Source of the DNA: Amycolatopsis sp. DSM 110486
GTDB lineage: Bacteria > Actinomycetota > Actinomycetes > Mycobacteriales > Pseudonocardiaceae
Direction of reading: 5' to 3'
Length of the DNA: 64,000 nt
Assembly: GCF_019468465.1 (NCBI RefSeq)
Contig: NZ_CP080519.1
Coordinates: forward strand, 1,007,001 to 1,071,000
The notes beneath the pieces are model-generated. The model was not told where the DNA came from. It saw only the letters and a program-made list of their open reading frames with translations, and ran no database searches. The translations under genes and the position numbers were made by a program. Of the stretch, positions 1-64,000 are shown piece by piece (the first letter of the stretch is position 1; every line of letters begins with the position of its first letter).

Positions 1-1297
1 CGTCGCCGCTGGAGAGCAGGCCGTCGATGATCTCCTTGTGGCGGCCGTCGGTGTAGCCGCCGAAGCTGAGTCCGCTGCCGACGAAGACGCGGCCCGTCAC
101 GTTCGGCTCGGTGATCTGGCGGCCGTGCTCGTCGTACAGCGCGACGCGGCAACCCACGGGGGCGCGCCCGACGGTGCCCGGCGCCTTGCGCCAGTCTTCC
201 GGCGTGGCGACTGTCGCGACGGCGACTTCCGTTGAGCCGTAAAGGTTGTGCACGACGTCGCCGAACTGCTCGTTGGCCCGGTTGCCCAGATCCGGCGACA
301 GCGCGGAGCCCGCGACGAAGATGATCCGCAGGCACGAGGTGTCGTACCGGTCGCGCACCTCCTGCGGCAGGTCGACGATGCGCTGCAGCATCGTCGGCAC
401 CAGCACGAGCGTCGTGCAGCGGTGCTCGGCGACACCTTTCAAAGTCTGCTCCGGGTCGAACTTGCGCCGCATCACCACCTTGCAGCCCAGCGCGAAGCTC
501 AGGATGAACTGCGAAAGCCCGGTGCCGTGAAAAAGCGGCGCGCCCATGTACGTGGCTTCGCCCGCGCGCAGCGGGATGCGGTCGAGGAACTGCGCGGACG
601 CAAGCGGCGACGTGTGCGGCCGCGGCGCGCCCTTGGGCGTGCCGGTGGTGCCGCTGGTGAGCAGCACGAACCCGCCGGGCTTGGCGGGCGCGGGCAGCGG
701 GCGGTCGTCGGTGCTGGCGATGATCTCGTCGAGCACGGGCACGGAGTGATCGCCCGGCTCGTCGACCCACGCGAGGTAGCGCTCGACGTCACCGGGGATC
801 GCGTCGAGCAGGCCGGTGAACTCCTGGTCGTACACGAGCGCGGTGACGCGTTCGCGCTTCGCGACGTCGGCCAGCTGCGGCTTCGCGAAGCCGGTGTTCA
901 TCAGCAGCAGGCGCGCGCCGAGCTTGCCGGCGGCGGCCATGGTGAGCACGAGGCCGCGGTGGTCGCGACACAGCGCGGCGATCACGGTGCCCTCGCCGAG
1001 TCCGCGCTCGGACCAGGCCCTGGCCAGCGCGTTGGACCGGTCGTCGAGCTGTTTGAACGTGAGCGGGCCGAGCTCGTCGACGATCCCGACGGCCGCGGGG
1101 TCGCGGCGCGCGGCGATGTGGTTGGCGCCGGCGAACGGGCCGTACTTCCGGATGGCCACGACCGAGCGCACACCCTCGTCGAGCCGCGGGAACGGCACGA
1201 GTCCCGCGCGGCGCATCACGTCGATGCTGCGCACGGTCTCGGCCACCTTGTCCGTGACCTGGCTGGCGAGGCCGAACACCCCGGCCGGGTTCCTCAT
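1..1297 (-). CDS. Acyl-CoA synthetase (AMP-dependent), C-terminus cut by window edge
   Basis: ANL-superfamily ligase that activates a carboxylic acid, probably a fatty acid, to acyl-AMP and then acyl-CoA in the cytoplasm. The 432 codons visible run without a stop to the window edge. The phosphate-binding motif LLTSGTTGTPKGAPR lies near residue 215 and the adenine-binding YGSTE near residue 355. The C-terminal subdomain with the catalytic lysine is outside the window. The ATG at 1297 is preceded by GGAGGTG. The sequence resembles the FadD2/FadD12-like actinobacterial long-chain ligases, but substrate specificity cannot be read from it. It is divergent from the DNA polymerase gene; an 11-bp palindrome (TACCG-C-CGGTA, 1337-1347) sits in the shared upstream region. 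Confidence 0.9.
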   Translation of the reverse strand, partial: MRNPAGVFGLASQVTDKVAETVRSIDVMRRAGLVPFPRLDEGVRSVVAIRKYGPFAGANHIAARRDPAAVGIVDELGPLTFKQLDDRSNALARAWSERGLGEGTVIAALCRDHRGLVLTMAAAGKLGARLLLMNTGFAKPQLADVAKRERVTALVYDQEFTGLLDAIPGDVERYLAWVDEPGDHSVPVLDEIIASTDDRPLPAPAKPGGFVLLTSGTTGTPKGAPRPHTSPLASAQFLDRIPLRAGEATYMGAPLFHGTGLSQFILSFALGCKVVMRRKFDPEQTLKGVAEHRCTTLVLVPTMLQRIVDLPQEVRDRYDTSCLRIIFVAGSALSPDLGNRANEQFGDVVHNLYGSTEVAVATVATPEDWRKAPGTVGRAPVGCRVALYDEHGRQITEPNVTGRVFVGSGLSFGGYTDGRHKEIIDGLLSSGD

Positions 1298-1422
1298 CCG
1301 GGCACCTCCGTTGCTGCTTCGGGGGAAAGCCGCCCGTACCGCCGGTATGGGTGGCTACTCGACAGTAGACCAAGCCGGGCGCCCGTGCACCAGACCACGG
1401 CGGCCGCGTTCGGTGACCGAAA

Positions 1423-1451
1423 TTGTCGGTGCCCCCGCGCACAATGACGGC
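1423..1451 (+). promoter_or_regulatory. RecA-NDp/PafBC-type promoter, probably leaderless
   Basis: TTGTCGGTG at 1423-1431, exactly 8 bases, then CACAAT at 1440-1445, six bases before the GTG at 1452. The mycobacterial LexA-independent DNA-damage promoter is TTGTCRGTG-N8-TAnnnT; the -10 here differs at its first base. A 13-bp palindrome TTCGGT-G-ACCGAA (1409-1421) sits immediately upstream. Confidence 0.55.
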
Positions 1452-3143
1452 GTGCAGGTGATCACCGGCCAGGAGGAGGACTCCGGCTACACGATCTCGA
1501 CGCCGGCGGGCACCTCCCGCGGGCTGTCGAGGGCCGGCTGGGTGGCCGAGGTGCGCCGGCTCGAGGAGGCCGAGGCGCCGCGCTGGGTGCTGCCCTCGGT
1601 CGACGCGCTGTACCCGAAGCTCATCGACGCGGGCGTGCGGCTGGGGCGCTGCTACGACCTGGGCTTGGCGGAAGGCCTGCTGCTCGCTTACGAGGGGCGT
1701 GAGAGCGAGTCGCGCAGCCTGCGCGCCGCGTGGGCGCGGGCGCAGGGCGAGGAGCCGCCCGACGACGGGCCCGCGTTCGGCGAGGCGGCGCAGCCCACGC
1801 TGTTCTCGCCGCGCGGACCGGGGCTGCCTTCTGGTGTGACGGTCGCCGACGCGGTCCGTCGCGTGCTGGTCGAGCAGGAGAAACGCGTGGCTTCCGTCGC
1901 TTCGCCAGGTCGGATGCGCGTGCTGCTGGCGGCGGAGTCGGCGAGCGCGCTGGCCGCGGCGGAGATGTCGGCGGCCGGGTTGCCGTGGCGGGCGGACCTG
2001 CACCGTGCGCTGCTGGAGTCCCGGCTCGGTCCTCGCGTGCCGTCCGGGCAGCGGCCGAAAGCGCTGGTCGCTTTGGCCGCGCAGATCACCGACGCGTTCG
2101 GCGGGCGGCCGGTGAATCCCGACTCGTCGCCGAGCGTCATCCGCGCTTTGGCCCGCGAGGGCATCGAGGTGCCGGCCGCGCGCAAGTACCTGCTGCGCGA
2201 CATCGACCATCCGGCCGTCGCGCCGTTGCTGGAGTACAAGGAACTTTCCCGCCTGCACTCGGCCAACGGCTGGGCCTGGCTCGACGAATGGGTCACCGAC
2301 GGCCGTTTCCGCCCCCACTACGTGGTCGGCGGCGTGGTCTCCGGCCGCTGGGCCACCCGCGGCGGCGGGGCGCTGCAGATCCCCAAGGTGCTGCGCACGT
2401 GTGTCCGCGCGGATCCCGGCTGGAAACTCGTCGTCGCCGACGCCGCGCAGCTGGAACCACGCGTCCTCACGGCGTTGTCCGGCGACCGCCGGCTGGCCGA
2501 GGTCTCGGCGGCCACCGACCTGTACGCCCGGCTGGGTGAGGCTCTCTTTTCGGGCGCCCGCTACGTTCCCCCACCGTCCGGTTCCTCGGACGACCGCTCC
2601 CGAGCCAAGATCGCCATGCTGTCCGCCATGTACGGCGGCACCTCCGGCGAGGCGGGACCCCTCCTCGCCCTGCTCCGCCAGCGCTTCCCCGACGCCGTGT
2701 CCTATGTGGAACAAGCCGCGGCCGCCGGCGAACGCGGCGAACGCGTGCGGTCCCGGTTGGGCCGCACCTCCCCCGCGCCGTCCGCCGCGTGGCGCGCCCT
2801 CACCGGCGGCCTCGCCGACGACGAAGCCACGGAAACCCGCGCCCGCCGCGCCTCCCGCGGCTGGGGCCGCTTCACCCGCAACTTCGTCGTGCAAGCCTCG
2901 GCGGCCGACCTCACCGCCGTCCTGCTGGCCACGCTGCGCGGCCGCCTCCCCGCCCCCGCCCACCTCGTCTTCTTCCAGCACGACGAGGTGATCGTCCACA
3001 CCCCGGCCGAACTGGCGCCCGCCGTCTCGGCCCTCATCGAGTCCACCGTGACGGAGTCGGCGCAAATGCTGTTCGGCGAGGCGTGCCCGGTGCACTTCCC
3101 CATGCAGGCGGCCGCGGTGGACACGTACGCGGACGCGAAATAG
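1452..3143 (+). CDS. Family-A DNA polymerase-like protein (bifunctional 3'-5' exonuclease/DNA polymerase annotation class)
   Basis: A 563-residue protein with the palm and fingers of Pol I but no 5'-3' exonuclease domain. Motif A is VADAAQLEPR with the metal-binding Asp330, motif B is RSRAKIAMLSAMYGG, and motif C is FFQHDEVIVHTP with Asp511, so both catalytic aspartates are present. The N-terminal ~200 residues are short for a proofreading domain and only one acidic patch (RCYDLGLAE) recalls it, so exonuclease activity is doubtful. The GTG start was chosen because it follows a promoter-like element by six bases, implying leaderless translation; upstream codons show no protein-like sequence. 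This family occurs beside the true PolA in actinobacteria and is expected to act in repair or damage tolerance. Confidence 0.85.
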   Translation: MQVITGQEEDSGYTISTPAGTSRGLSRAGWVAEVRRLEEAEAPRWVLPSVDALYPKLIDAGVRLGRCYDLGLAEGLLLAYEGRESESRSLRAAWARAQGEEPPDDGPAFGEAAQPTLFSPRGPGLPSGVTVADAVRRVLVEQEKRVASVASPGRMRVLLAAESASALAAAEMSAAGLPWRADLHRALLESRLGPRVPSGQRPKALVALAAQITDAFGGRPVNPDSSPSVIRALAREGIEVPAARKYLLRDIDHPAVAPLLEYKELSRLHSANGWAWLDEWVTDGRFRPHYVVGGVVSGRWATRGGGALQIPKVLRTCVRADPGWKLVVADAAQLEPRVLTALSGDRRLAEVSAATDLYARLGEALFSGARYVPPPSGSSDDRSRAKIAMLSAMYGGTSGEAGPLLALLRQRFPDAVSYVEQAAAAGERGERVRSRLGRTSPAPSAAWRALTGGLADDEATETRARRASRGWGRFTRNFVVQASAADLTAVLLATLRGRLPAPAHLVFFQHDEVIVHTPAELAPAVSALIESTVTESAQMLFGEACPVHFPMQAAAVDTYADAK

Positions 3144-3172
3144 CTCAACCCGACCTACGACAAGGACACCTG

Positions 3173-3607
3173 ATGGGCAATCTGTACGACTACTTCGCCG
3201 CGAGCTCCGACGAACTGGCCGCCACGGTGCTGGAATCCCCCACCGTCACGAACTTTCCCGTGGTCGAGCTGAAAGACATCGATCCGATCATCCAGCTGAG
3301 CCGCGCCGAAGCTCTCCTCACGGGGACGGGTTTCGACACCGTTTGCGCGAACCCCAGATCGGATCACCTGATCGCCGAACTCGACGAATCCGTCTTTGTC
3401 TCCACGCTCACCGACGAACTCCGCGACGCCCTGGCCTCCGCCGACGAAACGCACCGCCGGCAGGTCGCCGAGCTTTGGGCGCGTTCCGAAGAATTCGATG
3501 GCGACATCGACCCGACAGATGTCCTCCCTGTGGTCGACGAACTCGCCGACCTCGCGCGCCAGGCAAAAGCGGCGGGCGATCGCCTGTACTGCTGGACCTG
3601 CCTGTGA
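3173..3607 (+). CDS. Small acidic protein of unknown function, paralogue of the gene at 4274
   Basis: 144 residues, acidic, no signal peptide or membrane segment. I do not recognise an enzyme family. It aligns along its whole length with the protein at 4274: both begin LY-YF-A-SDE, share RAE-LLTG or RAE-FLTG, TLTDE(L/F)RDA, a run of charged helix, and end with DLLPVVDGLA-like then GDRLYC/GGRLYC. AAGGA lies upstream of the ATG, which is 29 bases after the polymerase stop, so co-transcription with the polymerase is possible. The style resembles DUF1877-like or immunity-like small proteins, but that is only an impression. Confidence 0.75.
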   Translation: MGNLYDYFAASSDELAATVLESPTVTNFPVVELKDIDPIIQLSRAEALLTGTGFDTVCANPRSDHLIAELDESVFVSTLTDELRDALASADETHRRQVAELWARSEEFDGDIDPTDVLPVVDELADLARQAKAAGDRLYCWTCL

Positions 3608-3706
3608 CTCCCGAAGCGTCAGCCGCCGACGCGAAGTAGCCGCGTCGGCCGTCAAAAGATCGAGTTCACCCGGCCTCGGACATGGGCCGGCAAACAAGGA
3701 GGTTCA

Positions 3707-4177
3707 ATGGGAGCGTCAGGCTGGGACTACCGCGCACCGTACGCGGGCAGCGTCGAAGCAACACACCTCGCGGTGCAGGAACTACTCCTGGCCAGCGGCG
3801 AGTTCCTCTGGCCCTGGGAAGACATCAACCCCGAATACGTCGACGAAATGGTCCCCCGCCCGTCGTCGTTGGCCGACCTCGAGGCGGCGAAGGACGCCGA
3901 GGAGTTCTGGGACGCGGGCACCCACACGATCCTCGACACCCACGAGATCACCGAGGCTGACGGCGTCGGCACCGTCCGCCCGTTGAGCTCCGCGGAGCTC
4001 AACGGGGTGTTCGGCACCGACCGCCCGTCCGCCGCCGACTTCGAAGGCGTGCGCCGGCCCGGACCGTCAGGCCCCCTCGCCGACCTGATGGGCGACAGAT
4101 GGACCGGCCGAAGCCTGGTGATCTACAAGAACGGCGCCCCCGACGAGGTCTACTTCTGGGGTTACTCCGGCGACTAG
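3707..4177 (+). CDS. Conserved actinobacterial protein of the GxSGWDY N-terminal type
   Basis: 156 residues starting MGASGWDYRAPYAGSVEA and ending VYFWGYSGD. The opening Gly-Trp-Asp-Tyr and closing Tyr-Phe-Trp-Gly-(Y/F)-Ser-Gly-Asp are typical of a family of uncharacterised proteins in Streptomyces and relatives. AAGGAGG precedes the ATG with ideal spacing. It lies between two paralogous small genes (3173 and 4274), which suggests a common role. No catalytic motif or membrane segment is visible, and function is unknown. Confidence 0.75.
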   Translation: MGASGWDYRAPYAGSVEATHLAVQELLLASGEFLWPWEDINPEYVDEMVPRPSSLADLEAAKDAEEFWDAGTHTILDTHEITEADGVGTVRPLSSAELNGVFGTDRPSAADFEGVRRPGPSGPLADLMGDRWTGRSLVIYKNGAPDEVYFWGYSGD

Positions 4178-4273
4178 CCGGGCAGTCCGTCCACTTCCCC
4201 AGGCCGTCCCCGTCGACACGTGCGCACAACAGTTCGGCTTTGTCGCGGGGTCGGCCTGTGGTTGAGTCACACC

Positions 4274-4705
4274 ATGCTCTACAGCTACTTCACGGCGAAT
4301 TCGGACGAAGCAGCCGTAACGTCCCTCGAGGCGCCCGAAGGGCCGGCCGCGTTGTTCCCCATGGCCGCCTTCAAGCACCTCGACCCCTACCTGCAGGTGC
4401 CCCGGGCCGAGGCGTTCCTGACGGGGATCGGCGAGGAGGCGGCCGCCGACAACCCGCGGGCGATGAAGCTGCTCGCGGAGGTCGGGGAGGGCGACGTCGT
4501 GGTCGTCACGCTCACCGACGAGTTCCGTGACGCGATCGCGGCCACCGACGAAGCGCGCCGCCGGGAGCTGGCCGGATTCTGGTCGAGCGACGAGAAGCTC
4601 GAGGGCACAGCCGGGGACCTGCTGCCCGTCGTGGACGGGCTCGCAGCCCTCGCGAAGCAGGCGAAGCCCTCGGGCGGCCGGCTGTACTGCCACATCGCCG
4701 GCTGA
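4274..4705 (+). CDS. Small acidic protein of unknown function, paralogue of the gene at 3173
   Basis: 143 residues, MLYSYFTANSDEAAVTS at the start and GGRLYCHIAG at the end. It is homologous over its full length to the product at 3173 (see that entry), so the pair probably arose by duplication around the gene at 3707. The ATG is chosen because homology with the paralogue begins there; the frame remains open upstream but without similarity, and I see no strong Shine-Dalgarno sequence. The stop is 3 bases from the stop of the convergent aldo/keto reductase. Confidence 0.75.
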   Translation: MLYSYFTANSDEAAVTSLEAPEGPAALFPMAAFKHLDPYLQVPRAEAFLTGIGEEAAADNPRAMKLLAEVGEGDVVVVTLTDEFRDAIAATDEARRRELAGFWSSDEKLEGTAGDLLPVVDGLAALAKQAKPSGGRLYCHIAG

Positions 4706-4708
4706 AGC

Positions 4709-5791
4709 TCAGTAGCGCACCGAGTTCTGCAGCAGCGGCGGGTAGACCGCGTGCTCCTGCCCGTTCACGGTCGCGCCGGCGTAGCGCAGCATCGGGGCCA
4801 TGCCGCGGTTCAGCTCAGCCGGGAAATTCAGCCGCGGCGCGGAAACCTCGTCCAGCGCGGCCACCTGCTCCGCGCTCAACTTCAAATCCAACGCCGCCAG
4901 ATTCTCCGTCAGGTGCTCGACCCGCCGCGGCCCGATCAGCGTCGACGTGATCCCCCGCCGGCCCTGCACCCACGCCAGAGCCACCGCCGCCGGGCTCACC
5001 CCCAACTCCTTCGCGATCCCCACCACCACGTCGATCACCCGGAACTGCTCCTCGGTCGGCCCCACCCCGAACGCCGCCCCGCGCCGCGTATCCGCAGCCG
5101 CGCCGTCGCGGGTGTACTTGCCCGACAGGAACCCGCTTTTCAACGGACTCCACGGCAGCATCGCCATCCCCGCGTCCTCGGCGAGCGGCAGCAGCTCGCC
5201 CTCGATAGTGCGTTCCAGCAGCGAATACTCCATCTGCAACCCGGCCACCGGCGCCCACCCGCGGAACTGGGCGATCGTCTGCGCCTTGGCCGTGAACCAC
5301 GCCGGAGTATCCGAGAACCCGACGTACCGGATCTTGCCGGCCCCGACAAGATCCTCGAGGGTCCGCAGCGTCTCCTCGACGGGCGTGTGGCGGTCGTAGT
5401 TGTGCAAGTAGTAGAGGTCGATGTAGTCCGTTCCGAGACGCCGCAGCGAATCGTCCAGCTGGTGCAGAATCGCCTTCCGACCGACACCACCGCCGTTGGG
5501 GTCGCCGGGGTGCAGGTTGACGAAGAACTTCGTCGCCAGCACCACCCGGTCACGCAGCCCCGGCGTCGCGGCGAGGAAATCGCCGACGATCTTCTCCGAG
5601 TGGGTGTTGGTGTAGAAGTTGGCGGTGTCGATGAAGTTGCCACCGCGGTCGAGGTAGGTCTGCTGGATCCTCTCGGACTCTTCGACACTGCAGCCGACGC
5701 CGGTGTCCTCACCGAAGTTCATGGCACCGAGGCAGAACGGGCTCACGACGAGGCCGGACCGGCCGAGGTGGACGTAGGAATCAAGGCTCAC
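4709..5791 (-). CDS. Aldo/keto reductase
   Basis: 360-residue NADPH-dependent TIM-barrel reductase. It carries the family's FIDTANFYTN segment with catalytic Asp and Tyr (near residues 55-60), the lysine in LATKFFVN, and LYYLHNYDR with the catalytic His. The C-terminal cofactor loop is STLIGPRRVEHL. Aldehydes or ketones are the expected substrates; the exact one is unknown. The GTG start has AGGAG 8 bases upstream. It is divergent from an AraC-family regulator (5944) across about 150 bases, a frequent arrangement in which the AraC protein activates the reductase in response to its substrate. Confidence 0.9.
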   Translation of the reverse strand: MSLDSYVHLGRSGLVVSPFCLGAMNFGEDTGVGCSVEESERIQQTYLDRGGNFIDTANFYTNTHSEKIVGDFLAATPGLRDRVVLATKFFVNLHPGDPNGGGVGRKAILHQLDDSLRRLGTDYIDLYYLHNYDRHTPVEETLRTLEDLVGAGKIRYVGFSDTPAWFTAKAQTIAQFRGWAPVAGLQMEYSLLERTIEGELLPLAEDAGMAMLPWSPLKSGFLSGKYTRDGAAADTRRGAAFGVGPTEEQFRVIDVVVGIAKELGVSPAAVALAWVQGRRGITSTLIGPRRVEHLTENLAALDLKLSAEQVAALDEVSAPRLNFPAELNRGMAPMLRYAGATVNGQEHAVYPPLLQNSVRY

Positions 5792-5943
5792 GGGGATTCT
5801 CCTGGCTCATCACGGGATTTCGTTGCCGTTCCATGACACCAGCGCCGGGCGTGGCACCGTGAGCCCGAAAGTCGTAGCCTCTTGCCTGATCCTGTCACGA
5901 TCGCCAGTTGCCCCAGCGGGCGCGACCGTGGTCGAATCGAAGC

Positions 5944-6816
5944 GTGTCCCTCTCCGAGCTGCGCACGCTGATCACCCGCTACGCCGGCCGCACCGACCTG
6001 CCCGGCGGCCTGATGCTGTCGTGCGAGCGCGCGCCCACCGACCCGGCGGCCTCGCTGACCGGCCCGGTGCTCGCCGTCGTCGCGCAGGGCCGCAAGCGCA
6101 TCGGCACGGGTGAGCGCACCTACGAGTACGGCGCCGGCCAGTACCTCGTGGTCACCGTCGACATGCCCGTGACCGGCCACTTCGTGGAGGCCAGCCCCAC
6201 GGAACCGTTCCTGGGCGCCGGCCTGGTCCTCAAGCCGGAAGCCGTCGCCGCCCTCCTGCTCGAGACGGGCACCACGAACTCAGCCCCGTCCGCCCCGTCG
6301 GCCATCACCGTGAGCGACGCACCCGCCGAGCTGCTCGACGCGTTCGTCCGCCTGCTGCGGCTGGCCGACCACCCGGCCGACCGCCGCGTGCTCGCGCCGC
6401 TCATCGAGAAGGAGATCCTCTGGCGCCTCGTCACCGGCGCCCAGGGCGCGACCATCCGCCAGATCGGCCTCGCCGACAGCAGCCTGTCACACGTCGGGCG
6501 CGCCATCCGCTGGATCCGCGACCACCACGCGGAGTCCCTGCGCATCTCCGACCTCGCACGCCTCGCCGCGATGAGCGAGTCGTCGTTCCACCGCCACTTC
6601 CGCGCCGTGACGGCCATGACGCCCATCCAGTACCAGAAACACATCCGCCTCCAGGAGGCTCGCCTGCTCCTCCTGTCCCGCACCGACGACGACGTCGCAT
6701 CCATCGGCTACACCGTGGGCTACGACAGCGCGTCCCAGTTCAGCCGCGAATACCGCCGCCAGTTTGGTGTGCCGCCGGGCCAGGATTCGACGAGGCTGCG
6801 GGCACACCACGGCTGA
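5944..6816 (+). CDS. AraC-family transcriptional regulator
   Basis: 290 residues from the GTG at 5944; a TTG at 5908 in the same frame is a weaker alternative. The N-terminal ~170 residues form the AraC_N cupin-like sensor region. The C-terminal ~100 residues hold two helix-turn-helix motifs: ISDLARLAAMSESSFHRHF, and the second around VASIGYTVGYDSASQFSREY, which is the conserved AraC signature. Its position divergent from the aldo/keto reductase predicts that it controls that gene and itself. Ligand unknown. Confidence 0.88.
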   Translation: MSLSELRTLITRYAGRTDLPGGLMLSCERAPTDPAASLTGPVLAVVAQGRKRIGTGERTYEYGAGQYLVVTVDMPVTGHFVEASPTEPFLGAGLVLKPEAVAALLLETGTTNSAPSAPSAITVSDAPAELLDAFVRLLRLADHPADRRVLAPLIEKEILWRLVTGAQGATIRQIGLADSSLSHVGRAIRWIRDHHAESLRISDLARLAAMSESSFHRHFRAVTAMTPIQYQKHIRLQEARLLLLSRTDDDVASIGYTVGYDSASQFSREYRRQFGVPPGQDSTRLRAHHG

Positions 6817-6842
6817 CTTCCCCACCTCGCCGACTTCGGACT

Positions 6843-7481
6843 TCAGTAGTCCACGGTTACCTGCATGCGCACCGTGGTGCCGGGATGGGACCGGATATAT
6901 GCCTGCAGCCAGCCGCTGCTCGCCGTGCATCCGGCGCTTGTCACACCATTCTCGGAAGTGGTATTCAAGACGACGGAACACCGAGCAAGATATTCATTTG
7001 CATCCGGCCGCAGAACATAAAATGTCGCGGATCCGGCGCCCTCGCCGCCGAGATTGCGAAAAATCGCGCTCATGGAGCACCAGGAGTCACCGCATGGCCC
7101 ATCCCATTGTGAGGAGGTCACCTGGAACCTAGGTGAGGCCGGCGCGGTGGTTTCCGTTGACTCGTCGGCGTCTTCGGGGGGCGATGACGAGTCGTCGGCC
7201 GGTTCCTCGTCCACTTCGCTCGATCTCTGCGGCGGATCGTCGATCGGCGCCTCTTCCGGAGTCGTCGAGGGCGATATTCGGCTCGTTGCCGACTCCGAAG
7301 CCGGAGCGCCACCAGACTGGGACGTGAGGTCTTTCAACGGATTCCAGCCGGTCAAGCCGTTGATCGCCACCAGCACGGCGACGCCGCTGCCGATTGTAGC
7401 GACGACAACGTTCCATTTCTTATAGGCAGGCTCGTCGTCGGATTTCCCCGGCTTGTCCGGCTCTTCTGGCACGAGCGGCAT
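6843..7481 (-). CDS. Anchored extracytoplasmic protein, unknown function
   Basis: 212 residues. A short charged N-terminus is followed by one membrane segment (about residues 24-45, VVVATIGSGVAVLVAINGL). Next comes a Ser/Thr/Pro/Glu-rich linker (about 55-118), then a compact C-terminal domain of about 90 residues containing five cysteines (CGDSWC, RC, GC). The layout is a type II anchored outer domain held away from the membrane by a disordered spacer. The region is less GC-rich than its neighbours at the 3' end (6840-7080), which may reflect recent acquisition. I do not recognise the folded domain. Confidence 0.7.
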   Translation of the reverse strand: MPLVPEEPDKPGKSDDEPAYKKWNVVVATIGSGVAVLVAINGLTGWNPLKDLTSQSGGAPASESATSRISPSTTPEEAPIDDPPQRSSEVDEEPADDSSSPPEDADESTETTAPASPRFQVTSSQWDGPCGDSWCSMSAIFRNLGGEGAGSATFYVLRPDANEYLARCSVVLNTTSENGVTSAGCTASSGWLQAYIRSHPGTTVRMQVTVDY

Positions 7482-7504
7482 TCTACTAGATCAACGCACA
7501 CCGC

Positions 7505-7542
7505 GGGCGAGATTGCCCTAACCCGGATAAGGGCGTTCGCCC
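7505..7542 (-). terminator. Nested inverted repeat downstream of hrpA
   Basis: Outer arms GGGCGA (7505-7510) and TCGCCC (7537-7542) enclose inner arms GCCCT (7515-7519) and AGGGC (7530-7534). It lies about 60 bases past the helicase stop in its direction of transcription. There is no T tract, and the internal loops make it a weak candidate. Confidence 0.3.
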
Positions 7543-7599
7543 ACCCGTTGACCTGGTCATTTGCCCACCGCCGAAGCGCTTGACCGGGACGATCAGTCC

Positions 7600-11475
<3,876 letters not shown>

Positions 11476-11537
11476 ACTTGTATCGAGGATAGCGGTGCGT
11501 GACGGGCCTGGCTCCTGAATATGCCCGGCGTCTCCCG

Positions 11538-12719
11538 TCACACCCGTTGCCGGGTCAGCCGGGCCGGCAACAGCCAGGTCAGCCGCTCCGAACGCACCAC
11601 CGCGAGCGGCCCGATCACGGCGAGGAGCAGCACGTATCCCGCGACGAACGGGGCCACGCGCTCGTCGAGCCCGGCCGCCACCGCGAGCGTCGCGAGGACC
11701 AGCGAGAACTCGCCCCGCGTGAGCACGGTCAGGCCGATGTTCACCCCGGCCTGGCGATCGAAGCCGTGCAGCCGGGCGGCGAACGCGCCGGCCGCGAGGT
11801 TCAGCACGAGCGTCAGCGCGACGGCCGCGAGAACGGTGACCACGACCGTCCCCACGGCGCCCGGGTCGATCGAGAGGCCGAAGATGAAGAAGAACAACGC
11901 CCCGAACGCGTCGCGCAGCGGCAGCACCAGCTTGTGCACGCGCGGCGCGACCTTCGACCCTCCGAGCATCATGCCGACCATGAACGCGCCGATCGCGTCG
12001 GACACGCCCACCTCCTCGGCGACGGCCGCGCCCAGCACCGCGACGCCGACGAAGCACACGGTGAGCAGCTCGTCGTCTGCCGAGCCGAACAGCCGCGACA
12101 CGAGCCGGCCGCCCCAGCGCGCCAGCGCCGCGAGCAGGAGCAGGAAGCCGAGTGCCTTGCCGAAGTCGGCGAGCGCCGCGCCGAAGCCGTCGGCGCGGCT
12201 GAGCACGGGCTGCAGCAGGGCCAGGTAGAGCGCGAGGAACAGGTCTTCGAGCACGATCACGCCCATGATCAGGCGTGATTCGGGATTGGCGGTGCGGCGG
12301 GTTTCGAGCAGCAGCTTGGTCACGATGGCCGACGACGAGATGCCGATCGCCCCCGCGATCACCAGCGCCTCCCGCGTGCCCCACCCCAGCGTGAACCCGA
12401 ACGCGAGGCCGCCGCCGACGTTGAGAACCAGGTAACCCAGCCCCGCCACGGCCAGGCGTCTGCCGCCGCGCGCGAGGTCGTCGAGCGAGAACTCCAGGCC
12501 GAGGTAGAACAGCAGGAACACCAGGCCGAGGCCGGCCAGCACGCCGAGCTCGGCGGGGTCGTCCACAAGCGACAACCCGGGCGTGTGCGGGCCGAACACG
12601 AAGCCTGCCAGCATGAACAACGGGATCGTCGGCAGCCCGATCCGCGCCCCGACGCGCGCGACGACACCGGCCGCCAGGAACGCACCGCCGACGGCCAGCA
12701 AGGCATGACCGTTGGTCAT
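11538..12719 (-). CDS. Cation:proton antiporter, CPA2 (KefB/Na+-H+ exchanger) family
   Basis: 393 residues, almost entirely hydrophobic, with roughly 11-12 membrane segments and no C-terminal TrkA domain. The CPA2 signature glycine-rich helices are visible (LAGLGLVFLLFYLGLEFS, GAIGISSSAIVTKLL, GLTVLTRGEFSLVLATLAV). It probably exchanges Na+ or K+ for protons across the inner membrane. GGAGG lies upstream of the ATG with good spacing. It runs in the same direction as hrpA, 62 bases upstream of it. Ion specificity cannot be assigned. Confidence 0.88.
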   Translation of the reverse strand: MTNGHALLAVGGAFLAAGVVARVGARIGLPTIPLFMLAGFVFGPHTPGLSLVDDPAELGVLAGLGLVFLLFYLGLEFSLDDLARGGRRLAVAGLGYLVLNVGGGLAFGFTLGWGTREALVIAGAIGISSSAIVTKLLLETRRTANPESRLIMGVIVLEDLFLALYLALLQPVLSRADGFGAALADFGKALGFLLLLAALARWGGRLVSRLFGSADDELLTVCFVGVAVLGAAVAEEVGVSDAIGAFMVGMMLGGSKVAPRVHKLVLPLRDAFGALFFFIFGLSIDPGAVGTVVVTVLAAVALTLVLNLAAGAFAARLHGFDRQAGVNIGLTVLTRGEFSLVLATLAVAAGLDERVAPFVAGYVLLLAVIGPLAVVRSERLTWLLPARLTRQRV

Positions 12720-12762
12720 GGGAAACCTCCAACAGCTGAGTACGGGTGAGTGGGCGACGTAC

Positions 12763-13074
12763 TCAGCCGGCAGGAGGTGCCCGGGCGGGTGCTTTCGGGT
12801 CGGACCGGTGCTTTGCGGTGGTGCTTTTGTCGACGGTCGTGGCGCTTGACGCGGCGGGCCACTGCTTCGCTTGCTCCGGCGGTGTGGCTTCCGGGATTGG
12901 TTGCGCGGCAACGAAGTGCGGCAACTGCTGGGCAACCAGCACCGGCTTCGGATCGTCGTGCGACAGGCCCGGGTGCACCGGCCCGGGCGCGGCGACGCCG
13001 AGGAGCAGCAACGCGGCGAGCAGGACACTGAGCATGGACCGGTGCCGTGGCGCGGTGGCGGCGGCAGCGGTCAT
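12763..13074 (-). CDS. Small secreted protein, unknown function
   Basis: 103 residues with a typical export signal: MTAAAATAPRHRS, a hydrophobic core (SVLLAALLLLGVAAPG), then a mature part rich in Ala, Pro and Lys with no cysteine. It ends 43 bases before the antiporter start and may be in its operon. No family is recognised. The divergent start region (13075-13163) is AT-rich (TTTAATATTG) and probably holds promoters for both directions. Confidence 0.55.
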   Translation of the reverse strand: MTAAAATAPRHRSMLSVLLAALLLLGVAAPGPVHPGLSHDDPKPVLVAQQLPHFVAAQPIPEATPPEQAKQWPAASSATTVDKSTTAKHRSDPKAPARAPPAG

Positions 13075-13163
13075 CGTGGCGTCAGTTTACCATCGCTTTA
13101 ATATTGACCCGGCGATCCACAGTGGACCTTCACTACGGGGAGTGGCTGAATATCGTTCCTTTC

Positions 13164-13712
13164 ATGTCCACCGACTCCTGCAGATGCATGGTCTGCCTCG
13201 ACTACGGCGACCGCGACCACCTCGGCTCCGTCGACGCCGGTCTGTTCGAACACGTCGCCGACCCCGGCTGGGGTCTGCTGGCGATCCCCGAAGACGAGGT
13301 CAGCGCGGGCTGGACGTTCACAATCGGGCTGTGGCACTCGTTCCGCGTGCCAGAGCTCGCCGTGTTCGGGCTGGAGCCGGCGCCCGGGATGGGGCTGCTC
13401 AACGTGATCGGCGAGCAGGTGGCCGCGGGCCGGCGACCTGCCGCCGGTGACGAGCTGGACGACGTCCTCGAGTCCGGCCGCCTGGCGCTGCGGCCGGTCG
13501 ACGAGGGCTGGCACGACGTTTTCTTCGGGACGGCACAACGCTTCTACCGCGCCACGCGGCCCGCCGCCCCCTTCCTGCAGGTGCTCTGGCCCGATCGCGA
13601 CGGCCGTTTCCCGACGCAGGACGAGTTCGCTCCGGACCTCGCGCTGAGGCAGCCTCAGCTGTGGCGCAGCCCGTCCGGGCACCCGAAGGGGCCCTGGACC
13701 GCCGACCTCTGA
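13164..13712 (+). CDS. DUF4262 domain protein
   Basis: 182 residues. It matches the DUF4262 pattern: a short Cys-containing N-terminus (CRCMVCLDYGD), then GWGLLAIPEDEVSAGWTFTIG and LWHSFRVPELAVFGL, and a C-terminal ALRQPQLWR segment. DUF4262 proteins are common in actinobacteria, and some sit near toxin or defence loci, but none has a settled function that I know of. The ATG was chosen because family similarity starts there. It converges with the LLM oxidoreductase, whose stop is 7 bases away. Confidence 0.8.
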   Translation: MSTDSCRCMVCLDYGDRDHLGSVDAGLFEHVADPGWGLLAIPEDEVSAGWTFTIGLWHSFRVPELAVFGLEPAPGMGLLNVIGEQVAAGRRPAAGDELDDVLESGRLALRPVDEGWHDVFFGTAQRFYRATRPAAPFLQVLWPDRDGRFPTQDEFAPDLALRQPQLWRSPSGHPKGPWTADL

Positions 13713-13719
13713 GCCGCCG

Positions 13720-14556
13720 TCACGCCGAGCGTTCCGCCGCCACCTGTTCGCGGACGTCCGGGATGGTCTCGGCGATGAACACGTGCGATGCCCGGTCGTC
13801 CGCGCCGGAGAGCACGAAGGTGTCGAAGCCGCCGGCCAGGGCGAAGTCGGCGAGTTCCGAGGCGGTCGGGGTGGCGCCGACGTTGAGGACGCGGCGGATC
13901 GACGCCGGGTCGCGGCCGGCGTCGAGGGCGGCGGTGTCCACGGCGGAGGCCATGCGGAGGGCTTCGGCGGGGTCGTCGCGGAGGCTGACGACCCAGCCGT
14001 CGGCCACGCGGCCCGTGAGGCGCAGGGCGCGGGGGCCGTACGAGCCGAGCCAGAGGCCGATGGGACGCGCCGGCACGGGGCCGGAGTGGGCACCGGCCAG
14101 GGTGTGGAAGCGGCCGTCGAAGCGGAGGTTGCCCTCGCCGCTCCAGATCTTGCGGATGACGGTGATCGCCTCTTCCTCGGCGGCGAGCGCGTCGCCCGGG
14201 GTCCGGCGCGGGCCGCCGTAGGCGACGATCGCGTCCCAGAACGCGCCGGCGCCCAGCGCGAGGTCGAAGCGGCCGCCCGACAGCAGGTCGAGGCTGGCGG
14301 CGGCCTTCGCGAGCACGGCGGGGTTGCGCAGCGGCAGGTTGGCGACGTCGGGGAACACCCGGATCTTCGTCGTCGCGCCGAGCAGCACGCCCATGAGGGA
14401 GAAGGTCTCCACGTACCGGCGCTGGTACGGGTGGTCCTGCACGGCGAGGTGCTCGAACCCCGTCCGCTCCAGCTCGCGCGCGTGCTCGACCAGGGGGTCG
14501 GCCGCGTTCGGCACCAGGAAGTAGCCCGTCGAGATGTCCCGCCCGAAGTCTGTCAT
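13720..14556 (-). CDS. LLM-class F420-dependent oxidoreductase
   Basis: 278-residue luciferase-like monooxygenase fold. Recognisable pieces are FEHLAVQDHPYQ, KIRVFPDVANLPLRNPAVLAK, LDLLSGGRFDLALGAGAFW and IGLWLGSYGPRALRLTGRVAD, the usual F420-binding barrel segments of the MSMEG-type subfamily. It is expected to use coenzyme F420 (F420H2 or oxidised) in a redox step on an unknown substrate. AAGGAG precedes the ATG. It is transcribed away from the neighbouring reductase at 14659. Confidence 0.85.
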   Translation of the reverse strand: MTDFGRDISTGYFLVPNAADPLVEHARELERTGFEHLAVQDHPYQRRYVETFSLMGVLLGATTKIRVFPDVANLPLRNPAVLAKAAASLDLLSGGRFDLALGAGAFWDAIVAYGGPRRTPGDALAAEEEAITVIRKIWSGEGNLRFDGRFHTLAGAHSGPVPARPIGLWLGSYGPRALRLTGRVADGWVVSLRDDPAEALRMASAVDTAALDAGRDPASIRRVLNVGATPTASELADFALAGGFDTFVLSGADDRASHVFIAETIPDVREQVAAERSA

Positions 14557-14658
14557 CACCACTCCTTCGCGGTGGTCAACGACGCCGGACGGGCGGAGAT
14601 TCCGGCCCCGAAGTGACCCGGCGGTAACCTCGGGGCCGAACCTTCGGGAGGCACGCGC

Positions 14659-15819
14659 ATGGCCGACTACGACCTGGTGCTGTTCGGCGCCACCGGCTTC
14701 ACCGGCACGCTCACCGCGGAGTACCTCGCGCACTCCGCCCCGCCCGGCTGCCGCTGGGCGCTCGCGGGCCGCAATCGCGCCAAGCTCGAGGACCTGCGCA
14801 CGCGGCTGGCGGCGATCGACGAGCGCCTGGGCACGTTGCCCCTGCTCAGCGCCGACATCGCGGACCCCGACTCGCTGCGCGCGATCGCCGCGTCGGCGAA
14901 GGTCGTGGCCACCACGGTCGGCCCGTACCTGCACTACGGCGAGCCGCTGGTCGCCGCGTGCGCCGCCGAGGGCACCGATTACGTCGACCTCACCGGCGAG
15001 TCCGAGTTCGTCGACCGCATGTACCTCGCCCACCACGCAAAGGCCGCCGAAACCGGCGCCCGGCTCGTGCACAGCTGCGGCTTCGACTCGATCCCCCACG
15101 ACCTCGGCGCCTGGTACACCGTGCGCCAACTGCCCGAGGACGTCCCGCTGCAGGTCGACGGCTACGTCCGCGTCGGCGCCATGCCCTCGGGCGGCACCTT
15201 CCTCACGGCGATGACGGCGTTCTCCCGCCAGCCCGCCGCCAACCGCGCGGCCAAGGACCGCGCCGCCGCCGAACCCCCGCTCGCCGGCCGCCGCGTGGGC
15301 ACCCCGATCGGCGCCCCGCACCGCGTGCCCGGCACCGGACAGTGGGCCGTACCGCTGCCGACGATCGACCCGCAGGTCGTGGGCCACTCGGCGCGGGCGT
15401 CCGCACGCTACGGCCCGGACTTCCGCTACCGCCACTTCGCGGCTTTCTCCGGCCTGCCGTCCGTAGCGGCCGCGACAGCCGGCGCGGGCGCGCTGTTCGC
15501 CGCCGCCCAGCTGGCCCCCGCGCGCGAGGCGCTGTCGAAGCTGCTCGCGCCGGGCCAGGGACCCAGCCTCGCGCGCCGGGCGAAGTCCTGGTTCACCGTC
15601 CGCTTCACCGGCTCAGGCGGCGGCGAGCACGTGACCACCGAAGTCTCCGGCGGCGACCCCGGCTACGACGAGACGGCGAAGATGCTGGCGGAATCGGCTC
15701 TGTGCCTGGCTTTCGACGAGCTGCCCACCACTGCCGGCCAGGTCACCACGGCGACGGCGATGGGGGATGCGTTGATCGAGCGGCTCATGCGGGCGGGTAT
15801 GTCGTTCAGGACGTTGTAA
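14659..15819 (+). CDS. Saccharopine dehydrogenase family protein (trans-acting enoyl reductase-like)
   Basis: 386 residues beginning with a Rossmann nucleotide-binding motif, LVLFGATGFTG, followed by WALAGRNRAKLE and VVATTVGPYLHYGEPLVAACA. HSCGFDSIPHDLGAW is typical of the mycobacterial trans-acting enoyl reductase (Rv2953-like) branch rather than of true saccharopine dehydrogenases. It probably reduces a lipid or polyketide double bond with NAD(P)H, but there is no polyketide synthase in the window to support a specific pathway. GGGAGGC lies upstream of the ATG. Confidence 0.82.
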   Translation: MADYDLVLFGATGFTGTLTAEYLAHSAPPGCRWALAGRNRAKLEDLRTRLAAIDERLGTLPLLSADIADPDSLRAIAASAKVVATTVGPYLHYGEPLVAACAAEGTDYVDLTGESEFVDRMYLAHHAKAAETGARLVHSCGFDSIPHDLGAWYTVRQLPEDVPLQVDGYVRVGAMPSGGTFLTAMTAFSRQPAANRAAKDRAAAEPPLAGRRVGTPIGAPHRVPGTGQWAVPLPTIDPQVVGHSARASARYGPDFRYRHFAAFSGLPSVAAATAGAGALFAAAQLAPAREALSKLLAPGQGPSLARRAKSWFTVRFTGSGGGEHVTTEVSGGDPGYDETAKMLAESALCLAFDELPTTAGQVTTATAMGDALIERLMRAGMSFRTL

Positions 15820-15825
15820 CCAAAT

Positions 15826-15859
15826 GTCCTTTGTGGACTTACACTGGTTCACAAAGGAC
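15826..15859. repeat. 10-bp perfect inverted repeat
   Basis: GTCCTTTGTG at 15826-15835 and its exact complement CACAAAGGAC at 15850-15859, 14 bases apart, just past the reductase stop. It may be a terminator without a T tract or an operator for the chitosanase 280 bases downstream. The surrounding 15820-15960 is AT-rich for this genome. Confidence 0.5.
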
Positions 15860-16064
15860 TTCATACAGCGCGCCGTCCTCCAGTTCGCACCGGGCACAAA
15901 CAGTTTCCCGATCACCGGAACCCTGTACCACCCTCCGGGCAACAAATCCCACCGCGTGTTCACATCCGCGAAAACCCGATCTGCCCCTTGCCGCCGGGAT
16001 CACGCGCGGTTATCGTTGCGCTACGCCGCAGCAGCACCGGAGCCGTGTTTACCGTGGTACGCCA

Positions 16065-16139
16065 GGGAATTCCCGGCTTCGTCCGCCTTGCCCACCTGTC
16101 ATGGCCATGCCCTGACAATTCTGCGGAAAGGGAATTCCC
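16065..16139 (+). promoter_or_regulatory. Pair of identical GGGAATTCCC palindromes upstream of the chitosanase
   Basis: GGGAATTCCC occurs at 16065-16074 and again at 16130-16139, 65 bases apart. The second copy overlaps the ribosome binding region and ends two bases before the ATG. Two identical 10-bp palindromes in the leader of an inducible secreted hydrolase suggest paired operators. The 322-base gap 15820-16141 otherwise contains the 15826-15859 repeat and no gene that I can support. Confidence 0.4.
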
Positions 16140-16141
16140 CC

Positions 16142-16990
16142 ATGCGCAAGACGATGCGGCCTGCCCTTGTTGCCGGTCTCACCGTGGCGTCGGCTCTCAC
16201 CGTCGTCCTGGCCACACCGGCTCTCTCGAGCGCCGCCCCGACCCCCACACTCAGCAACGCAGCCTCGATCCTCGCTTCCGGCGGCGACCTCGCCTCGCCG
16301 GAGAAGAAGGACATCGCGATGCAGCTCGTCTCCAGTGCCGAGAACTCGAGCCTCGACTGGAAGGCCCAGTACAGCTACATCGAGGACATCGGCGACGGCC
16401 GCGGCTACACCGCCGGCATCATCGGCTTCTGCTCGGGCACCGGCGACATGCTCGAGCTCGTGCAGGCCTACACCAATTCCGTGCCGAACAACCCGCTGGC
16501 GAAGTACCTGCCGGCGTTGAGGAACGTCAACGGCACCGACTCGCACACCGGCCTCGGCCAGGCGTTCGTGGACGCGTGGAAGGCCGCGGCGAAGACGTCG
16601 CAGTTCCAGGCCGCGCAGAACAGCGAGCGCGACCGCGTGTACTTCAACCCGTCGGTGAACCAGGCGAAGTCCGACGGTCTCGGCGCACTGGGCCAGTTCA
16701 TCTACTACGACGCCATCGTGATGCACGGCCCCGGCAACAGCTCCGACAGCTTCGGCGGCATCCGCAACTCCGCCATCAAGAAGGCGAAGCCGCCGTCACA
16801 GGGCGGCAACGAGACCACCTACCTCAAGGCGTTCCTCGACGCCCGCAAGGTGATCATGAAGCAGGAGGAGGCCCACGCCGACACCTCGCGCGTGGACACC
16901 GAACAGCTCGTGTTCCTCAACGCGGGCAACCTCGACCTCCACACACCCCTGAAGTGGAAGGTCTACGGCGACTCCTACACGATCAACTGA
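16142..16990 (+). CDS. Secreted chitosanase, glycoside hydrolase family 46
   Basis: 282 residues. The signal peptide (about 1-32, ending LSSAAP) is followed by a GH46 catalytic domain. SAENSSLDW contains the general acid Glu67, and EDIGDGRGYTAGIIGF contains Asp85, 18 residues later, exactly the spacing of the Glu22/Asp40 pair in the Streptomyces N174 enzyme. It cleaves chitosan (beta-1,4-glucosamine) outside the cell by inversion. The frame is open further upstream, but the ATG at 16142 begins a canonical signal sequence. A strong hairpin terminator follows at once, so it is probably transcribed alone. Confidence 0.95.
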   Translation: MRKTMRPALVAGLTVASALTVVLATPALSSAAPTPTLSNAASILASGGDLASPEKKDIAMQLVSSAENSSLDWKAQYSYIEDIGDGRGYTAGIIGFCSGTGDMLELVQAYTNSVPNNPLAKYLPALRNVNGTDSHTGLGQAFVDAWKAAAKTSQFQAAQNSERDRVYFNPSVNQAKSDGLGALGQFIYYDAIVMHGPGNSSDSFGGIRNSAIKKAKPPSQGGNETTYLKAFLDARKVIMKQEEAHADTSRVDTEQLVFLNAGNLDLHTPLKWKVYGDSYTIN

Positions 16991-17037
16991 GCAAGAACCC
17001 GGGCCGCCGATTTCCCCGCGGCGGCCTGGGTTCTTGC
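16991..17037 (+). terminator. Rho-independent type hairpin after the chitosanase
   Basis: A 19-bp stem (16991-17009 with 17019-17037, one G-U pair) and a 9-base loop, beginning at the base after the chitosanase stop codon. No T tract follows, as is usual in high-GC actinobacteria. Confidence 0.85.
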
Positions 17038-17053
17038 CGTAAGCTCTCGCGCC

Positions 17054-17737
17054 ATGAGAACCGTTCTCGGGACGCTGGTCTGCGTCGCACTGGGTACGCT
17101 CGCAACCGCCGCACCGGCTTCGCCCGCCCAGAGTCCTGCGCAGAATCCCCCGTTGCCTTACCACGGTTCCGCCGGCCAGATGGTCACGGTCACCGCCCCG
17201 GACCCGTCGTCGACCACCGCGACGCTGATCGCCTGGCAGCGCAAGGGTTCCCACTGGGTGCGGGCCCTCGGGCCGTTCCCGGCGTTCGTCGGCACGCAGG
17301 GCATCGGCGAAGCGAGCGAAACGACGTCGCACACCCCCACGGGCGTCTGGACGCTCACCGAAGCGTTCGGCATCCAGCCCACCAACGGCACCCGGCTGCC
17401 CTACCGCCAGGTGACCGAGAACGACTGGTGGGTCTCCGACGTCAAGTCGCCCTTCTACAACACGCACCACTCGTGCGCGCCCGGCACCTGCCCGTTCAAC
17501 GAGGCGGCCGGCGAAGACCTCGGCAAGGCCGGTCCCGTCTACGACCACGCCACCGTGATCGACTACAACCGCTCGCCCGCCGTGCCGGGCATGGGTTCGG
17601 CGTTCTTCCTGCACGTCTCGTCGGGCAAACCGACGGCGGGCTGCGTGTCCGTCCCGGGCGCGGACCTCGACGCCGTGATGCGCTGGCTCGACCCGGCCGG
17701 GCATCCCGTGATCAACATCGGGATCAGTCCACAGTAG
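17054..17737 (+). CDS. Secreted L,D-transpeptidase-like (YkuD/ErfK) protein
   Basis: 227 residues with a signal peptide (about 1-25) and a single catalytic domain. The signature FLHVSSGKPTAGCVSV contains His and the nucleophile Cys197, spaced as in YkuD enzymes. The family makes or edits 3-3 peptidoglycan cross-links outside the membrane. This short form lacks the Ig-like domains and C-terminal tail of the main mycobacterial Ldt enzymes, so it may be an auxiliary member. It has two further cysteines in CAPGTC. Its stop is one base from the stop of the convergent PHP gene. Confidence 0.85.
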   Translation: MRTVLGTLVCVALGTLATAAPASPAQSPAQNPPLPYHGSAGQMVTVTAPDPSSTTATLIAWQRKGSHWVRALGPFPAFVGTQGIGEASETTSHTPTGVWTLTEAFGIQPTNGTRLPYRQVTENDWWVSDVKSPFYNTHHSCAPGTCPFNEAAGEDLGKAGPVYDHATVIDYNRSPAVPGMGSAFFLHVSSGKPTAGCVSVPGADLDAVMRWLDPAGHPVINIGISPQ

Positions 17738-17738
17738 A

Positions 17739-18722
17739 CTAGACGAGCTCGTCCGCCGGCCGGGTGTTGATCACGCGATCCGCGGTGAGACCAACCTTTT
17801 CGGCACGTGCGCACCCGTAGACCTGCCAGTCGAGCTGGCCGGGTGCGTGCGCGTCGCTGTCGATGGCGAACTCGCAGCCCAGCTCCACGGCCATTCGCAG
17901 CAGCGGCATGGGCGGGTCGAGCCGCTCCGGGCGCGAATTGATCTCCACCGCCACGCCGTGGTCCCGGCAGGCGGTGAACACCTTCTCGGCGTCGAACGTC
18001 GACGGCGGCCGCTCGCGAGGACCGCGCACCAGCCGGCCGGTGCAGTGGCCCAGCACGCGCACGTGCGGGTTCGCGACGGCCGCCAGCAGCCGCGGCGTCA
18101 GCTCGCGCGAGGGCATGCGCAGCTTCGAGTGCACGCTGGCGACCACGAAATCCAGCCGCTCCAGCAAGTCCGAACGCTGGTCGAGCGCGCCGTCGTCGAG
18201 GATGTCGACCTCGATGCCGTGCAGCAGCCGGAACGGGGCGAGTTCGGAGTTGACGCGCGCGACCTCGTCCATCTGCTTGCGCAGCCGCTCGGGCGAAAGA
18301 CCGTTGGCCACGGTCAGGCGCGGCGAGTGGTCGGTGAGCACGATCCATTCGTGGCCGAGGTCGCGCGCGGCCTCGGCCATCTCCTGGATCGGGCTGCCGC
18401 CGTCGGACCAGTCGGAGTGCGTGTGGCAGTCGCCGCGCAGCGCGGCGCGCAGTTCGCCACCGTCGGGCAGATCGGCTTCGGCGACCTTCGCCGCATACGC
18501 GGGCACGCGGCCGAGCCACGCGTCCTCGATGACCCCGGCCGTCGCCTTGCCGATGCCCTTGAGCGCCTGCAGCGTGCCCGAGCGCACGCGGCTCTCCAGC
18601 TCTTCCTGCGACAGGTGATCGACCACCGCCGCCGCCTGCCGGAAGGCGCGGACGCGGTAGGTCGGCTCAGCCGCGCGTTCGAGCTGGAACGCGATGTCGC
18701 GCAGTGCGCGTGCCGGGTCCAT
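17739..18722 (-). CDS. PHP-domain phosphoesterase with N-terminal helix-hairpin-helix region
   Basis: 327 residues. The first ~95 resemble the helix-hairpin-helix part of family-X DNA polymerases (LQALKGIGKATAGVIEDAW). The rest is a PHP metal-dependent phosphoesterase with GDCHTHSDWSDGG, VLTDHSPRL, LLHGIEVDIL, VVASVHSKL, VLGHCTGRL and IDSDAHAP supplying the metal ligands. It lacks the polymerase palm, so it looks like the PolX tail standing alone, with a likely role in nucleic-acid end or nucleotide processing. It is third in a minus-strand run with the GntR regulator and the phosphodiesterase, 17 bases from the latter. Confidence 0.85.
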   Translation of the reverse strand: MDPARALRDIAFQLERAAEPTYRVRAFRQAAAVVDHLSQEELESRVRSGTLQALKGIGKATAGVIEDAWLGRVPAYAAKVAEADLPDGGELRAALRGDCHTHSDWSDGGSPIQEMAEAARDLGHEWIVLTDHSPRLTVANGLSPERLRKQMDEVARVNSELAPFRLLHGIEVDILDDGALDQRSDLLERLDFVVASVHSKLRMPSRELTPRLLAAVANPHVRVLGHCTGRLVRGPRERPPSTFDAEKVFTACRDHGVAVEINSRPERLDPPMPLLRMAVELGCEFAIDSDAHAPGQLDWQVYGCARAEKVGLTADRVINTRPADELV

Positions 18723-18739
18723 GCGTCCTGTTTACCCGT

Positions 18740-19243
18740 TCAGGCGCGCCGGGGCAGCTCGTGGAGCTCGACGTCGGTGAGTTTCCCGGCGCGGATCTCG
18801 GCGGTCTGGTACGTGCAGAACTCCTGGCGCCGCCGGTCGGTGGGCGAGCCGGGGTTGAGCAGGCGCAGGCCGCCGGGTGTCACGGTGTCCCAGGGGATAT
18901 GGCTGTGGCCGAACACGAGCACGTCGGTGTCGGGGAACTGCGCTTCACAACGCGCTTCGCGGCCCTTCGCCTCGCCCGTTTCGTGGATCACGGCCAGGCG
19001 CACACCACCGAGCGTCACGCGGGCGACCTCGGGCAGCCACTCGCGCAGCTCGGGTCCGTCGTTGTTGCCGTAGACCGCGACGAGCCGTTTGCTGGCCACG
19101 GCGAGCTCGTCGAACGCGTCGAGATCGACCCAGTCGCCCGCGTGCACGACGACGTCGGCCCGCTCCACCTCGGCCCAGACCTCGTCAGGCAGCTCTTTGG
19201 CGCGTTTGGGCAAGTGGGTGTCCGCGACGAGCAGCAGCCGCAC
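18740..19243 (-). CDS. Metallophosphoesterase of the YfcE/MJ0936 type
   Basis: 167 residues with the calcineurin-like metal motifs ADTHLP, HAGDWVD, GNNDG, VIHE and FGHSHIPW. These small proteins hydrolyse phosphodiesters in vitro; the physiological substrate here is unknown. The GTG start has GAGGGGG upstream, inside the end of the regulator gene, and the two genes are separated by only 5 bases, so they are translated from one message. Confidence 0.88.
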   Translation of the reverse strand: MRLLLVADTHLPKRAKELPDEVWAEVERADVVVHAGDWVDLDAFDELAVASKRLVAVYGNNDGPELREWLPEVARVTLGGVRLAVIHETGEAKGREARCEAQFPDTDVLVFGHSHIPWDTVTPGGLRLLNPGSPTDRRRQEFCTYQTAEIRAGKLTDVELHELPRRA

Positions 19244-19248
19244 GGTCG

Positions 19249-19908
19249 TTACGCCCCCTCGTCCGGGATCGCGGCCAGCACTCGCTCGAGGAACGCGCCG
19301 ATGTGCTTGCGCAGCAACGCGGCCGCGCCCTCGGCGTCACCCTTCTTCGCGGCGCCGAGCACAGTCTTGTGCTCGGTCCACTCCTTGCGCCAGCTGGGGT
19401 TCGTGTCCCAGCCGACCACGGTGATGAGCGCGGCGCGGTCCTTGAGGTCGTCGAGCATCGAGACCATCAGCGGGTTGCCGCAGCCGGCGTAGAGCGCGCG
19501 GTGGAAGCGGCGGTTGAGCAGGCTGAGCGCGGTGTGGTCCTTGTCCGCGAGCGCCGCCTGCGCCTCCTTCAGCGCTTCGGCCGCGTCGTCGAACGACGCC
19601 CCCGCCGCCACCGAACGGCGCAGCGCCTCGGGCTCCAGCACCATCCGCACGTCGTACACCGAACGCGCGAGCTCCGCGTCGACCACGCACACCGACGCGC
19701 CGCGGTACGGGCTGAACGTGACCAGCCCGGAGTTCGACAGCACCTTCAGCGCCTCGCGCACCGGCGTCTTCGACACGCCGAGGCGCTGCGCCAGCTCGGC
19801 CTCCACCAGCGGCTGGCCCGGGAGCAGCTCGCGGGTCAGGATGCCGCGCCGGATCTCCTCCAGGACCACTTCGGTCCGGGAGGCGGGCAGGCTGAACGTC
19901 GGTGGCAT
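19249..19908 (-). CDS. GntR-family regulator with FCD ligand domain
   Basis: 219 residues. The N-terminal winged helix (AELAQRLGVSKTPVREALKVL) is followed by an all-helical FCD domain, which in this family binds carboxylates through a metal site. It is divergent from a sugar-acid dehydratase gene at 20055, the usual target of such regulators, and the 146-base gap contains the palindrome TGAT-CATAT-ATCA. The ATG at 19908 has GGAG upstream; the longer frame to 20064 adds unrelated sequence. Most likely a repressor released by the dehydratase substrate or product. Confidence 0.88.
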   Translation of the reverse strand: MPPTFSLPASRTEVVLEEIRRGILTRELLPGQPLVEAELAQRLGVSKTPVREALKVLSNSGLVTFSPYRGASVCVVDAELARSVYDVRMVLEPEALRRSVAAGASFDDAAEALKEAQAALADKDHTALSLLNRRFHRALYAGCGNPLMVSMLDDLKDRAALITVVGWDTNPSWRKEWTEHKTVLGAAKKGDAEGAAALLRKHIGAFLERVLAAIPDEGA

Positions 19909-20002
19909 CGGACACTCCAGGCTCGCGCGGTCTGCCGCGGTGAACAGACCGACATTCAACCAGGCGGGCGCGGACGGTGCCCGCGACCCGCGCGGCGAGC
20001 TG

Positions 20003-20026
20003 TGATCATATATCAGATGCCATACT
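20003..20026 (+). promoter_or_regulatory. Candidate GntR/FCD operator and -10 of the dehydratase gene
   Basis: TGATCATATATCA at 20003-20015 is palindromic (TGAT/ATCA arms, 5-base centre), conspicuously AT-rich for this DNA, and lies between the divergent regulator and dehydratase. CATACT at 20021-20026 could be the -10 box, so binding would block transcription. Confidence 0.5.
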
Positions 20027-20054
20027 GCTCGTAGCGACGAAAGGCGGCCCGGCC

Positions 20055-21773
20055 ATGAAAACACCGGAGGACCTGCGCAGCCACCGCTGGTTCGGTGGCG
20101 ACGAACTGCGCAACTTCAGCCACCGCGCCCGGGCCCGCCAGCTCGGTTACGACCCCGGCGAACACCTGGGCAAACCGGTGATCGCCGTGCTCAACACGTG
20201 GAGCGACATCAACCCGTGCCACATGCACCTGCGAGAGCGCGCCGAGCAGGTGAAGCGCGGCGTCTGGCAGGCCGGTGGGTTCCCGCTGGAGTTCCCGGTG
20301 GCGACGCTGTCGGAGACGTACCAGAAGCCCACGCCCATGCTGTACCGCAACCTGCTGGCGATGGAGACCGAGGAGATCCTGCGCTCCTACCCCGTCGACG
20401 GCGCGGTGCTGATGGGCGGCTGCGACAAGACCACGCCCGCGTTGCTGATGGGCGCGGCGAGCGCCGGGCTGCCGGCGATCTTCGTGCCCGCCGGGCCGAT
20501 GCTGCGGGGCCATTGGCGCAACGAGGTGCTGGGCAGCGGCACGGACATGTGGAAGTACTGGGACGAGCGCCGCGCCGGCACGATCGGCGACGAGGAGCTG
20601 TCCGAGCTCGAACGCGGCCTGGCCCGCTCCCCCGGCCACTGCATGACGATGGGCACGGCGTCGACCATGACGTCGGCCGCGGAGGTCCTCGGCGTGACGC
20701 TGCCGGGCGCTGCGTCGATCCCGGCCGTGGACTCGGCGCACCACCGGATGGCCGCGGCGAGCGGCGCGCGGATCGTGGACATGGTGTGGGAGGACCTCAC
20801 GATCACCAAGGTCCTCGACGAGCGCGCGTACGCCGACGCCATCACCACCGTGCTCGCGCTCGGCGGCTCGACCAACGCCGTGATCCACCTGATCGCGATG
20901 GCCGGGCGCAGCGGCCTGTCGCTGAGCCTGGCCGATTTCGACGAGATCGCGCGCCGCGTGCCCGTGCTCGCCAACATCCGCCCGGGCGGCGCGTGGCTGA
21001 TGGAGGACTTCTACTACGCGGGCGGCCTGCCCGGGCTACTGTCGCGCCTGACGGACCTGCTGCACACCGAGCGGCTGACCGTCTCCGGCCACACCCTGGC
21101 CGAGACGCTCACGACCGCGCAGGTGCACAACGACGACGTGATCCGCCCACGCGACAACCCGCTGGCGGCCGAAGGCGGCGTCGCCGTGCTGCACGGCAAC
21201 CTGGCGCCCTCGGGCGCGGTGATCAAGCACATCGCCGCGACGCCGGAGCTGCTCACCCACACCGGGCCCGCCGTCGTGTTCGACGACTACGCCGACCTCA
21301 AGAAGCGCATCAACGACCCGTCGCTCCGCATCACGGCCGACTCCGTGCTGGTGCTGCGCGGCTCCGGCCCGCTCGGCGGCCCGGGCATGCCCGAGTACGG
21401 CATGCTGCCGATCCCCGACCACCTGCTCGCGCAGGGCGTGCGGGACATGGTGCGCATCTCCGACGCGCGCATGAGCGGCACGTCGTACGGCGCGTGCGTG
21501 CTGCACGTCGCCCCGGAATCGCACATCGGCGGCCCGCTCGCCCTGGTCCGCGACGGCGACCTGATCACGCTCGACGTGCCCGCCCGCGTGTTGCGGCTGG
21601 AGGTGCCCGACGACGAGCTGGCGCGCCGGCGGGCGGACTGGCTCGAGCCTGCGCCGCGCTTCGAACGCGGTTACGGTGCCCTGTACGCCGAGCACATCAC
21701 CCAGGCCGACGAGGGCTGCGACTTCGACTTCCTCGCGCGCGCCGGCGCCAACCCCGAACCCGACGCTCGCTGA
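20055..21773 (+). CDS. IlvD/EDD-family dehydratase, probably sugar-acid (L-arabinonate type)
   Basis: 572 residues. Cysteines that would ligate the Fe-S cluster appear in NTWSDINPCHMHL, GGCDKTTPA and GHCMTMGTASTM, and LALGGSTNAVIHL and RISDARMSGTSYG are typical of the family. The N-terminus (RSHRWFGGDELRNFSHRAR) matches the sugar-acid branch (arabinonate, xylonate, galactonate) more than the branched-chain amino-acid enzyme. It would convert a sugar acid to a 2-keto-3-deoxy acid. The FCD regulator next door fits a catabolic role; no other pathway gene is in the window. Confidence 0.88.
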   Translation: MKTPEDLRSHRWFGGDELRNFSHRARARQLGYDPGEHLGKPVIAVLNTWSDINPCHMHLRERAEQVKRGVWQAGGFPLEFPVATLSETYQKPTPMLYRNLLAMETEEILRSYPVDGAVLMGGCDKTTPALLMGAASAGLPAIFVPAGPMLRGHWRNEVLGSGTDMWKYWDERRAGTIGDEELSELERGLARSPGHCMTMGTASTMTSAAEVLGVTLPGAASIPAVDSAHHRMAAASGARIVDMVWEDLTITKVLDERAYADAITTVLALGGSTNAVIHLIAMAGRSGLSLSLADFDEIARRVPVLANIRPGGAWLMEDFYYAGGLPGLLSRLTDLLHTERLTVSGHTLAETLTTAQVHNDDVIRPRDNPLAAEGGVAVLHGNLAPSGAVIKHIAATPELLTHTGPAVVFDDYADLKKRINDPSLRITADSVLVLRGSGPLGGPGMPEYGMLPIPDHLLAQGVRDMVRISDARMSGTSYGACVLHVAPESHIGGPLALVRDGDLITLDVPARVLRLEVPDDELARRRADWLEPAPRFERGYGALYAEHITQADEGCDFDFLARAGANPEPDAR

Positions 21774-21863
21774 CCGGTTTGTTCCGCAAGGGGCACTAGT
21801 CCGGCATGTCCGGCTCAGGCCGTACGCTGTGGCGCGGGACGCAGCAAACGGAGGGTCGAACAG

Positions 21864-23627
21864 GTGCCGTACGAACCGCACTGGCCGGAGTCCGAGGACG
21901 AGCAGACGGTCGTGCTGCAGGCGGTTCCCGCCGAGCCCGAATCGCGCCCTCGCCTGCGCAAAGCCCTGTGGGTCTCCGGCGGGGTGCTCGCCGCGCTGCT
22001 GGTCGTGTACCTGATCGACCTGCTCACCAGCCAGGGCAGCGTGCCACGCGGGACCACGGTGGCGGGCGTCGACGTCGGCGGCCTCGACCGGCCGGTGGCC
22101 GAGCGGGAGCTGCGGGGTCTCATCGAGCCGCGTCTGACGCAGCCCTTGACGGTGACCGCGGGCGAGGTCCGCACCACGCTGTCGCCGACGTTGGCCGGCT
22201 TGCGCCTCGACTGGTCCGCGACGCTCGACCAGGCGGGCGACCAGCCGCTGAACCCGTTCACGCGGCTGGCGTCGTTCTTCTCGACGCACGAGATCGGCGT
22301 CGTCTCTCATGCCGAGGGTGACCGGCTGGATCCGGCCCTGGAGGACCTGCGCGGGCGGGTGGATCGTGCCGCGGTGGAGGGCACGGTGCGGTTCGACGGC
22401 ACCACGCCGGTCGCCGTGGCACCGCAGCCGGGGCAGAAGCTCGACGTCGCCGCGGCGAAGGCTGCCGTGCTGAGTCAGTGGGCGACGGGTTCCGAGCTGG
22501 CTTTGCCGGTGGTGCCGGCGCCGGTGCGGACCACTGCTGCCGGGGTGCAGGCGGCTTTGGAGCAGTTCGCCCGGCCCGCGGTGGCTTCGCCGGTGACTGT
22601 CGAGGGTGAGGGCGCTGCCGCTGTTCTGGAGCCGCGTGACATCGCCTCGGCTTTGACTTTCGCGCCCGCTGACGGCGGCGGGCTCGTGCCGGTTGTGGAC
22701 CAGAAGAAGCTCGTCGCGGTTGCCGGCCCGCAGCTGAAGTCCACCGAGAAGGAGGGCAAGGAGGCGACCGTCGGGTTCAGCGGCGGGAAGCCGGCCGTCG
22801 AGCCTTCGGTGGACGGCAAGACCGTCGATTGGGAGCCGAGCCTGAAGCCGCTGCCGGACGTGCTGAAGCGCGCCGACGGTCGTTCGCTGAAGGCCGTGTA
22901 CAAGAACAGCCCGGCCAAGGTGACGACCGAGCAGGCCAACGCGATGGGCGTGAAGGAGGTCGTCGGCGAGTTCACCACCGGCGGCTTCGCCCCCGACTCG
23001 GGCGTCAACATCCGCGTCGTCGCCCAGAAAGTCAACGGCGCCATCGTGAAACCCGGCGAAACCTTCAGCCTCAACGGCTTCACCGGCCCCCGCGGCAAAC
23101 CCCAGGGCTACGTCGAGGCCGGCGTCATCGAGAACGGCGCCCCGGCCCGCGAAGTCGGCGGCGGCATCTCGCAGTTCGCGACCACGCTGTACAACGCCGC
23201 GTACTTCGCGGGCATGAAGGACGCGGGGCACAAGGAGCACAGTTACTACATCAGCCGTTATCCGGCGGCGCGCGAGGCGACGGTTTTTCAGAACCCCAAC
23301 GGGTCCAGCGTGATCGATTTGAAGTTCACGAATGATTCGTCCACGGGGATTGCCATTCAGACGATTTGGTCGCCTTCGTCGTTGACGGTGAAGCTGTGGG
23401 GCACGAAGCGGTATTCGGTGGAGTCGATTCCCGGGGAGCGGATCAATCCGACGCCTCAGCCGACGAAGCCGGGTCCGGCGGAGAACTGCCACGCCTCCAA
23501 TGGCGCGCCTGGGTTCACGACCACGGATACCCGGGTGCTGAAGGACGCGGCCACGGGGCAGGAAGTCTCGCGCCACACCCGGACGGTGCGGTACAACCCG
23601 CAGCCGAAGATCACCTGCGGGGCGTAG
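21864..23627 (+). CDS. VanW-family membrane-anchored protein with peptidoglycan-binding-like repeats
   Basis: 587 residues. A cytoplasmic N-terminus of about 32 residues and one membrane segment (about 33-54, LWVSGGVLAALLVVYLI) are followed by a large outer part. Two PG_binding_4-type domains (about 60-290) precede a VanW domain containing GGFAPDSGVNIRVVAQKVNGA, KPGETFSLN and REVGGGISQFATTLYNAAYFAG. The domain order is that of conserved actinobacterial cell-wall proteins; VanW itself has no proven activity. GGAGGG precedes the GTG start. The 3' third is less GC-biased than the rest. Confidence 0.88.
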   Translation: MPYEPHWPESEDEQTVVLQAVPAEPESRPRLRKALWVSGGVLAALLVVYLIDLLTSQGSVPRGTTVAGVDVGGLDRPVAERELRGLIEPRLTQPLTVTAGEVRTTLSPTLAGLRLDWSATLDQAGDQPLNPFTRLASFFSTHEIGVVSHAEGDRLDPALEDLRGRVDRAAVEGTVRFDGTTPVAVAPQPGQKLDVAAAKAAVLSQWATGSELALPVVPAPVRTTAAGVQAALEQFARPAVASPVTVEGEGAAAVLEPRDIASALTFAPADGGGLVPVVDQKKLVAVAGPQLKSTEKEGKEATVGFSGGKPAVEPSVDGKTVDWEPSLKPLPDVLKRADGRSLKAVYKNSPAKVTTEQANAMGVKEVVGEFTTGGFAPDSGVNIRVVAQKVNGAIVKPGETFSLNGFTGPRGKPQGYVEAGVIENGAPAREVGGGISQFATTLYNAAYFAGMKDAGHKEHSYYISRYPAAREATVFQNPNGSSVIDLKFTNDSSTGIAIQTIWSPSSLTVKLWGTKRYSVESIPGERINPTPQPTKPGPAENCHASNGAPGFTTTDTRVLKDAATGQEVSRHTRTVRYNPQPKITCGA

Positions 23628-23642
23628 GTGCTTGTGGTCAAC

Positions 23643-23867
23643 ATGGTGGAGAAGTTCGGCGCGGACGAATTCCTCGAACGGGAGTGGGATCTGCCGGCGG
23701 AGGTCGTCGAGCCGTTGCGCGGGCAGGTCGACATGACGCCCGAGGGCTGGATCATGCACGTGTGGCGGATAACGGCGGAGATCGCCGCCATCGTGCAGCC
23801 TTGGGTCGACGAGCCCATCGACGTCGAGTCGGGCGCCTGGTACGTCAGCTCGGCGCAGGTCGACTGA
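23643..23867 (+). CDS. Small protein of unknown function downstream of the VanW gene
   Basis: 74 residues from the ATG at 23643 (79 if the GTG at 23628, touching the VanW stop, is used). Acidic and soluble, with several tryptophans (REWDLP, GWIMHVW, GAWYVSS). No family recognised. The tight spacing suggests co-transcription with the VanW gene. Confidence 0.6.
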   Translation: MVEKFGADEFLEREWDLPAEVVEPLRGQVDMTPEGWIMHVWRITAEIAAIVQPWVDEPIDVESGAWYVSSAQVD

Positions 23868-23947
23868 AGCGGCGACGGCTCGGCCGGTGCGTTTCGCCGT
23901 GAAGATCGCAGGCTGGCATCCTTCTGACTGAGCTTCAGGAGGATGCC

Positions 23948-24778
23948 TTGGCGACTGTGCTGATCCCCGTCCCGGCCCGGGACTCGGACCCGTCCGAAGT
24001 GGCCGTCAGCCGGGCGGTGCTCGGCGGGCACACGGTGGTCTTCGCGACCCCCGAGGGTGTGCAGGCGACCTGCGACGAACTCATGGTCACCGGCGAAGGC
24101 CTCGACCTGTGGAGCCGCGTGCCGGGTCTGCGGAAGCTCACCGCCGTCGGCCGGATGCTGCGGGCGGACGCGGCCGCGCGCTCGGCGCACACCGCCCTGC
24201 TCGCCGACCCGGCGTGGCGCGCCCCGATCCGCTGGGCCGACATCAAGCTCGACGACTTCGACGGCCTACTGCTCCCGGGCGGGCATCGCGCCCGTGGCAT
24301 GCGCGAGTACCTCGAAAGCCCAGTGTTGCAGGACGTGGTCGTCTCCGCGTTCCGGCGGGACCTGCCGGTCGGCGCGATCTGTCATGGCGTGCTGCTCGCC
24401 GCGCGCAGCGTCGACCCGGACACCGGCCGCTCGGTCCTGCACGGCCGCACGACGACGGCGCTGACCTGGCAACTGGAACGCACCGCCTGGCGGCTCGCGC
24501 GGCGGACCCGGTTCTGGGACCCGGACTACTACCGCACCTACCGCGAGGAACCGGGGCAGCCCGCCGGGTACATGTCGGTGCAGCAGGAGGTCACCCGCGC
24601 CCTCACGCGTCCGGAGGACTTCCGCGACACGACGGACCGGGTCCAGGCGAGCGGCCGCGCCCGCGACACGTTGGACAACGCCCGCCCGGCGTTTGTCGTC
24701 GAGGACGGTAACTACGTGTCGGCTCGGTGGCCGGGTGACGTGCACACGTTCGCGAAAACATTTGCCACGCGCCTCTGA
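23948..24778 (+). CDS. DJ-1/PfpI family protein
   Basis: 276 residues of the class I glutamine amidotransferase-like fold. Features are LIPVPARDSDPSEVA at the N-terminus, GLLLPGGHRARGM, and the nucleophile elbow VGAICHGVLLAAR with its cysteine. This is the 270-residue branch of DJ-1/PfpI proteins (glyoxalase- or protease-like in annotation) in which the first domain is enlarged. The TTG start is chosen because AGGAGG lies 5 bases upstream; the ATG just before it is out of frame and stops after six codons. Confidence 0.82.
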   Translation: MATVLIPVPARDSDPSEVAVSRAVLGGHTVVFATPEGVQATCDELMVTGEGLDLWSRVPGLRKLTAVGRMLRADAAARSAHTALLADPAWRAPIRWADIKLDDFDGLLLPGGHRARGMREYLESPVLQDVVVSAFRRDLPVGAICHGVLLAARSVDPDTGRSVLHGRTTTALTWQLERTAWRLARRTRFWDPDYYRTYREEPGQPAGYMSVQQEVTRALTRPEDFRDTTDRVQASGRARDTLDNARPAFVVEDGNYVSARWPGDVHTFAKTFATRL

Positions 24779-24779
24779 T

Positions 24780-25607
24780 TCACGCGGGCGACCAGCACAC
24801 CGTGGCGAGCTCCCGGCCCGAAGACCCCAGATCGGGCGGTAACGCCGGATCGACACCCAGCTCCAGCAGGGCGTCGGCCACCTCACCTGAGCGCGCGACG
24901 GGCAGGCACAGCCGGCGCCGCGTCACGTCGACGAGGTCGGCGAACGTCTCGTGCTCGGCCTCGTCCGGGCGGCGCCACAGCGTGGTGTGCGGTTCGACGC
25001 CGAGTTCGACCAGCGCGGCGCAGAAGTCCTGGGCGGTCGGGCCGGCGGGGCGGCGGACGCCGTGGAACCGCGCCCACAGCTCGTTCAGCTCAGTCAGCGG
25101 GTGCTTGAGCGCGGTCTCGACCACCACGCGCCGGCGGGCCCGCTTCGTGAGGGCGCGAACGAACGGCTCGAGGTCGGGCACGTTGTAGATCACGTTCCCG
25201 CACAGCACCAAGTCGGCGTCGGCCACCTGCTCGGCGACGCCGGGCCAGTGCCCGAGCACCGTCTCCGCGGGCACGCCGAGACGCGCGGCCCGGGCGGCGA
25301 ACGACGCGAGCAGCTGCTCGTCCCCGTCGACGCCGCACACCGCCGTGACGCCGGCCCGGCCCACCAGCGACAGGCTCGTCGCGCCGGCCGCGGCACCGAC
25401 GTCGAGCACGGTGCCCGGCTCGGCCAGCACCGCCGCCGCTTCGGCGAAAGTCCAGCCGATCGGCGCCGCGATCTGCGCGTCAGCGCGGCGCTCGAACACT
25501 CGCCGGGGCAGCACCCACGGCGGGTCCGCGACGGCGTCGGCGATCTCACCGGGCACCGCCCACGCAGCCAACTGCTCTGCCCACCTCCGCACCGCCGACA
25601 CCCGCAT
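24780..25607 (-). CDS. Class I SAM-dependent methyltransferase
   Basis: 275 residues with a Rossmann methyltransferase core: motif I VLDVGAAAGATSLSL at about 68-82, the acidic end of strand 2 CGVDGDEQLL, and motif IV ADLVLCGNVIYNVPDLEPF. Substrate unknown. AGGAGG lies only 2 bases before the ATG, so an in-frame GTG 6 bases downstream, at 25601, may be the true start. The stop abuts the stop of the convergent DJ-1 gene. Confidence 0.82.
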   Translation of the reverse strand: MRVSAVRRWAEQLAAWAVPGEIADAVADPPWVLPRRVFERRADAQIAAPIGWTFAEAAAVLAEPGTVLDVGAAAGATSLSLVGRAGVTAVCGVDGDEQLLASFAARAARLGVPAETVLGHWPGVAEQVADADLVLCGNVIYNVPDLEPFVRALTKRARRRVVVETALKHPLTELNELWARFHGVRRPAGPTAQDFCAALVELGVEPHTTLWRRPDEAEHETFADLVDVTRRRLCLPVARSGEVADALLELGVDPALPPDLGSSGRELATVCWSPA

Positions 25608-25709
25608 CGCCTCCTACTCGGATTCGTCCCCGTAATCCTCCCGCAAACATCGCGCACACCTCCCCCAACCCGCGTAATCTCCCCATCCAGACCACGGAAG
25701 GGGGCACTC

Positions 25710-26489
25710 GTGGCCGAAAACGGCGCGGACGCCGCAATGGGCCTGTACGGGCTCACCAAACGGTTCGGCACCACGCTCGCAGTCGACAGTGTCACCTTGG
25801 AGGTCCCGAGGGGATCGTTCTTCGGGCTCGTCGGGCCGAACGGCGCGGGCAAGACCACGTCGCTGTCGATGGCGGTCGGGTTGTTGCGGCCGGACCAGGG
25901 GCAGGCGAACGTGTTCGGCGTCGACGTGTGGAGGGAGCCGGAGCGGGCGAAAAGTCTGATCGGTGTGCTTCCGGACGGACTGTCCATTCCGGAGCGCCTC
26001 ACGGGCCGCGAGCTGTTGACCTACATGGGACTTCTCCGGGGTCTTCCGCCGAACACGGTCGCGGAGCGGGCGCAGGAGTTGCTCGGCGTGCTGGAGCTGC
26101 TGGAGGCCGAGCGCACGCTCGTGATCGACTACTCCGCGGGGATGCGCAAGAAGATCGGGCTCGCGATGGCGCTGCTGCACGGGCCTCGGCTGCTCGTGCT
26201 GGACGAGCCGTTCGAAGCGGTGGACCCGGTGTCGGCGTCGACGATCCGGACGATCCTGCAGCGGTTCGTCGCCTCGGGTGGCGCGGTGGTGCTCTCGAGC
26301 CACGTGATGGCGCTGGTCGAGCAGCTGTGCAGCCACGTCGCGGTGATCACGCGCGGCCGGGTGGTCGCGGCGGGCGCCGTGGACGACGTGCGGGGTGGCG
26401 GGAGTCTGGAAGACGCGTTCGTGCACATCGTGGGCGGGCGCACCGGCGGAGCGGAAGGGCTGTCGTGGTTGGCGTCCTCGTCCGACTGA
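25710..26489 (+). CDS. ABC transporter ATP-binding protein
   Basis: 259 residues. Walker A is GPNGAGKTT; the signature loop reads DYSAGMRKKIGLAMAL instead of the usual LSGGQ; Walker B is LLVLDEPFEAVD, and the switch histidine is in VVLSSHVMALVE. The Ser-Ala-Gly-Met signature is typical of ABC-2 type exporters. GGAAGGGGG precedes the GTG start. Its 3' end overlaps the permease gene by 25 bases, so the two are translationally coupled. Confidence 0.9.
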   Translation: MAENGADAAMGLYGLTKRFGTTLAVDSVTLEVPRGSFFGLVGPNGAGKTTSLSMAVGLLRPDQGQANVFGVDVWREPERAKSLIGVLPDGLSIPERLTGRELLTYMGLLRGLPPNTVAERAQELLGVLELLEAERTLVIDYSAGMRKKIGLAMALLHGPRLLVLDEPFEAVDPVSASTIRTILQRFVASGGAVVLSSHVMALVEQLCSHVAVITRGRVVAAGAVDDVRGGGSLEDAFVHIVGGRTGGAEGLSWLASSSD

Positions 26490-28057
26490 AGCTGCGCGTC
26501 CTGCGCAATTCCCTGCGCGGCGGCCGAGTCGCGGGCATGGTCGTCGGCGGGGTGATCGGGCTCGTCGCGGCGGTGCTGACGATCGTGCTGGGCCTAGTGC
26601 CGATCCGTGGCGGCGACGGGGTCACCGTCGACCTGCTGGCCACGGTCTACGCGGGATGGGCGGCCGGCTGGGTGCTCGCGCCCATCGCCACTGGCGGCGG
26701 GGACGACACGTTGCGCCCGGAGCACTTCGCGCTGCTGCCGATCGGCCGGCGCAAGCTCGCCGTCGGGCTGCTGGCCGCGAACTTCGTCGGCGTGACGACG
26801 CTGGTCAGCCTGGTCGCGTTCCTCGGCCTGTTCTTCTACGGCCTGCGCCTCGGCGCGGGCGCGGCGCTGGTCGGGCTCGTGTTCACGGTGCTGCAGCTGG
26901 CGTTCGTGGTGCTGCTCTACCGCGTGGTGATGGCGGCGCTCGGCGCGCTGCTGACGTCACGCAAGGGCAAGGAGCTCGGCATCATCCTGGTCGCCCTCAC
27001 CGGTCTGTCCGGCGTCGGCGTGAACCTGGCGATCAACAGCCTCGGCCCCGCGATCATCAACGGCCGCGTGCCGGGCTTCGTGAACGTGATGCACGTGCTG
27101 CCGTCCGGCTGGGGCACGGTCGCGGTGCACGCGGCGGGCACCGGCGAGTGGGGCACCGCGCTCGGGTTGCTGGTCGCGATGCTCGCGCTGATCGCCGTGC
27201 TGATCGCGGCGTGGGGCGCGCTGCTCGCGCGGCAGGTGACGAGCCCGTCGTTCCGCGGCGCGTCGCGCACGAAGGTGCGGGCCGAGGGGGCGCGCGTGCG
27301 CCGCAGCCTGCTGCCCGCGACGCCCGTGGGTGCCGTGGCGCGCAAGGAGCTGTTCACGTGGTGGCGCGACGCCCGCCGGCGCGTCGCCCTGCTGTCGACG
27401 CTGATCGTCGGCGTCGTGGTCACGGTCCTCCCGGCGCTGTCCGGCGGCGGCCGGCCGGCGATCGTGCCCTACCTCGGGGTCGCGGTGGTGTTCTTCGCGT
27501 GCATGCAGTCGGGCAACCTCTACGGCTTCGACGGCAGCGCGCTGTGGCACACGCTCACCGTGCCCGGCGCCGAACGCGCTGACGTGCGCGGCCGGCAGCT
27601 CGCGTGGGCGTTGATCGTGGCGCCCGTGGCGCTGGTGCTGGCCGCGGTCCTGCCGGGCGCGGTCGGCGAGAGCGGCGCGTACCCGTGGGTGTTCGGCCTG
27701 GTGCCATCGCTGCTGGGCGCCGGCGCGGGCGTGCTGATGCTGCAGTCGGTGTACCTCGCGTACCCGCTGCCCGACCAGCGCAAGAGCTCGAGCCCCTGGT
27801 CGTCCGGCGGTCGCCCGGGCTGCGCGCGGCTGCTGCAGATGTTCGCGACGATGCTGCTGGTCGCCGCCGGGGCGCTGCCGGTGCTGGCGCTGTGCATCGC
27901 GGGCGCGGTGCTCGGCTCGCCGGTGCTGCAATGGCTCGGTGTGCCGGTCGGGATCGTGGTCGGCGCCGTGCTGGCGTGGTGGTGGGGCGGGCTCGCGCGC
28001 CAGCGTCTCGCGACGCGTGGCCCCGAGCTGCTGGCGACGGTGTCGAAGGAGCGGTGA
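26465..28057 (+). CDS. ABC-2 type exporter permease
   Basis: 530 residues with about ten to twelve hydrophobic helices arranged as two halves joined by a basic cytoplasmic stretch (about 260-300, RTKVRAEGARVRRS). The GTG at 26465, with GGAAGGG just upstream, starts MVGVLVRLKLRVL; it lies inside the ATPase gene. With that ATPase it forms a complete exporter. Substrate unknown: no adjacent precursor or resistance gene suggests one. Confidence 0.85.
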   Translation: MVGVLVRLKLRVLRNSLRGGRVAGMVVGGVIGLVAAVLTIVLGLVPIRGGDGVTVDLLATVYAGWAAGWVLAPIATGGGDDTLRPEHFALLPIGRRKLAVGLLAANFVGVTTLVSLVAFLGLFFYGLRLGAGAALVGLVFTVLQLAFVVLLYRVVMAALGALLTSRKGKELGIILVALTGLSGVGVNLAINSLGPAIINGRVPGFVNVMHVLPSGWGTVAVHAAGTGEWGTALGLLVAMLALIAVLIAAWGALLARQVTSPSFRGASRTKVRAEGARVRRSLLPATPVGAVARKELFTWWRDARRRVALLSTLIVGVVVTVLPALSGGGRPAIVPYLGVAVVFFACMQSGNLYGFDGSALWHTLTVPGAERADVRGRQLAWALIVAPVALVLAAVLPGAVGESGAYPWVFGLVPSLLGAGAGVLMLQSVYLAYPLPDQRKSSSPWSSGGRPGCARLLQMFATMLLVAAGALPVLALCIAGAVLGSPVLQWLGVPVGIVVGAVLAWWWGGLARQRLATRGPELLATVSKER

Positions 28058-28058
28058 A

Positions 28059-28095
28059 CCGCGGGCCGCGGGTCCGGGTGACCCGCGGCCCGTGG
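28059..28095. terminator. Bidirectional hairpin terminator between permease and TrpB2 gene
   Basis: A 16-bp stem (28059-28074 with 28080-28095, one G-U pair) and a 5-base loop fill the 40 bases between two convergent stop codons, serving both genes. Confidence 0.85.
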
Positions 28096-28097
28096 CG

Positions 28098-29450
28098 TCA
28101 CGGCAACTCGGCCAGCGAAGTGGCGAGCACGTCGTCGGACAGCTCGTTGTCCACCATCTCGCCCGAGAGGTACGCGCCGTAGGCAGGCAGGTCGAGGTGC
28201 GCATGGCCGCACAGCGCCGTGAGGATCACCTTCTCCTCCCCGGTTTCCTTGCAGCGCAACGCTTCCTGGATACACGCGGCCAGCGCGTGCGTCGGCTCCG
28301 GCGCCGGGACGATGCCCTCCGCGCGGGCGAAGCGCACGCCCGCGGCGAAGCACTCCTGCTGTCCGACGGCCAGCGCCTCCATGAGGCCCAGCTCGTAGAT
28401 GTGCGAGATGAGCGGCGACATCCCGTGGTAGCGCAGGCCGCCCGCGTGGATCGGGTCGGGGATGAAGCCGTGGCCGAGCGTGTGCATCTTCAGCAGCGGG
28501 GTGAGGCCCGCCGTGTCGCCGAAGTCGTACGCGTACGTGCCGCGCGTGAGCGTCGGGCACGCCAACGGCTCGACGGCGCGGATGACCGGATTCATCCGGC
28601 CCGCCAGCTTCTCACGCAGGAACGGGAACGCGAGCCCGCCGAAGTTGGAGCCGCCGCCGGTGCAGCCGACGAGGATGTCCGGGGTGTCGCCCGCGAGCTC
28701 GAACTGCTTGAGCGCCTCCTCGCCGATCACCGTCTGGTGCATCAGCACGTGGTTGAGCACGCTGCCGAGCGCGTACCGCGCGTTCGGGTCGGCCGCGGCC
28801 TGCTCCACGGCTTCGCTGATCGCGATGCCGAGGCTGCCGGTGGAGTCTGGGTCGTCGGCGAGGATTTTCCGCCCGGACTGGGTGAGCGCCGACGGGCTCG
28901 GGTGCACGGTCGCGCCGTACGTCTCCATCATGAGCTTGCGGTAGGGCTTCTGGTCGTAGGAGGCGCGGACCTGCCACACCTCGCACTCGAGCCCGTACTG
29001 CGCGCACGCGAACGCCAGCGCGCTGCCCCACTGGCCGGCGCCCGTCTCGGTCGTCAGGCGCGTGACGCCCTCCGCGGCGTTGTAGAACGCCTGCGGCACC
29101 GCGGTGTTCGGCTTGTGCGAGCCGACGGGGCTCACGCCCTCGTACTTGTAGTAGATGCGCGCCGGCGTGCCCAGCGCCTTCTCCAGCCGGTGCGCGCGGT
29201 AGAGCGGCGAGGGGCGCCACAGGCGGTAGACGTCGCGGACCTCCTCGGGGATGTCCACGTAGCGCTCGGTGCTCACCTCCTGCGCGATCAGCGCCTGCGG
29301 GAACAGCGGCGCCAGGTCCTCGGGCCCCACGGGCTCGCGCGTGCCCGGGTGCAGCGGCGGGGGCGGCGGCTCCGGCAGGTCGGGCACCACGTTGTACCAC
29401 TGTGTCGGGAGATCGGCTTCGTCCAGGATGTACTTGGTGCGCTCCGCCAT
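28098..29450 (-). CDS. TrpB2-type tryptophan synthase beta-like protein (PLP-dependent)
   Basis: 450 residues. The PLP lysine is in [14 protein letters not shown] (near residue 115), and the phosphate loop is [12 protein letters not shown]. The long N-terminal extension and overall length identify the TrpB2 branch rather than TrpB1. TrpB2 enzymes make tryptophan from indole and serine, or use other indole or serine donors, and are usually not encoded with trpA. There is no trpA nearby. ATG at 29450 is preferred over GTG at 29453 because AGGAGG then lies 4 bases away. Confidence 0.9.
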
Positions 29451-29548
29451 CACGCCTCCTGAGTTCTGGAAAACTCAACATAGATCGCCGGAGGCCGGTG
29501 GGCCAGCCCGTCGTGATTGTCCACAGTGGATCTATTTTGGGAGGAAAC

Positions 29549-30241
29549 TTGCCCACTCGTGTCGATCGCCTGCAGCTCGCCGACGGTCCCGTCGACCTGC
29601 CCGTGTGGCTCCCCGCCGGCGGCCACGGCCCCGGCCTGGTGCTGATCCAGGAAATCTTCGGCCTGGACGCTTATCTCTCCGGCGTTGCCGCGGACCTCGC
29701 CGAGCTGGGTTACGTCGTCGCCGTGCCCGAACTGTTCCACCGCTTCGCGCCGGGCTGGTCGTCGGCCCATGACGAGGCCGGGGTCGCCCGGTCGATGGAG
29801 ATCGCCGGTCAGCTCGACCACGCGCTCGCTCTGTCGGACGTCCTGGCGACCCTCGCGCACCTGCGCGGCGTGAGCTCTGGTGCCGGTGTGCTGGGCTTCT
29901 GCTTGGGCGGGTCTCTCGCGTTCGCTGCTGCTGCCGCGGGCACGCCGGACACGGCGGTGTCGTTCTACGGGTCGACGGTGGCTGGGGAGATCGCTTCGCT
30001 GGACGAGGTGAGTTGCCCGATCCAGTTCCATTTCGGTGGCCAGGACCCGTTCATTCCGCGGTCGGACGTTTCTGTGGTGGAGGCGGCGGTGGCCTTGCAT
30101 CCGGGGGCGGAGATTTTCGTGCAGGAGGACGCCGGGCACGCGTTCCACAACCGCGTGGCGCCGATGTTCTACCGACCTGAGGCGGCGGCGCGGGCATGGG
30201 AGTTGACGAAGGAGTTCCTGCGCCGGACTCTGCCGGTGTAG
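29549..30241 (+). CDS. Dienelactone hydrolase family protein
   Basis: 230-residue alpha/beta hydrolase. The catalytic Cys is in GFCLGGSLAF, the Asp in GGQDPFIP and the His in EDAGHAFHNR, the full DLH triad. The family opens dienelactones in aromatic catabolism, but many paralogues act on other esters, and no aromatic-ring genes are adjacent. The TTG start has GGGAGGA 5 bases upstream. Confidence 0.9.
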   Translation: MPTRVDRLQLADGPVDLPVWLPAGGHGPGLVLIQEIFGLDAYLSGVAADLAELGYVVAVPELFHRFAPGWSSAHDEAGVARSMEIAGQLDHALALSDVLATLAHLRGVSSGAGVLGFCLGGSLAFAAAAAGTPDTAVSFYGSTVAGEIASLDEVSCPIQFHFGGQDPFIPRSDVSVVEAAVALHPGAEIFVQEDAGHAFHNRVAPMFYRPEAAARAWELTKEFLRRTLPV

Positions 30242-30305
30242 AGGCGGCGTCACGACCTCCGTTCCCGATGGCGGACACCTTGAAGCACGCCTACCCAGAT
30301 CGACA

Positions 30306-30321
30306 AGTGCGTTTCCGCACT
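30306..30321. promoter_or_regulatory. Palindrome AGTGCG-TTTC-CGCACT
   Basis: A perfect 6-bp inverted repeat with a 4-base centre, about 60 bases upstream of the -10 of the FAD oxidoreductase gene. Position and symmetry fit an operator, but no regulator is encoded beside it. Confidence 0.35.
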
Positions 30322-30381
30322 GAGCGCACCATCTCCTGGCTGCTGCGGGTTAAACCGTTCGGAGGCCGAGCCCGCTGACCG

Positions 30382-30394
30382 TAAGATCATCGAC
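30382..30394 (+). promoter_or_regulatory. -10 element of a leaderless transcript
   Basis: TAAGAT at 30382-30387 followed by 7 bases and GTGGTG. A -10 this close puts the transcript start at or next to the GTG at 30395. No Shine-Dalgarno sequence is present, in keeping with leaderless translation. Confidence 0.5.
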
Positions 30395-31417
30395 GTGGTG
30401 AGCCCGCTGGTGAGCAGGAACCTGGTAGTCGTCGGCGCCGGCATTATCGGCGCCTCGGTGGCCTATCACGCCGCTCGGGCCGGCGCCGTCGTGACCCTGG
30501 TCGACGCCGGGCGGCCAGGTGCCGGTGTGACGGCGGGCTCGTTCGCCTGGATCGGAGCGGCCGGTGTGCGCACCGGTCCGGCCGCCGGGCTGCGGGTGAC
30601 CGCGGCGGAGGAGTACCGCCGGCTCGAGGCCGAGCTGCCGGGACTCCCCGTGACCTGGTCCGGCTCACTGTCCTGGGGCGCGGCGGACACCGTGCCGGAG
30701 GCTGGGCCCGGGCAGGAGATCGTGGACGCGGCCACCGTGGCAAAGCTTGAGCCCACCCTTACGCAGCCTCCGGAGTGGGCCGTCTGGGCACCCGGTGACG
30801 GCGCCGCCGACCCGGTAGGCGTGAGCGAGCGGCTGGTCGCGGGCGCCCGCGCCCACGGCGCCCGGGTGCATCCGGACACCCCGGTCATCGCGGTCCGACG
30901 GGACGCCGCGGGTCGGGTCGCCGGGGTCGAGACGGCCGCGGGACCCCTCGCCGGTGCGACTGTGGTGCTCGCGGCCGGAGTGGCCACGGCCGCGTTGGCC
31001 GCGCCGCTCGGCGTTCGCGTCCCGGTCGACCCGTCGCCGGCGACGCTCTTCCGGCTCCGCGCCCCCGCCGGTAGGGTCCGCACCGTGGTCCACAACCGGG
31101 ACTTCGATCTCCGGCAGGTCGCCACCGACCGGCTCCACGCCGCTGCAGACTCGCCAGAACGGACTCTCGCCGCCGTCCGGGCCACCTTCCGCGGCGCGGC
31201 GAACGTCGAGCTACTCAGCACCCGGGTCGGCGTACGCCCCATGCCGGCCGACGGCGAGCCGATCATCGGCCCGGTCCCCGAGGTGCCCGGCCTCTACCTG
31301 GCGGTGATGCACTCCGCGGTCACGCTCGCCGCGGCCGTAGGCCACCTGGTCGCGCGGGAGCTGGTCGACGGCACCGTCGAGCCCTCGCTGGCGGGCTGCC
31401 GCCTCGACCGCTTCTAG
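30395..31417 (+). CDS. FAD-dependent amine/amino-acid oxidase (DAO family)
   Basis: 340 residues with an N-terminal Rossmann FAD motif VVVGAGIIGASVAYHAARAG, then VTLVDAGRPGAGVTAGSFAWIG and, near the C-terminus, RPMPADGEPIIGPVPEVPGLYLA with VMHSAVTLA, typical of D-amino-acid oxidase/glycine oxidase-like proteins. It would oxidise a secondary amine or amino acid; the substrate is not predictable. Start at GTG 30395 (or the adjacent GTG 30398), supported by the -10 box 7 bases away. Confidence 0.86.
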   Translation: MVSPLVSRNLVVVGAGIIGASVAYHAARAGAVVTLVDAGRPGAGVTAGSFAWIGAAGVRTGPAAGLRVTAAEEYRRLEAELPGLPVTWSGSLSWGAADTVPEAGPGQEIVDAATVAKLEPTLTQPPEWAVWAPGDGAADPVGVSERLVAGARAHGARVHPDTPVIAVRRDAAGRVAGVETAAGPLAGATVVLAAGVATAALAAPLGVRVPVDPSPATLFRLRAPAGRVRTVVHNRDFDLRQVATDRLHAAADSPERTLAAVRATFRGAANVELLSTRVGVRPMPADGEPIIGPVPEVPGLYLAVMHSAVTLAAAVGHLVARELVDGTVEPSLAGCRLDRF

Positions 31418-31694
31418 TCCGAGTCGCCGCTCACGGGCGAAAGCGACACGGCGAGTTCTGAGATCAGGTCTTGGTATCGCTGGATTTCATTGAGGGAAAC
31501 GGCATTCGCGCCCGGACTTCGACGGCCGCGGCCTCCGCGGCGGTTTGGAGTCCACCGCGCAGGTCGCGCCAGGTGAACGAAGCGCACTCCGCCTCGGTAG
31601 CGAGGATCCATTCTCCCCGCCCGGCAGCCGCTGCCCGTGCGTGGGAGTCGACAACGAAGTTCTCGCAGCGGACCTTGCCGGCCTGAAAGCACGT
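31418..31694. other. 277-base gap without a supported gene
   Basis: Lies between convergent stop codons. On the minus strand the frame of the metallo-beta-lactamase gene stays open for 76 codons after its TGA, with protein-like composition (NFVVDSHARAAAAG, GREWILATEAECASFTW), but there is no start or family match. It could be a decayed 3' fragment; chance is also possible at this GC content. Confidence 0.35.
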
Positions 31695-32447
31695 TCAGCG
31701 TGCTGAGCGTCGAGCCAAGTTCGCCTGATGTGGGCCCGCGAGCCAATCCTGTTCGAGACGCACGTCGACCGGTTCCTCGCCCCGCCGCAGGGCGTCGATA
31801 TACGCACGATCGGCGGCAATTCGGGCCGCCACCTCGGGCCCTTCGGCGACGGCGCCGTGGCCGGGGACCAGGACGTCGACGTGCCGGGCGGCCTCGGCCA
31901 GCCGGTCGAGTGCTGCTTCGTAGGCGTCCACCTGGCCGGGGCGGCGAGGGTCCAGCAGCGGGATGAGGACATCGGAGAGCATGTCGCCGGCGAGCAGGAC
32001 GCCCCGGTCCGCGAGGAGGACCGCGGCGTGGCCGGCGGCGTGCGCCTCGTGCTCGACGAGCTCGCCCGGCACCGGTCCGCCGTCCGCGGGCAGCGGGGTG
32101 AGCAGCGCGACCAGGTCGAGCGGGATGCCCGACGCGCTCTCCGCGGCCATCGTCCGCGCCCGCTCCCGGGCTCCGCTCGCGACCTCGGCGCAGGCGGCGG
32201 TGGCGTAGCGCGGCACGTCGCCGAACCGGGAGTGCCAGAGCAGGTGGTCCCAGTGGGGATGGGTCGCGAACCCGGCGACCACCGGAACGCCGAGCCGCTC
32301 CACGTCGTCGGCGAGCTCGTTCAGATCGGCACCGCCGATGCCGGGGTCGACCAGGACCAGCCCGCCGTCGGCGCGCACCACGATGGCGTTGCTCCAGACC
32401 CACTCGCTCTGCCGCACCCAGACGCCGTCGGCCACCTGATTCAGCAT
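31695..32447 (-). CDS. Metallo-beta-lactamase fold hydrolase
   Basis: 250 residues. The metal-binding HxHxDH appears as THPHWDH, with further ligands in EAHAAGHAAVLL, LAGDMLSDV and VLVPGHGAV. The start MLNQVADGVWVRQSE and length match small actinobacterial MBL-fold hydrolases (glyoxalase II or lactonase-like). Substrate unknown. It is divergent from an aminoglycoside kinase-like gene. Confidence 0.87.
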   Translation of the reverse strand: MLNQVADGVWVRQSEWVWSNAIVVRADGGLVLVDPGIGGADLNELADDVERLGVPVVAGFATHPHWDHLLWHSRFGDVPRYATAACAEVASGARERARTMAAESASGIPLDLVALLTPLPADGGPVPGELVEHEAHAAGHAAVLLADRGVLLAGDMLSDVLIPLLDPRRPGQVDAYEAALDRLAEAARHVDVLVPGHGAVAEGPEVAARIAADRAYIDALRRGEEPVDVRLEQDWLAGPHQANLARRSAR

Positions 32448-32541
32448 CGGTCCACTGTGTCAGGTGTCCCCGCCCGACGCGAGGGGCGACGGTGAGGCGA
32501 ATACCGGAGCGACGCCGGCCGCCGAGGTGGAGACTTCCGGG

Positions 32542-33423
32542 GTGGACATGGCGGACGTCGGTGCGCGGTTGGCGGGGCGATTCGGTCCTGCGGTCGAGGA
32601 TTGGCTCGCTGAGGTCCCGGCACTGGCTGCGCGGCTGGCTTCCCGGTGGGGCCTCGTGCTCGGTGAGGTTTTCGCGAGTGGAGCGTCGTCCGTGGTCGTG
32701 CGCTGTCGATGGCACGACGGGACCCGAGCGGTTCTCAAGCTCAGTCCGGATCGGGCGTTGTTGACCAAGCAGGTGGAGATGCTGCGCGTGTTCGCGCCTT
32801 CGGGGCGGGTGCCGGTCGTCTTGACCGCCGATGCGGAAGCCGGGGTGATGGTGCTGGAGGAGATCGTCCCCGGCACCGAAGCCGGAGACCTGCCTCAGCC
32901 GGCTTTGCCGCGGCGGTGGGGTGAGCTGCTTGGCGCGCTGCACGCCGTGGCCCCACCCGCGCACTGGCCATGGCACTTGCGCGGCCGGTGTGACGAGGCC
33001 TTCGCCCGGATCGGCCGGAGGCTTTCCGACCCGGCCGTCGGCGCGCGGATCGATCAGGCCACGTGGCGACGGGCGATGCGGCGCTGCGAGACATTGCTGG
33101 CCACGCAGACCAAGCTCGTGCTGGTGCACGGCGACCTGCATCTCGGCAACGTCCTCGACGGCGGCCCGTCGCGGGGGCTGGTCGCGATCGACCCGAAGGC
33201 GTGTCTGGGCGATCCGTGCTTCGATGCCGTCGACTACGTGGTAGCCGGTGCCGGGCACGAGGGTGTCGCGGCCCGGTGCCGGCGGGTGGCGGCCGCGTGC
33301 GGGCTCGACGGGAACCGGCTGTACGCCTGGAGTCAGGTGATCGCACCGATGGCAGCCATCGCGCGCCTCACCTACGGCGGACCGGAGCCCGTGATCGAGG
33401 AACTGCTCGACCTGGCTCGGTGA
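32542..33423 (+). CDS. Aminoglycoside/hydroxyurea kinase-like protein, APH(6) family
   Basis: About 293 residues. Kinase catalytic loop VHGDLHLGNVL and metal-binding GLVAIDPKACLGDPCFDAVDY place it in the APH(6)/hydroxyurea phosphotransferase family, whose members phosphorylate streptomycin-type antibiotics at position 6. The nucleotide-binding lysine is in RAVLKLSPD. The start is uncertain: GTG 32464, GTG 32542 or ATG 32548; 32542 is favoured because GGAG lies 9 bases upstream and the preceding residues are low-complexity. Whether it confers resistance or acts on an endogenous metabolite is not known. Confidence 0.82.
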   Translation: MDMADVGARLAGRFGPAVEDWLAEVPALAARLASRWGLVLGEVFASGASSVVVRCRWHDGTRAVLKLSPDRALLTKQVEMLRVFAPSGRVPVVLTADAEAGVMVLEEIVPGTEAGDLPQPALPRRWGELLGALHAVAPPAHWPWHLRGRCDEAFARIGRRLSDPAVGARIDQATWRRAMRRCETLLATQTKLVLVHGDLHLGNVLDGGPSRGLVAIDPKACLGDPCFDAVDYVVAGAGHEGVAARCRRVAAACGLDGNRLYAWSQVIAPMAAIARLTYGGPEPVIEELLDLAR

Positions 33424-33436
33424 TCAAGCCGCCCGC

Positions 33437-34432
33437 TCACAGCCAGCCGCGGCGCTCCGCCAGACTGCCCGCCTGAAACCGCGTCGACGCGCCCAGCTCG
33501 GTCATCAGGCGCTGAAGCCGGCGGTACGTCGTCCGGGTGCTCCAGCCGTTCACGCGCGCGATGGCCGTGTCGGTGAGGCCCGCCATCATCATCGTGAGCA
33601 GGGCGCGGGTTTCGTCGTCCGGCCGGGGACCGCCACCAAAAGGACCCGGCGTCACCGCGGACGCGTCGAGCGGGGCGGCCTGGGCCCATTCGCCCTCGAA
33701 GAGCGCCTCGAGGGCGGTGAGGAGCGGGGATCGGCGGACGAGGTAGGCGACCTGCAGGCCGCTGTGGCTGAGGTCGAACGGGATGAGGGCGTCCTGGTCG
33801 TCGCGGATGATGAGTTTGATGGGCAGCGTCCGGCGGGTCCGGGCTTCTTCGCCGCCGCGGACGGCGGGCAGGATGTCGGTTTCCAGCTTCTGGGGCCAGG
33901 CCACCGCGTCGAGGCTGTAGATCACGCGGTGCGCGACGCCGTCGTTCTGGTGGCGCGCGATCTGCGCCTGGGTGTTGCGGGCGGCGCCTTCGCCCCCGGG
34001 CGACTCGTAGTACGGCGGTGTGTCGAACACGCGGACCTGGTGCAGCGCCTCGGATTCCAGGTGTGCGACGGCCGCGGCGATCGTTTCGCGGTCGGTGAGC
34101 TGCTCGATCACGAGCTCGGGGCTCGTGCGGTGCGCGCTGCGGTGGATCTCCGAGAGCGAATGCACTTTCGCGCGCGCCGCGCTGAGTTCGCGTTCCCGCT
34201 GCTGCACGAGCTGGTTGATCGCGATGTCCGGCGGAGCGGCCAGGTACCGCGCCGGGCTGCCGCTGGCGGCCACCAAGTGCTTGTCGACGAGAGCGTCGAG
34301 CGTCCGCTGCAACGGGCCCGCCGGGCCCGACAGGTGGTCGGCAAGCGCAGCAACCGTCGACCCGGGCAGGGCGACGAGCGCTTCATAGACCCGCTCCTCG
34401 TCGGCGGACAACCCCAGGACAGCGAGCTCCAT
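33437..34432 (-). CDS. Two-ended transcriptional regulator: TrmB-like N-terminal and LuxR-like C-terminal HTH
   Basis: 331 residues. The first ~70 form a TrmB-type winged helix (LGLSADEERVYEALVALPG). A central ~200-residue domain follows (about 100-260, resembling the phospholipase-D-like effector region of TrmB proteins). The last ~60 form a LuxR-type HTH (ETRALLTMMMAGLTDTAIAR, then RTTYRRLQRLM). This architecture is common in Streptomyces and Amycolatopsis regulators that sit beside secreted protease genes. It is divergent from the large S8 protease, the likely target. Confidence 0.85.
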   Translation of the reverse strand: MELAVLGLSADEERVYEALVALPGSTVAALADHLSGPAGPLQRTLDALVDKHLVAASGSPARYLAAPPDIAINQLVQQRERELSAARAKVHSLSEIHRSAHRTSPELVIEQLTDRETIAAAVAHLESEALHQVRVFDTPPYYESPGGEGAARNTQAQIARHQNDGVAHRVIYSLDAVAWPQKLETDILPAVRGGEEARTRRTLPIKLIIRDDQDALIPFDLSHSGLQVAYLVRRSPLLTALEALFEGEWAQAAPLDASAVTPGPFGGGPRPDDETRALLTMMMAGLTDTAIARVNGWSTRTTYRRLQRLMTELGASTRFQAGSLAERRGWL

Positions 34433-34588
34433 GCGAATGTCCTACCCGAGTTGTCGGGATTGTGCCAGGTGGCAGTGAGCAGCCACTCGGGGATCTTGTG
34501 ACGGGTTCCGGCGGCTGGCACTGTTCGGCCGTTCCGGTGTGGCAGTTGCGCCCGCCGGTCTGCCCCTGCGCAGGAAGGAATCCCCTCG

Positions 34589-37500
34589 TTGAGAACTTCA
34601 CGCAAGCGTCGGGCCGTCGCGGCGGCCGCGTGCCTCGCGTCGTCGCTCAGCTCGATTCTGGTCGCCGGTCCGGCCTCGGCCGCTCCCGGCAGAGCGTCGG
34701 GGCCCGCGGCCCCGACAACCCACACCGTCACCCTGGTCACCGGTGATGTCGTCACGGTGAACACGACCGGCGACGCCGGTGACAGCGGGGGGACGATCTC
34801 GGTCAAGGGGCCGGACGGCGGCCCCTCCGACGCGCGGATCCTCGAGTCGGCAGGCGACGTGTACGTCTACCCGTCCTCGGCGATGTCCTACCTCGCCAAG
34901 GGGATCCTGGACCGCCGCCTCTTCGACGTCACGGACCTGATCGCCGCCGGCTACGACGACGCGCACCGCGCCGACCTGCCCCTGATCGTCTCCTACACCA
35001 ACCCTTCCCCCGGATTCCAGGCGAACACCGCGCCCCGCGGCTCGACCCTGGTCCGGCCGCTGGCGAGCGTCGACGGCGCCGCCGTCACCGAGAACCGCGC
35101 GCAGGCGCGGGACTTCTGGGCCGCGGTGACGGCTGGGGCGCCGTCCTCCTTCGCGGCGGCACCGGCGTTCGCCAACGGCATCAAGCAGATCTGGCTCGAC
35201 GGCAAGGTCTACGCCGACCTGGCCGAATCGACCGCGCAGATCGGCGCACCCGAGGTCTGGACCGGCGGCGACACCGGGCAGGGCGTCGACGTCGCGGTCC
35301 TCGACACGGGCGTGGACGAGGGCCACCCCGATCTGGCGGGACGCATCGTCGACACGCGCAGCTTCATCCCCGGCGAGGACGTCAAGGACCTTCACGGCCA
35401 CGGCACCCACGTCGCCTCCACCATCGCCGGCACGGGCGCCGCGTCCGGCGGCACCGAGAAGGGTGTCGCCCCGGGCGCTCGCCTGCACATCGGCAAGGTG
35501 CTGGCGAACTCCGGCTCCGGCAGCGACTCCGAGATCCTCGCCGGCATGGAGTGGGCGGCGGTCGACGAGCACGCCAAGATCATCAACATGAGCCTGGGCA
35601 CGCAGGAGCCCTCCGACGGCACGGATCCGATGTCGCAGGCGGTGAACCGGCTCAGCGCGCAGACCGGTGCCCTGTTCGTGATCGCCGCGGGCAACACCTC
35701 CGGCCCCGGCACCGTCAGCTCGCCCGGCGCCGCCGACGCGGCGCTGACCGTGGGCGCGGTGGACGGCACCGACCACCTCGCCGAGTTCTCGAGCCAAGGC
35801 CCCCGGGTCGGCGACGGCGCACTCAAGCCGGAGATCACCGCCCCCGGCGTCGACATCCTGGCCGCGCGGTCGCAGTACGCGTCCGAAGGCGAGGGTTTCT
35901 ACCAAACGCTGAGCGGCACGTCGATGTCCACGCCGCACGTGGTCGGCGCCGCCGCGCTGCTCGCCGCGGAGCACCCCGAGCTCACCGGCGCCCAGCTGAA
36001 GGACCTGCTGACCAGCACCGCGAAGCAGACCCCCGACTACACCGCGTTCCAGGCCGGCAGCGGCCGCGTGGACGTGGCTGCCGCCTCCCGCGCCGGGATC
36101 TTCGCCTCGGCCACCGCGTACGCCGGGCAGGACGGGTCCGGCGCCGTCAGCCGCCCGGTGACGTACACCAACTTCGGTGCCACGCCGGTGAACCTCGCCC
36201 TGTCGATCGCCGCGCCCGGCGTGACGCAGGGGATGTTCACGCTCTCGGCCGACCGGGTCACCGTGCCCGCGCACGGCACCGCCGCGGTCACCGTGACCAT
36301 CGACCCGCACGCCGCGCCCGGCCCGTCCGACGGCTTCACCGCCCAGATCCTGGCCACCGGAGGAGACGGTGCGCTCGCCGCGCACACCGCCGTCTCGCTC
36401 GGCGCGCCGACGCACCTGCTGACCATCAACGTCAAGGACTCCGCCGGCCAGCCCGCGTCCGCCTTCGTCATGGTGCTCCGGGCGGGCGATCCGAACCCGA
36501 TCCCGGTGCCGGTCGACGGCAGCGTGAGCTTCTACACGCCGGACGACCAGTACTCGGCGCTCGGTTACCTGACCGTGCCCGGTGTCCACGGCCCGAATTC
36601 CCAGGGCGTGGCGCTGCTCGGCGATCCTGACTTCACGTTCGACGGGGACCGCACGATCACCCTCGACGCCGGACACGTCCGGCTGGTCGACGAGACCACT
36701 CCGCAGCCCGGCGTCCCCAGCTACCTGCGGCTCGAGTACTCGCGGATGCTCAACCAGGACGGCCGCTGGCACGACTTCGGTCTGGCGAACACCGGCGTCG
36801 ACAGCCTGTGGATCCAGCCGCAGGGCAAGGTGACGCACGGCGACTTCACCGTCGGCGCGCGGTGGCGCAAGGAACAACCGGCGTTGACAGTCTCCGACCG
36901 GGGTACCGACTACACCGACGTCCTGCGGCAGGCGGGCGTCACCCCGCTGTCCGACGGAACCCGGAACCTGCCGCTCGTCTTCGCCGGCAATGGCGCGCCT
37001 TCGGACTACGCCGGCCTCGGCGCGAGGGGCAAAGCGGTGGTCATCCGGCGCACCGCGTCGGCGACCCCGGCCGCGCTGGCCAAGGCGGCGGCCGACGCCG
37101 GCGCCAAGCTGCTGCTGGTCGCCAACGATCAGCCCGGACGGCAGAGCCTGTTCTTCGGCACGGACTCGCTGCACCCGAGCCCGATCGACGTCGGGCTCCT
37201 CAGCCCCGACGAGGGCGCCAAGCTGATCGCCCAGGCCCGGCAGCGCAACGCGACGCTGCACACGGAGTCGCACCCGGCGCCGGCGTACCTCTACGACCTC
37301 ATGCACACCTGGCAGAACGACCTGCCCAAGGACATGGTCGTCCACGCGTCGGGCAAGAACCTCGCGCGCGTCGACGAGACGTTCGCCGGGTCCGTTCCGA
37401 ACGGCGGCGGTGAGGAGTGGCGGTACGACTTCCCGTCGTACTCGGAGTGGGGCATCGGGAACTACGTCGCCATGGCCGCCAGCGGCCACCGCACCGACTG

Positions 37501-38284
37501 GGTCACCACCGACGGCGCGAACCGGTGGGGCCACGAAGTCACCGACGGCGTGCTGGGCGAATGGGGCGTCGCGCGGACGTACCGGCCCGGCACCGTGTCG
37601 AGCGACGACTGGTTCACGCCGATCCAGCGGCCGTACCTCAACAACAACTACCTCGGCCCGACGCGCACCGGTGACCAGATGCGGATCGACGTGCCGGGCT
37701 ACGGCAACGCCGACCACGTCGGCGCCAGCTCCGACGCGCGCCAGACCGTGACCCTCTTCCAGGGCGACACCCAGCTGGGCAAGTCCGACAACGGGCTCAT
37801 CATGTACCCCACCGCCCCCAGCTCCGGGCCGCGGCAGTACCGCCTGGTCGTGGCGAACGAGCGCGACACGAACCCGTACTCGTCCTCGACCACGACGGCG
37901 TGGACGTTCACCTCGGCCGCCCCGAAGGTCTTCGGTGAACAGGATCTGTTGCCCCTGCTGCAGATCCGCTACGACCTCGACCCGAACGCCTCCGGATCCG
38001 TACCGCGTGACTCGAAGTTCGGCGTCACCGTCGAACAACGCGCCCCGGTGTCCGTGGGCCTGACCCCGGTCTCGATCGCGGGCGGCGGCACCGTTCGCGC
38101 GCCCCGCGTCGAGATCTCCTACGACGACGGCACCACCTGGACCCGCCTCTCCGACGACCACCGAGGCGACTACCGGCTGGACGCACCGAAAAAGGCGCGG
38201 TTCGCCTCGCTGCGGGTGACCGCTTCCGATTCCGCGGGCAACTCCGTCACGCAGACGATCGTGCGGGCTTTCGGGCTTCGCTGA
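34589..38284 (+). CDS. Secreted multidomain subtilisin-family (S8) serine protease
   Basis: 1231 residues. A signal peptide (about 1-32, MRTSRKRRAVAAAAC to ASAAPG) and a propeptide (about 33-215) precede the S8 catalytic domain (about 220-510). The triad is Asp239 in VAVLDTGVDEGHPDL, His271 in HGHGTHVAS and Ser445 in LSGTSMSTPHVVGAAALL, all intact. A long C-terminal half (about 520-1231) has beta-sandwich-like and PA-like stretches (ADAGAKLLLVANDQPG). It acts outside the cell in protein breakdown. The TTG start has GGAAGGA upstream. A strong terminator follows. Confidence 0.93.
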   Translation: MRTSRKRRAVAAAACLASSLSSILVAGPASAAPGRASGPAAPTTHTVTLVTGDVVTVNTTGDAGDSGGTISVKGPDGGPSDARILESAGDVYVYPSSAMSYLAKGILDRRLFDVTDLIAAGYDDAHRADLPLIVSYTNPSPGFQANTAPRGSTLVRPLASVDGAAVTENRAQARDFWAAVTAGAPSSFAAAPAFANGIKQIWLDGKVYADLAESTAQIGAPEVWTGGDTGQGVDVAVLDTGVDEGHPDLAGRIVDTRSFIPGEDVKDLHGHGTHVASTIAGTGAASGGTEKGVAPGARLHIGKVLANSGSGSDSEILAGMEWAAVDEHAKIINMSLGTQEPSDGTDPMSQAVNRLSAQTGALFVIAAGNTSGPGTVSSPGAADAALTVGAVDGTDHLAEFSSQGPRVGDGALKPEITAPGVDILAARSQYASEGEGFYQTLSGTSMSTPHVVGAAALLAAEHPELTGAQLKDLLTSTAKQTPDYTAFQAGSGRVDVAAASRAGIFASATAYAGQDGSGAVSRPVTYTNFGATPVNLALSIAAPGVTQGMFTLSADRVTVPAHGTAAVTVTIDPHAAPGPSDGFTAQILATGGDGALAAHTAVSLGAPTHLLTINVKDSAGQPASAFVMVLRAGDPNPIPVPVDGSVSFYTPDDQYSALGYLTVPGVHGPNSQGVALLGDPDFTFDGDRTITLDAGHVRLVDETTPQPGVPSYLRLEYSRMLNQDGRWHDFGLANTGVDSLWIQPQGKVTHGDFTVGARWRKEQPALTVSDRGTDYTDVLRQAGVTPLSDGTRNLPLVFAGNGAPSDYAGLGARGKAVVIRRTASATPAALAKAAADAGAKLLLVANDQPGRQSLFFGTDSLHPSPIDVGLLSPDEGAKLIAQARQRNATLHTESHPAPAYLYDLMHTWQNDLPKDMVVHASGKNLARVDETFAGSVPNGGGEEWRYDFPSYSEWGIGNYVAMAASGHRTDWVTTDGANRWGHEVTDGVLGEWGVARTYRPGTVSSDDWFTPIQRPYLNNNYLGPTRTGDQMRIDVPGYGNADHVGASSDARQTVTLFQGDTQLGKSDNGLIMYPTAPSSGPRQYRLVVANERDTNPYSSSTTTAWTFTSAAPKVFGEQDLLPLLQIRYDLDPNASGSVPRDSKFGVTVEQRAPVSVGLTPVSIAGGGTVRAPRVEISYDDGTTWTRLSDDHRGDYRLDAPKKARFASLRVTASDSAGNSVTQTIVRAFGLR

Positions 38285-38289
38285 TCGTT

Positions 38290-38327
38290 TCTTGCGGCCC
38301 GCCCCTCTTTCGGGGCGGGCCGCAAGA
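38290..38327 (+). terminator. Hairpin terminator after the S8 protease gene
   Basis: A perfect 16-bp stem (38290-38305 with 38312-38327) and a TCTTTC loop, 6 bases after the stop codon. Confidence 0.88.
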
Positions 38328-38395
38328 GCGCACCCTCGCTCCTCTGCGCCTACGCTCGGTGGACGACGCCGGACCCGGACGCGGAGGAACTCGCC

Positions 38396-38857
38396 ATGCC
38401 CCACACCGTCGACTTCGTCACCGTATCGACCGACGGCCTGGAGTCCTCACCGGTCGCCGCCGCGCTCGCCGGCCTGCGCGCGAACGAGGCCCGGTACTTC
38501 AAGAACAAATACGACCACGTCTTCACGGTCGAGCCCGCCGCCGACGCCGCGGCGACCGTCGACTGGGTCCACCGGATCCTCTCGGAAGAACGCGGCATCG
38601 TCATCGCCTCCCGCCCTCTCGAGGCGACGGCGTTCCAGGTCGAGAACGTCCGGATGGCCTACGTCTTCTACGAGGACGGGCTGTCGATCAACGTCATGTA
38701 CACCCTCGACGAAGCCGGGAAACGGGCCGTCGGGTTCAAGCTGTCCGACGGGATGGAGGTTCCCGCGGAGCTCGGCGCGTTCAAGTTCGCTCGCCAGAAG
38801 TCGAAGCTGGCGGGAACGATCCGAGGGTCTTACTTCGTGATCAAGAACGAGTACTGA
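38396..38857 (+). CDS. Hypothetical cytosolic protein
   Basis: 153 residues starting MPHTVDFVTVSTDGLESS, with a strong GGAGGAA ribosome binding site. No signal peptide, membrane segment or cysteine. Predicted mixed alpha/beta, ending in SYFVIKNEY. I do not recognise a family. It is convergent with the membrane protein gene at 38864, stop to stop in 6 bases. Confidence 0.7.
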   Translation: MPHTVDFVTVSTDGLESSPVAAALAGLRANEARYFKNKYDHVFTVEPAADAAATVDWVHRILSEERGIVIASRPLEATAFQVENVRMAYVFYEDGLSINVMYTLDEAGKRAVGFKLSDGMEVPAELGAFKFARQKSKLAGTIRGSYFVIKNEY

Positions 38858-38863
38858 CCCGCG

Positions 38864-40675
38864 TCACCGCCGGCTGCAGAGATCCTGTTCCCCCGCCGCG
38901 CACGCGTAGTACTCGAACCCTGCCATCGCATTCCTCGCCTCGGGCGTCAGCAGATAGTCCCGAAACGCCGCCGCCAACGACCCCGACTCCAAAGGCCCCC
39001 GGCTGAAGACATACTCGACAGTCCAAAACGGATAGCCGCCGCGGATGTCGTCGAGGGTGGCGTTGCGGCCGTCCAGGCTGATCTTCTTCACGGCGCTCGA
39101 CTGGGCCACGTCGGAGACGTCCGCGTAGCCGATGGCGTCGCCGAGGGTGGCGATGCGGTCGATGAGGTCGCCGGTCGAGCCTTGTTCGCAGATGATCGGG
39201 GACGAGGCGGCGACGCCGGGGCGCAGGTCGCGGCAGGAGTCGGACGTGGCTTGGGCCTGGCCGACCGGGGCGGAAGGCGTGCCGAGGAGGTACTTCTCCA
39301 GCGTGCGGCGCGTGCCGGACGAGGTGGAGCGGCCCGCGACGCGGATTTCGCCGGTGTCGCGCGGGTTGCCGGTGATGTCGCTCCAGACGCGGGCGCCGCC
39401 GGTGAAGATCTTCCGCACGTCTGCCACGGACAAGCTGTTGACGGGCACGTTTTTGCTCGCCACCAACGTAAACGGGACGATCGCGAGCTTCTGCGGCACG
39501 AACTGCGCGAAGTCGGGCTCGTCGAACTTGCCGTCGGACAGGGCGAGGTCGATGGTGCCGTCGTGCAGGCGCTGCAGGCCTTCCACGCTGCCGGGCGTGC
39601 CGACCTTCACCGCCGCCCCCGGGCAGTACGCCTCGTACGAGCCGGCCAGCTCCGTCGCCGCCCGGCCGAAGGCGCTGGACCCCTCCACGCTCAGCGAACC
39701 AGCCTCGCACGCCACGCCTCGCGGCAGCTTGGTGAACGGCGCGACGTTGTTGAGCAGCAACACCACCGCGAGCGCACCGGCGCAGATCGCCGTGAGACCG
39801 CCCCACGCGAGCGTGCCCGGGCCGACCTTTTCCTTGCCTTCGCGGGTGGTGATCCGGCCGTCGCGCAGGAGCCCTTCGACGGCGATCTGGTGCTTCTCCC
39901 CCGGCCTCGTCCCGGAGAGCACGATCACGAGCTTGTACGAGGCTTCCCGTTCGAGCGGGACCTTCGGCAGCTGCACCCGGTCTTCCTCGATCGTGAAACC
40001 GGGCAGCTTGTTGATCACCCGTTGCAGCTCGCCGGGCTCGAACTCGGTAGCGTCGACGGAGATCACCTGCCGGCCCGGGAAGTGCAGGGCGAGCGGGGAC
40101 ACGTAGTCCGCCGCCGTGATCGTCGAGCCGCCGGTGTTCTTCACCCGCACCACGACGACACCCGGGTCGGTCACGGTCGTGTGTTCGCCTTCCAGGCGCA
40201 CGGTTTCGCCGATGTCGACGCCGAACGGCGCGTCGATCCGCACCCGGCACGACAGGATCTGGCGCCGGCGCACCCGCACGTAGCTGACGCTCGTGGCCAG
40301 CGCGGCCACCACCGCCGCGATCGACAGGCCGAGGATGCCGTCGCCGCTGATCGCGGTCTCGGCAACCCATTGCCGCTCCGCGATCCCGAGCACGAGAGCC
40401 ACGAGCACCACGACGGCCAGCACCACCGCGGCCGCGATGCGCGGCCCCCGGCGCGGCTTCGGTGCGGCGCGGTTGATCACCGCGTCGGTCAGCGGGCGGG
40501 CGCCCGGCGAGGTCGAGGGGTCGGCCTGCTCCGCGCGGCCGATCCGCTCGACGGCCACCGACACCTGCTCCTCGACCCAGTCGGGATCGTCGGTCCGCTC
40601 CGGGTAGGCCGCCTGGTACAGACTCCTGGCGATCTCGTCGACGGTCTGCGGCGGCTGCGGGTCATTGGCGGGCAT
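38864..40675 (-). CDS. Membrane-anchored protein with C-terminal PstS-like periplasmic-binding domain
   Basis: 603 residues. A soluble N-terminus (1-78) is followed by two hydrophobic helices (about 80-100 and 113-132) and a beta-rich domain (about 140-285). A third hydrophobic helix (about 290-312) precedes an outer domain of about 285 residues resembling phosphate-binding proteins: LSVEGSSAFGRAATELA, LSDGKFDEPDF, KIFTGGARVWSDI and AGRSTSSGTRRTLEKYL. No PstA, PstB or PstC is encoded nearby, so this looks like a tethered sensor or receptor rather than a transporter part. GAGGGG precedes the ATG, which lies inside the upstream gene (14-base overlap). Confidence 0.8.
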   Translation of the reverse strand: MPANDPQPPQTVDEIARSLYQAAYPERTDDPDWVEEQVSVAVERIGRAEQADPSTSPGARPLTDAVINRAAPKPRRGPRIAAAVVLAVVVLVALVLGIAERQWVAETAISGDGILGLSIAAVVAALATSVSYVRVRRRQILSCRVRIDAPFGVDIGETVRLEGEHTTVTDPGVVVVRVKNTGGSTITAADYVSPLALHFPGRQVISVDATEFEPGELQRVINKLPGFTIEEDRVQLPKVPLEREASYKLVIVLSGTRPGEKHQIAVEGLLRDGRITTREGKEKVGPGTLAWGGLTAICAGALAVVLLLNNVAPFTKLPRGVACEAGSLSVEGSSAFGRAATELAGSYEAYCPGAAVKVGTPGSVEGLQRLHDGTIDLALSDGKFDEPDFAQFVPQKLAIVPFTLVASKNVPVNSLSVADVRKIFTGGARVWSDITGNPRDTGEIRVAGRSTSSGTRRTLEKYLLGTPSAPVGQAQATSDSCRDLRPGVAASSPIICEQGSTGDLIDRIATLGDAIGYADVSDVAQSSAVKKISLDGRNATLDDIRGGYPFWTVEYVFSRGPLESGSLAAAFRDYLLTPEARNAMAGFEYYACAAGEQDLCSRR

Positions 40676-41357
40676 TGATTTTCCCCTCGCCCTTCGCCGC
40701 TGTTTCTTCGCACACCGGGCACTTTCCGGACATTCCGTCCAGGACGTAGGAGGCCTCCAGCACGGCCTGCCACATCGCCTGACGCGGCCCGTGGGTGCGA
40801 TCGGACTCCGCAGCGTTGAGGAACTTCTCGACGATGATCTCCCAGTGGTCCTGCGCGCGAGCCCAGTCTCCGTCGTGGCGCAGGGCGAACCGGATGCCGA
40901 AGTAGTGCGGCACCTCGAACCCGTGCCGGCGGTACTGCAGGCGGTCGAGCAGCGGGATGAGGGCGATGCGGCGCGCGTTCCCCCGGCCGCGCATCCGCCC
41001 GATATTGCGGTTGTCCGTCACCTCGGTCACCACGTAACCCGCCACGGCGCCCGCGAAACCGGTCACCACGAGCCAGCCGGAGAGTGACAACGGCAGGGCG
41101 AGCGCGGGGCTCGAGGTGTCCCACGGCGAGTCGATCTGCACGGTCACGTCGTAGGCGACCCGGCCCCCGATGACCACGGCGTTGACCACGAACAGTCCCG
41201 CGAACGCGGCGAGGAAGTAGTAGCCCCGCACGCGCAGCCAGTACTGGATGCCCCTGAACCGGCCGACACCCCGGCGTCGACGCCGCAGCAACGCCCGCAG
41301 CGACTCGCGCGGCGGCGGTGGATCGACCTTGCTCGTTTCGGTGATTTGCCTGGTCAT
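40662..41357 (-). CDS. Membrane protein of unknown function coupled to the PstS-like protein
   Basis: 231 residues (236 from an in-frame GTG at 41372). A basic proline-rich N-terminus precedes two membrane helices (about 45-65, YYFLAAFAGLFVVNAVVIGG, and about 90-112), then a cytoplasmic domain ending in a CPVCEE motif that could bind a metal. It overlaps the following gene by 14 bases, so the two are probably made together and may form one complex. No family recognised. Confidence 0.72.
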   Translation of the reverse strand: MTRQITETSKVDPPPPRESLRALLRRRRRGVGRFRGIQYWLRVRGYYFLAAFAGLFVVNAVVIGGRVAYDVTVQIDSPWDTSSPALALPLSLSGWLVVTGFAGAVAGYVVTEVTDNRNIGRMRGRGNARRIALIPLLDRLQYRRHGFEVPHYFGIRFALRHDGDWARAQDHWEIIVEKFLNAAESDRTHGPRQAMWQAVLEASYVLDGMSGKCPVCEETAAKGEGKINARQ

Positions 41358-41528
41358 GTGCCGCGCGGCCACGCTCGAGCTGAGCGAGGTCCCCCTCCGC
41401 CACCCATGACCGAAAATCTACCGGACAGCGGCGGTCAGTCAAAGAAGCGTGGCAGGAGGCTGCCACCCGCGAATACCGAGCAGGAATGGAGAAGCACTGG
41501 TCACGGGTGCGCGCCTACCGTTCCAGCC

Positions 41529-42149
41529 ATGACCTCAATCGACACGATCACCCTCGAAGTGACCGATCCCACCGCCGCCGAACGCTTCTACGCCGACGCC
41601 TTCGGGCTCGGCTCCCGCCTGCGTCTGCGGGCGTCGCAGAAACCGTCCGACGGCTTCCGCGGCTTCACGCTCTCGCTGACGGTTTCCCAGCCCGCCAACG
41701 TCGACGCCCTCATCTCCGCTGCTCTGAAGGCCGGCGCCACGACGCTCAAGGCCCCCGCGAAATCCATGTGGGGCTACGGCGGCGTCGTCCAGGCCCCCGA
41801 CGGCACGATCTGGAAGGTCGCCACGTCCGCCAAGAAGGACACCGGCCCGGCCACGCGGGAGTTCGACGCCATCGTGCTCCTGCTCGGCGTCGACGACGTG
41901 GTCGCGAGCAAGAAGTTCTACGCCTCACGCGGGTTGAGCGTGGGCAAGAGCTTCGGGCGCATGTACGTGGAGTTCGAGACGGGCCCGGTGAAGCTGGCCC
42001 TGTACCGCCGCCGCGCGCTGGCGAAGGACGCCGGCGTGGCCCCCGCGGGGACGGGTTCGCACCGGATCGCGGTGGTCGGCGGAGAGGAAGCTTTCACGGA
42101 CCCGGACGGTTTCGCGTGGGAAACCACCGCGTCGGCCAAGGTGTCTTGA
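41529..42149 (+). CDS. VOC/glyoxalase-fold protein, two tandem halves
   Basis: 206 residues made of two vicinal-oxygen-chelate units. The first (about 4-95) has ITLEVTDPTAAERFYADAFG and VVQAPDGTIWKVA; the second (about 110-200) has IVLLLGVDDVVASKKFYAS and FTDPDGFAWE. Likely a metal-binding enzyme or a binding protein; this type is often annotated simply as glyoxalase. Start at ATG 41529, where the first unit begins. Substrate unknown. Confidence 0.82.
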   Translation: MTSIDTITLEVTDPTAAERFYADAFGLGSRLRLRASQKPSDGFRGFTLSLTVSQPANVDALISAALKAGATTLKAPAKSMWGYGGVVQAPDGTIWKVATSAKKDTGPATREFDAIVLLLGVDDVVASKKFYASRGLSVGKSFGRMYVEFETGPVKLALYRRRALAKDAGVAPAGTGSHRIAVVGGEEAFTDPDGFAWETTASAKVS

Positions 42150-42439
42150 TGTGCCGCTACCGGTTGTACGCGATGGCCCGGCCGGGGTCTGCCGAGGAGG
42201 AAGATCCTTGAAGAGATCGCGCCGACGAACGCGTTATGGCGGCCGGCCGGGTCGAGGAACCGAACCGGGCGACCCGTCTCGACGGAGAAGAGGAAGTCCC
42301 GGCTCAGGCCGCCGTTATGTCCACTTCGGACAGCGTGCTGCCCTGACCGGCCCACGATTCCCGCGAGGCGCCCGGAAAGACATCGTCGAGCATTGCGCCC
42401 ACCACCCGGCCCGGGGCCGAAACCCCGGGCCGGACAGTT
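42150..42439. other. 290-base gap; contains one terminator, no supported gene
   Basis: No frame here has protein-like composition that I trust. The only clear structure is a hairpin at 42406-42433 next to the AhpD-like gene. Confidence 0.5.
42406..42433 (-). terminator. Hairpin terminator of the carboxymuconolactone decarboxylase gene
   Basis: A perfect 11-bp stem (42406-42416 with 42423-42433) around a CCGAAA loop, 6 bases past the stop at 42440 in the direction of transcription. Confidence 0.8.
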
Positions 42440-42919
42440 TCACTTCACCAGCTCGTCGAACATCCCCGCCTCGTACGACCCACCCGGGTTGCGCACGATC
42501 ACGTTCATCCGGTTGGCCGCGTTGATCATCGACACCAGGCACACCAGCGCCGCGATCTGGTCGTCGTCGAAGTTCTTGCGGACGTGGGACCACGTTTCGT
42601 CCGAGACGCCCGCCGAGTCGGCCATGCGGGTGGCCTCCTCGGTCAACGCGAGGGCCGCGCGCTCGGCTTCGGTGAACACGGTGGACTCGCGCCACGCCGC
42701 CACCAACGCGAGGCGCACCGCGGTTTCGCCGGCGGCCGCGGCGTCCTTGACGTGCATGTCGACGCAGAAGCCGCAGCCGTTGAGCTGGCTGGCGCGGAGG
42801 TTGACCAGCTCCTGGGTGGCCTTGGGCAGGGCCGAGGATTCGAACAGGAGGCTCGCGGAGGCGAAGCGCTTGGCGAACTTCGTGGCGAACTCGTTCTCGA
42901 ACAGGTTCATGCGGGTCAT
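42440..42919 (-). CDS. Carboxymuconolactone decarboxylase family / AhpD-like protein
   Basis: 159 residues with the AhpD core LVNLRASQLNGCGFCVDMHV, whose Cys-x-x-Cys plus His is the peroxidase-type active site, followed by ERAALALTEEATRM. This is the classic CMD partner encoded beside ECF41 sigma factors. It is divergent from such a sigma factor here, and a candidate ECF41 promoter (TGTCACA-N16-CATC, minus strand 42988 to 42962) precedes it. GAGGA lies 8 bases before the ATG. A role in peroxide or organic-radical defence is plausible. Confidence 0.92.
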   Translation of the reverse strand: MTRMNLFENEFATKFAKRFASASLLFESSALPKATQELVNLRASQLNGCGFCVDMHVKDAAAAGETAVRLALVAAWRESTVFTEAERAALALTEEATRMADSAGVSDETWSHVRKNFDDDQIAALVCLVSMINAANRMNVIVRNPGGSYEAGMFDELVK

Positions 42920-42961
42920 GGAGTCGTCCTCACTCGTCGTTTCGTGAACTGATGCCCACCA

Positions 42962-43015
42962 GATGCCGGCGACGCCGCCGTTGTGACATGTCACGAAACA
43001 CAGCCGGGCGGCGTC
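42962..43015. promoter_or_regulatory. Back-to-back ECF41-type promoters
   Basis: Plus strand: TGTCACG (42989-42995), 16 bases, CGTC (43012-43015), leading to the sigma gene. Minus strand: TGTCACA (42988-42982), 16 bases, CATC (42965-42962), leading to the CMD gene. ECF41 promoters are described as TGTCACA and CGTC. The two -35 elements abut to form the palindrome TGTGACATGTCACG. Confidence 0.7.
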
Positions 43016-43052
43016 TGGTGGGGGACGCTGTCGATACCGAAGGGGGAAGCGC

Positions 43053-43931
43053 ATGGCCGACCGCAGCACGGAGCTGTTCCTCACGCACCGCAACCTGCTG
43101 TTCACCATCGCCTACGAGATGCTCGGCTCGGCCGCCGACGCGGAGGACGTGCTGCAGGAGACGTGGCTGCGGTGGGTGGACGTCGACTTCGACGCGGTGC
43201 AGAACCACCGTGCGTACCTGGTGCGCATCACCACGCGCCAGGCGCTGAGCCGGCTGCGGACGCTGGGGCGCCGCAAGGAGTCCTACGTCGGGCCGTGGCT
43301 GCCGGAGCCGTTGCTGACCGCGCCGGACGTTGCCGAGGACGTGGAACTGGCCGACAGCGTGTCGATGGCCATGTTGCTCGTGCTGGAGACGCTCACGCCG
43401 ACCGAACGCGCGGTGTTCGTGCTGCGCGAGGTGTTCGACCTGGGCTACGGCGAGATCGCCGACGCCGTCGGCAAGAGCGGCGCCGCCGTGCGGCAGATCG
43501 CGCACCGCGCGCGGGAGCACGTGGCCGCCCGCCGGCCGCGCGGGCCCGTCTCGCGCACCGCCACCCGCGATGCCCTCGACGCCTTCCAGCACGCGATCGA
43601 AACCGGCGACCTGCAGCACCTGCTCGACATCCTCTCCCCGGACGTCGTCTTCCTCGGCGACGGCGGCGGCGTCAAGCAGGCCGTGCTCAAGCCCGTGGTC
43701 GGGGCCGAACGGGTGGCGCGCATCCTGGGCGCCGGCCTGGGCCACCTCGCCACGTCCACCCGGCTGCCCGCGCAGGTCAACGGCTACCCCGCCCTCACCG
43801 TCCACTTCGACGGCGCCCTCGACACCGTCCTGGCCCTGCGCATCGACGACGGACTCGTCACCGGCATCTACGCGGTGCGGAACCCGGAGAAGCTGTCGCA
43901 CATGGACAAGGAGTGGAGCCTGCAGCGATAG
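43053..43931 (+). CDS. ECF41-family RNA polymerase sigma factor (SigJ-like) with SnoaL-type C-terminal domain
   Basis: 292 residues. Region 2 (about 5-70) has FTIAYEMLGSAADAEDVLQE, region 4 (about 105-160) LTPTERAVFVLREVFDLGYG, and a C-terminal SnoaL/NTF2-like domain (about 170-292) replaces a separate anti-sigma factor, as is typical of ECF41. In ECF41 the extension modulates activity. No anti-sigma gene is adjacent. GAAGGGGG precedes the ATG. Expected targets are itself and the divergent CMD gene. Confidence 0.93.
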   Translation: MADRSTELFLTHRNLLFTIAYEMLGSAADAEDVLQETWLRWVDVDFDAVQNHRAYLVRITTRQALSRLRTLGRRKESYVGPWLPEPLLTAPDVAEDVELADSVSMAMLLVLETLTPTERAVFVLREVFDLGYGEIADAVGKSGAAVRQIAHRAREHVAARRPRGPVSRTATRDALDAFQHAIETGDLQHLLDILSPDVVFLGDGGGVKQAVLKPVVGAERVARILGAGLGHLATSTRLPAQVNGYPALTVHFDGALDTVLALRIDDGLVTGIYAVRNPEKLSHMDKEWSLQR

Positions 43932-43964
43932 GCGAGGCCGGAATGTTTGCCCGGCCACCGGATT

Positions 43965-43994
43965 TTGTCGGTGCCCGCGGGTAAGTTCGATGAC
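43965..43994 (+). promoter_or_regulatory. Exact RecA-NDp/PafBC-type leaderless promoter
   Basis: TTGTCGGTG at 43965-43973, 8 bases, TAAGTT at 43982-43987, 7 bases, then ATG at 43995. This matches TTGTCRGTG-N8-TAnnnT at every specified position. No Shine-Dalgarno sequence is present, so the transcript probably begins at the start codon. Confidence 0.7.
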
Positions 43995-44789
43995 ATGGCA
44001 ACAATGGTGACGTTCCACGCCCACCCCGACGACGAGTGCATCGTGACCGGTGGCGTGATGCGCAAAGCGGCCGACGACGGGCACCGCGTGGTGCTGGTGG
44101 TCGCGACGCGCGGCGAGGTGGGCGAGGTGCCCGACGGGTTCCTCGGCGACGGCGAGCAGCTGTGGGAGCGCCGCGTGCGCGAGACCCACGCGGCGGCCGA
44201 GGTGCTCGGCGTCAAGCGCGTGGAGTTCCTGGGCTACCGCGACTCCGGGATGATGGGCGAGCCGACCAACGACGCGCCGGGCGCGTTCTGGCGGGCGTCG
44301 ATCGAGGAGGCGGCCCAGCGGCTGGCCGAGATCCTGCGTGAGGAGGACGCCGAGGTCCTCACGGTCTACGACGACTACGGCAACTACGGCCACCCCGACC
44401 ACATCCAGGTCCACCGCGTCGGCCTGCGCGCCGCCGAGCTGGCGGGCACGCCGCGCGTCTACCAGGCGACCGCGAACCGCGACCACATGCGCCGCGGGAT
44501 GGAGCTGGCGGTGGAGATGGGGGCGATTCCGCGGGAGGCGGTGCCGGACGTCGACGCGCAGGAGAAGTTCGGCAAGCCCGAGGAGGAGATCACGGCGGCG
44601 GTCGACGTCAAGCCGTTTCTCGCCGCGAAGCGCGCGGCCATGCGGGCGCACCCGAGCCAGATCAGCGAGGAGTCGTGGTTCCTCGCGATGCCCGACGAGG
44701 CGTTCGGCCACGCGTTCGGCATCGAGTGGTTCATCCGCGCCGGCCACGGTCCGGGGATCACGGAGACGGACCTGATGGCGGGCCTATGA
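43995..44789 (+). CDS. PIG-L family N-acetylglucosaminyl-type deacetylase (Mca/MshB/LmbE-like)
   Basis: 264 residues. The zinc motif AHPDDE lies at about 9-14, and the third ligand His is in YGNYGHPDHIQVH. MVTFHAHPDDECIVTGG is the family's usual opening. Relatives deacetylate or hydrolyse mycothiol, its precursor or its conjugates; the exact member cannot be told from motifs, and the sequence differs from canonical Mca around the substrate loop. The apparently DNA-damage-type promoter would fit detoxification through mycothiol. It overlaps the convergent Rid gene by 6 bases. Confidence 0.87.
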   Translation: MATMVTFHAHPDDECIVTGGVMRKAADDGHRVVLVVATRGEVGEVPDGFLGDGEQLWERRVRETHAAAEVLGVKRVEFLGYRDSGMMGEPTNDAPGAFWRASIEEAAQRLAEILREEDAEVLTVYDDYGNYGHPDHIQVHRVGLRAAELAGTPRVYQATANRDHMRRGMELAVEMGAIPREAVPDVDAQEKFGKPEEEITAAVDVKPFLAAKRAAMRAHPSQISEESWFLAMPDEAFGHAFGIEWFIRAGHGPGITETDLMAGL

Positions 44790-45182
44790 CACGGCGGCGG
44801 TGACGTCGAGCTCCACCAGCTGGCCCGGATAACCGAGGCACGTCACGCCCAGCAGCGTGCTTGCGGTGCTGAACGCCGGCCCGATCGCCGAGCCGGTGAA
44901 CCGGTCCCAGACGGCGGAGAGCACGGCGCGCTCGGCCGTGGCCACGTAGATCACCGTGCGGACCACGTCGTCGGCGGTGGCGCCCGCGGCCGCGAGCGCG
45001 GTGGCCGTGTTGGCGACGACCTGGTTCACCTGCGCAAGCACGTCGCCGCCGACCACGGCACCGTCCAGCCCGAGCGGGCACTGGCCGGCGAGGTGCACGG
45101 TCGTGCGGCCCGAGACGGTGGTCACGTGGTGGTAGCCGGGCGTCGCGTGCAGGGTCGGCGGGTTCTGCCGTTGAATGGTCAC
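44784..45182 (-). CDS. Rid-family (YjgF/YER057c/UK114) protein
   Basis: 132 residues from the GTG at 45182, chosen because family members open (M)TIxRxNPPxLHxTPGYxHV exactly there; an ATG at 45206 is possible. The conserved Arg is in DDVVRTVIYVA. Rid proteins hydrolyse reactive enamine/imine intermediates, but many subfamilies lack that activity. Translation signals are weak. It is divergent from mtnA across 65 bases. Confidence 0.85.
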   Translation of the reverse strand: MTIQRQNPPTLHATPGYHHVTTVSGRTTVHLAGQCPLGLDGAVVGGDVLAQVNQVVANTATALAAAGATADDVVRTVIYVATAERAVLSAVWDRFTGSAIGPAFSTASTLLGVTCLGYPGQLVELDVTAAVS

Positions 45183-45247
45183 GGGGCCGCATGGTGGTGC
45201 ACCCATCGCGTGGCCGGCCAGCGATTTTCGGGGGCTCGGGAGGACAG

Positions 45248-46234
<987 letters not shown>

Positions 46235-46286
46235 ACCGCGACGGTTCCCTTGCCCTGCAAAACGATCCGGTCGCTCGTCGCGGCAG

Positions 46287-47342
46287 TTACCCCACGAGCG
46301 ACCGGTACAACTCCAGGTGCGCCCGCGCGGCAGCGGCCCACGTGTGGCGCTCAGCCAGAGCCACACCCGCCGCGCGGTCTTCCGGTCCGGAATCCAGCGC
46401 TGCCTCGATCGAGGCGGCGAAGCCGTGCGGCGTGGCAGCGAACCGGGCCACCCCGCCGAAAACCTCGCGCAGCACCGGGAGATCACGCGCCACCAAAGGC
46501 ACTCCCGCAGCCAAAGCCTCCATCGCCGCCAGACCGAAGCCCTCCTTCGTCGAGGGGAAGGCGAACACCGCGGCCGACCGGACCAGCGACGGCAGCGAGT
46601 CGTGCGCAACCGGCCCCAGCACCACCGGATCCACACCCAGCGCGGCCGCCCGCTTGTCCCAGCGCTCGCGGTAGTCGCGGTAGTCGAAGAGCGTTTCGCC
46701 GCCCGCGATCACCAGGCGCACCGCGGGGTCGAGCAAAGCGACGGCCTCCAGCAGGTCCAAAGAACCCTTGCGCGGCTCGATACCGCCGACCGCGAGCACA
46801 TACCGGCCGAACCGCGCCCGCCAATCCCCGTACGGCGCCGAAGAAAACCGCGCAGCATCAACGCCGTTGGGAATCACGGTGGCTTCGATCCCCCAGCCCG
46901 CGCGCACCTCGGCGGCCACCGACGCCGACACGCACACGTGCGCGAACGGCCGCGTGATCGCCCGTTCGTGACACGCGGCCAGCTCGGGCGTGGTGAACGT
47001 GTCGAGGTGGTGCACCGTCCGCACGCACCGGTCCACGGCGTTGGCCGAGATGCAGTCCTGCGCGTGCACGATGTCGTACTCGCCATCAGGGAAAGCCGCC
47101 CCCAAAACCGCGATCGAGCGCACGATCCGGGAGCCCACCGACTCACCCGGCACCTCGGGAAACGGCACGACCATCGTCGTCACCCGCGGATCCACCGGCC
47201 GGAAGAACCCACTGTCACCACCACGGCCCAGGGTCCACACCGTCACGTCCGCACCGAGCGCGGCCAGGGCCTCCGCCAGCGCCAGCGTGTGCACCACGCC
47301 GCCGCGGGGTTTCGTCGAATAGCTCAGCAACGCGATGCGCAA
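46287..47342 (-). CDS. Glycosyltransferase family 4, MSMEG_0565 type
   Basis: 351 residues in a GT-B fold. The N-terminal half has GGVVHTLALAEALAALGADV and IVHAQDCISANA. The C-terminal half has YVLAVGGIEPRKGS and the nucleotide-sugar site ending FAFPSTKEGFGLAAMEALA. It is the last gene of the Nit1C-type operon; the actinobacterial clusters carry this glycosyltransferase, whereas most proteobacterial ones do not. The TTG start has GGGAGG 7 bases upstream inside the end of the nitrilase-like gene. Its acceptor is unknown. Confidence 0.9.
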   Translation of the reverse strand: MRIALLSYSTKPRGGVVHTLALAEALAALGADVTVWTLGRGGDSGFFRPVDPRVTTMVVPFPEVPGESVGSRIVRSIAVLGAAFPDGEYDIVHAQDCISANAVDRCVRTVHHLDTFTTPELAACHERAITRPFAHVCVSASVAAEVRAGWGIEATVIPNGVDAARFSSAPYGDWRARFGRYVLAVGGIEPRKGSLDLLEAVALLDPAVRLVIAGGETLFDYRDYRERWDKRAAALGVDPVVLGPVAHDSLPSLVRSAAVFAFPSTKEGFGLAAMEALAAGVPLVARDLPVLREVFGGVARFAATPHGFAASIEAALDSGPEDRAAGVALAERHTWAAAARAHLELYRSLVG

Positions 47343-47344
47343 CG

Positions 47345-48175
47345 TCAGCCCTCCCGGTACGCGAAAGGTTTGCGTTCCCCCAGGTGGTGCAGCACGCGGC
47401 GGGCGTTCGCGACTTCCCCCGCCACGTCGACCTCGGCCACCGCGAGCCCCGCCTTCGACCAGGTGCGCGCCAGGATCTCGCCACCGGGGCCGACGACCTT
47501 GGCCTGGCCGAGGAACCGCATGCCACCCATCGCGCCGGTCTGGTTGGACGACACGAGAACCACCTGGTTCTCCGCGGCGCGCGCCTGGTCGTACAGGTCG
47601 AACAGCCGCGACTGGCGGTCCTGCGCCATCCGCGGTGCCCGGTCGGTGATGCTCGTCGGCCACGCCGAGAGGCACGCGACGATCTCCGCGCCGTCCACCG
47701 CGAGCGAGCGCGCCGACTCCGGGAACGTCTTGTCGTAGTCGATCAGCATCCCGACGCGCCCGGCGGGGGTGTCGAACGCGGTGAAGGAATCCCCCGCGTC
47801 GTACGCGACGCTCTCTCCCGGCGGCTGGTGCACCTTCCGGTGGTGGCCGAGCACACCGTCGCCCGTCACGCACACGGCCGCGTTGTAGCGGCGCGTACCG
47901 TCGGCCTCGCAGTAACCCACGCACACGGTCATCTCCGCGGCCAAAGCCTGCACCGTTTTCAGCTCGGGGCAACCGGGTTCGAGCGCCGGCGGCAGCGCGT
48001 CCGGGTCGGGGTGGCGCAGGTCGGCGAGGTAGCCGCCGAGCGCCGCGTCGGGCAGCACCAGCAGGTCGGCGCCGCTCTGGCGCGCGTGGTCGATCAACGT
48101 GGCGATGCGCCGCAGGTCGAACTCGAGGTCGCGCCCGAAGTGCGCGGCCACGGCGGCGATCCGGAGCCGGCTCAT
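47345..48175 (-). CDS. Nitrilase-superfamily protein with two catalytic residues replaced (probable pseudoenzyme)
   Basis: 276 residues, full length, closely similar to the adjacent protein at 48176 from end to end. The nitrilase triad is Glu-Lys-Cys. Here the Glu position is Asp43 (LVLPDAALGGY), the Lys is kept (Lys114 in HHRKVHQP), and the nucleophile position is Asp146 (GMLIDYDKTFPES). The frame is intact and its start codon touches the stop of the active copy, so it is expressed with it. It cannot use the standard thioester mechanism and may be a structural or regulatory partner of the active nitrilase, or have a changed activity. Confidence 0.9.
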   Translation of the reverse strand: MSRLRIAAVAAHFGRDLEFDLRRIATLIDHARQSGADLLVLPDAALGGYLADLRHPDPDALPPALEPGCPELKTVQALAAEMTVCVGYCEADGTRRYNAAVCVTGDGVLGHHRKVHQPPGESVAYDAGDSFTAFDTPAGRVGMLIDYDKTFPESARSLAVDGAEIVACLSAWPTSITDRAPRMAQDRQSRLFDLYDQARAAENQVVLVSSNQTGAMGGMRFLGQAKVVGPGGEILARTWSKAGLAVAEVDVAGEVANARRVLHHLGERKPFAYREG

Positions 48176-49003
48176 TCACCCACCCACGGCATACGCGGCG
48201 GGCCGGCGGTCGGCCAGGTGCGCCATCGCCCGGCGCGCGCCCGCCAACGCCGCGGCGACGTCCAGCTCGGCGATCGCCAGCCCCTCGCCCACGCCCGTGT
48301 CGGCCAGCACCTCACCACCCGGGTCGACGATCTTCGCGCTCGCCACGAACCGCAGGTCGCCGAAGGTGCCGGACTGGTTCGCCGATACCCACACGATCTG
48401 GTTCTCCAACGCACGGGCTCGGTCGAACAGGTCGAACCGGCGCTTCCACCGGTCCTCGGCGAGGTCGGCACTCGGGTTGGTCCGGCTGCCCGGCCACGCC
48501 GACATGCACACCACCACCTGCGCGCCATCGAGCGCCAGCGCCCGCGCCGACTCCGGAAACGCCTTGTCGTAACAGATCATCATGCCCAGCCGGCCCACCG
48601 GCGTGTCGAACGCGGCGAACCCGCTGCCCGCGCCGTAGCTGGCGTCCTCCGACAACGGCTGGTGCACCTTCCGGTGGTGCCCCAGCACGCCGTCGCCGGT
48701 CACGCACACGGCCGAGTTGTAGCGCCGGTCGCCGTCGCGCTCGCAGTACCCGGCCGTGACCACGAGGTCGCCCGCCAGCTCGGCCAGGCGGCGGATCTCC
48801 GGGCCCGCCGGGTCGAGCGCGGGCGGGCCCTCCGCGTCACCGTCGAGGTTCGCGAGGTACCCGCCGAGCGCCGCCTCGGGCAGCGCGAGCAGCCCGACGC
48901 CCTCCGCCCTGGCCTCGGCGATCAGCTTCTCGATCCGCGCGAAGTCGCCCTCGACGTCGCGGTCGAAGGGCGCCGCCACCGCGGCCATCCGCACCGTGCT
49001 CAT
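48176..49003 (-). CDS. Nitrilase (carbon-nitrogen hydrolase), Nit1-type, catalytic triad intact
   Basis: 275 residues with Glu43 in LALPEAALGGY, Lys112 in HHRKVHQP and Cys144 in GMMICYDKAFPES, the complete nitrilase-superfamily triad. Nit1 is the defining enzyme of the Nit1C cluster; its true substrate is not settled, though the cluster has been linked genetically to cyanide assimilation and nitrogen starvation. GAGGAG precedes the ATG. It is immediately followed by a degenerate paralogue. Confidence 0.9.
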   Translation of the reverse strand: MSTVRMAAVAAPFDRDVEGDFARIEKLIAEARAEGVGLLALPEAALGGYLANLDGDAEGPPALDPAGPEIRRLAELAGDLVVTAGYCERDGDRRYNSAVCVTGDGVLGHHRKVHQPLSEDASYGAGSGFAAFDTPVGRLGMMICYDKAFPESARALALDGAQVVVCMSAWPGSRTNPSADLAEDRWKRRFDLFDRARALENQIVWVSANQSGTFGDLRFVASAKIVDPGGEVLADTGVGEGLAIAELDVAAALAGARRAMAHLADRRPAAYAVGG

Positions 49004-49016
49004 GTTCTCTCCTCGG

Positions 49017-50390
49017 TCATGCTGCCTCCCCCAACCCTGTGACCCCGCCGTCCACGACGGTGGTCACCTCGCCGTCCGGCCACCGCAGCCGCACGCCGGA
49101 TCCCGCCACGAGCTCGCCGCATTCGGCGGTCACGGCGGCGCGGGCCGGAGCGGGCGCCCCGGCCGTGAGCATCGCGAAGCCCGGGAAGCAGGTGAACCAG
49201 TCGCCCACCGTCGTCCCGGCCGGGCGCGGCACCTTCGTGACGTCCAGCACCGCGCCGCAGCCCGACGCCTCGGCGAGCATCCCGAGCGTGCCGGCGAGGC
49301 CCGCCATCGACACGTCCTTCGCCGCCGCGGGCCGCGCCCGGGCGACGGCGCCGAGCTGGTCACGCAGCTCGGGTGTGCGCCGTGAGCTCGTCGAATCCCA
49401 TTGCCGCCCGGTGTAGCCGGGCCGCCAGCGGCCTTCGAGGTCGGCGGTCAGGTACACCGCCTGGCCGGGTTGTCCGCCGCCACCTGGCACCGGCTCGGCA
49501 GCGCGGCCCAGCGCGGTGACGGCCAACGACGCCGGGACGCCGAACTGCGTGTGCCCGCCGAGCACCGGCACCCCGTACGCGGTGCTCGCCTTCCGGAGTC
49601 CGGAAAGGACTCTCGCCGCGAACGACGCGTCCCGCGCGCCCAGAGCGTCCAGCAGCGCAACGGGTTCCGCACCCATCGCCGCCAGGTCGTTCACGTTCAC
49701 CAGCACCGAGCACCAGCCCGCCCACTCCGGATCGCGCTCGACCATCGACGGCACGATCGCGTCGCACGCCGCGACGAGATCGCTGCCCGGAATCGGCACG
49801 CCGTCGTCGCCGAAGAAGCCCGGGCTGCCGGTGAGGCCGGGCAACAGTGTCCCCAGTGGACGTTTGGTGGCCTGCGCCAACGCGGCCACTCGGCCGATCG
49901 GCCAGCGCATCAGGACGTGCCGGACATCCGCGACCGTGACCGGCCGGACGTGCTGCCAGCCCAGCCGTGTGAACATCCGCTCGTTCTGCACCTGCACGGT
50001 CGCCTCGAACCGCAGCGCGCCTTCCGTTTCGGCCCGGGCGCACGCGGCTCGCACGAGAGCGCGTCCGACACCGTGCGGGCTGCCCGGCGCGACGACCAGC
50101 CGTCCACCGGTCCACCAGCCGAAGTCCGGGCCGTCTTGTGCCGGGCCGAGCCGGACGCCGCCGAGCACGGTGCCGGCGGCGTCGCGCGCCACGAGCACCA
50201 GCGTCCGCGGGTCGGTGTCGCGGTCATCGACGTCATGGCTCGCGAACAGGCCTTGGCGCTCGACAAACGTCTCGTGCCGCAAAGCCCGGTACGCCGTCAG
50301 TCCACTGTGGTCGGCCGGTTCGATTCGGAACTCCGGTGGGGAAGCGGCGCTACGGGAATCGCCGAGCAACGCCAGGATGTCGTGCTCCAC
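49017..50390 (-). CDS. Fused GNAT N-acetyltransferase and AIR-synthase-like protein, MSMEG_0567/sll0787 family
   Basis: 457 residues. Residues ~15-145 form a GNAT acetyltransferase with acetyl-CoA loop PGSPHGVGRALVRAAC. Residues ~165-450 resemble AIR synthase/PurM-type ATP-binding proteins (FFGDDGVPIPGSD, VLVNVNDLAAMGAEPVALLDAL, PVLGGHTQFG). In cyanobacteria these are separate genes (sll0786, sll0787). The GTG at 50390 is chosen since GGGAGG lies 6 bases upstream and it follows the radical SAM stop by one base; a GTG at 50408 is in frame but has no ribosome site. Confidence 0.9.
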   Translation of the reverse strand: MEHDILALLGDSRSAASPPEFRIEPADHSGLTAYRALRHETFVERQGLFASHDVDDRDTDPRTLVLVARDAAGTVLGGVRLGPAQDGPDFGWWTGGRLVVAPGSPHGVGRALVRAACARAETEGALRFEATVQVQNERMFTRLGWQHVRPVTVADVRHVLMRWPIGRVAALAQATKRPLGTLLPGLTGSPGFFGDDGVPIPGSDLVAACDAIVPSMVERDPEWAGWCSVLVNVNDLAAMGAEPVALLDALGARDASFAARVLSGLRKASTAYGVPVLGGHTQFGVPASLAVTALGRAAEPVPGGGGQPGQAVYLTADLEGRWRPGYTGRQWDSTSSRRTPELRDQLGAVARARPAAAKDVSMAGLAGTLGMLAEASGCGAVLDVTKVPRPAGTTVGDWFTCFPGFAMLTAGAPAPARAAVTAECGELVAGSGVRLRWPDGEVTTVVDGGVTGLGEAA

Positions 50391-50391
50391 T

Positions 50392-51477
50392 TCAGCCTCC
50401 CGCCGCACTGAGCACGCTGCACGCTCCGCAAGCCGCGCAACCCGCTCCCTGGTCCGCCCCGGTCATCCCCGCGGCCCGCAACAGCTCAGCCACCCGCAGC
50501 GTCACGTCACGCACCAACGCAGGCGTTGGGGCCACGGCGCCGTCGCGTCGGGCAAGCGTGCCGAGCATCGGCCGCATCGGTACCACGAACGGGTACACGC
50601 CCCGCTCGATCAGCCGACCGGCGCCCGCGACGAGCTCGTCCGGATCCTCACCGAGGCCGATCAGCAGGTACGTCGACACGCGGTTGGGGCCGAACACGCG
50701 CACGGCCTCGTCCCACGCCGCCTCGTACTCCGCCATCGGCACACTCGACTTGCCGGGCATCCACCGGCGGCGCACGTCCTCGTCGAGCGACTCCACGTGG
50801 ATGCCGATCGACGTCGCGCCCGCCTCGCGCAGCTCGGTCAGCACGGCGAGGTCGCCTGGCGGCTCGATCTGCACCTGGATCGGCAAGCCGGGCACGGCGT
50901 CGAGCACCGCGCGCACGCAGCGCACGAGGTGCCGGGCCCCGCGATCCGGCCCGGCCGTGGTGCCGGTGGTCAGCACCATCTGCTTGATCCCGTCGAGCCG
51001 CACGGCCGCTTCCGCGACCTCGGCGAGCTGCGCCGGGGTCTTGGCCGCGACCGTCGAATCGGCGTGAAGCGACTCTTCGATGGTGCAGAACCGGCAACGC
51101 TGGTCTTCGACGTAGCGGATGCAGGTCTGCACGACGGTGCTCGCGAGCACGTCCTTCCCGTGCAGCAGCGCGATCTTGCGATAGGGCACCCCGTCCTCGG
51201 TGGACAGGTCGTAGAACTTCGGCCGGGCCACGGGTTCGACCGAGAGGCCGAGGTCCAGCGAGCCGCGGAACACGCGACCTTCCCGTACTTGGTAGGGACT
51301 TTCGTCGTTCAGCGGCAGCGTGGCGTTGGCACCGTCGACGACCAGGTGCCCGTCGTCACTCGGCCCGGCGCCTTTGCTGCGCTGCACGGGTGCGTCCATC
51401 CGCACCCCGCGGACGGCCATGTCGGCGCGGGTGTCCAGAATATCTTCGGTGTCGATGTCAGTGGTGCCAACGCGCAC
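50392..51477 (-). CDS. Radical SAM protein, MSMEG_0568 family
   Basis: 361 residues. The cluster cysteines appear to be Cys119, Cys128 and Cys131 (CIRYVEDQRCRFC), a Cys-x8-Cys-x2-Cys pattern rather than Cys-x3-Cys-x2-Cys. The rest of the barrel is recognisable (VLTTGTTAGPDRG, IQVQIEPPGDL, IGIHVESLDEDVRRRW). A C-terminal GCAACGACS could hold a second cluster or a metal. It is expected to do radical chemistry on an unknown substrate of the Nit1C pathway. AGGAGG lies upstream of the GTG, overlapping the end of the previous gene. Confidence 0.9.
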   Translation of the reverse strand: MRVGTTDIDTEDILDTRADMAVRGVRMDAPVQRSKGAGPSDDGHLVVDGANATLPLNDESPYQVREGRVFRGSLDLGLSVEPVARPKFYDLSTEDGVPYRKIALLHGKDVLASTVVQTCIRYVEDQRCRFCTIEESLHADSTVAAKTPAQLAEVAEAAVRLDGIKQMVLTTGTTAGPDRGARHLVRCVRAVLDAVPGLPIQVQIEPPGDLAVLTELREAGATSIGIHVESLDEDVRRRWMPGKSSVPMAEYEAAWDEAVRVFGPNRVSTYLLIGLGEDPDELVAGAGRLIERGVYPFVVPMRPMLGTLARRDGAVAPTPALVRDVTLRVAELLRAAGMTGADQGAGCAACGACSVLSAAGG

Positions 51478-51486
51478 GCCCGCCTC

Positions 51487-51999
51487 CTAGAACATGTACG
51501 TGGAGTTGATGATCGCGCCCTTGCGCGCGTAGTGGATCAACGCGTCCTGCACGTCGAGCGGGTGCGCCGGGATCACGCCTTCGATGAGGTCTTCCTCGCG
51601 GGCGCCGTGCAGCGAAAGCCCGAAGCGGCAGCAGTAGACCTTGCCGCCCTCGGCGATGAACGTCTTGAGCTGGTCGTTGATGTTCAGCTCGCCGGGGAAC
51701 GCGGCGTTGCCGGTGGTGGGGAACCCGCGCGTGGCCAGGCAGTTGAGCGAGCCCGGGCCGTAGAAGTAGATCGCGGTCTCGAAACCCTTGCGCAGCGCGC
51801 GGGTCGCCTGCAGGATCGCGACGAAGCTCACCGACGACTCGTGCGCGATGCCGTGCACGAGGGTGAAGTACGTCTCCCCGTTCTCCGCCTGGTAGTCGGG
51901 GAAGATCTTGGTGGCGCCGTAGAGGTTCGAACCCTGCGGCAAAGACGGGTGCGGAATCTCGTCGAGGCTGGTCTTCTCGAGGTCGGTCAGCTCGGCCAT
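51487..51999 (-). CDS. MSMEG_0572/Sll0783-family nitrogen-starvation protein
   Basis: 170 residues with IYFYGPGSLNCLATRGFPTTG and KVYCCRFGLSLHGA. The arrangement recalls DsrE-like folds with exposed cysteines, though that is only a resemblance. The family is one of the invariant members of Nit1C clusters and is named from induction in nitrogen-starved cells; its biochemical role is unknown. AAAGGGAAA precedes the ATG, 3 bases after the amidohydrolase stop. Confidence 0.88.
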   Translation of the reverse strand: MAELTDLEKTSLDEIPHPSLPQGSNLYGATKIFPDYQAENGETYFTLVHGIAHESSVSFVAILQATRALRKGFETAIYFYGPGSLNCLATRGFPTTGNAAFPGELNINDQLKTFIAEGGKVYCCRFGLSLHGAREEDLIEGVIPAHPLDVQDALIHYARKGAIINSTYMF

Positions 52000-52002
52000 C
52001 GG

Positions 52003-52839
52003 TCATTTCCCTTTCTTCGGTCCGTACAGCACCTCGAACGTGCTCCGGAAAACGTGGTCGGCCAGCTCGCCGTCGCCGACCACCGCGGTCAGCTTCGCGA
52101 GCTCGCCCTCGTGGTCGCCCCACGGCTCGTCGGAGGCGAAGAGCACGCGGTCGTGCCCGATGCCGCGCCGGGAGATCTCCTCGGCGAGCCAGCGCGGGGT
52201 GAAGCCGATCGCCCAGGACAGGTCGGTGTAGACCTTTTTGCCGGCGGCGATCCAGTCGAAGAAGCGGCCGCCGGCGAGCTTGATGTGCCCGCTCATGCCG
52301 CCGCCGAAGTGCACGAGGTGCAGCTTCGCGTGGTCGGCGTACTCGTCGACAAGTTTTCCCACTTCGTCCACATCGGACGCGGCGCCGGGCGAGGTGTGGA
52401 CGTGGACGACTAGGTCGTGCTCGCGGGCGGTGGCAAAGATCTTGTCGAGCTGGGGTTTGCAGGCCGGGTCGCTCGCGCGGCCGCCGAGGAGGAAGCTGAG
52501 CTTGAGCGCGCGGACGCCGGGTTCGCCGGCGAGCTTGAGTGCCTGGTCGGTTCTCGCGGCGTCTTCTTTCCGGGGCGACACCCACAGAGCCGCGGCGAGG
52601 CGGTCGTCCTTTTCGGATGCTTCGACGCAGAGCTCGTTGAAGGAGAACGCGATTTCCGGGTCGGGCACGCCGTAGTTGGGGATCACGAGGGCGCGTTCGG
52701 TGCCCTCACGGTCCAAATCGGACAGTAGCTCGTCGATCGTCGCGCGCGCACCGACGGCCGGGGCGACCGGCGGGCCGCCGTAGAAGGGGTACGCGGGCAG
52801 CACGCCGAGGTGGCGGTGGGCGTCGGCGATCCAGCGCAT
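52003..52839 (-). CDS. Amidohydrolase-family (metal-dependent TIM-barrel) protein in the Nit1C operon
   Basis: 278 residues. HxH-type metal ligands are in IADAHRHLG at the N-terminus, with VVHVHTSPG and HLVHFGGGMSGH in mid-barrel and the final Asp in LFASDEPWGDHEG, the amidohydrolase_2 pattern. It may hydrolyse or decarboxylate a pathway intermediate. Its ATG shares a base with the TGA of the flavoprotein gene, so the two are translationally coupled. A Nit1C gene for an MSMEG_0570-type small protein is not visible in this operon. Confidence 0.87.
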   Translation of the reverse strand: MRWIADAHRHLGVLPAYPFYGGPPVAPAVGARATIDELLSDLDREGTERALVIPNYGVPDPEIAFSFNELCVEASEKDDRLAAALWVSPRKEDAARTDQALKLAGEPGVRALKLSFLLGGRASDPACKPQLDKIFATAREHDLVVHVHTSPGAASDVDEVGKLVDEYADHAKLHLVHFGGGMSGHIKLAGGRFFDWIAAGKKVYTDLSWAIGFTPRWLAEEISRRGIGHDRVLFASDEPWGDHEGELAKLTAVVGDGELADHVFRSTFEVLYGPKKGK

Positions 52840-54158
52840 CACGCGACCGTCCTCGGAGCGACCCAGTCGTCGGCCGGCTCGGTGTTTCGTGGCGTGCCGG
52901 AGATCCAGCGGACGTCGGCCGCGCGCTCGCCCGCGACGATGCGTCGCGCCAGGTATTCCGCGTCGGCACCGACGCCGCAGAACCGGCCGGAGCCCCAGGT
53001 GTGCTGCCACGGCAGGCCGAGGAAGAACAGACCCGGGCAGGTCGTGACGCCGCGGCGGTGCGTCGGGTAGCCCTTGCCGTCGAACACGGGAACGTCGATC
53101 CAGCGGTGGTCCCGGCCGAATCCGGTGCTCCAGACGACGGCGGAGATCCCTTTCGTGTCAAGGGTTCGCGGCTCGTTGTCCGGCTGCCAGACGGGAGTGT
53201 AGCGGGGTTCTGGTGGTGCTTCGATGTTCGCCCGGGTGAGGTAGGCGTCGATCGAGTCCTTGATGCCTTCGGACACGGCGTCTGCCGCGTCGAGGTTGCG
53301 CCGGAGATCGGGGGCGAAGGTCAGGGTGTGGTCGCGGACGTCGGTGAGGCGCCCGTAGAGCTGCATGCCCTCGCGGGCGAACGCGCGCAGGTCGATGTCG
53401 TGGCCGCCGTCGCGTCCGGTGACGTAGTGGTTGGCACGGAACCGGACGGCGTCGGCGTCGGCGAACTCGTCGATTCCCCTGGCGTAGTAACCCATGTCGT
53501 CGAGCCAGGCCACCACGTCGCGGCCCCGGTAGCGCCGCGCCACCCGCGGCGCCGACCCGACCGCGAGGTGCACGCGGCGGCCGGCGAGGTGCAGATCCTC
53601 GGCGATCTGGCAGCCGGACTGGCCGGTGCCGACCACGAGCACCTCGCCGTCGGGCAGCTGCTCCGGGTTGCGGTAGTCGGAACTGTGCAGCTGCGTCGTG
53701 GTGGCCGGCAACCGCTCGGCCAGCCGCGGCTTGAGCGGCACCTGGTACGGGCCGGTCGCCACCACGACGTGGTCCGCCGTCAGCTCACCCTGCGTGGTGG
53801 CCACGCGGAACCCGCCACCGGGCACCTTCGTCAGGCGCGTGGCCTCGACCCCCTCGACGATCGGCACGTCGAAGGATTTCTTGTAGTCTTCGAGGTAGGC
53901 GACGATGTCGTCGCGCACCATGAACCCGTCCGGATCACCACCGGGGTAGGGGAAACCGGGAAGCCGGCACTGCCAGTTGGGCGTCACCAGGCAGAAGCTG
54001 TCCCAGCGGCGTTCTCGCCACTCGTGCCCCGCGCTCGCGCGCTCGAGCACCACGTGCCCGACCCCGGCGGTCGTCAGGCACTGGGACATCGAGAGCCCCG
54101 CTTGTCCGCCGCCGATCACGATCACCGGCCGGTGCAGGCCGTCGAGCTGGAAGTTCAT
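52839..54158 (-). CDS. MSMEG_0569-family flavin-dependent oxidoreductase
   Basis: 439 residues with two dinucleotide-binding motifs: FAD site [17 protein letters not shown] near residue 13 and NADPH site [17 protein letters not shown] near residue 175. The layout is that of flavin monooxygenases and ornithine-hydroxylase relatives; ATG at the C-terminal side reads [17 protein letters not shown]. First gene of the eight-gene Nit1C operon. The 250 bases upstream (54159-54408) contain several GTTAC/GTTAAC words but no box that I can assign. Ribosome site weak (GGCGGTG). Confidence 0.9.
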
Positions 54159-54408
54159 GCCGCACAGTGCACCGCCGGGCGGAGTCCGAACCGTTTCATC
54201 CGGAACACCGCCGTGTTACATGCACCGCGCAGAGTTACGGTTCCCGGCGGTGTGCGTTAACACGATTTCGGGTGGGGGTAAGAAATCGCGCCGCCCGCCT
54301 CACCCGATCGAGTGACGTCAGGCAGGACAACCCTTCAGGCTTCTCGGGCGTGTGAGCTCAGAACGCCCCTCCGCGGGCGCAGCCCGGCGAGCGAGCGAGG
54401 GAACTCGA

Positions 54409-55131
54409 GTGGGACGCTGGATCACGAAGAACGGCCAGCACATCTACATCAAGGGCAGCGGCAAGGGTGTCGCTGTCGCAGTCGCCGGCCTGATGTTGTT
54501 CGGTGGTGCTGCGGGGGCCGGAGCGCTCAGCGGTGCCGCGGGCGGAGCCGCCGTGGATGCGGCAGCTGAGTCGCTGGCCGGGAACACCGCAGGCGACGTC
54601 GTGGACTCGCTGCCGGGACGCTCGCTGAAAGCCCGGACCAAGTCCGGGCAGGAAAGCGCACGCAAGGGCGATGCCAAGAACGCGTGGAGCCGGCTGAAGT
54701 TCAAGGAGCTCAAGCGCAAGGTCGAACGCAAGCTCGAACCGGAGGCCGACTGCTTGGTCGCCGCGTCGGGCCGGGTCCGAGAGTTCCTGGCCAAGACCCC
54801 GTGCACATCGCTGGACCGGATGCTCCTGGCCGTCGGAGACGGTCGTGGCAACGCGGCTGTCGTCTCGGTGGTGCGTGTCGGGTTCAAGACCAAGGCTCAG
54901 GCAGGCAAATTCCGTCAGGTCGAGACTGTGCAGGGCATTGGGGACGTCCGCCCGTTGGAGGCCGCCGTGACGCTCGGGCTGGCCGGTGTCCGCATGACGG
55001 GCCTCAACTACTCCGACCGTCCCGACGGCACCGGCTTGGTCGTCGCCGAAGCAGATCAAGCCACTGGGCACGTGCCGCGTGAGACCTTGCAGGCGCTCGC
55101 CGAGGTCGCCGCGTACCTGCCGGTGAAGTAA
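54409..55131 (+). CDS. Membrane-anchored protein of unknown function
   Basis: 240 residues from GTG 54409, which has GAGGGAA 6 bases upstream (an in-frame start at 54352 adds low-complexity sequence). It opens GRWITKNGQHIYIKGSGKG, then has a glycine/alanine-rich hydrophobic stretch (about 21-52). A highly charged Lys/Arg-rich segment (about 75-110) and a C-terminal alpha/beta domain follow (about 115-240), with two cysteines. Topology suggests one membrane pass. No family is assigned. It ends at a strong terminator. Confidence 0.7.
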   Translation: MGRWITKNGQHIYIKGSGKGVAVAVAGLMLFGGAAGAGALSGAAGGAAVDAAAESLAGNTAGDVVDSLPGRSLKARTKSGQESARKGDAKNAWSRLKFKELKRKVERKLEPEADCLVAASGRVREFLAKTPCTSLDRMLLAVGDGRGNAAVVSVVRVGFKTKAQAGKFRQVETVQGIGDVRPLEAAVTLGLAGVRMTGLNYSDRPDGTGLVVAEADQATGHVPRETLQALAEVAAYLPVK

Positions 55132-55133
55132 AC

Positions 55134-55174
55134 GAAACAGGGCCCTTCCGCCGACAACGGAAGGGCCCTGTTTC
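55134..55174. terminator. Strong bidirectional hairpin terminator
   Basis: A perfect 17-bp stem (55134-55150 with 55158-55174), a 7-base loop and TTTC/GAAA ends. It lies between the stop at 55131 and the stop of the convergent ferredoxin gene at 55181, so it serves both. Confidence 0.92.
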
Positions 55175-55180
55175 ACCACC

Positions 55181-55396
55181 TCAAGGCCGTGGCCCCACAA
55201 CCTCCGCGCCATCCGTGATCGTGATCGCCATCGCCGGGCAGGAGTCGGCGGCGTCGAGGGCGGTCTCGTCCGGCGGGACGGTGTCGGCCAAGGTGTGGGC
55301 GACCGGGCCGTCCAGGGCGAAGAGCTCCGGCATCAGCGAGGCGCACATGCCGGAGCCGATGCATGTGTGTTCGTCGACTTCCACTTTCCAGGTCAT
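55181..55396 (-). CDS. Ferredoxin, 3Fe-4S type, P450 partner
   Basis: 71 residues. The cluster cysteines are in HTCIGSGMCAS and DSCPAMAI, a Cys-x5-Cys then Cys-Pro arrangement with no fourth ligand, typical of the 3Fe-4S ferredoxins that feed electrons to actinobacterial P450s. It begins 2 bases after the P450 stop, with a GGTGGTG site inside the P450 gene, so the two are made together. No reductase gene is adjacent. Confidence 0.92.
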   Translation of the reverse strand: MTWKVEVDEHTCIGSGMCASLMPELFALDGPVAHTLADTVPPDETALDAADSCPAMAITITDGAEVVGPRP

Positions 55397-55398
55397 CG

Positions 55399-56589
55399 TC
55401 ACCACCCGATCGGCATGGAGCGTGGTCCGCGGACCAGCATCTGGGTCTTCCACACGATATCGCCGGCGAGGTGGAGGTTCGGCATTTCGCGCGTGAGAGC
55501 TTTCAGCGCCTCCTGCAGCTCCAGGCGGGCGAGCGGCGCGCCGAGGCAGTGGTGCACGCCGTGGCCGAAGCCGAGGTGGTGGGTGTCCTCGCGGTCGAAC
55601 ACGAGGGTGTCCGCGTCGCCGAACTGGAGGCGGTCGCGGTTGGCCGCGCCGATCGCGACGAGCACCGGTTCGCCCTCGCGGACGAGCACGTCGCCGACCT
55701 GCACGTCTTCGGTGGCGTAGCGCGCGAAGCCGGCGCCGGCGCCCAGGGGGACGAAGCGCAGCAGCTCCTCGACGGCGGTGTTGATCAGCGACGGGTCTTC
55801 GACGAGCTTCTTCCACTGCTCCGGCTGGTCGAGCAGCGCGTAGACGAAGTTCGGGATCTGGCTCGCCGTGGTCTCGTGGCCGGCGATGAGGATGCCGACG
55901 CACAGGTCGACGAGCTCCAGCTCCGTGAGCCGGTCGCGCACGTCGCGCGCCTCGATCAGCGCCGTCATCAGGTCGTCCTGCGGCTGCTCGCGGTGCTGCG
56001 CGATCAGGCCTGACATGTACTCGCGCAGCTCCTCGCGGTTGCGCTCGGCCTCCTCGGCGGTCAGGCCGCTCGTGGTCAGCGCCGCGTCGCTCCACACGCG
56101 GAACTTCGGGCGGTCCTCGGCCGGCACGCCGAGCAGCTCGCAGATCACCGCGACGGGGATCGGCAGCGCATACGCGTCGACCAGGTCGGCCGGCTGCCCG
56201 GCCGCCTTCATGTCCTCGATCAGGCCGGTCGCCAGCTCCTCGACGCGCGGCCGCAGCAGCTCCACGCGCCGGACGGTGAACGCCTTCGCCACCAGCGTGC
56301 GCAGCCGCGTGTGGTCGGGCGGGTCCATGGAGAGGATCCCGTTGGTCCGCCGGTGCGCGGTCATCCGCGGCTCGTCCTTCTCCACGGACATCGCGCGCGA
56401 GAACCGCCGGTCTCCCAGCACGAGCCGGGCGTCGGCGAACCGCGTGGCGAGCCAGGCCTGCTCACCGTGCGGCATCTGCACGCGGATCATGCCCTCTGCG
56501 TCGCGGGCGGCGGCATACGCCGCGTTGAGCGCGAGCCCCGCCTCTTCGTTGAACGGGTACGCAAGCGGCTCCGACTGCGTGGTGGTCAT
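55399..56589 (-). CDS. Cytochrome P450
   Basis: 396 residues of the soluble bacterial type. The oxygen-activation helix is LIAGHETTASQ, the ExxR motif is EELLR, and the heme-binding loop is FGHGVHHCLGAPLAR with the cysteine ligand. RLRTLVAKAFT and the overall pattern suggest the CYP105/CYP107 region of the family tree. Such enzymes hydroxylate secondary metabolites or xenobiotics. It is co-transcribed with its ferredoxin. The upstream palindrome at 56623-56642 implies repression, with induction by a small molecule. Confidence 0.93.
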   Translation of the reverse strand: MTTTQSEPLAYPFNEEAGLALNAAYAAARDAEGMIRVQMPHGEQAWLATRFADARLVLGDRRFSRAMSVEKDEPRMTAHRRTNGILSMDPPDHTRLRTLVAKAFTVRRVELLRPRVEELATGLIEDMKAAGQPADLVDAYALPIPVAVICELLGVPAEDRPKFRVWSDAALTTSGLTAEEAERNREELREYMSGLIAQHREQPQDDLMTALIEARDVRDRLTELELVDLCVGILIAGHETTASQIPNFVYALLDQPEQWKKLVEDPSLINTAVEELLRFVPLGAGAGFARYATEDVQVGDVLVREGEPVLVAIGAANRDRLQFGDADTLVFDREDTHHLGFGHGVHHCLGAPLARLELQEALKALTREMPNLHLAGDIVWKTQMLVRGPRSMPIGW

Positions 56590-56622
56590 GTGGAGAACTC
56601 CCAATCTGACGGAAAGTCCGGT

Positions 56623-56642
56623 TTGTAAGCACGCGCTTACAA
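56623..56642. promoter_or_regulatory. Operator-like palindrome upstream of the P450 gene
   Basis: TTGTAAGC-ACGC-GCTTACAA, perfect 8-bp arms with a 4-base centre, 34 bases upstream of the P450 start. Size and symmetry fit a TetR-family operator. The nearest TetR gene is at 59323, across the toxin locus; the link is unproven. Confidence 0.65.
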
Positions 56643-56753
56643 CCACGGTACCGAGTCGGCCCCGGCTTGTCAGCCGCTGCGCAGCGGCTGATCAACGTTA
56701 CTTTCCGTGACGACCGATGGGCGCGCTCGAACCCGGCCCCGGTGCCCGGCGAG

Positions 56754-57188
56754 TTACCGCGGGCCGTCCCCCCGCGTGTGGCCGCCGGTGAAGATCCCTG
56801 TGTCGGGATCGAGGTGCCCGTGCAGCACCTGCTCGTGCACGCCCGGCGGGATGGCCGGCGCCTCGGGCGCGGTCCCGGTCCACTCCCCCAGGTCACCGCC
56901 GCCGGCGACGACCTCGTCCAGGAACTCGCGAACGGGCAGCGAAGACGGCGGGAGAAACGCCGGCAACCCGTTGCGCGGCACGGCGATCACACTCGGGATG
57001 CACGCCTTGTCGAACTCGCCGTCCTCGATGAAAGCGACGCTGTTGAACGGCACGATCCAAGCCAGTTCGTGCTCCGACACGTACTCCTCTTCCACGACGA
57101 GCCGCCCGACCACGGGGTGGATGAGCTCCGGGCCCACCTGGTCGGCGATGAACCGCGTCGCGATCGCCACGGCGTCTTGCTTCTGCAT
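56754..57188 (-). CDS. YrhB/Imm35-like immunity protein for the adjacent toxin
   Basis: 144 residues. The N-terminal region (QDAVAIATRFIADQVGPEL, LVVEEEYVSEHELAWIVPFN, VPRNGLPAFLP) matches the YrhB/immunity-35 family, small cytoplasmic proteins encoded just downstream of polymorphic toxins. It follows the toxin stop by 18 bases on the same strand, the standard order. It would protect the producer by binding the toxin's C-terminal domain. The C-terminal tail (HLDPDTGIFTGGHTRGDG) is longer than I expect for the core fold. Confidence 0.82.
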   Translation of the reverse strand: MQKQDAVAIATRFIADQVGPELIHPVVGRLVVEEEYVSEHELAWIVPFNSVAFIEDGEFDKACIPSVIAVPRNGLPAFLPPSSLPVREFLDEVVAGGGDLGEWTGTAPEAPAIPPGVHEQVLHGHLDPDTGIFTGGHTRGDGPR

Positions 57189-57206
57189 GTGCTCCGCCTG
57201 TCCGAA

Positions 57207-59120
57207 TCAGCCGTTGAAGTGCTGGTCTGCCTTGAGCCAGTCCTGGTAGACCGGGTCGATGTTGTTGCCCGCGGCCGGGGCGGCCGGGACCGGCACCGGG
57301 TTCGGCGCGGGAGCCGCCGCCGGCGGAGGTGTCCACCCGGGCGGCGGGCCCAACGCGGCGTGCTCCGGCGGGTCGTACCGGAAGTACTGCACGTTGCGCG
57401 GGTCCACATCGAGCTTGCCGAGCTTGCCGGACTGCCCGTCGAGGAAAACGACGCCCTTGTCGGTGTTGATCACGTTCATCACGTGGGAGCTGCGGTCGTC
57501 GCGGACGACGATGACGTAGCCCTTGCTGTTGGGGTGCTCACTGGCCTTGTCGATGACCTGGTCCCAGTTGTCCAGGTCGGCCGGCCGGTCGGCGTTCGGG
57601 TTCTTCTGCCGCAGCGGGTGGTTCGGCCCGACGGAGGTGCCGATCTGCTGGTCCGGGGGCAGCTTCGGCGCGGGTTTGACCTTGCCGCCCAGCATCTCGT
57701 CAACGGACGTGATGGCCAGCGTGCAGTTCTTCCCGTCCTTGGTCGGGTTCAGCTTGTTGAGGTTCGGGTAGTACTTGCTCGCGAAATTGCCCGCGCCGAG
57801 GGTGTCGGCGTTGATCGACGGTTTGGTCGTGCCACCCGGGCCGGCCGAGGCCTTGACCTTGTTGCCGGGGACGAAGACGCCGCCGACCTTGTTGAAGAAC
57901 GAGCTGGTGGTGTCGCCGAGACCGTGCACCGGCGAGTCGACGGGGTCGGCGCTGCGGGGCGGCGGGGATTTCGGGGTGTCGCCGCCCGCGCTGGACGTGT
58001 GAGTGGTGTCGCCCGACTTCGGGGTTCCGCCGCCTCCGCCCGACTTGGGTGTGCCGCCGCCTCCGCCCGTCTTCGCCGGCGGGGGCGTGAAGTCGGATCC
58101 CGAGCCGGTGTAGCCCGAGCCGCCGGGCGCGTCGTCGGCCGACTTCGCGGCGGGCGGCGGGGTGTAGTCCTGGGGTGAGCCTTCGTAGCCGGACGCCTTG
58201 GTCGAGTCGTCCGCGCCCGACTTGCCCGGGGGTGGGGTGTAGTCCTTCGGCGTGCCCTCGTAGCCGCCGCCCTTCGGCGCGCCGCCGCCGTCACCAGCGG
58301 TTTTCACCGGCGGGGCCTGCGGGGTGCCGCTGAGGTCCTTGGTCTTCGGCGGCGGGGCGACCTTGCCGCCCTTGAAGCCTTTCAGCGCCTTGCCCGCGTC
58401 CTCGAACAGCGTGCCGGCCTTCTTCAGCAGCGGGACCAGCGCCTTGAGCGCTTTGACCAGCTTCGTCACGAGGCCCGTGATCTGCGAAGCCGTCTTCGCG
58501 ACGGCACTGGCGACCTGCGGGACCACCCACGCCAGGCCGATGCCGAGCGTGAACACCACCTGCAACGCCCAGCTGATCAGGTGCCCGATGAGCTCGGAGA
58601 TGATGTCGCGCACGAGCGTTCGGACGGCGGCGACCACTTCACCCGCGGTCTTGACCCCGGACGACGCGCCTTCGGTGCCCTTCTGCGCGGACTGCAGCAG
58701 CGTGCCGAGGTCCTGCGCACGTTGCCGGTACGCGTCCGATGCGGAGCCCGACCACGACTGCAGGTCGGCGTTCACGGCGTCGGTCAGGTCCGAGGCGACG
58801 CTGCCGAGCTCTTTGGCGACGTTCGCCCAGGTCTCGGACTGCGCCTTGATCTGGTCGGCGTTGCCGGTGAGGCCGTTGAGCGCGTCCTTGAGTGGTCCGA
58901 CGTGCTCCATGAGCCACGACACACCCGCGGCCAGGATCGCGCCGAAGGGATCCATCGCGACCGACAACGCGTCGAGCGCGGTCCCCACCGCCCCCATCGC
59001 GACCGACGCCCAGTCGCCCGACTCGATGGCCGTCGAGAGGTCGTTCGCGGTCTCCAGCAGGGAAATCCCCGAATACGCCTTGGTCGAATCCACGGTCGGC
59101 GCAATCAGCGGATTGCTCAT
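57207..59120 (-). CDS. Type VII-secreted polymorphic toxin with C-terminal papain-fold (Tox-PL-like) domain
   Basis: 637 residues. The N-terminal ~250 are helical with a WXG100-like hairpin (LQSWSGSASDAYRQRAQ) and hydrophobic stretches. A Pro/Gly-rich linker with repeats spans ~255-400. The C-terminus has the papain-fold toxin triad: Cys466 in GKNCTLAI, His546 in SSHVMNVIN and Asp561 in VVFLDGQSG. Tox-PL domains act as peptidases or glutamine deamidases in target cells. After the toxin domain comes a Pro/Ala tail (about 585-637). GAGGAG precedes the ATG. An Imm35-like gene follows directly. No type VII machinery genes are in the window. Confidence 0.88.
   Translation of the reverse strand: MSNPLIAPTVDSTKAYSGISLLETANDLSTAIESGDWASVAMGAVGTALDALSVAMDPFGAILAAGVSWLMEHVGPLKDALNGLTGNADQIKAQSETWANVAKELGSVASDLTDAVNADLQSWSGSASDAYRQRAQDLGTLLQSAQKGTEGASSGVKTAGEVVAAVRTLVRDIISELIGHLISWALQVVFTLGIGLAWVVPQVASAVAKTASQITGLVTKLVKALKALVPLLKKAGTLFEDAGKALKGFKGGKVAPPPKTKDLSGTPQAPPVKTAGDGGGAPKGGGYEGTPKDYTPPPGKSGADDSTKASGYEGSPQDYTPPPAAKSADDAPGGSGYTGSGSDFTPPPAKTGGGGGTPKSGGGGGTPKSGDTTHTSSAGGDTPKSPPPRSADPVDSPVHGLGDTTSSFFNKVGGVFVPGNKVKASAGPGGTTKPSINADTLGAGNFASKYYPNLNKLNPTKDGKNCTLAITSVDEMLGGKVKPAPKLPPDQQIGTSVGPNHPLRQKNPNADRPADLDNWDQVIDKASEHPNSKGYVIVVRDDRSSHVMNVINTDKGVVFLDGQSGKLGKLDVDPRNVQYFRYDPPEHAALGPPPGWTPPPAAAPAPNPVPVPAAPAAGNNIDPVYQDWLKADQHFNG
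58075..58268 (-). repeat. Imperfect peptide repeats in the toxin linker
   Basis: Three copies of a roughly 21-28 residue unit (GYEGTPKDYTPPP, GYEGSPQDYTPPP, GYTGSGSDFTPPP), followed at about 58015-58070 by two GGGGGTPKSG units. They form a flexible spacer between delivery and toxin domains. Confidence 0.75.
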
Positions 59121-59322
59121 GCGGTGTCTCCTCGTGCCCCTGAACTTGATCTCATCCCATCACGGCCGCGCGGGGGCCGTCGGTTCACCAACCCTGATGT
59201 GTCTCCGCGCACAAACCCACCGGAACGAGTGCACGATCGACCCGGCCTGCCCGCGTGACGCAGCGCCGATGCGTCCTCACCGCGCGCACTGCGGTTAACC
59301 TCTTGCGCGAACGGGAGGCGCC

Positions 59323-59892
59323 ATGACCGCAGAATCGCACGCCCGGAAGCGAGACGCCGCGGCGACGAAAGCGGCGCTGCTCGACGCCGCCGAACAACTC
59401 TTCGCCGAGCGCGGCTTCGACCGCACCACCGTGCGCGACATCGCCGGCCGCGCGGGCGCGAACCAGGCGCTGCTGTTCCGCTACTTCGGCAGCAAAGAAG
59501 CCCTCTTCGAGTCCGTCATGGCCCGCGGCGGCTTCGCCCAGCTGGAGGCGACCCAGCCCGAGCACCTGTTCGCCGAAACCCTTCGCAGCCTCCTCAAGGA
59601 CGACTCCGAACGCCGCGACCGCTCCCTGGAGACCTACCTGCGCTCCACCGGCACCGACGGCGCCGGTGCCGCCCTGCGCGACCAGCTCGGCGAGGAATAC
59701 GCCCGCGCCCTGGCCTCCCTCACCGACGAGCCCGACGCCGCCCTCCGCGCCGACCTCGCGCTGGCCTGGCTGCTCGGCATCGGCCTCGTCCGCGCGGTCA
59801 CCCGCAAGGACCCCCTGGCGAGCGCCTCGCCGGAAGACGTGGCCCGGCTGACGGGGCCGGCGGTGCGGACGTTGCTGGAGCGCAGCGAATAA
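59323..59892 (+). CDS. TetR-family transcriptional regulator
   Basis: 189 residues. The N-terminal HTH is typical: ALLDAAEQLFAERGFDRTTV, then DIAGRAGANQALLFRYFGSKEALF. The C-terminal ligand domain is all-helical and unassigned. It is divergent from the toxin gene across 202 bases and could regulate the toxin, itself or the P450 locus 2.7 kb away, whose palindrome has a TetR-type shape. GGGAGG precedes the ATG. Confidence 0.9.
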   Translation: MTAESHARKRDAAATKAALLDAAEQLFAERGFDRTTVRDIAGRAGANQALLFRYFGSKEALFESVMARGGFAQLEATQPEHLFAETLRSLLKDDSERRDRSLETYLRSTGTDGAGAALRDQLGEEYARALASLTDEPDAALRADLALAWLLGIGLVRAVTRKDPLASASPEDVARLTGPAVRTLLERSE

Positions 59893-60206
59893 GCCGGAGC
59901 GGCGCAACGAGCGGGTCCGACATGGTCGCGCTGACGCGGTCGGCGCACCCGGCATGGCCGCCTCAGCGGCCCGCCGCCGAGACGCCGCCGTGCTGCCGAC
60001 CGGACCCGCCGCACGGGCACGGCCGCCCGAAGCAAACAGGCCGGCCCAGTGCGGTCGAGCCGACGCCGCCGGGGCCTTGCCCAGACCGAACCGCCCGCGG
60101 GGAACTGTGGCAACCAGCCACCGCGGAAGCGCCGCGAGCGGCCCCCTGGTCCCCGTCCCGGCTGCGGTGCAACCTCGGCGTCGGCTGACCGAGTCAGTGC
60201 GGCGGA
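59893..60206. other. 314-base gap without a supported gene
   Basis: Open frames exist on both strands but are Arg/Ala/Pro-rich shadows with no start signal or family resemblance. I see no hairpin or repeat of note. It lies between the TetR gene and a decayed hydrolase, so it may contain degraded sequence. Confidence 0.5.
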
Positions 60207-60745
60207 TCAGGCGCCCTGCGTGGTGAGCCAGTTGTCGATGGTGCTGGTGGCCGGCGCGGCGGCGGGGCTGAGAGTGCGGGAGCGCGCGGCGCCCGGGATG
60301 GCGGCTGCGGTGAAGGACGCGGCGGAGGGGAAGAAGCCGCGCTCGGCCTGGGTGATGGCGGTGGCCGTGGTGCAGGGGTGGCCGAGGGCGCCGGGGCAGA
60401 AGAGGGTGTCGGCGGCGCCGTTTGCGATGAGGACGGGGCGGTGACGGCGAAGGAGTTGGTGACGGGCCAGGACGCTGAGCGCTTGCACCGCGCCGTCGGC
60501 CTCGGTGGCGGAGAGGACCGACTTCGTGGCCTCGTCGTGGGCGACGGCGGAGGCGCTGGCGTTGTCGCCGTCGAAGAGGGTGCGGCGGTGGCCCGGCAGG
60601 GTCGTGAGCAGGCCCGCGTCGAGGCCGGCGGTGGGGCCGACCTGTGCATCGAGGACGGCCGGGTAGAGATGCTGGGTGAGCCCACCGGCGCCGAGGCCGA
60701 GTTCGACCGGCCCACCCGGGCCGGCCCGCCGCCAGTGCCTTGCTC
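60207..60745 (-). pseudogene. Decayed alpha/beta hydrolase, C-terminal remnant
   Basis: About 175 codons in frame resemble the C-terminal half of a secreted alpha/beta hydrolase: RPVLIANGAADTLFCPG contains the catalytic Asp region, and GFFPSAASFTAAAIPGA leads to where a Gly-His is expected but Ala-Arg is found. The N-terminal half with the nucleophile serine is missing; the neighbouring dehydrogenase gene occupies that place. No start codon or ribosome site suits a short protein. A short functional protein of new fold is a less likely alternative. Confidence 0.6.
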
Positions 60746-60751
60746 CACTGG

Positions 60752-63553
60752 CTAACGCAACGCCCGCCGCAGCAACTCCGCCAGGTGCACCGCCTGCCGG
60801 CCCGACTCCTGCGCGATCTGCGTCCGGCAGCTGAACCCGTCGGACAACACCACGGTGGACTCCGCGGCCTCCCGCACCGCCGGCAGCAAGCGGTCCTCCG
60901 CCACGGCCTTGGACACCTCGTAGTGCCCCTTCTCGAACCCGAAGTTCCCGGCCAGCCCGCAGCACCCCGAGTCCAGCGTCGTGTTGCGCACGCCCGCCGC
61001 CGCCATGGCCGCTTCGTCGGCGGCGAAGCCGAGCACGGCGTGCTGGTGGCAGTGGACCTGCGTGATCGTCTCGACGTCGAGCGACACCTCCAGCGGCTTC
61101 GGCGCGTCGGCCAGCAGCTCGGCGAATGTCCGGGTCCGCGAGGCCAGCAGCTCGCCGACGGGATCGCCGGGCAGCAAGGCCGCCAGGTCACCCCGGAACA
61201 GTGCCGTGCAGCTCGGCTCCAGCCCCGCCACCTCGTAGCCGGCTTCGAGATACGGCCGCAGCACCGTCAACGTCCGCTGCAGCACGCGCTTCGCCACGTC
61301 CAGCTGGCCCGTCGACACCCACGTCAGTCCACAGCAGACACCGCGGTCGGGCAGGACCACGTCGTACCCGGCCGCCGTGAGCACCTCGGTCGCGGCTTCG
61401 AGCACGTCCGGCGTGAGGTAGTTGTTGAACGAGTCCGGCCACAGCACCACCCGCCGCTCGCCCGTCGCCCAGCGGCGCAAGTCGCGACGGGCCCGCGTGA
61501 ACGGCACGGTGGCAAACGTGGGCAGGTCGCGTTCGGCAGCGATGCCGCCCAACCGCTTCAGCGGCCCGGCGGCCCAGCGGCGGCGAGAGAAGAAGTTCGC
61601 CACTCGCGGCGCGACCGACACCGCGCGCAGCCACATCGGCAGCCAGCCCATCGAGTAGTGCGACGCCGGGCGCCGCCGCCCGCGGTAGTGCTGGTGCAGG
61701 AACTCGGCCTTGTAGGTGGCCATGTCGACGTCCACCGGGCAGTCGGACAGGCAGCCCTTGCACGACAGGCACAGATCCAGCGCCTCGGCGACCTCCTCGG
61801 ACGCCCAGCCGTCCTTGATCACCTCGCCGTTCACCATCTCGGCCAGCAGATGTGCGCGTCCGCGCGTGGAATGTCGCTCTTCGCGCGTCGCGCGGTAACT
61901 CGGGCACATCACGCCACCACCGCTGGTGTTGCGGCACTTCCCGACACCGACGCACCGCCGCATCGCCTGGCCGAAACTGCCGCGGTCCTCGGGGTAACCG
62001 AGCACCGTCACGTCTTCGAGCGCGAGCGGCGCGCGGCGCACGCGCAGGTCGGCGTCCACCGGCCGCGGGTCCACGATGATGCCCGGGTTCATCCGGCCCT
62101 CCGGGTCGAAGATCCCCTTGAACCGCGCGAACAACGCCATCATCTCCGGGCTGTACATGCGGCCCAGCAGCTCCGAACGCGCCTGCCCGTCGCCGTGCTC
62201 CCCCGACAGCGAACCGCCGTGCGCGGCGACGAGATCCGCGGCCTGCTCCAGGAACGTCCGGAATTGCGCCTTCCCGGGTGTGGAAAGCAGGTCGAAGTCG
62301 AGCCGCAAGTGCAGACAGCCCTCGCCGTAGTGGCCGTAGACCACGCTGCGGCGGCCGTGCTCGCGCATCAGCTCCTTGAACTTCCGCAGGTACGAGCCGA
62401 GCTGTTCGGGCGGCACCGCGGCATCCTCCCAGCCGGGCCAGGCTTCCGCGCCGTCGGCCAGCCGCGTGGCCAGCCCCGCCCCCTCCTCGCGGATACGCCA
62501 CAACCGGCGCTGCGCCGCGGGATCGTCGAGCACCACCGAACCCGTGAGCGCGCCACCCAGCGAAGCCGCCAGCTCCCGCGCTCGCGAAGCGGCTTCGGCC
62601 GGCGAGGAACCCGCCAGCTCCACGAAAAGCCACGCCCCACCCGGCGGAAGTCCTTGCGCCCGACCGGGTTCCAGCATCGCGACGAGCTCCGCGTCCACGC
62701 CCTCGACGGTCAGCGGCGACCACGGCAGGATCCCCGGCACCGCGTCGGCCGCGTCGATGTCGGACGGGAAGCCCAGCACCGCCAGCACGCGGTGCTTCGG
62801 CAGCTCGGCGAGCGCGACGGTCGCCCCCAGCACCGTCACACACGTGCCCTCGCTGCCGACCAGCGCCTTGGCGACGTCGAACCCGTTCTCCGGCAACAGG
62901 TGCTCCAGCCCGTAGCCGGAAACACGCCGCGAGAAGCTCGACAGTTCCGTCCGCAGCAAAGCGAGGTTGTCCCGCACCAGCGAACGCAGCTCGGTGAACA
63001 CCCGCCCCTCGGTGCCCGGAAGAGCTGCGCGGTCGTCCACTTCGGACGGCGCCGCCGGCCCGAGCGTGAGCCGCGTGCCGTCGTAGAGGAGCACGTCGAG
63101 CTCACGCACGACGTCGACGGTCCGGCCCCACGCCACGGAGTGCGAACCGCAGGCGTTGTTGCCGATCATGCCGCCGATCGTGCAACGGCTGTGCGTGGAC
63201 GGGTCCGGCCCGAACCGCAGCCCGTGCGGCGCGGCCACCGCCTGCAGGTCGTCGAGTACCGTGCCGGGCGCCACGCGCGCGAGCCGCGTTTCGGGATCGA
63301 TCCACTCGACGCCGCGCACGTGCCGTGACGTGTCGACCACGATCCCCGGCCCGCACGAGTTCCCCGCGACACTCGTGCCCCCGCCGCGCGGCACCAGCGG
63401 CGCCCCGCGCTCGCGCGCCGCCGCGACGGCGGCGACCACGTCGTCCACCGTCTCCGGTAGCACCACGCCGAGCGGCACGTGGCGGTAGTTCGACGCGTCG
63501 GTGGTGTAGAGCGCCAGCGTGGCGGTGTCGCTGAGGATTCGCACGCCCTCCAT
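60752..63553 (-). CDS. Fused FAD/Fe-S 2-hydroxyacid (D-lactate/glycolate type) dehydrogenase
   Basis: 933 residues. The N-terminal ~470 are a GlcD-type FAD-linked oxidase (PP-loop PRGGGTSVAGNSCGPGIVVD, then GGMIGNNACGSHS, and the C-terminal YGHYGEGCLHLRLDF). Next is a ferredoxin-like double cluster (CVGVGKCRN, then CLSCKGCLSDCPVDVD), and the last ~350 are GlcF-type with CCG motifs (DRGVCCGLTW, DSGCCGLAGNFG). It oxidises a D-2-hydroxyacid at the membrane face and passes electrons through the Fe-S clusters. The fused form is common in actinobacteria. ATG at 63553; I see no clear ribosome site. Confidence 0.92.
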   Translation of the reverse strand: MEGVRILSDTATLALYTTDASNYRHVPLGVVLPETVDDVVAAVAAARERGAPLVPRGGGTSVAGNSCGPGIVVDTSRHVRGVEWIDPETRLARVAPGTVLDDLQAVAAPHGLRFGPDPSTHSRCTIGGMIGNNACGSHSVAWGRTVDVVRELDVLLYDGTRLTLGPAAPSEVDDRAALPGTEGRVFTELRSLVRDNLALLRTELSSFSRRVSGYGLEHLLPENGFDVAKALVGSEGTCVTVLGATVALAELPKHRVLAVLGFPSDIDAADAVPGILPWSPLTVEGVDAELVAMLEPGRAQGLPPGGAWLFVELAGSSPAEAASRARELAASLGGALTGSVVLDDPAAQRRLWRIREEGAGLATRLADGAEAWPGWEDAAVPPEQLGSYLRKFKELMREHGRRSVVYGHYGEGCLHLRLDFDLLSTPGKAQFRTFLEQAADLVAAHGGSLSGEHGDGQARSELLGRMYSPEMMALFARFKGIFDPEGRMNPGIIVDPRPVDADLRVRRAPLALEDVTVLGYPEDRGSFGQAMRRCVGVGKCRNTSGGGVMCPSYRATREERHSTRGRAHLLAEMVNGEVIKDGWASEEVAEALDLCLSCKGCLSDCPVDVDMATYKAEFLHQHYRGRRRPASHYSMGWLPMWLRAVSVAPRVANFFSRRRWAAGPLKRLGGIAAERDLPTFATVPFTRARRDLRRWATGERRVVLWPDSFNNYLTPDVLEAATEVLTAAGYDVVLPDRGVCCGLTWVSTGQLDVAKRVLQRTLTVLRPYLEAGYEVAGLEPSCTALFRGDLAALLPGDPVGELLASRTRTFAELLADAPKPLEVSLDVETITQVHCHQHAVLGFAADEAAMAAAGVRNTTLDSGCCGLAGNFGFEKGHYEVSKAVAEDRLLPAVREAAESTVVLSDGFSCRTQIAQESGRQAVHLAELLRRALR

Positions 63554-63708
63554 TCAAGACACGCCGTCCTCCGGGCGGCACAGGGGGACCCCGGAAAATC
63601 TCGACATCACCCCAGAGAACACGTGAAATGCACGACTTCGGGCCTGTCGCGACGGAAACTGTCGGTGGTCCGGGTTCTACTGGAGCAGCGAAGGAAGGAG
63701 GCACCGCG

Positions 63709-63990
63709 ATGCAAAGTGAGCACTCGAGTGAGCTGAACCACCGCGAGCGGGCCACCCTGAGAGCCGTCGCATCGGGGCGGGCCGAGATCAGCTGCAGCTG
63801 CGAGCCAGACCTGTACGTCGACGGGTTGAGCTGCTGCGACCAGGCCACCACCCGCCGGCTCGTCCGGCGCGGGTTCATCGAGGCCGCGGCCGAAGGGCCG
63901 TGCGGCGAGCTGGTGCTGGCCGTGCTGACCGCGGCCGGGATGGTGGCGCTGAACGAAGCCACTCCGTCCGGGGCGGTCACCGCCGCCTGA
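63709..63990 (+). CDS. Small cysteine-containing protein, unknown function
   Basis: 93 residues. AAGGAAGGAGG precedes the ATG with good spacing; the longer frame from 63628 lacks such a site. The sequence has a winged-helix-like order (LNHRERATLRAVASG, then TTRRLVRRGFIEAA, then LTAAGMVAL) and a cysteine-rich middle (SCSCEPDLYVDGLSCCD), so it could be a small metal- or redox-binding DNA-associated protein. No family assigned. Confidence 0.72.
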   Translation: MQSEHSSELNHRERATLRAVASGRAEISCSCEPDLYVDGLSCCDQATTRRLVRRGFIEAAAEGPCGELVLAVLTAAGMVALNEATPSGAVTAA

Positions 63991-64000
63991 GCCGGCCCGC

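Follow-up and report, generated by a model that had tools for sequence, protein, structure and literature searches.

The described system closest to the locus analysed here is the gpr (GlnR-dependent peroxide resistance) operon of Mycobacterium smegmatis, MSMEG_0565-0572. There, GlnR has a binding site upstream of MSMEG_0572 and is a strong inducer of the operon (PMC4222082, PMC3662644, PMC6039565), in agreement with the link to nitrogen starvation that a first-pass annotation of our DNA had drawn for this gene set, and gpr provides peroxide resistance, its mutants showing a reduced ratio of NADPH to NADP when starved of nitrogen (PMC6039565). A lower ratio under nitrogen starvation is also found in sll0783 mutants of Synechocystis, so the same mutant effect occurs in two phyla. 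MSMEG_0566 has so far been annotated as an aliphatic amidase with a possible role in supplying nitrogen assimilation. The other related system is the Nit1C cluster (Podar 2005; nitBCDEFGH of Pseudomonas; sll0783-0787 of Synechocystis). Podar 2005 (PMC1199592) states that Nit1C occurs exclusively with nitrilases of subfamily 1, and had already noted a glycosyltransferase such as the one encoded here in Burkholderia and Rubrivivax. Pseudomonas nit1C comprises genes for a radical SAM protein, an N-acetyltransferase, an AIR synthase and an oxidoreductase, and is needed for growth on cyanide, with NitC as the hydrolase (PMC11049912). In our literature search, no publication identified what the Nit1C/gpr gene family makes.

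Here, we compare with these systems an eight-gene operon of a soil actinomycete of the genus Amycolatopsis (Pseudonocardiaceae), located in a window of 64,000 nucleotides, by which we mean the whole stretch of DNA analysed. The operon is conserved, and in relatives it is tied to nitrogen starvation. Our best explanation of the whole, to which we assign a probability of about 0.5, is that it is an Amycolatopsis variant of the gpr nitrogen-starvation operon, a relative of Nit1C but distinct from it, in which B, the second of two nitrilase-superfamily proteins (A and B), would help the glycosyltransferase.

Layout of the operon and its relation to gpr and Nit1C

Eight minus-strand open reading frames occupy positions 46287-54158; the junctions between them measure about -17 to +13 bases, which upholds the tightly spaced, single-operon layout noticed earlier. 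Families were assigned by NCBIfam and Pfam profile searches at each model's own cut-off (Table 1). The names that the first-pass annotation had given were borne out: the 0569, 0572, 0568, 0567-fusion and 0565 families exceeded their NCBIfam cut-offs, and the amidohydrolase and both nitrilases were recognized by Pfam. The profile search gave no NCBIfam match for the amidohydrolase, and nitrilase A reached the cut-off of none of the NCBIfam models listed. The amidohydrolase start was read as the ATG at 52839, which shares one base with the 0569 stop, and the glycosyltransferase probably starts with the TTG at 47342, which follows GGGAGG and lies 2 bases past the stop of B. The amidohydrolase HxH motif is intact, and both of its His residues and a late Asp, which we take to be metal ligands by analogy with the amidohydrolase superfamily, are invariant in all 42 alignment rows. 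The radical SAM protein carries C-x8-C-x2-C and a C-terminal C-x2-C-x2-C; the first three Cys are present in 61/61 rows and the C-terminal three in 60, with a gap in the remaining one.

Table 1. Features of the operon and its upstream region (positions in the window)
Feature	Positions	Strand	Evidence
Conserved upstream element core, candidate nitrogen-control operator and promoter region	54193..54220	-	aligned in the window and 20 other Amycolatopsis loci
MSMEG_0569-family flavin-dependent oxidoreductase, first gene of the operon	52839..54158	-	TIGR04046, 650.5 bits (cut-off 498.35)
Amidohydrolase (Amidohydro_2)	52003..52839	-	PF04909, 56.2 bits
MSMEG_0572/Sll0783-family protein, DsrE/YchN fold, invariant Cys at position 124	51487..51999	-	TIGR04044, 256.2 bits (above cut-off)
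MSMEG_0568-family radical SAM protein	50392..51477	-	TIGR04043, 492.5 bits (above cut-off)
MSMEG_0567-type fusion of GNAT acetyltransferase and AIR synthase-like domain	49017..50408	-	TIGR04045, 87.7 bits, and TIGR04050, 464.1 bits (both above cut-off)
Nitrilase-superfamily protein A	48176..49003	-	PF00795 (CN_hydrolase), 143.9 bits
Nitrilase-superfamily protein B, putative pseudoenzyme	47345..48175	-	PF00795 (CN_hydrolase), 118.4 bits
MSMEG_0565-family GT4 glycosyltransferase	46287..47342	-	TIGR04047, 441.8 bits (cut-off 259.85)

Gene order was compared in 101 loci chosen through the radical SAM gene, without regard to B. The order 569-amh-572-568-567-A-B-565 recurred in 30 of them, and in nine more with 0570 in front, which is far beyond chance. 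Among 80 named loci, mycobacteria included, the commonest order (39/80) was 572-A-570-569-568-567-B-565, in which A adjoins 0572 and B adjoins the transferase. The families 0565, 0566 (B), 0567, 0568, 0569, 0571 (A) and 0572 thus all lie in one operon here, and the 0569, 0572, 0568, 0567-fusion and 0565 genes and two carbon-nitrogen hydrolase genes are common to it and to gpr. The correspondence of A to MSMEG_0571 and of B to MSMEG_0566 is by synteny, the 80 named loci including mycobacteria but not M. smegmatis itself. In contrast to gpr, the operon has an added amidohydrolase gene, A lies next to B, the leading gene is 0569 and not 0572, and 0570 lies elsewhere: its only match in the genome (G000:C1:4444675-4444935) is 3.4 Mb away. 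Of 80 Amycolatopsis genomes, 23 have the cluster and 57 lack it; a 0570 match was found in 5 of the former (4 above the cut-off), in 2 of them beside the cluster, and in none of the latter.

The locus had been called a complete Nit1C-type operon, a designation that we reject. The DsrE-like ORF1 (0572), radical SAM, GNAT, AIR synthase-like and flavoprotein families of Nit1C are indeed present (TIGR04044, TIGR04043, TIGR04045, TIGR04050 and TIGR04046, all above cut-off), but ORF6 (0570, TIGR04042) is outside the cluster, and A and B scored only 49.9 and 27.7 bits against TIGR04048 (Nit6803/NitC), the cut-off of which is 502.6; the Nit6803 of Aquabacterium, used as a positive control, scored 586 bits. 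None of the five matches in the genome exceeded this cut-off. The operon also differs from Nit1C in the fusion of GNAT and AIR synthase. The glycosyltransferase, proposed as a mark of this version, lost that role, as TIGR04047 genes occur, without B, inside the Nit6803-type clusters of all three alpha/betaproteobacteria that we looked at (Aquabacterium, Methylorubrum and Acetobacter). The second nitrilase kept it: what really sets the operon apart from Nit1C is the A/B pair, along with the amidohydrolase and the displacement of 0570.

The earlier link of this operon to cyanide fares no better. The gene kinds described for Pseudomonas nit1C, a cluster needed for growth on cyanide (PMC11049912), recur here, and a true Nit1C function would have the operon assimilate cyanide or a cyanide-derived nitrile as a nitrogen source. 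However, that link rests on the Pseudomonas NitC, which is absent at cut-off from this genome, so this operon should not be credited with cyanide assimilation; moreover, A and B belong to another nitrilase branch, and the mycobacterial operon affects peroxide resistance and NADPH (PMC6039565). We thus consider a cyanide function improbable. Splitting the family by its hydrolase means that the NitC cyanide story is not one to extend to actinomycetes.

Catalytic residues and conservation of A and B

The triad of nitrilase A is intact (E43-K112-C144), while B has D-K-D at these sites, with Glu replaced by Asp, Lys kept and Cys replaced by Asp. The triad E-K-C was found in 70/70 of the radical-SAM-selected loci having A, and in the best 120 of 5828 A homologues. 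In the 57 such loci with B, the Cys site was always Asp and the Lys was invariant; the Glu site was Asp in 54 and Gly in three, and never Glu, and the family's second Glu was retained in 52. Among the 80 scan loci, six had His at the Glu site of B. D-K-D was likewise found in the best 120 of 5017 B homologues, the window's own B counted among them, and in all of the best 120 of 3345 homologues when a mycobacterial B was the query. The pair of an active and a degenerate nitrilase, as first annotated, is upheld. We read B as a putative pseudoenzyme devoid of the Glu-Lys-Cys triad, and we know of no nitrilase-superfamily enzyme that works without the cysteine nucleophile.

In the nitrilase tree, a branch supported at 97/99 sets B apart as one group. 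As the distant NitC rows are placed among A on long branches, the tree does not fix its root or, with it, whether B came from A. The dN/dS values of B (0.055, 0.141 and 0.145) are close to those of A (0.039, 0.131 and 0.138), and the medians over 60 of 210 Amycolatopsis pairs were 0.127 for B and 0.161 for A; B is under purifying selection of the same strength as A. It is dispensable, as some loci keep A without it: B is missing from 13 of the 70 loci with A, in 10 of which the glycosyltransferase is kept. Genome searches found no B elsewhere in those 13 genomes; the one extra strong nitrilase copy among them, in G121, is E-K-C. The loss of two catalytic residues, and of the whole gene from some lineages, including the 10 loci that retain the transferase, could be taken to mean that B is a decaying duplicate. 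We consider this very improbable, given that purifying selection on B equals that on A, that B is one group in the tree, and that it is retained in rows labelled Mycobacteriaceae, Nocardiaceae, Gordoniaceae and Dietziaceae as well as in the window's own family. The tree, residues and dN/dS point instead to a single origin of B from an A-like gene, in which the nucleophile and base would have been lost early in actinomycetes and the gene then kept by selection. A protein that lost both residues and yet is kept under selection would work without nitrilase or amidase chemistry, which suggests that B is now a helper protein.

The putative partner of B

The 0565 glycosyltransferase gene directly follows B in 57/57 loci with B. 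As A is present in all of these loci too, this fixed adjacency is not enough to identify the partner. In one scan locus, L148, both flanks are present, and B and the transferase occur without A; contig edges cut short the remaining seven scan loci that lack A. A correlated-rate test on 123 loci showed no special tie of B to either candidate (partial r of 0.14 with the transferase and -0.11 with A), B being closer to 568 (0.385) and 567 (0.359). The glycosyltransferase is most likely the partner rather than A, although, taken by itself, we put the transferase at somewhat less than even odds. Counting against it, the transferase is kept in the 10 loci that have A but lack B, and it stands without B in the three alpha/betaproteobacterial clusters. 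A precedent is provided by EryCII and DesVIII, P450 homologues without the catalytic cysteine that activate their glycosyltransferases (PMC3391682). As in these systems, an enzyme homologue deprived of its catalytic cysteine would serve a glycosyltransferase, and B is encoded directly before one; unlike in them, the fold is that of the nitrilase superfamily and not of P450, and the transferase is of the GT4 type. TIGR04515, the NCBIfam family named for P450-derived glycosyltransferase activators, was not among the matches of B, which is a CN_hydrolase, so the likeness is one of working alike, not of membership. B would thus be a non-catalytic partner that stabilizes or activates the transferase, and its old nitrilase pocket perhaps holds the acceptor.

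Two other accounts of B compete with the helper of the glycosyltransferase. B might be the silent half of an A-B heteromer, with structural and specificity roles only, replacing the homomeric NitC, as nitrilases form dimers and spirals. The constant company of A, and its position directly before B in 45/57 loci, would fit this, as would the heteromeric complex of Sorghum NIT4A/NIT4B2, also nitrilase paralogues (PMC5154151). That pair, however, consists of plant branch-1 nitrilases, and binding between A and B is putative: a read-through model of A and B reached a pTM of 0.61 from an alignment of 19 rows. The position of A varies, the two genes being apart in 12/57 radical-SAM-selected loci and in 72/72 scan loci having both, and separate A and B genes occur in other genera; A without B in 13/70 loci, the lack of A in L148 and the negative A-B rate correlation also speak against a heteromer, which we regard as a tentative alternative, less probable than the transferase. 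Somewhat less likely still, B could be alive by other means, through chemistry of its Lys-Asp pair or as a sensor or carrier binding a carboxylate, nitrile or metal. The invariance of Lys and the new Asp, next to a Glu site that drifts to Asp, Gly or His, and the frequent retention of the second Glu would suit such a role, but every nitrilase-superfamily enzyme known to us needs the cysteine nucleophile.

If B does help the glycosyltransferase, MSMEG_0566 would not be an amidase, and its published annotation as an aliphatic amidase is thrown into question. It is possible, though doubtful, that B is the first nitrilase-fold glycosyltransferase activator, a helper or acceptor-holding subunit of the 0565 transferase, of old and single origin, residing in actinomycete nitrogen-starvation operons and convergent with EryCII/DesVIII. 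A conserved pseudoenzyme beside a glycosyltransferase would be a two-protein system through which the acceptor, and from it the product, might be found.

Putative product and nitrogen control

The radical SAM, GNAT/AIR-synthase, DsrE-like and flavin enzymes may build a small nitrogen-containing metabolite, in which, or in a precursor of which, A would hydrolyse a nitrile or amide bond; a glycosylated product, as proposed earlier, is reasonable but putative. Nitrogen control of the operon in this organism is predicted from its relatives and the upstream region. The strict GlnR consensus GNNAC-N6-GNAAC was found in 0/21 Amycolatopsis upstream regions versus 23/64 of the 0572-first loci. The conserved upstream element occurs once in the genome with up to three mismatches allowed, and the upstream regions resemble those of 15/64 0572-first loci above the 99% level of shuffles.

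Gene content of the operon and its relation to Nit1C

Between neighbouring genes of the eight-gene operon, the spacing ranges from an overlap of about 17 bases to a gap of about 13. Five of them exceeded NCBIfam cut-offs, namely, the genes of the MSMEG_0569 (TIGR04046), 0572 (TIGR04044), 0568 radical SAM (TIGR04043), 0567 (TIGR04045 and TIGR04050, a fusion of GNAT and AIR synthase domains) and 0565 glycosyltransferase (TIGR04047) families, and Pfam was the basis for the amidohydrolase and both carbon-nitrogen hydrolases. The gene list of the first-pass annotation was right. Searches against PDB sequences returned no close relative of 0572 (top E 0.87) or of 0568 (top match lipoyl synthase 2, E 0.0027). 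Neither Rfam families nor tRNAs were found in the 64-kb window.

Coordinates of the operon and of associated features (window positions unless a contig is named)
Feature	Position	Strand	Observation
Operon	46287-54158	minus	eight genes
Upstream core	54193-54220		conserved in 21 Amycolatopsis loci; single occurrence in the genome
Operon flank	44500-45200		near match on plasmids not found
mtnA (methylthioribose-1-phosphate isomerase) and a Rid-family gene	44784-46234		downstream of the operon
Cytochrome P450 and adjoining small ferredoxin-like gene	55181-56646	minus	upstream of the operon; P450 under cut-off for all nine NCBIfam models listed
Long ORF	57207-59120	minus	637 aa, rich in proline and glycine; possible secreted or WXG-type protein
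Displaced 0570 (TIGR04042)	G000:C1:4444675-4444935 (contig of the window's genome)		sole genome match; open frame; neighbour gene resembles lon by eye

The operon had been described as a complete Nit1C cluster with a glycosyltransferase that sets it apart. Passages of PMC1199592 present Nit1C as seven genes restricted to some of the subfamily-1 nitrilases. On TIGR04048 (Nit6803; cut-off 502.6 bits), the window's two nitrilases scored 49.9 and 27.7 bits, while an Aquabacterium Nit6803 member used as a control scored 586 bits; in the whole genome, none of five matches to this model exceeded the cut-off (top 233.4 bits). As 0570 lies outside the operon as well, 3.4 Mb distant, the claim of completeness fails. 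The 0565 glycosyltransferase also occurs inside Nit6803-type clusters on three alpha/betaproteobacterial plasmid records, and is thus no special mark. The operon thus belongs, as a variant, to an operon family already described, and is not a complete Nit1C cluster. Among 80 Amycolatopsis genomes, 0568 exceeded the cut-off in 23, and 0570 had a match in 5 (4 over the cut-off). All five belong to these 23; no 0570 match came from the 57 genomes that remain. As 0570 is confined in Amycolatopsis to genomes with the 0568 gene, we consider it displaced, not irrelevant. It is also displaced in genome G423, and is split across two frames in G466.

Survey of related loci

The search for the 0568 family gave 18 results over the cut-off among 296 genomes of the phylum, 15 among 149 of another class, 35 among 246 of the window's class, 23 among 120 of the family and 23 among 80 of the genus, with the window's genome counted in four of these five surveys. 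The set of 101 loci consisted of the window and 100 fetched neighbourhoods. One of these (G283) is below the cut-off; the other 99 come from 104 places, apart from the window, that exceed it, those in G466, G479, G573, G537 and G601 being left out. Each gene was assigned from its top BLAST hit, in a range of about 10 kb to each side; some loci are cut by contig ends, and gene overlaps in the neighbour-order count are approximate, because starts were extended from BLAST matches.

The exact gene order of the window was present in 30 of the 101 loci, and with 0570 in front in nine more. The nitrilase with the Glu-Lys-Cys (E-K-C) triad, A, was missing from 31 loci, of which ten have the amidohydrolase directly before 0568 and the others are shortened or more distant. 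In these ten distant loci (L071-L075, L078 and L230-L233), nine of which carry 0572, the amidohydrolase takes the place of a nitrilase before 0568, and they possibly represent a third hydrolase version of the system. A separate scan of named genomes for relatives of the nitrilase homologue B found 431, of which 80 were kept, with names including Mycobacterium/Mycolicibacterium, Gordonia, Williamsia, Nocardia, Rhodococcus, Dietzia and Smaragdicoccus.

Eight loci of the family labelled f89 (L200, L207, L208, L210, L211, L213, L214 and L217) have a cluster in which neither 0569 nor B was seen, although 0569 is retained in further f89 loci. In L200, the one inspected of the eight, A and the glycosyltransferase gene flank a different FAD enzyme (544 aa). 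A 0568-type gene was present on 515 plasmid records, 373 of them from Klebsiella, and four Rhodococcus plasmids carry the type seen in the window, together with a B-like gene. Locus L154, titled Rhodococcus sp. IEGM 1381 in its record and labelled Chroococcidiopsidaceae, Cyanobacteriota in the tree, is probably a label or assembly mix-up.

Nitrilase B and its place before the glycosyltransferase

B was present in 57 of the 101 loci, with Asp-Lys-Asp (D-K-D) at the Glu, Lys and Cys sites in 54 and G-K-D in three. Neither the Lys nor the replacing Asp varies in any of the 57, while the Glu site drifts; the second Glu of B is retained in 52/57. The 80 scan loci (74 D-K-D and six H-K-D) give biased triad counts, because one of the two search patterns contains Asp at the Cys site, and the 101 loci served as the unbiased set. 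Homologue lists were limited to the best 120 for the window's A, the window's B and a mycobacterial B, and in the lists for the window's A and B the nearest named proteins are from Amycolatopsis; the best 120 of 5017 homologues of the window's B and the best 120 of 3345 of the mycobacterial B were all D-K-D. In contrast, A had E-K-C in all 70 of the 101 loci that carry it. A single branch with support of 97/99 separates the A side from the B side of their tree, the root of which is not shown, because the NitC sequences, which are distant, sit on long branches within A.

A duplicate that has lost its catalytic residues could simply be decaying. The dN/dS values of B in three pairs were 0.055, 0.141 and 0.145, versus 0.039, 0.131 and 0.138 for A, and the medians for 60 of 210 Amycolatopsis pairs were 0.127 and 0.161, respectively. 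B evolves at about the slow pace of A, and decay was rejected on account of this purifying selection. Judged from sequence, B is a new putative pseudo-nitrilase, conserved, selected and with a fixed place before a glycosyltransferase. No mention of a nitrilase pseudoenzyme helper was found in the open-access literature searched.

The 0565 gene directly follows B in 57/57 unbiased and 80/80 scan loci, whereas A directly precedes B in 45/57 unbiased loci and in none of the 72 scan loci with both genes on one strand. The B-0565 module is therefore fixed, while the place of A varies. Contig ends truncate seven of the eight scan loci that lack A. In the untruncated eighth, L148, B and the transferase are present with neither A nor 0569 within 17.8 kb. 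According to PMC3391682, EryCII and DesVIII, P450 homologues missing the heme cysteine, activate glycosyltransferases, and the position of B at 0565 resembles, by analogy, such a helper arrangement. Against an obligate role of B count 13 B-less loci among the 70 with A; the transferase is retained in ten of them and missing, like B, from the other three. In the transferase tree, of which no support values were read, the B-less loci with A lie among B-bearing ones, as for losses, and a B gene at another site was not detected when the 13 genomes were searched. Genome G121 has one extra strong copy, with E-K-C retained.

Correlated evolutionary rates over 123 loci singled out no partner (0.14 for B-0565 and -0.11 for A-B). 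In the window, A and B share a reading frame and are separated by nothing more than a stop codon, and for that reason their read-through was folded as a single chain; an alignment of 19 in-frame rows gave a pTM of 0.61 and a pLDDT of 73.7, with low values in the active-site loops. A separate 42-row A-B alignment was left unused, as single A rows had aligned to the B half.

Correspondence to M. smegmatis genes and regulation

The order 572-A-570-569-568-567-B-565 was the commonest in the scan (39/80 loci), and therefore MSMEG_0571 corresponds by synteny to A and MSMEG_0566 to B. Parts of PMC4222082 and PMC6039565 term MSMEG_0566 an aliphatic amidase; the name M. smegmatis is on no row among the best 120 of 3345 homologues of the mycobacterial B. 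A was present in 72 of the 80 scan loci, with E-K-C in 71. In the remaining one (L186, Williamsia sp. 1138), A is shortened at the start and lacks the triad Lys, next to a D-K-D B, and A may be broken in this strain. The UGA of MSMEG_0571 was proposed, in a section of PMC6039565, to be a selenocysteine codon joining it to 0569. The stop codon of A was TGA in all 72 A genes of the scan and TAG in 11 of the 70 A genes of the 101-locus set. As B follows A in the window's operon, 0569 is its first gene and these 11 genes end with TAG, this proposal does not extend to the operon.

As stated in portions of PMC6039565, the M. smegmatis gpr operon (MSMEG_0565-0572) is induced >500-fold without nitrogen, and without the operon cells survive peroxide less well and have a lower NADPH/NADP; in the Synechocystis sll0783 mutant, NADPH/NADP lacks the wild-type rise (PMC3901256, in part). 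GlnR binding upstream of 0572 in M. smegmatis is reported in parts of PMC4222082 and PMC3662644. The strict GlnR consensus occurred in 23 of 64 upstream regions of 0572-first loci (1.3 expected), and in none of the 21 Amycolatopsis ones, that of the window included. The looser A[CT]-N9-AC occurs once in the window's region and in 20 of these 21, which says little, as 13.9 were expected by shuffling. When the window's upstream region was compared with those of the 64 0572-first loci, 15 exceeded the 99% shuffle level (best score 45 versus 28). Nitrogen control of the window's operon is likely.
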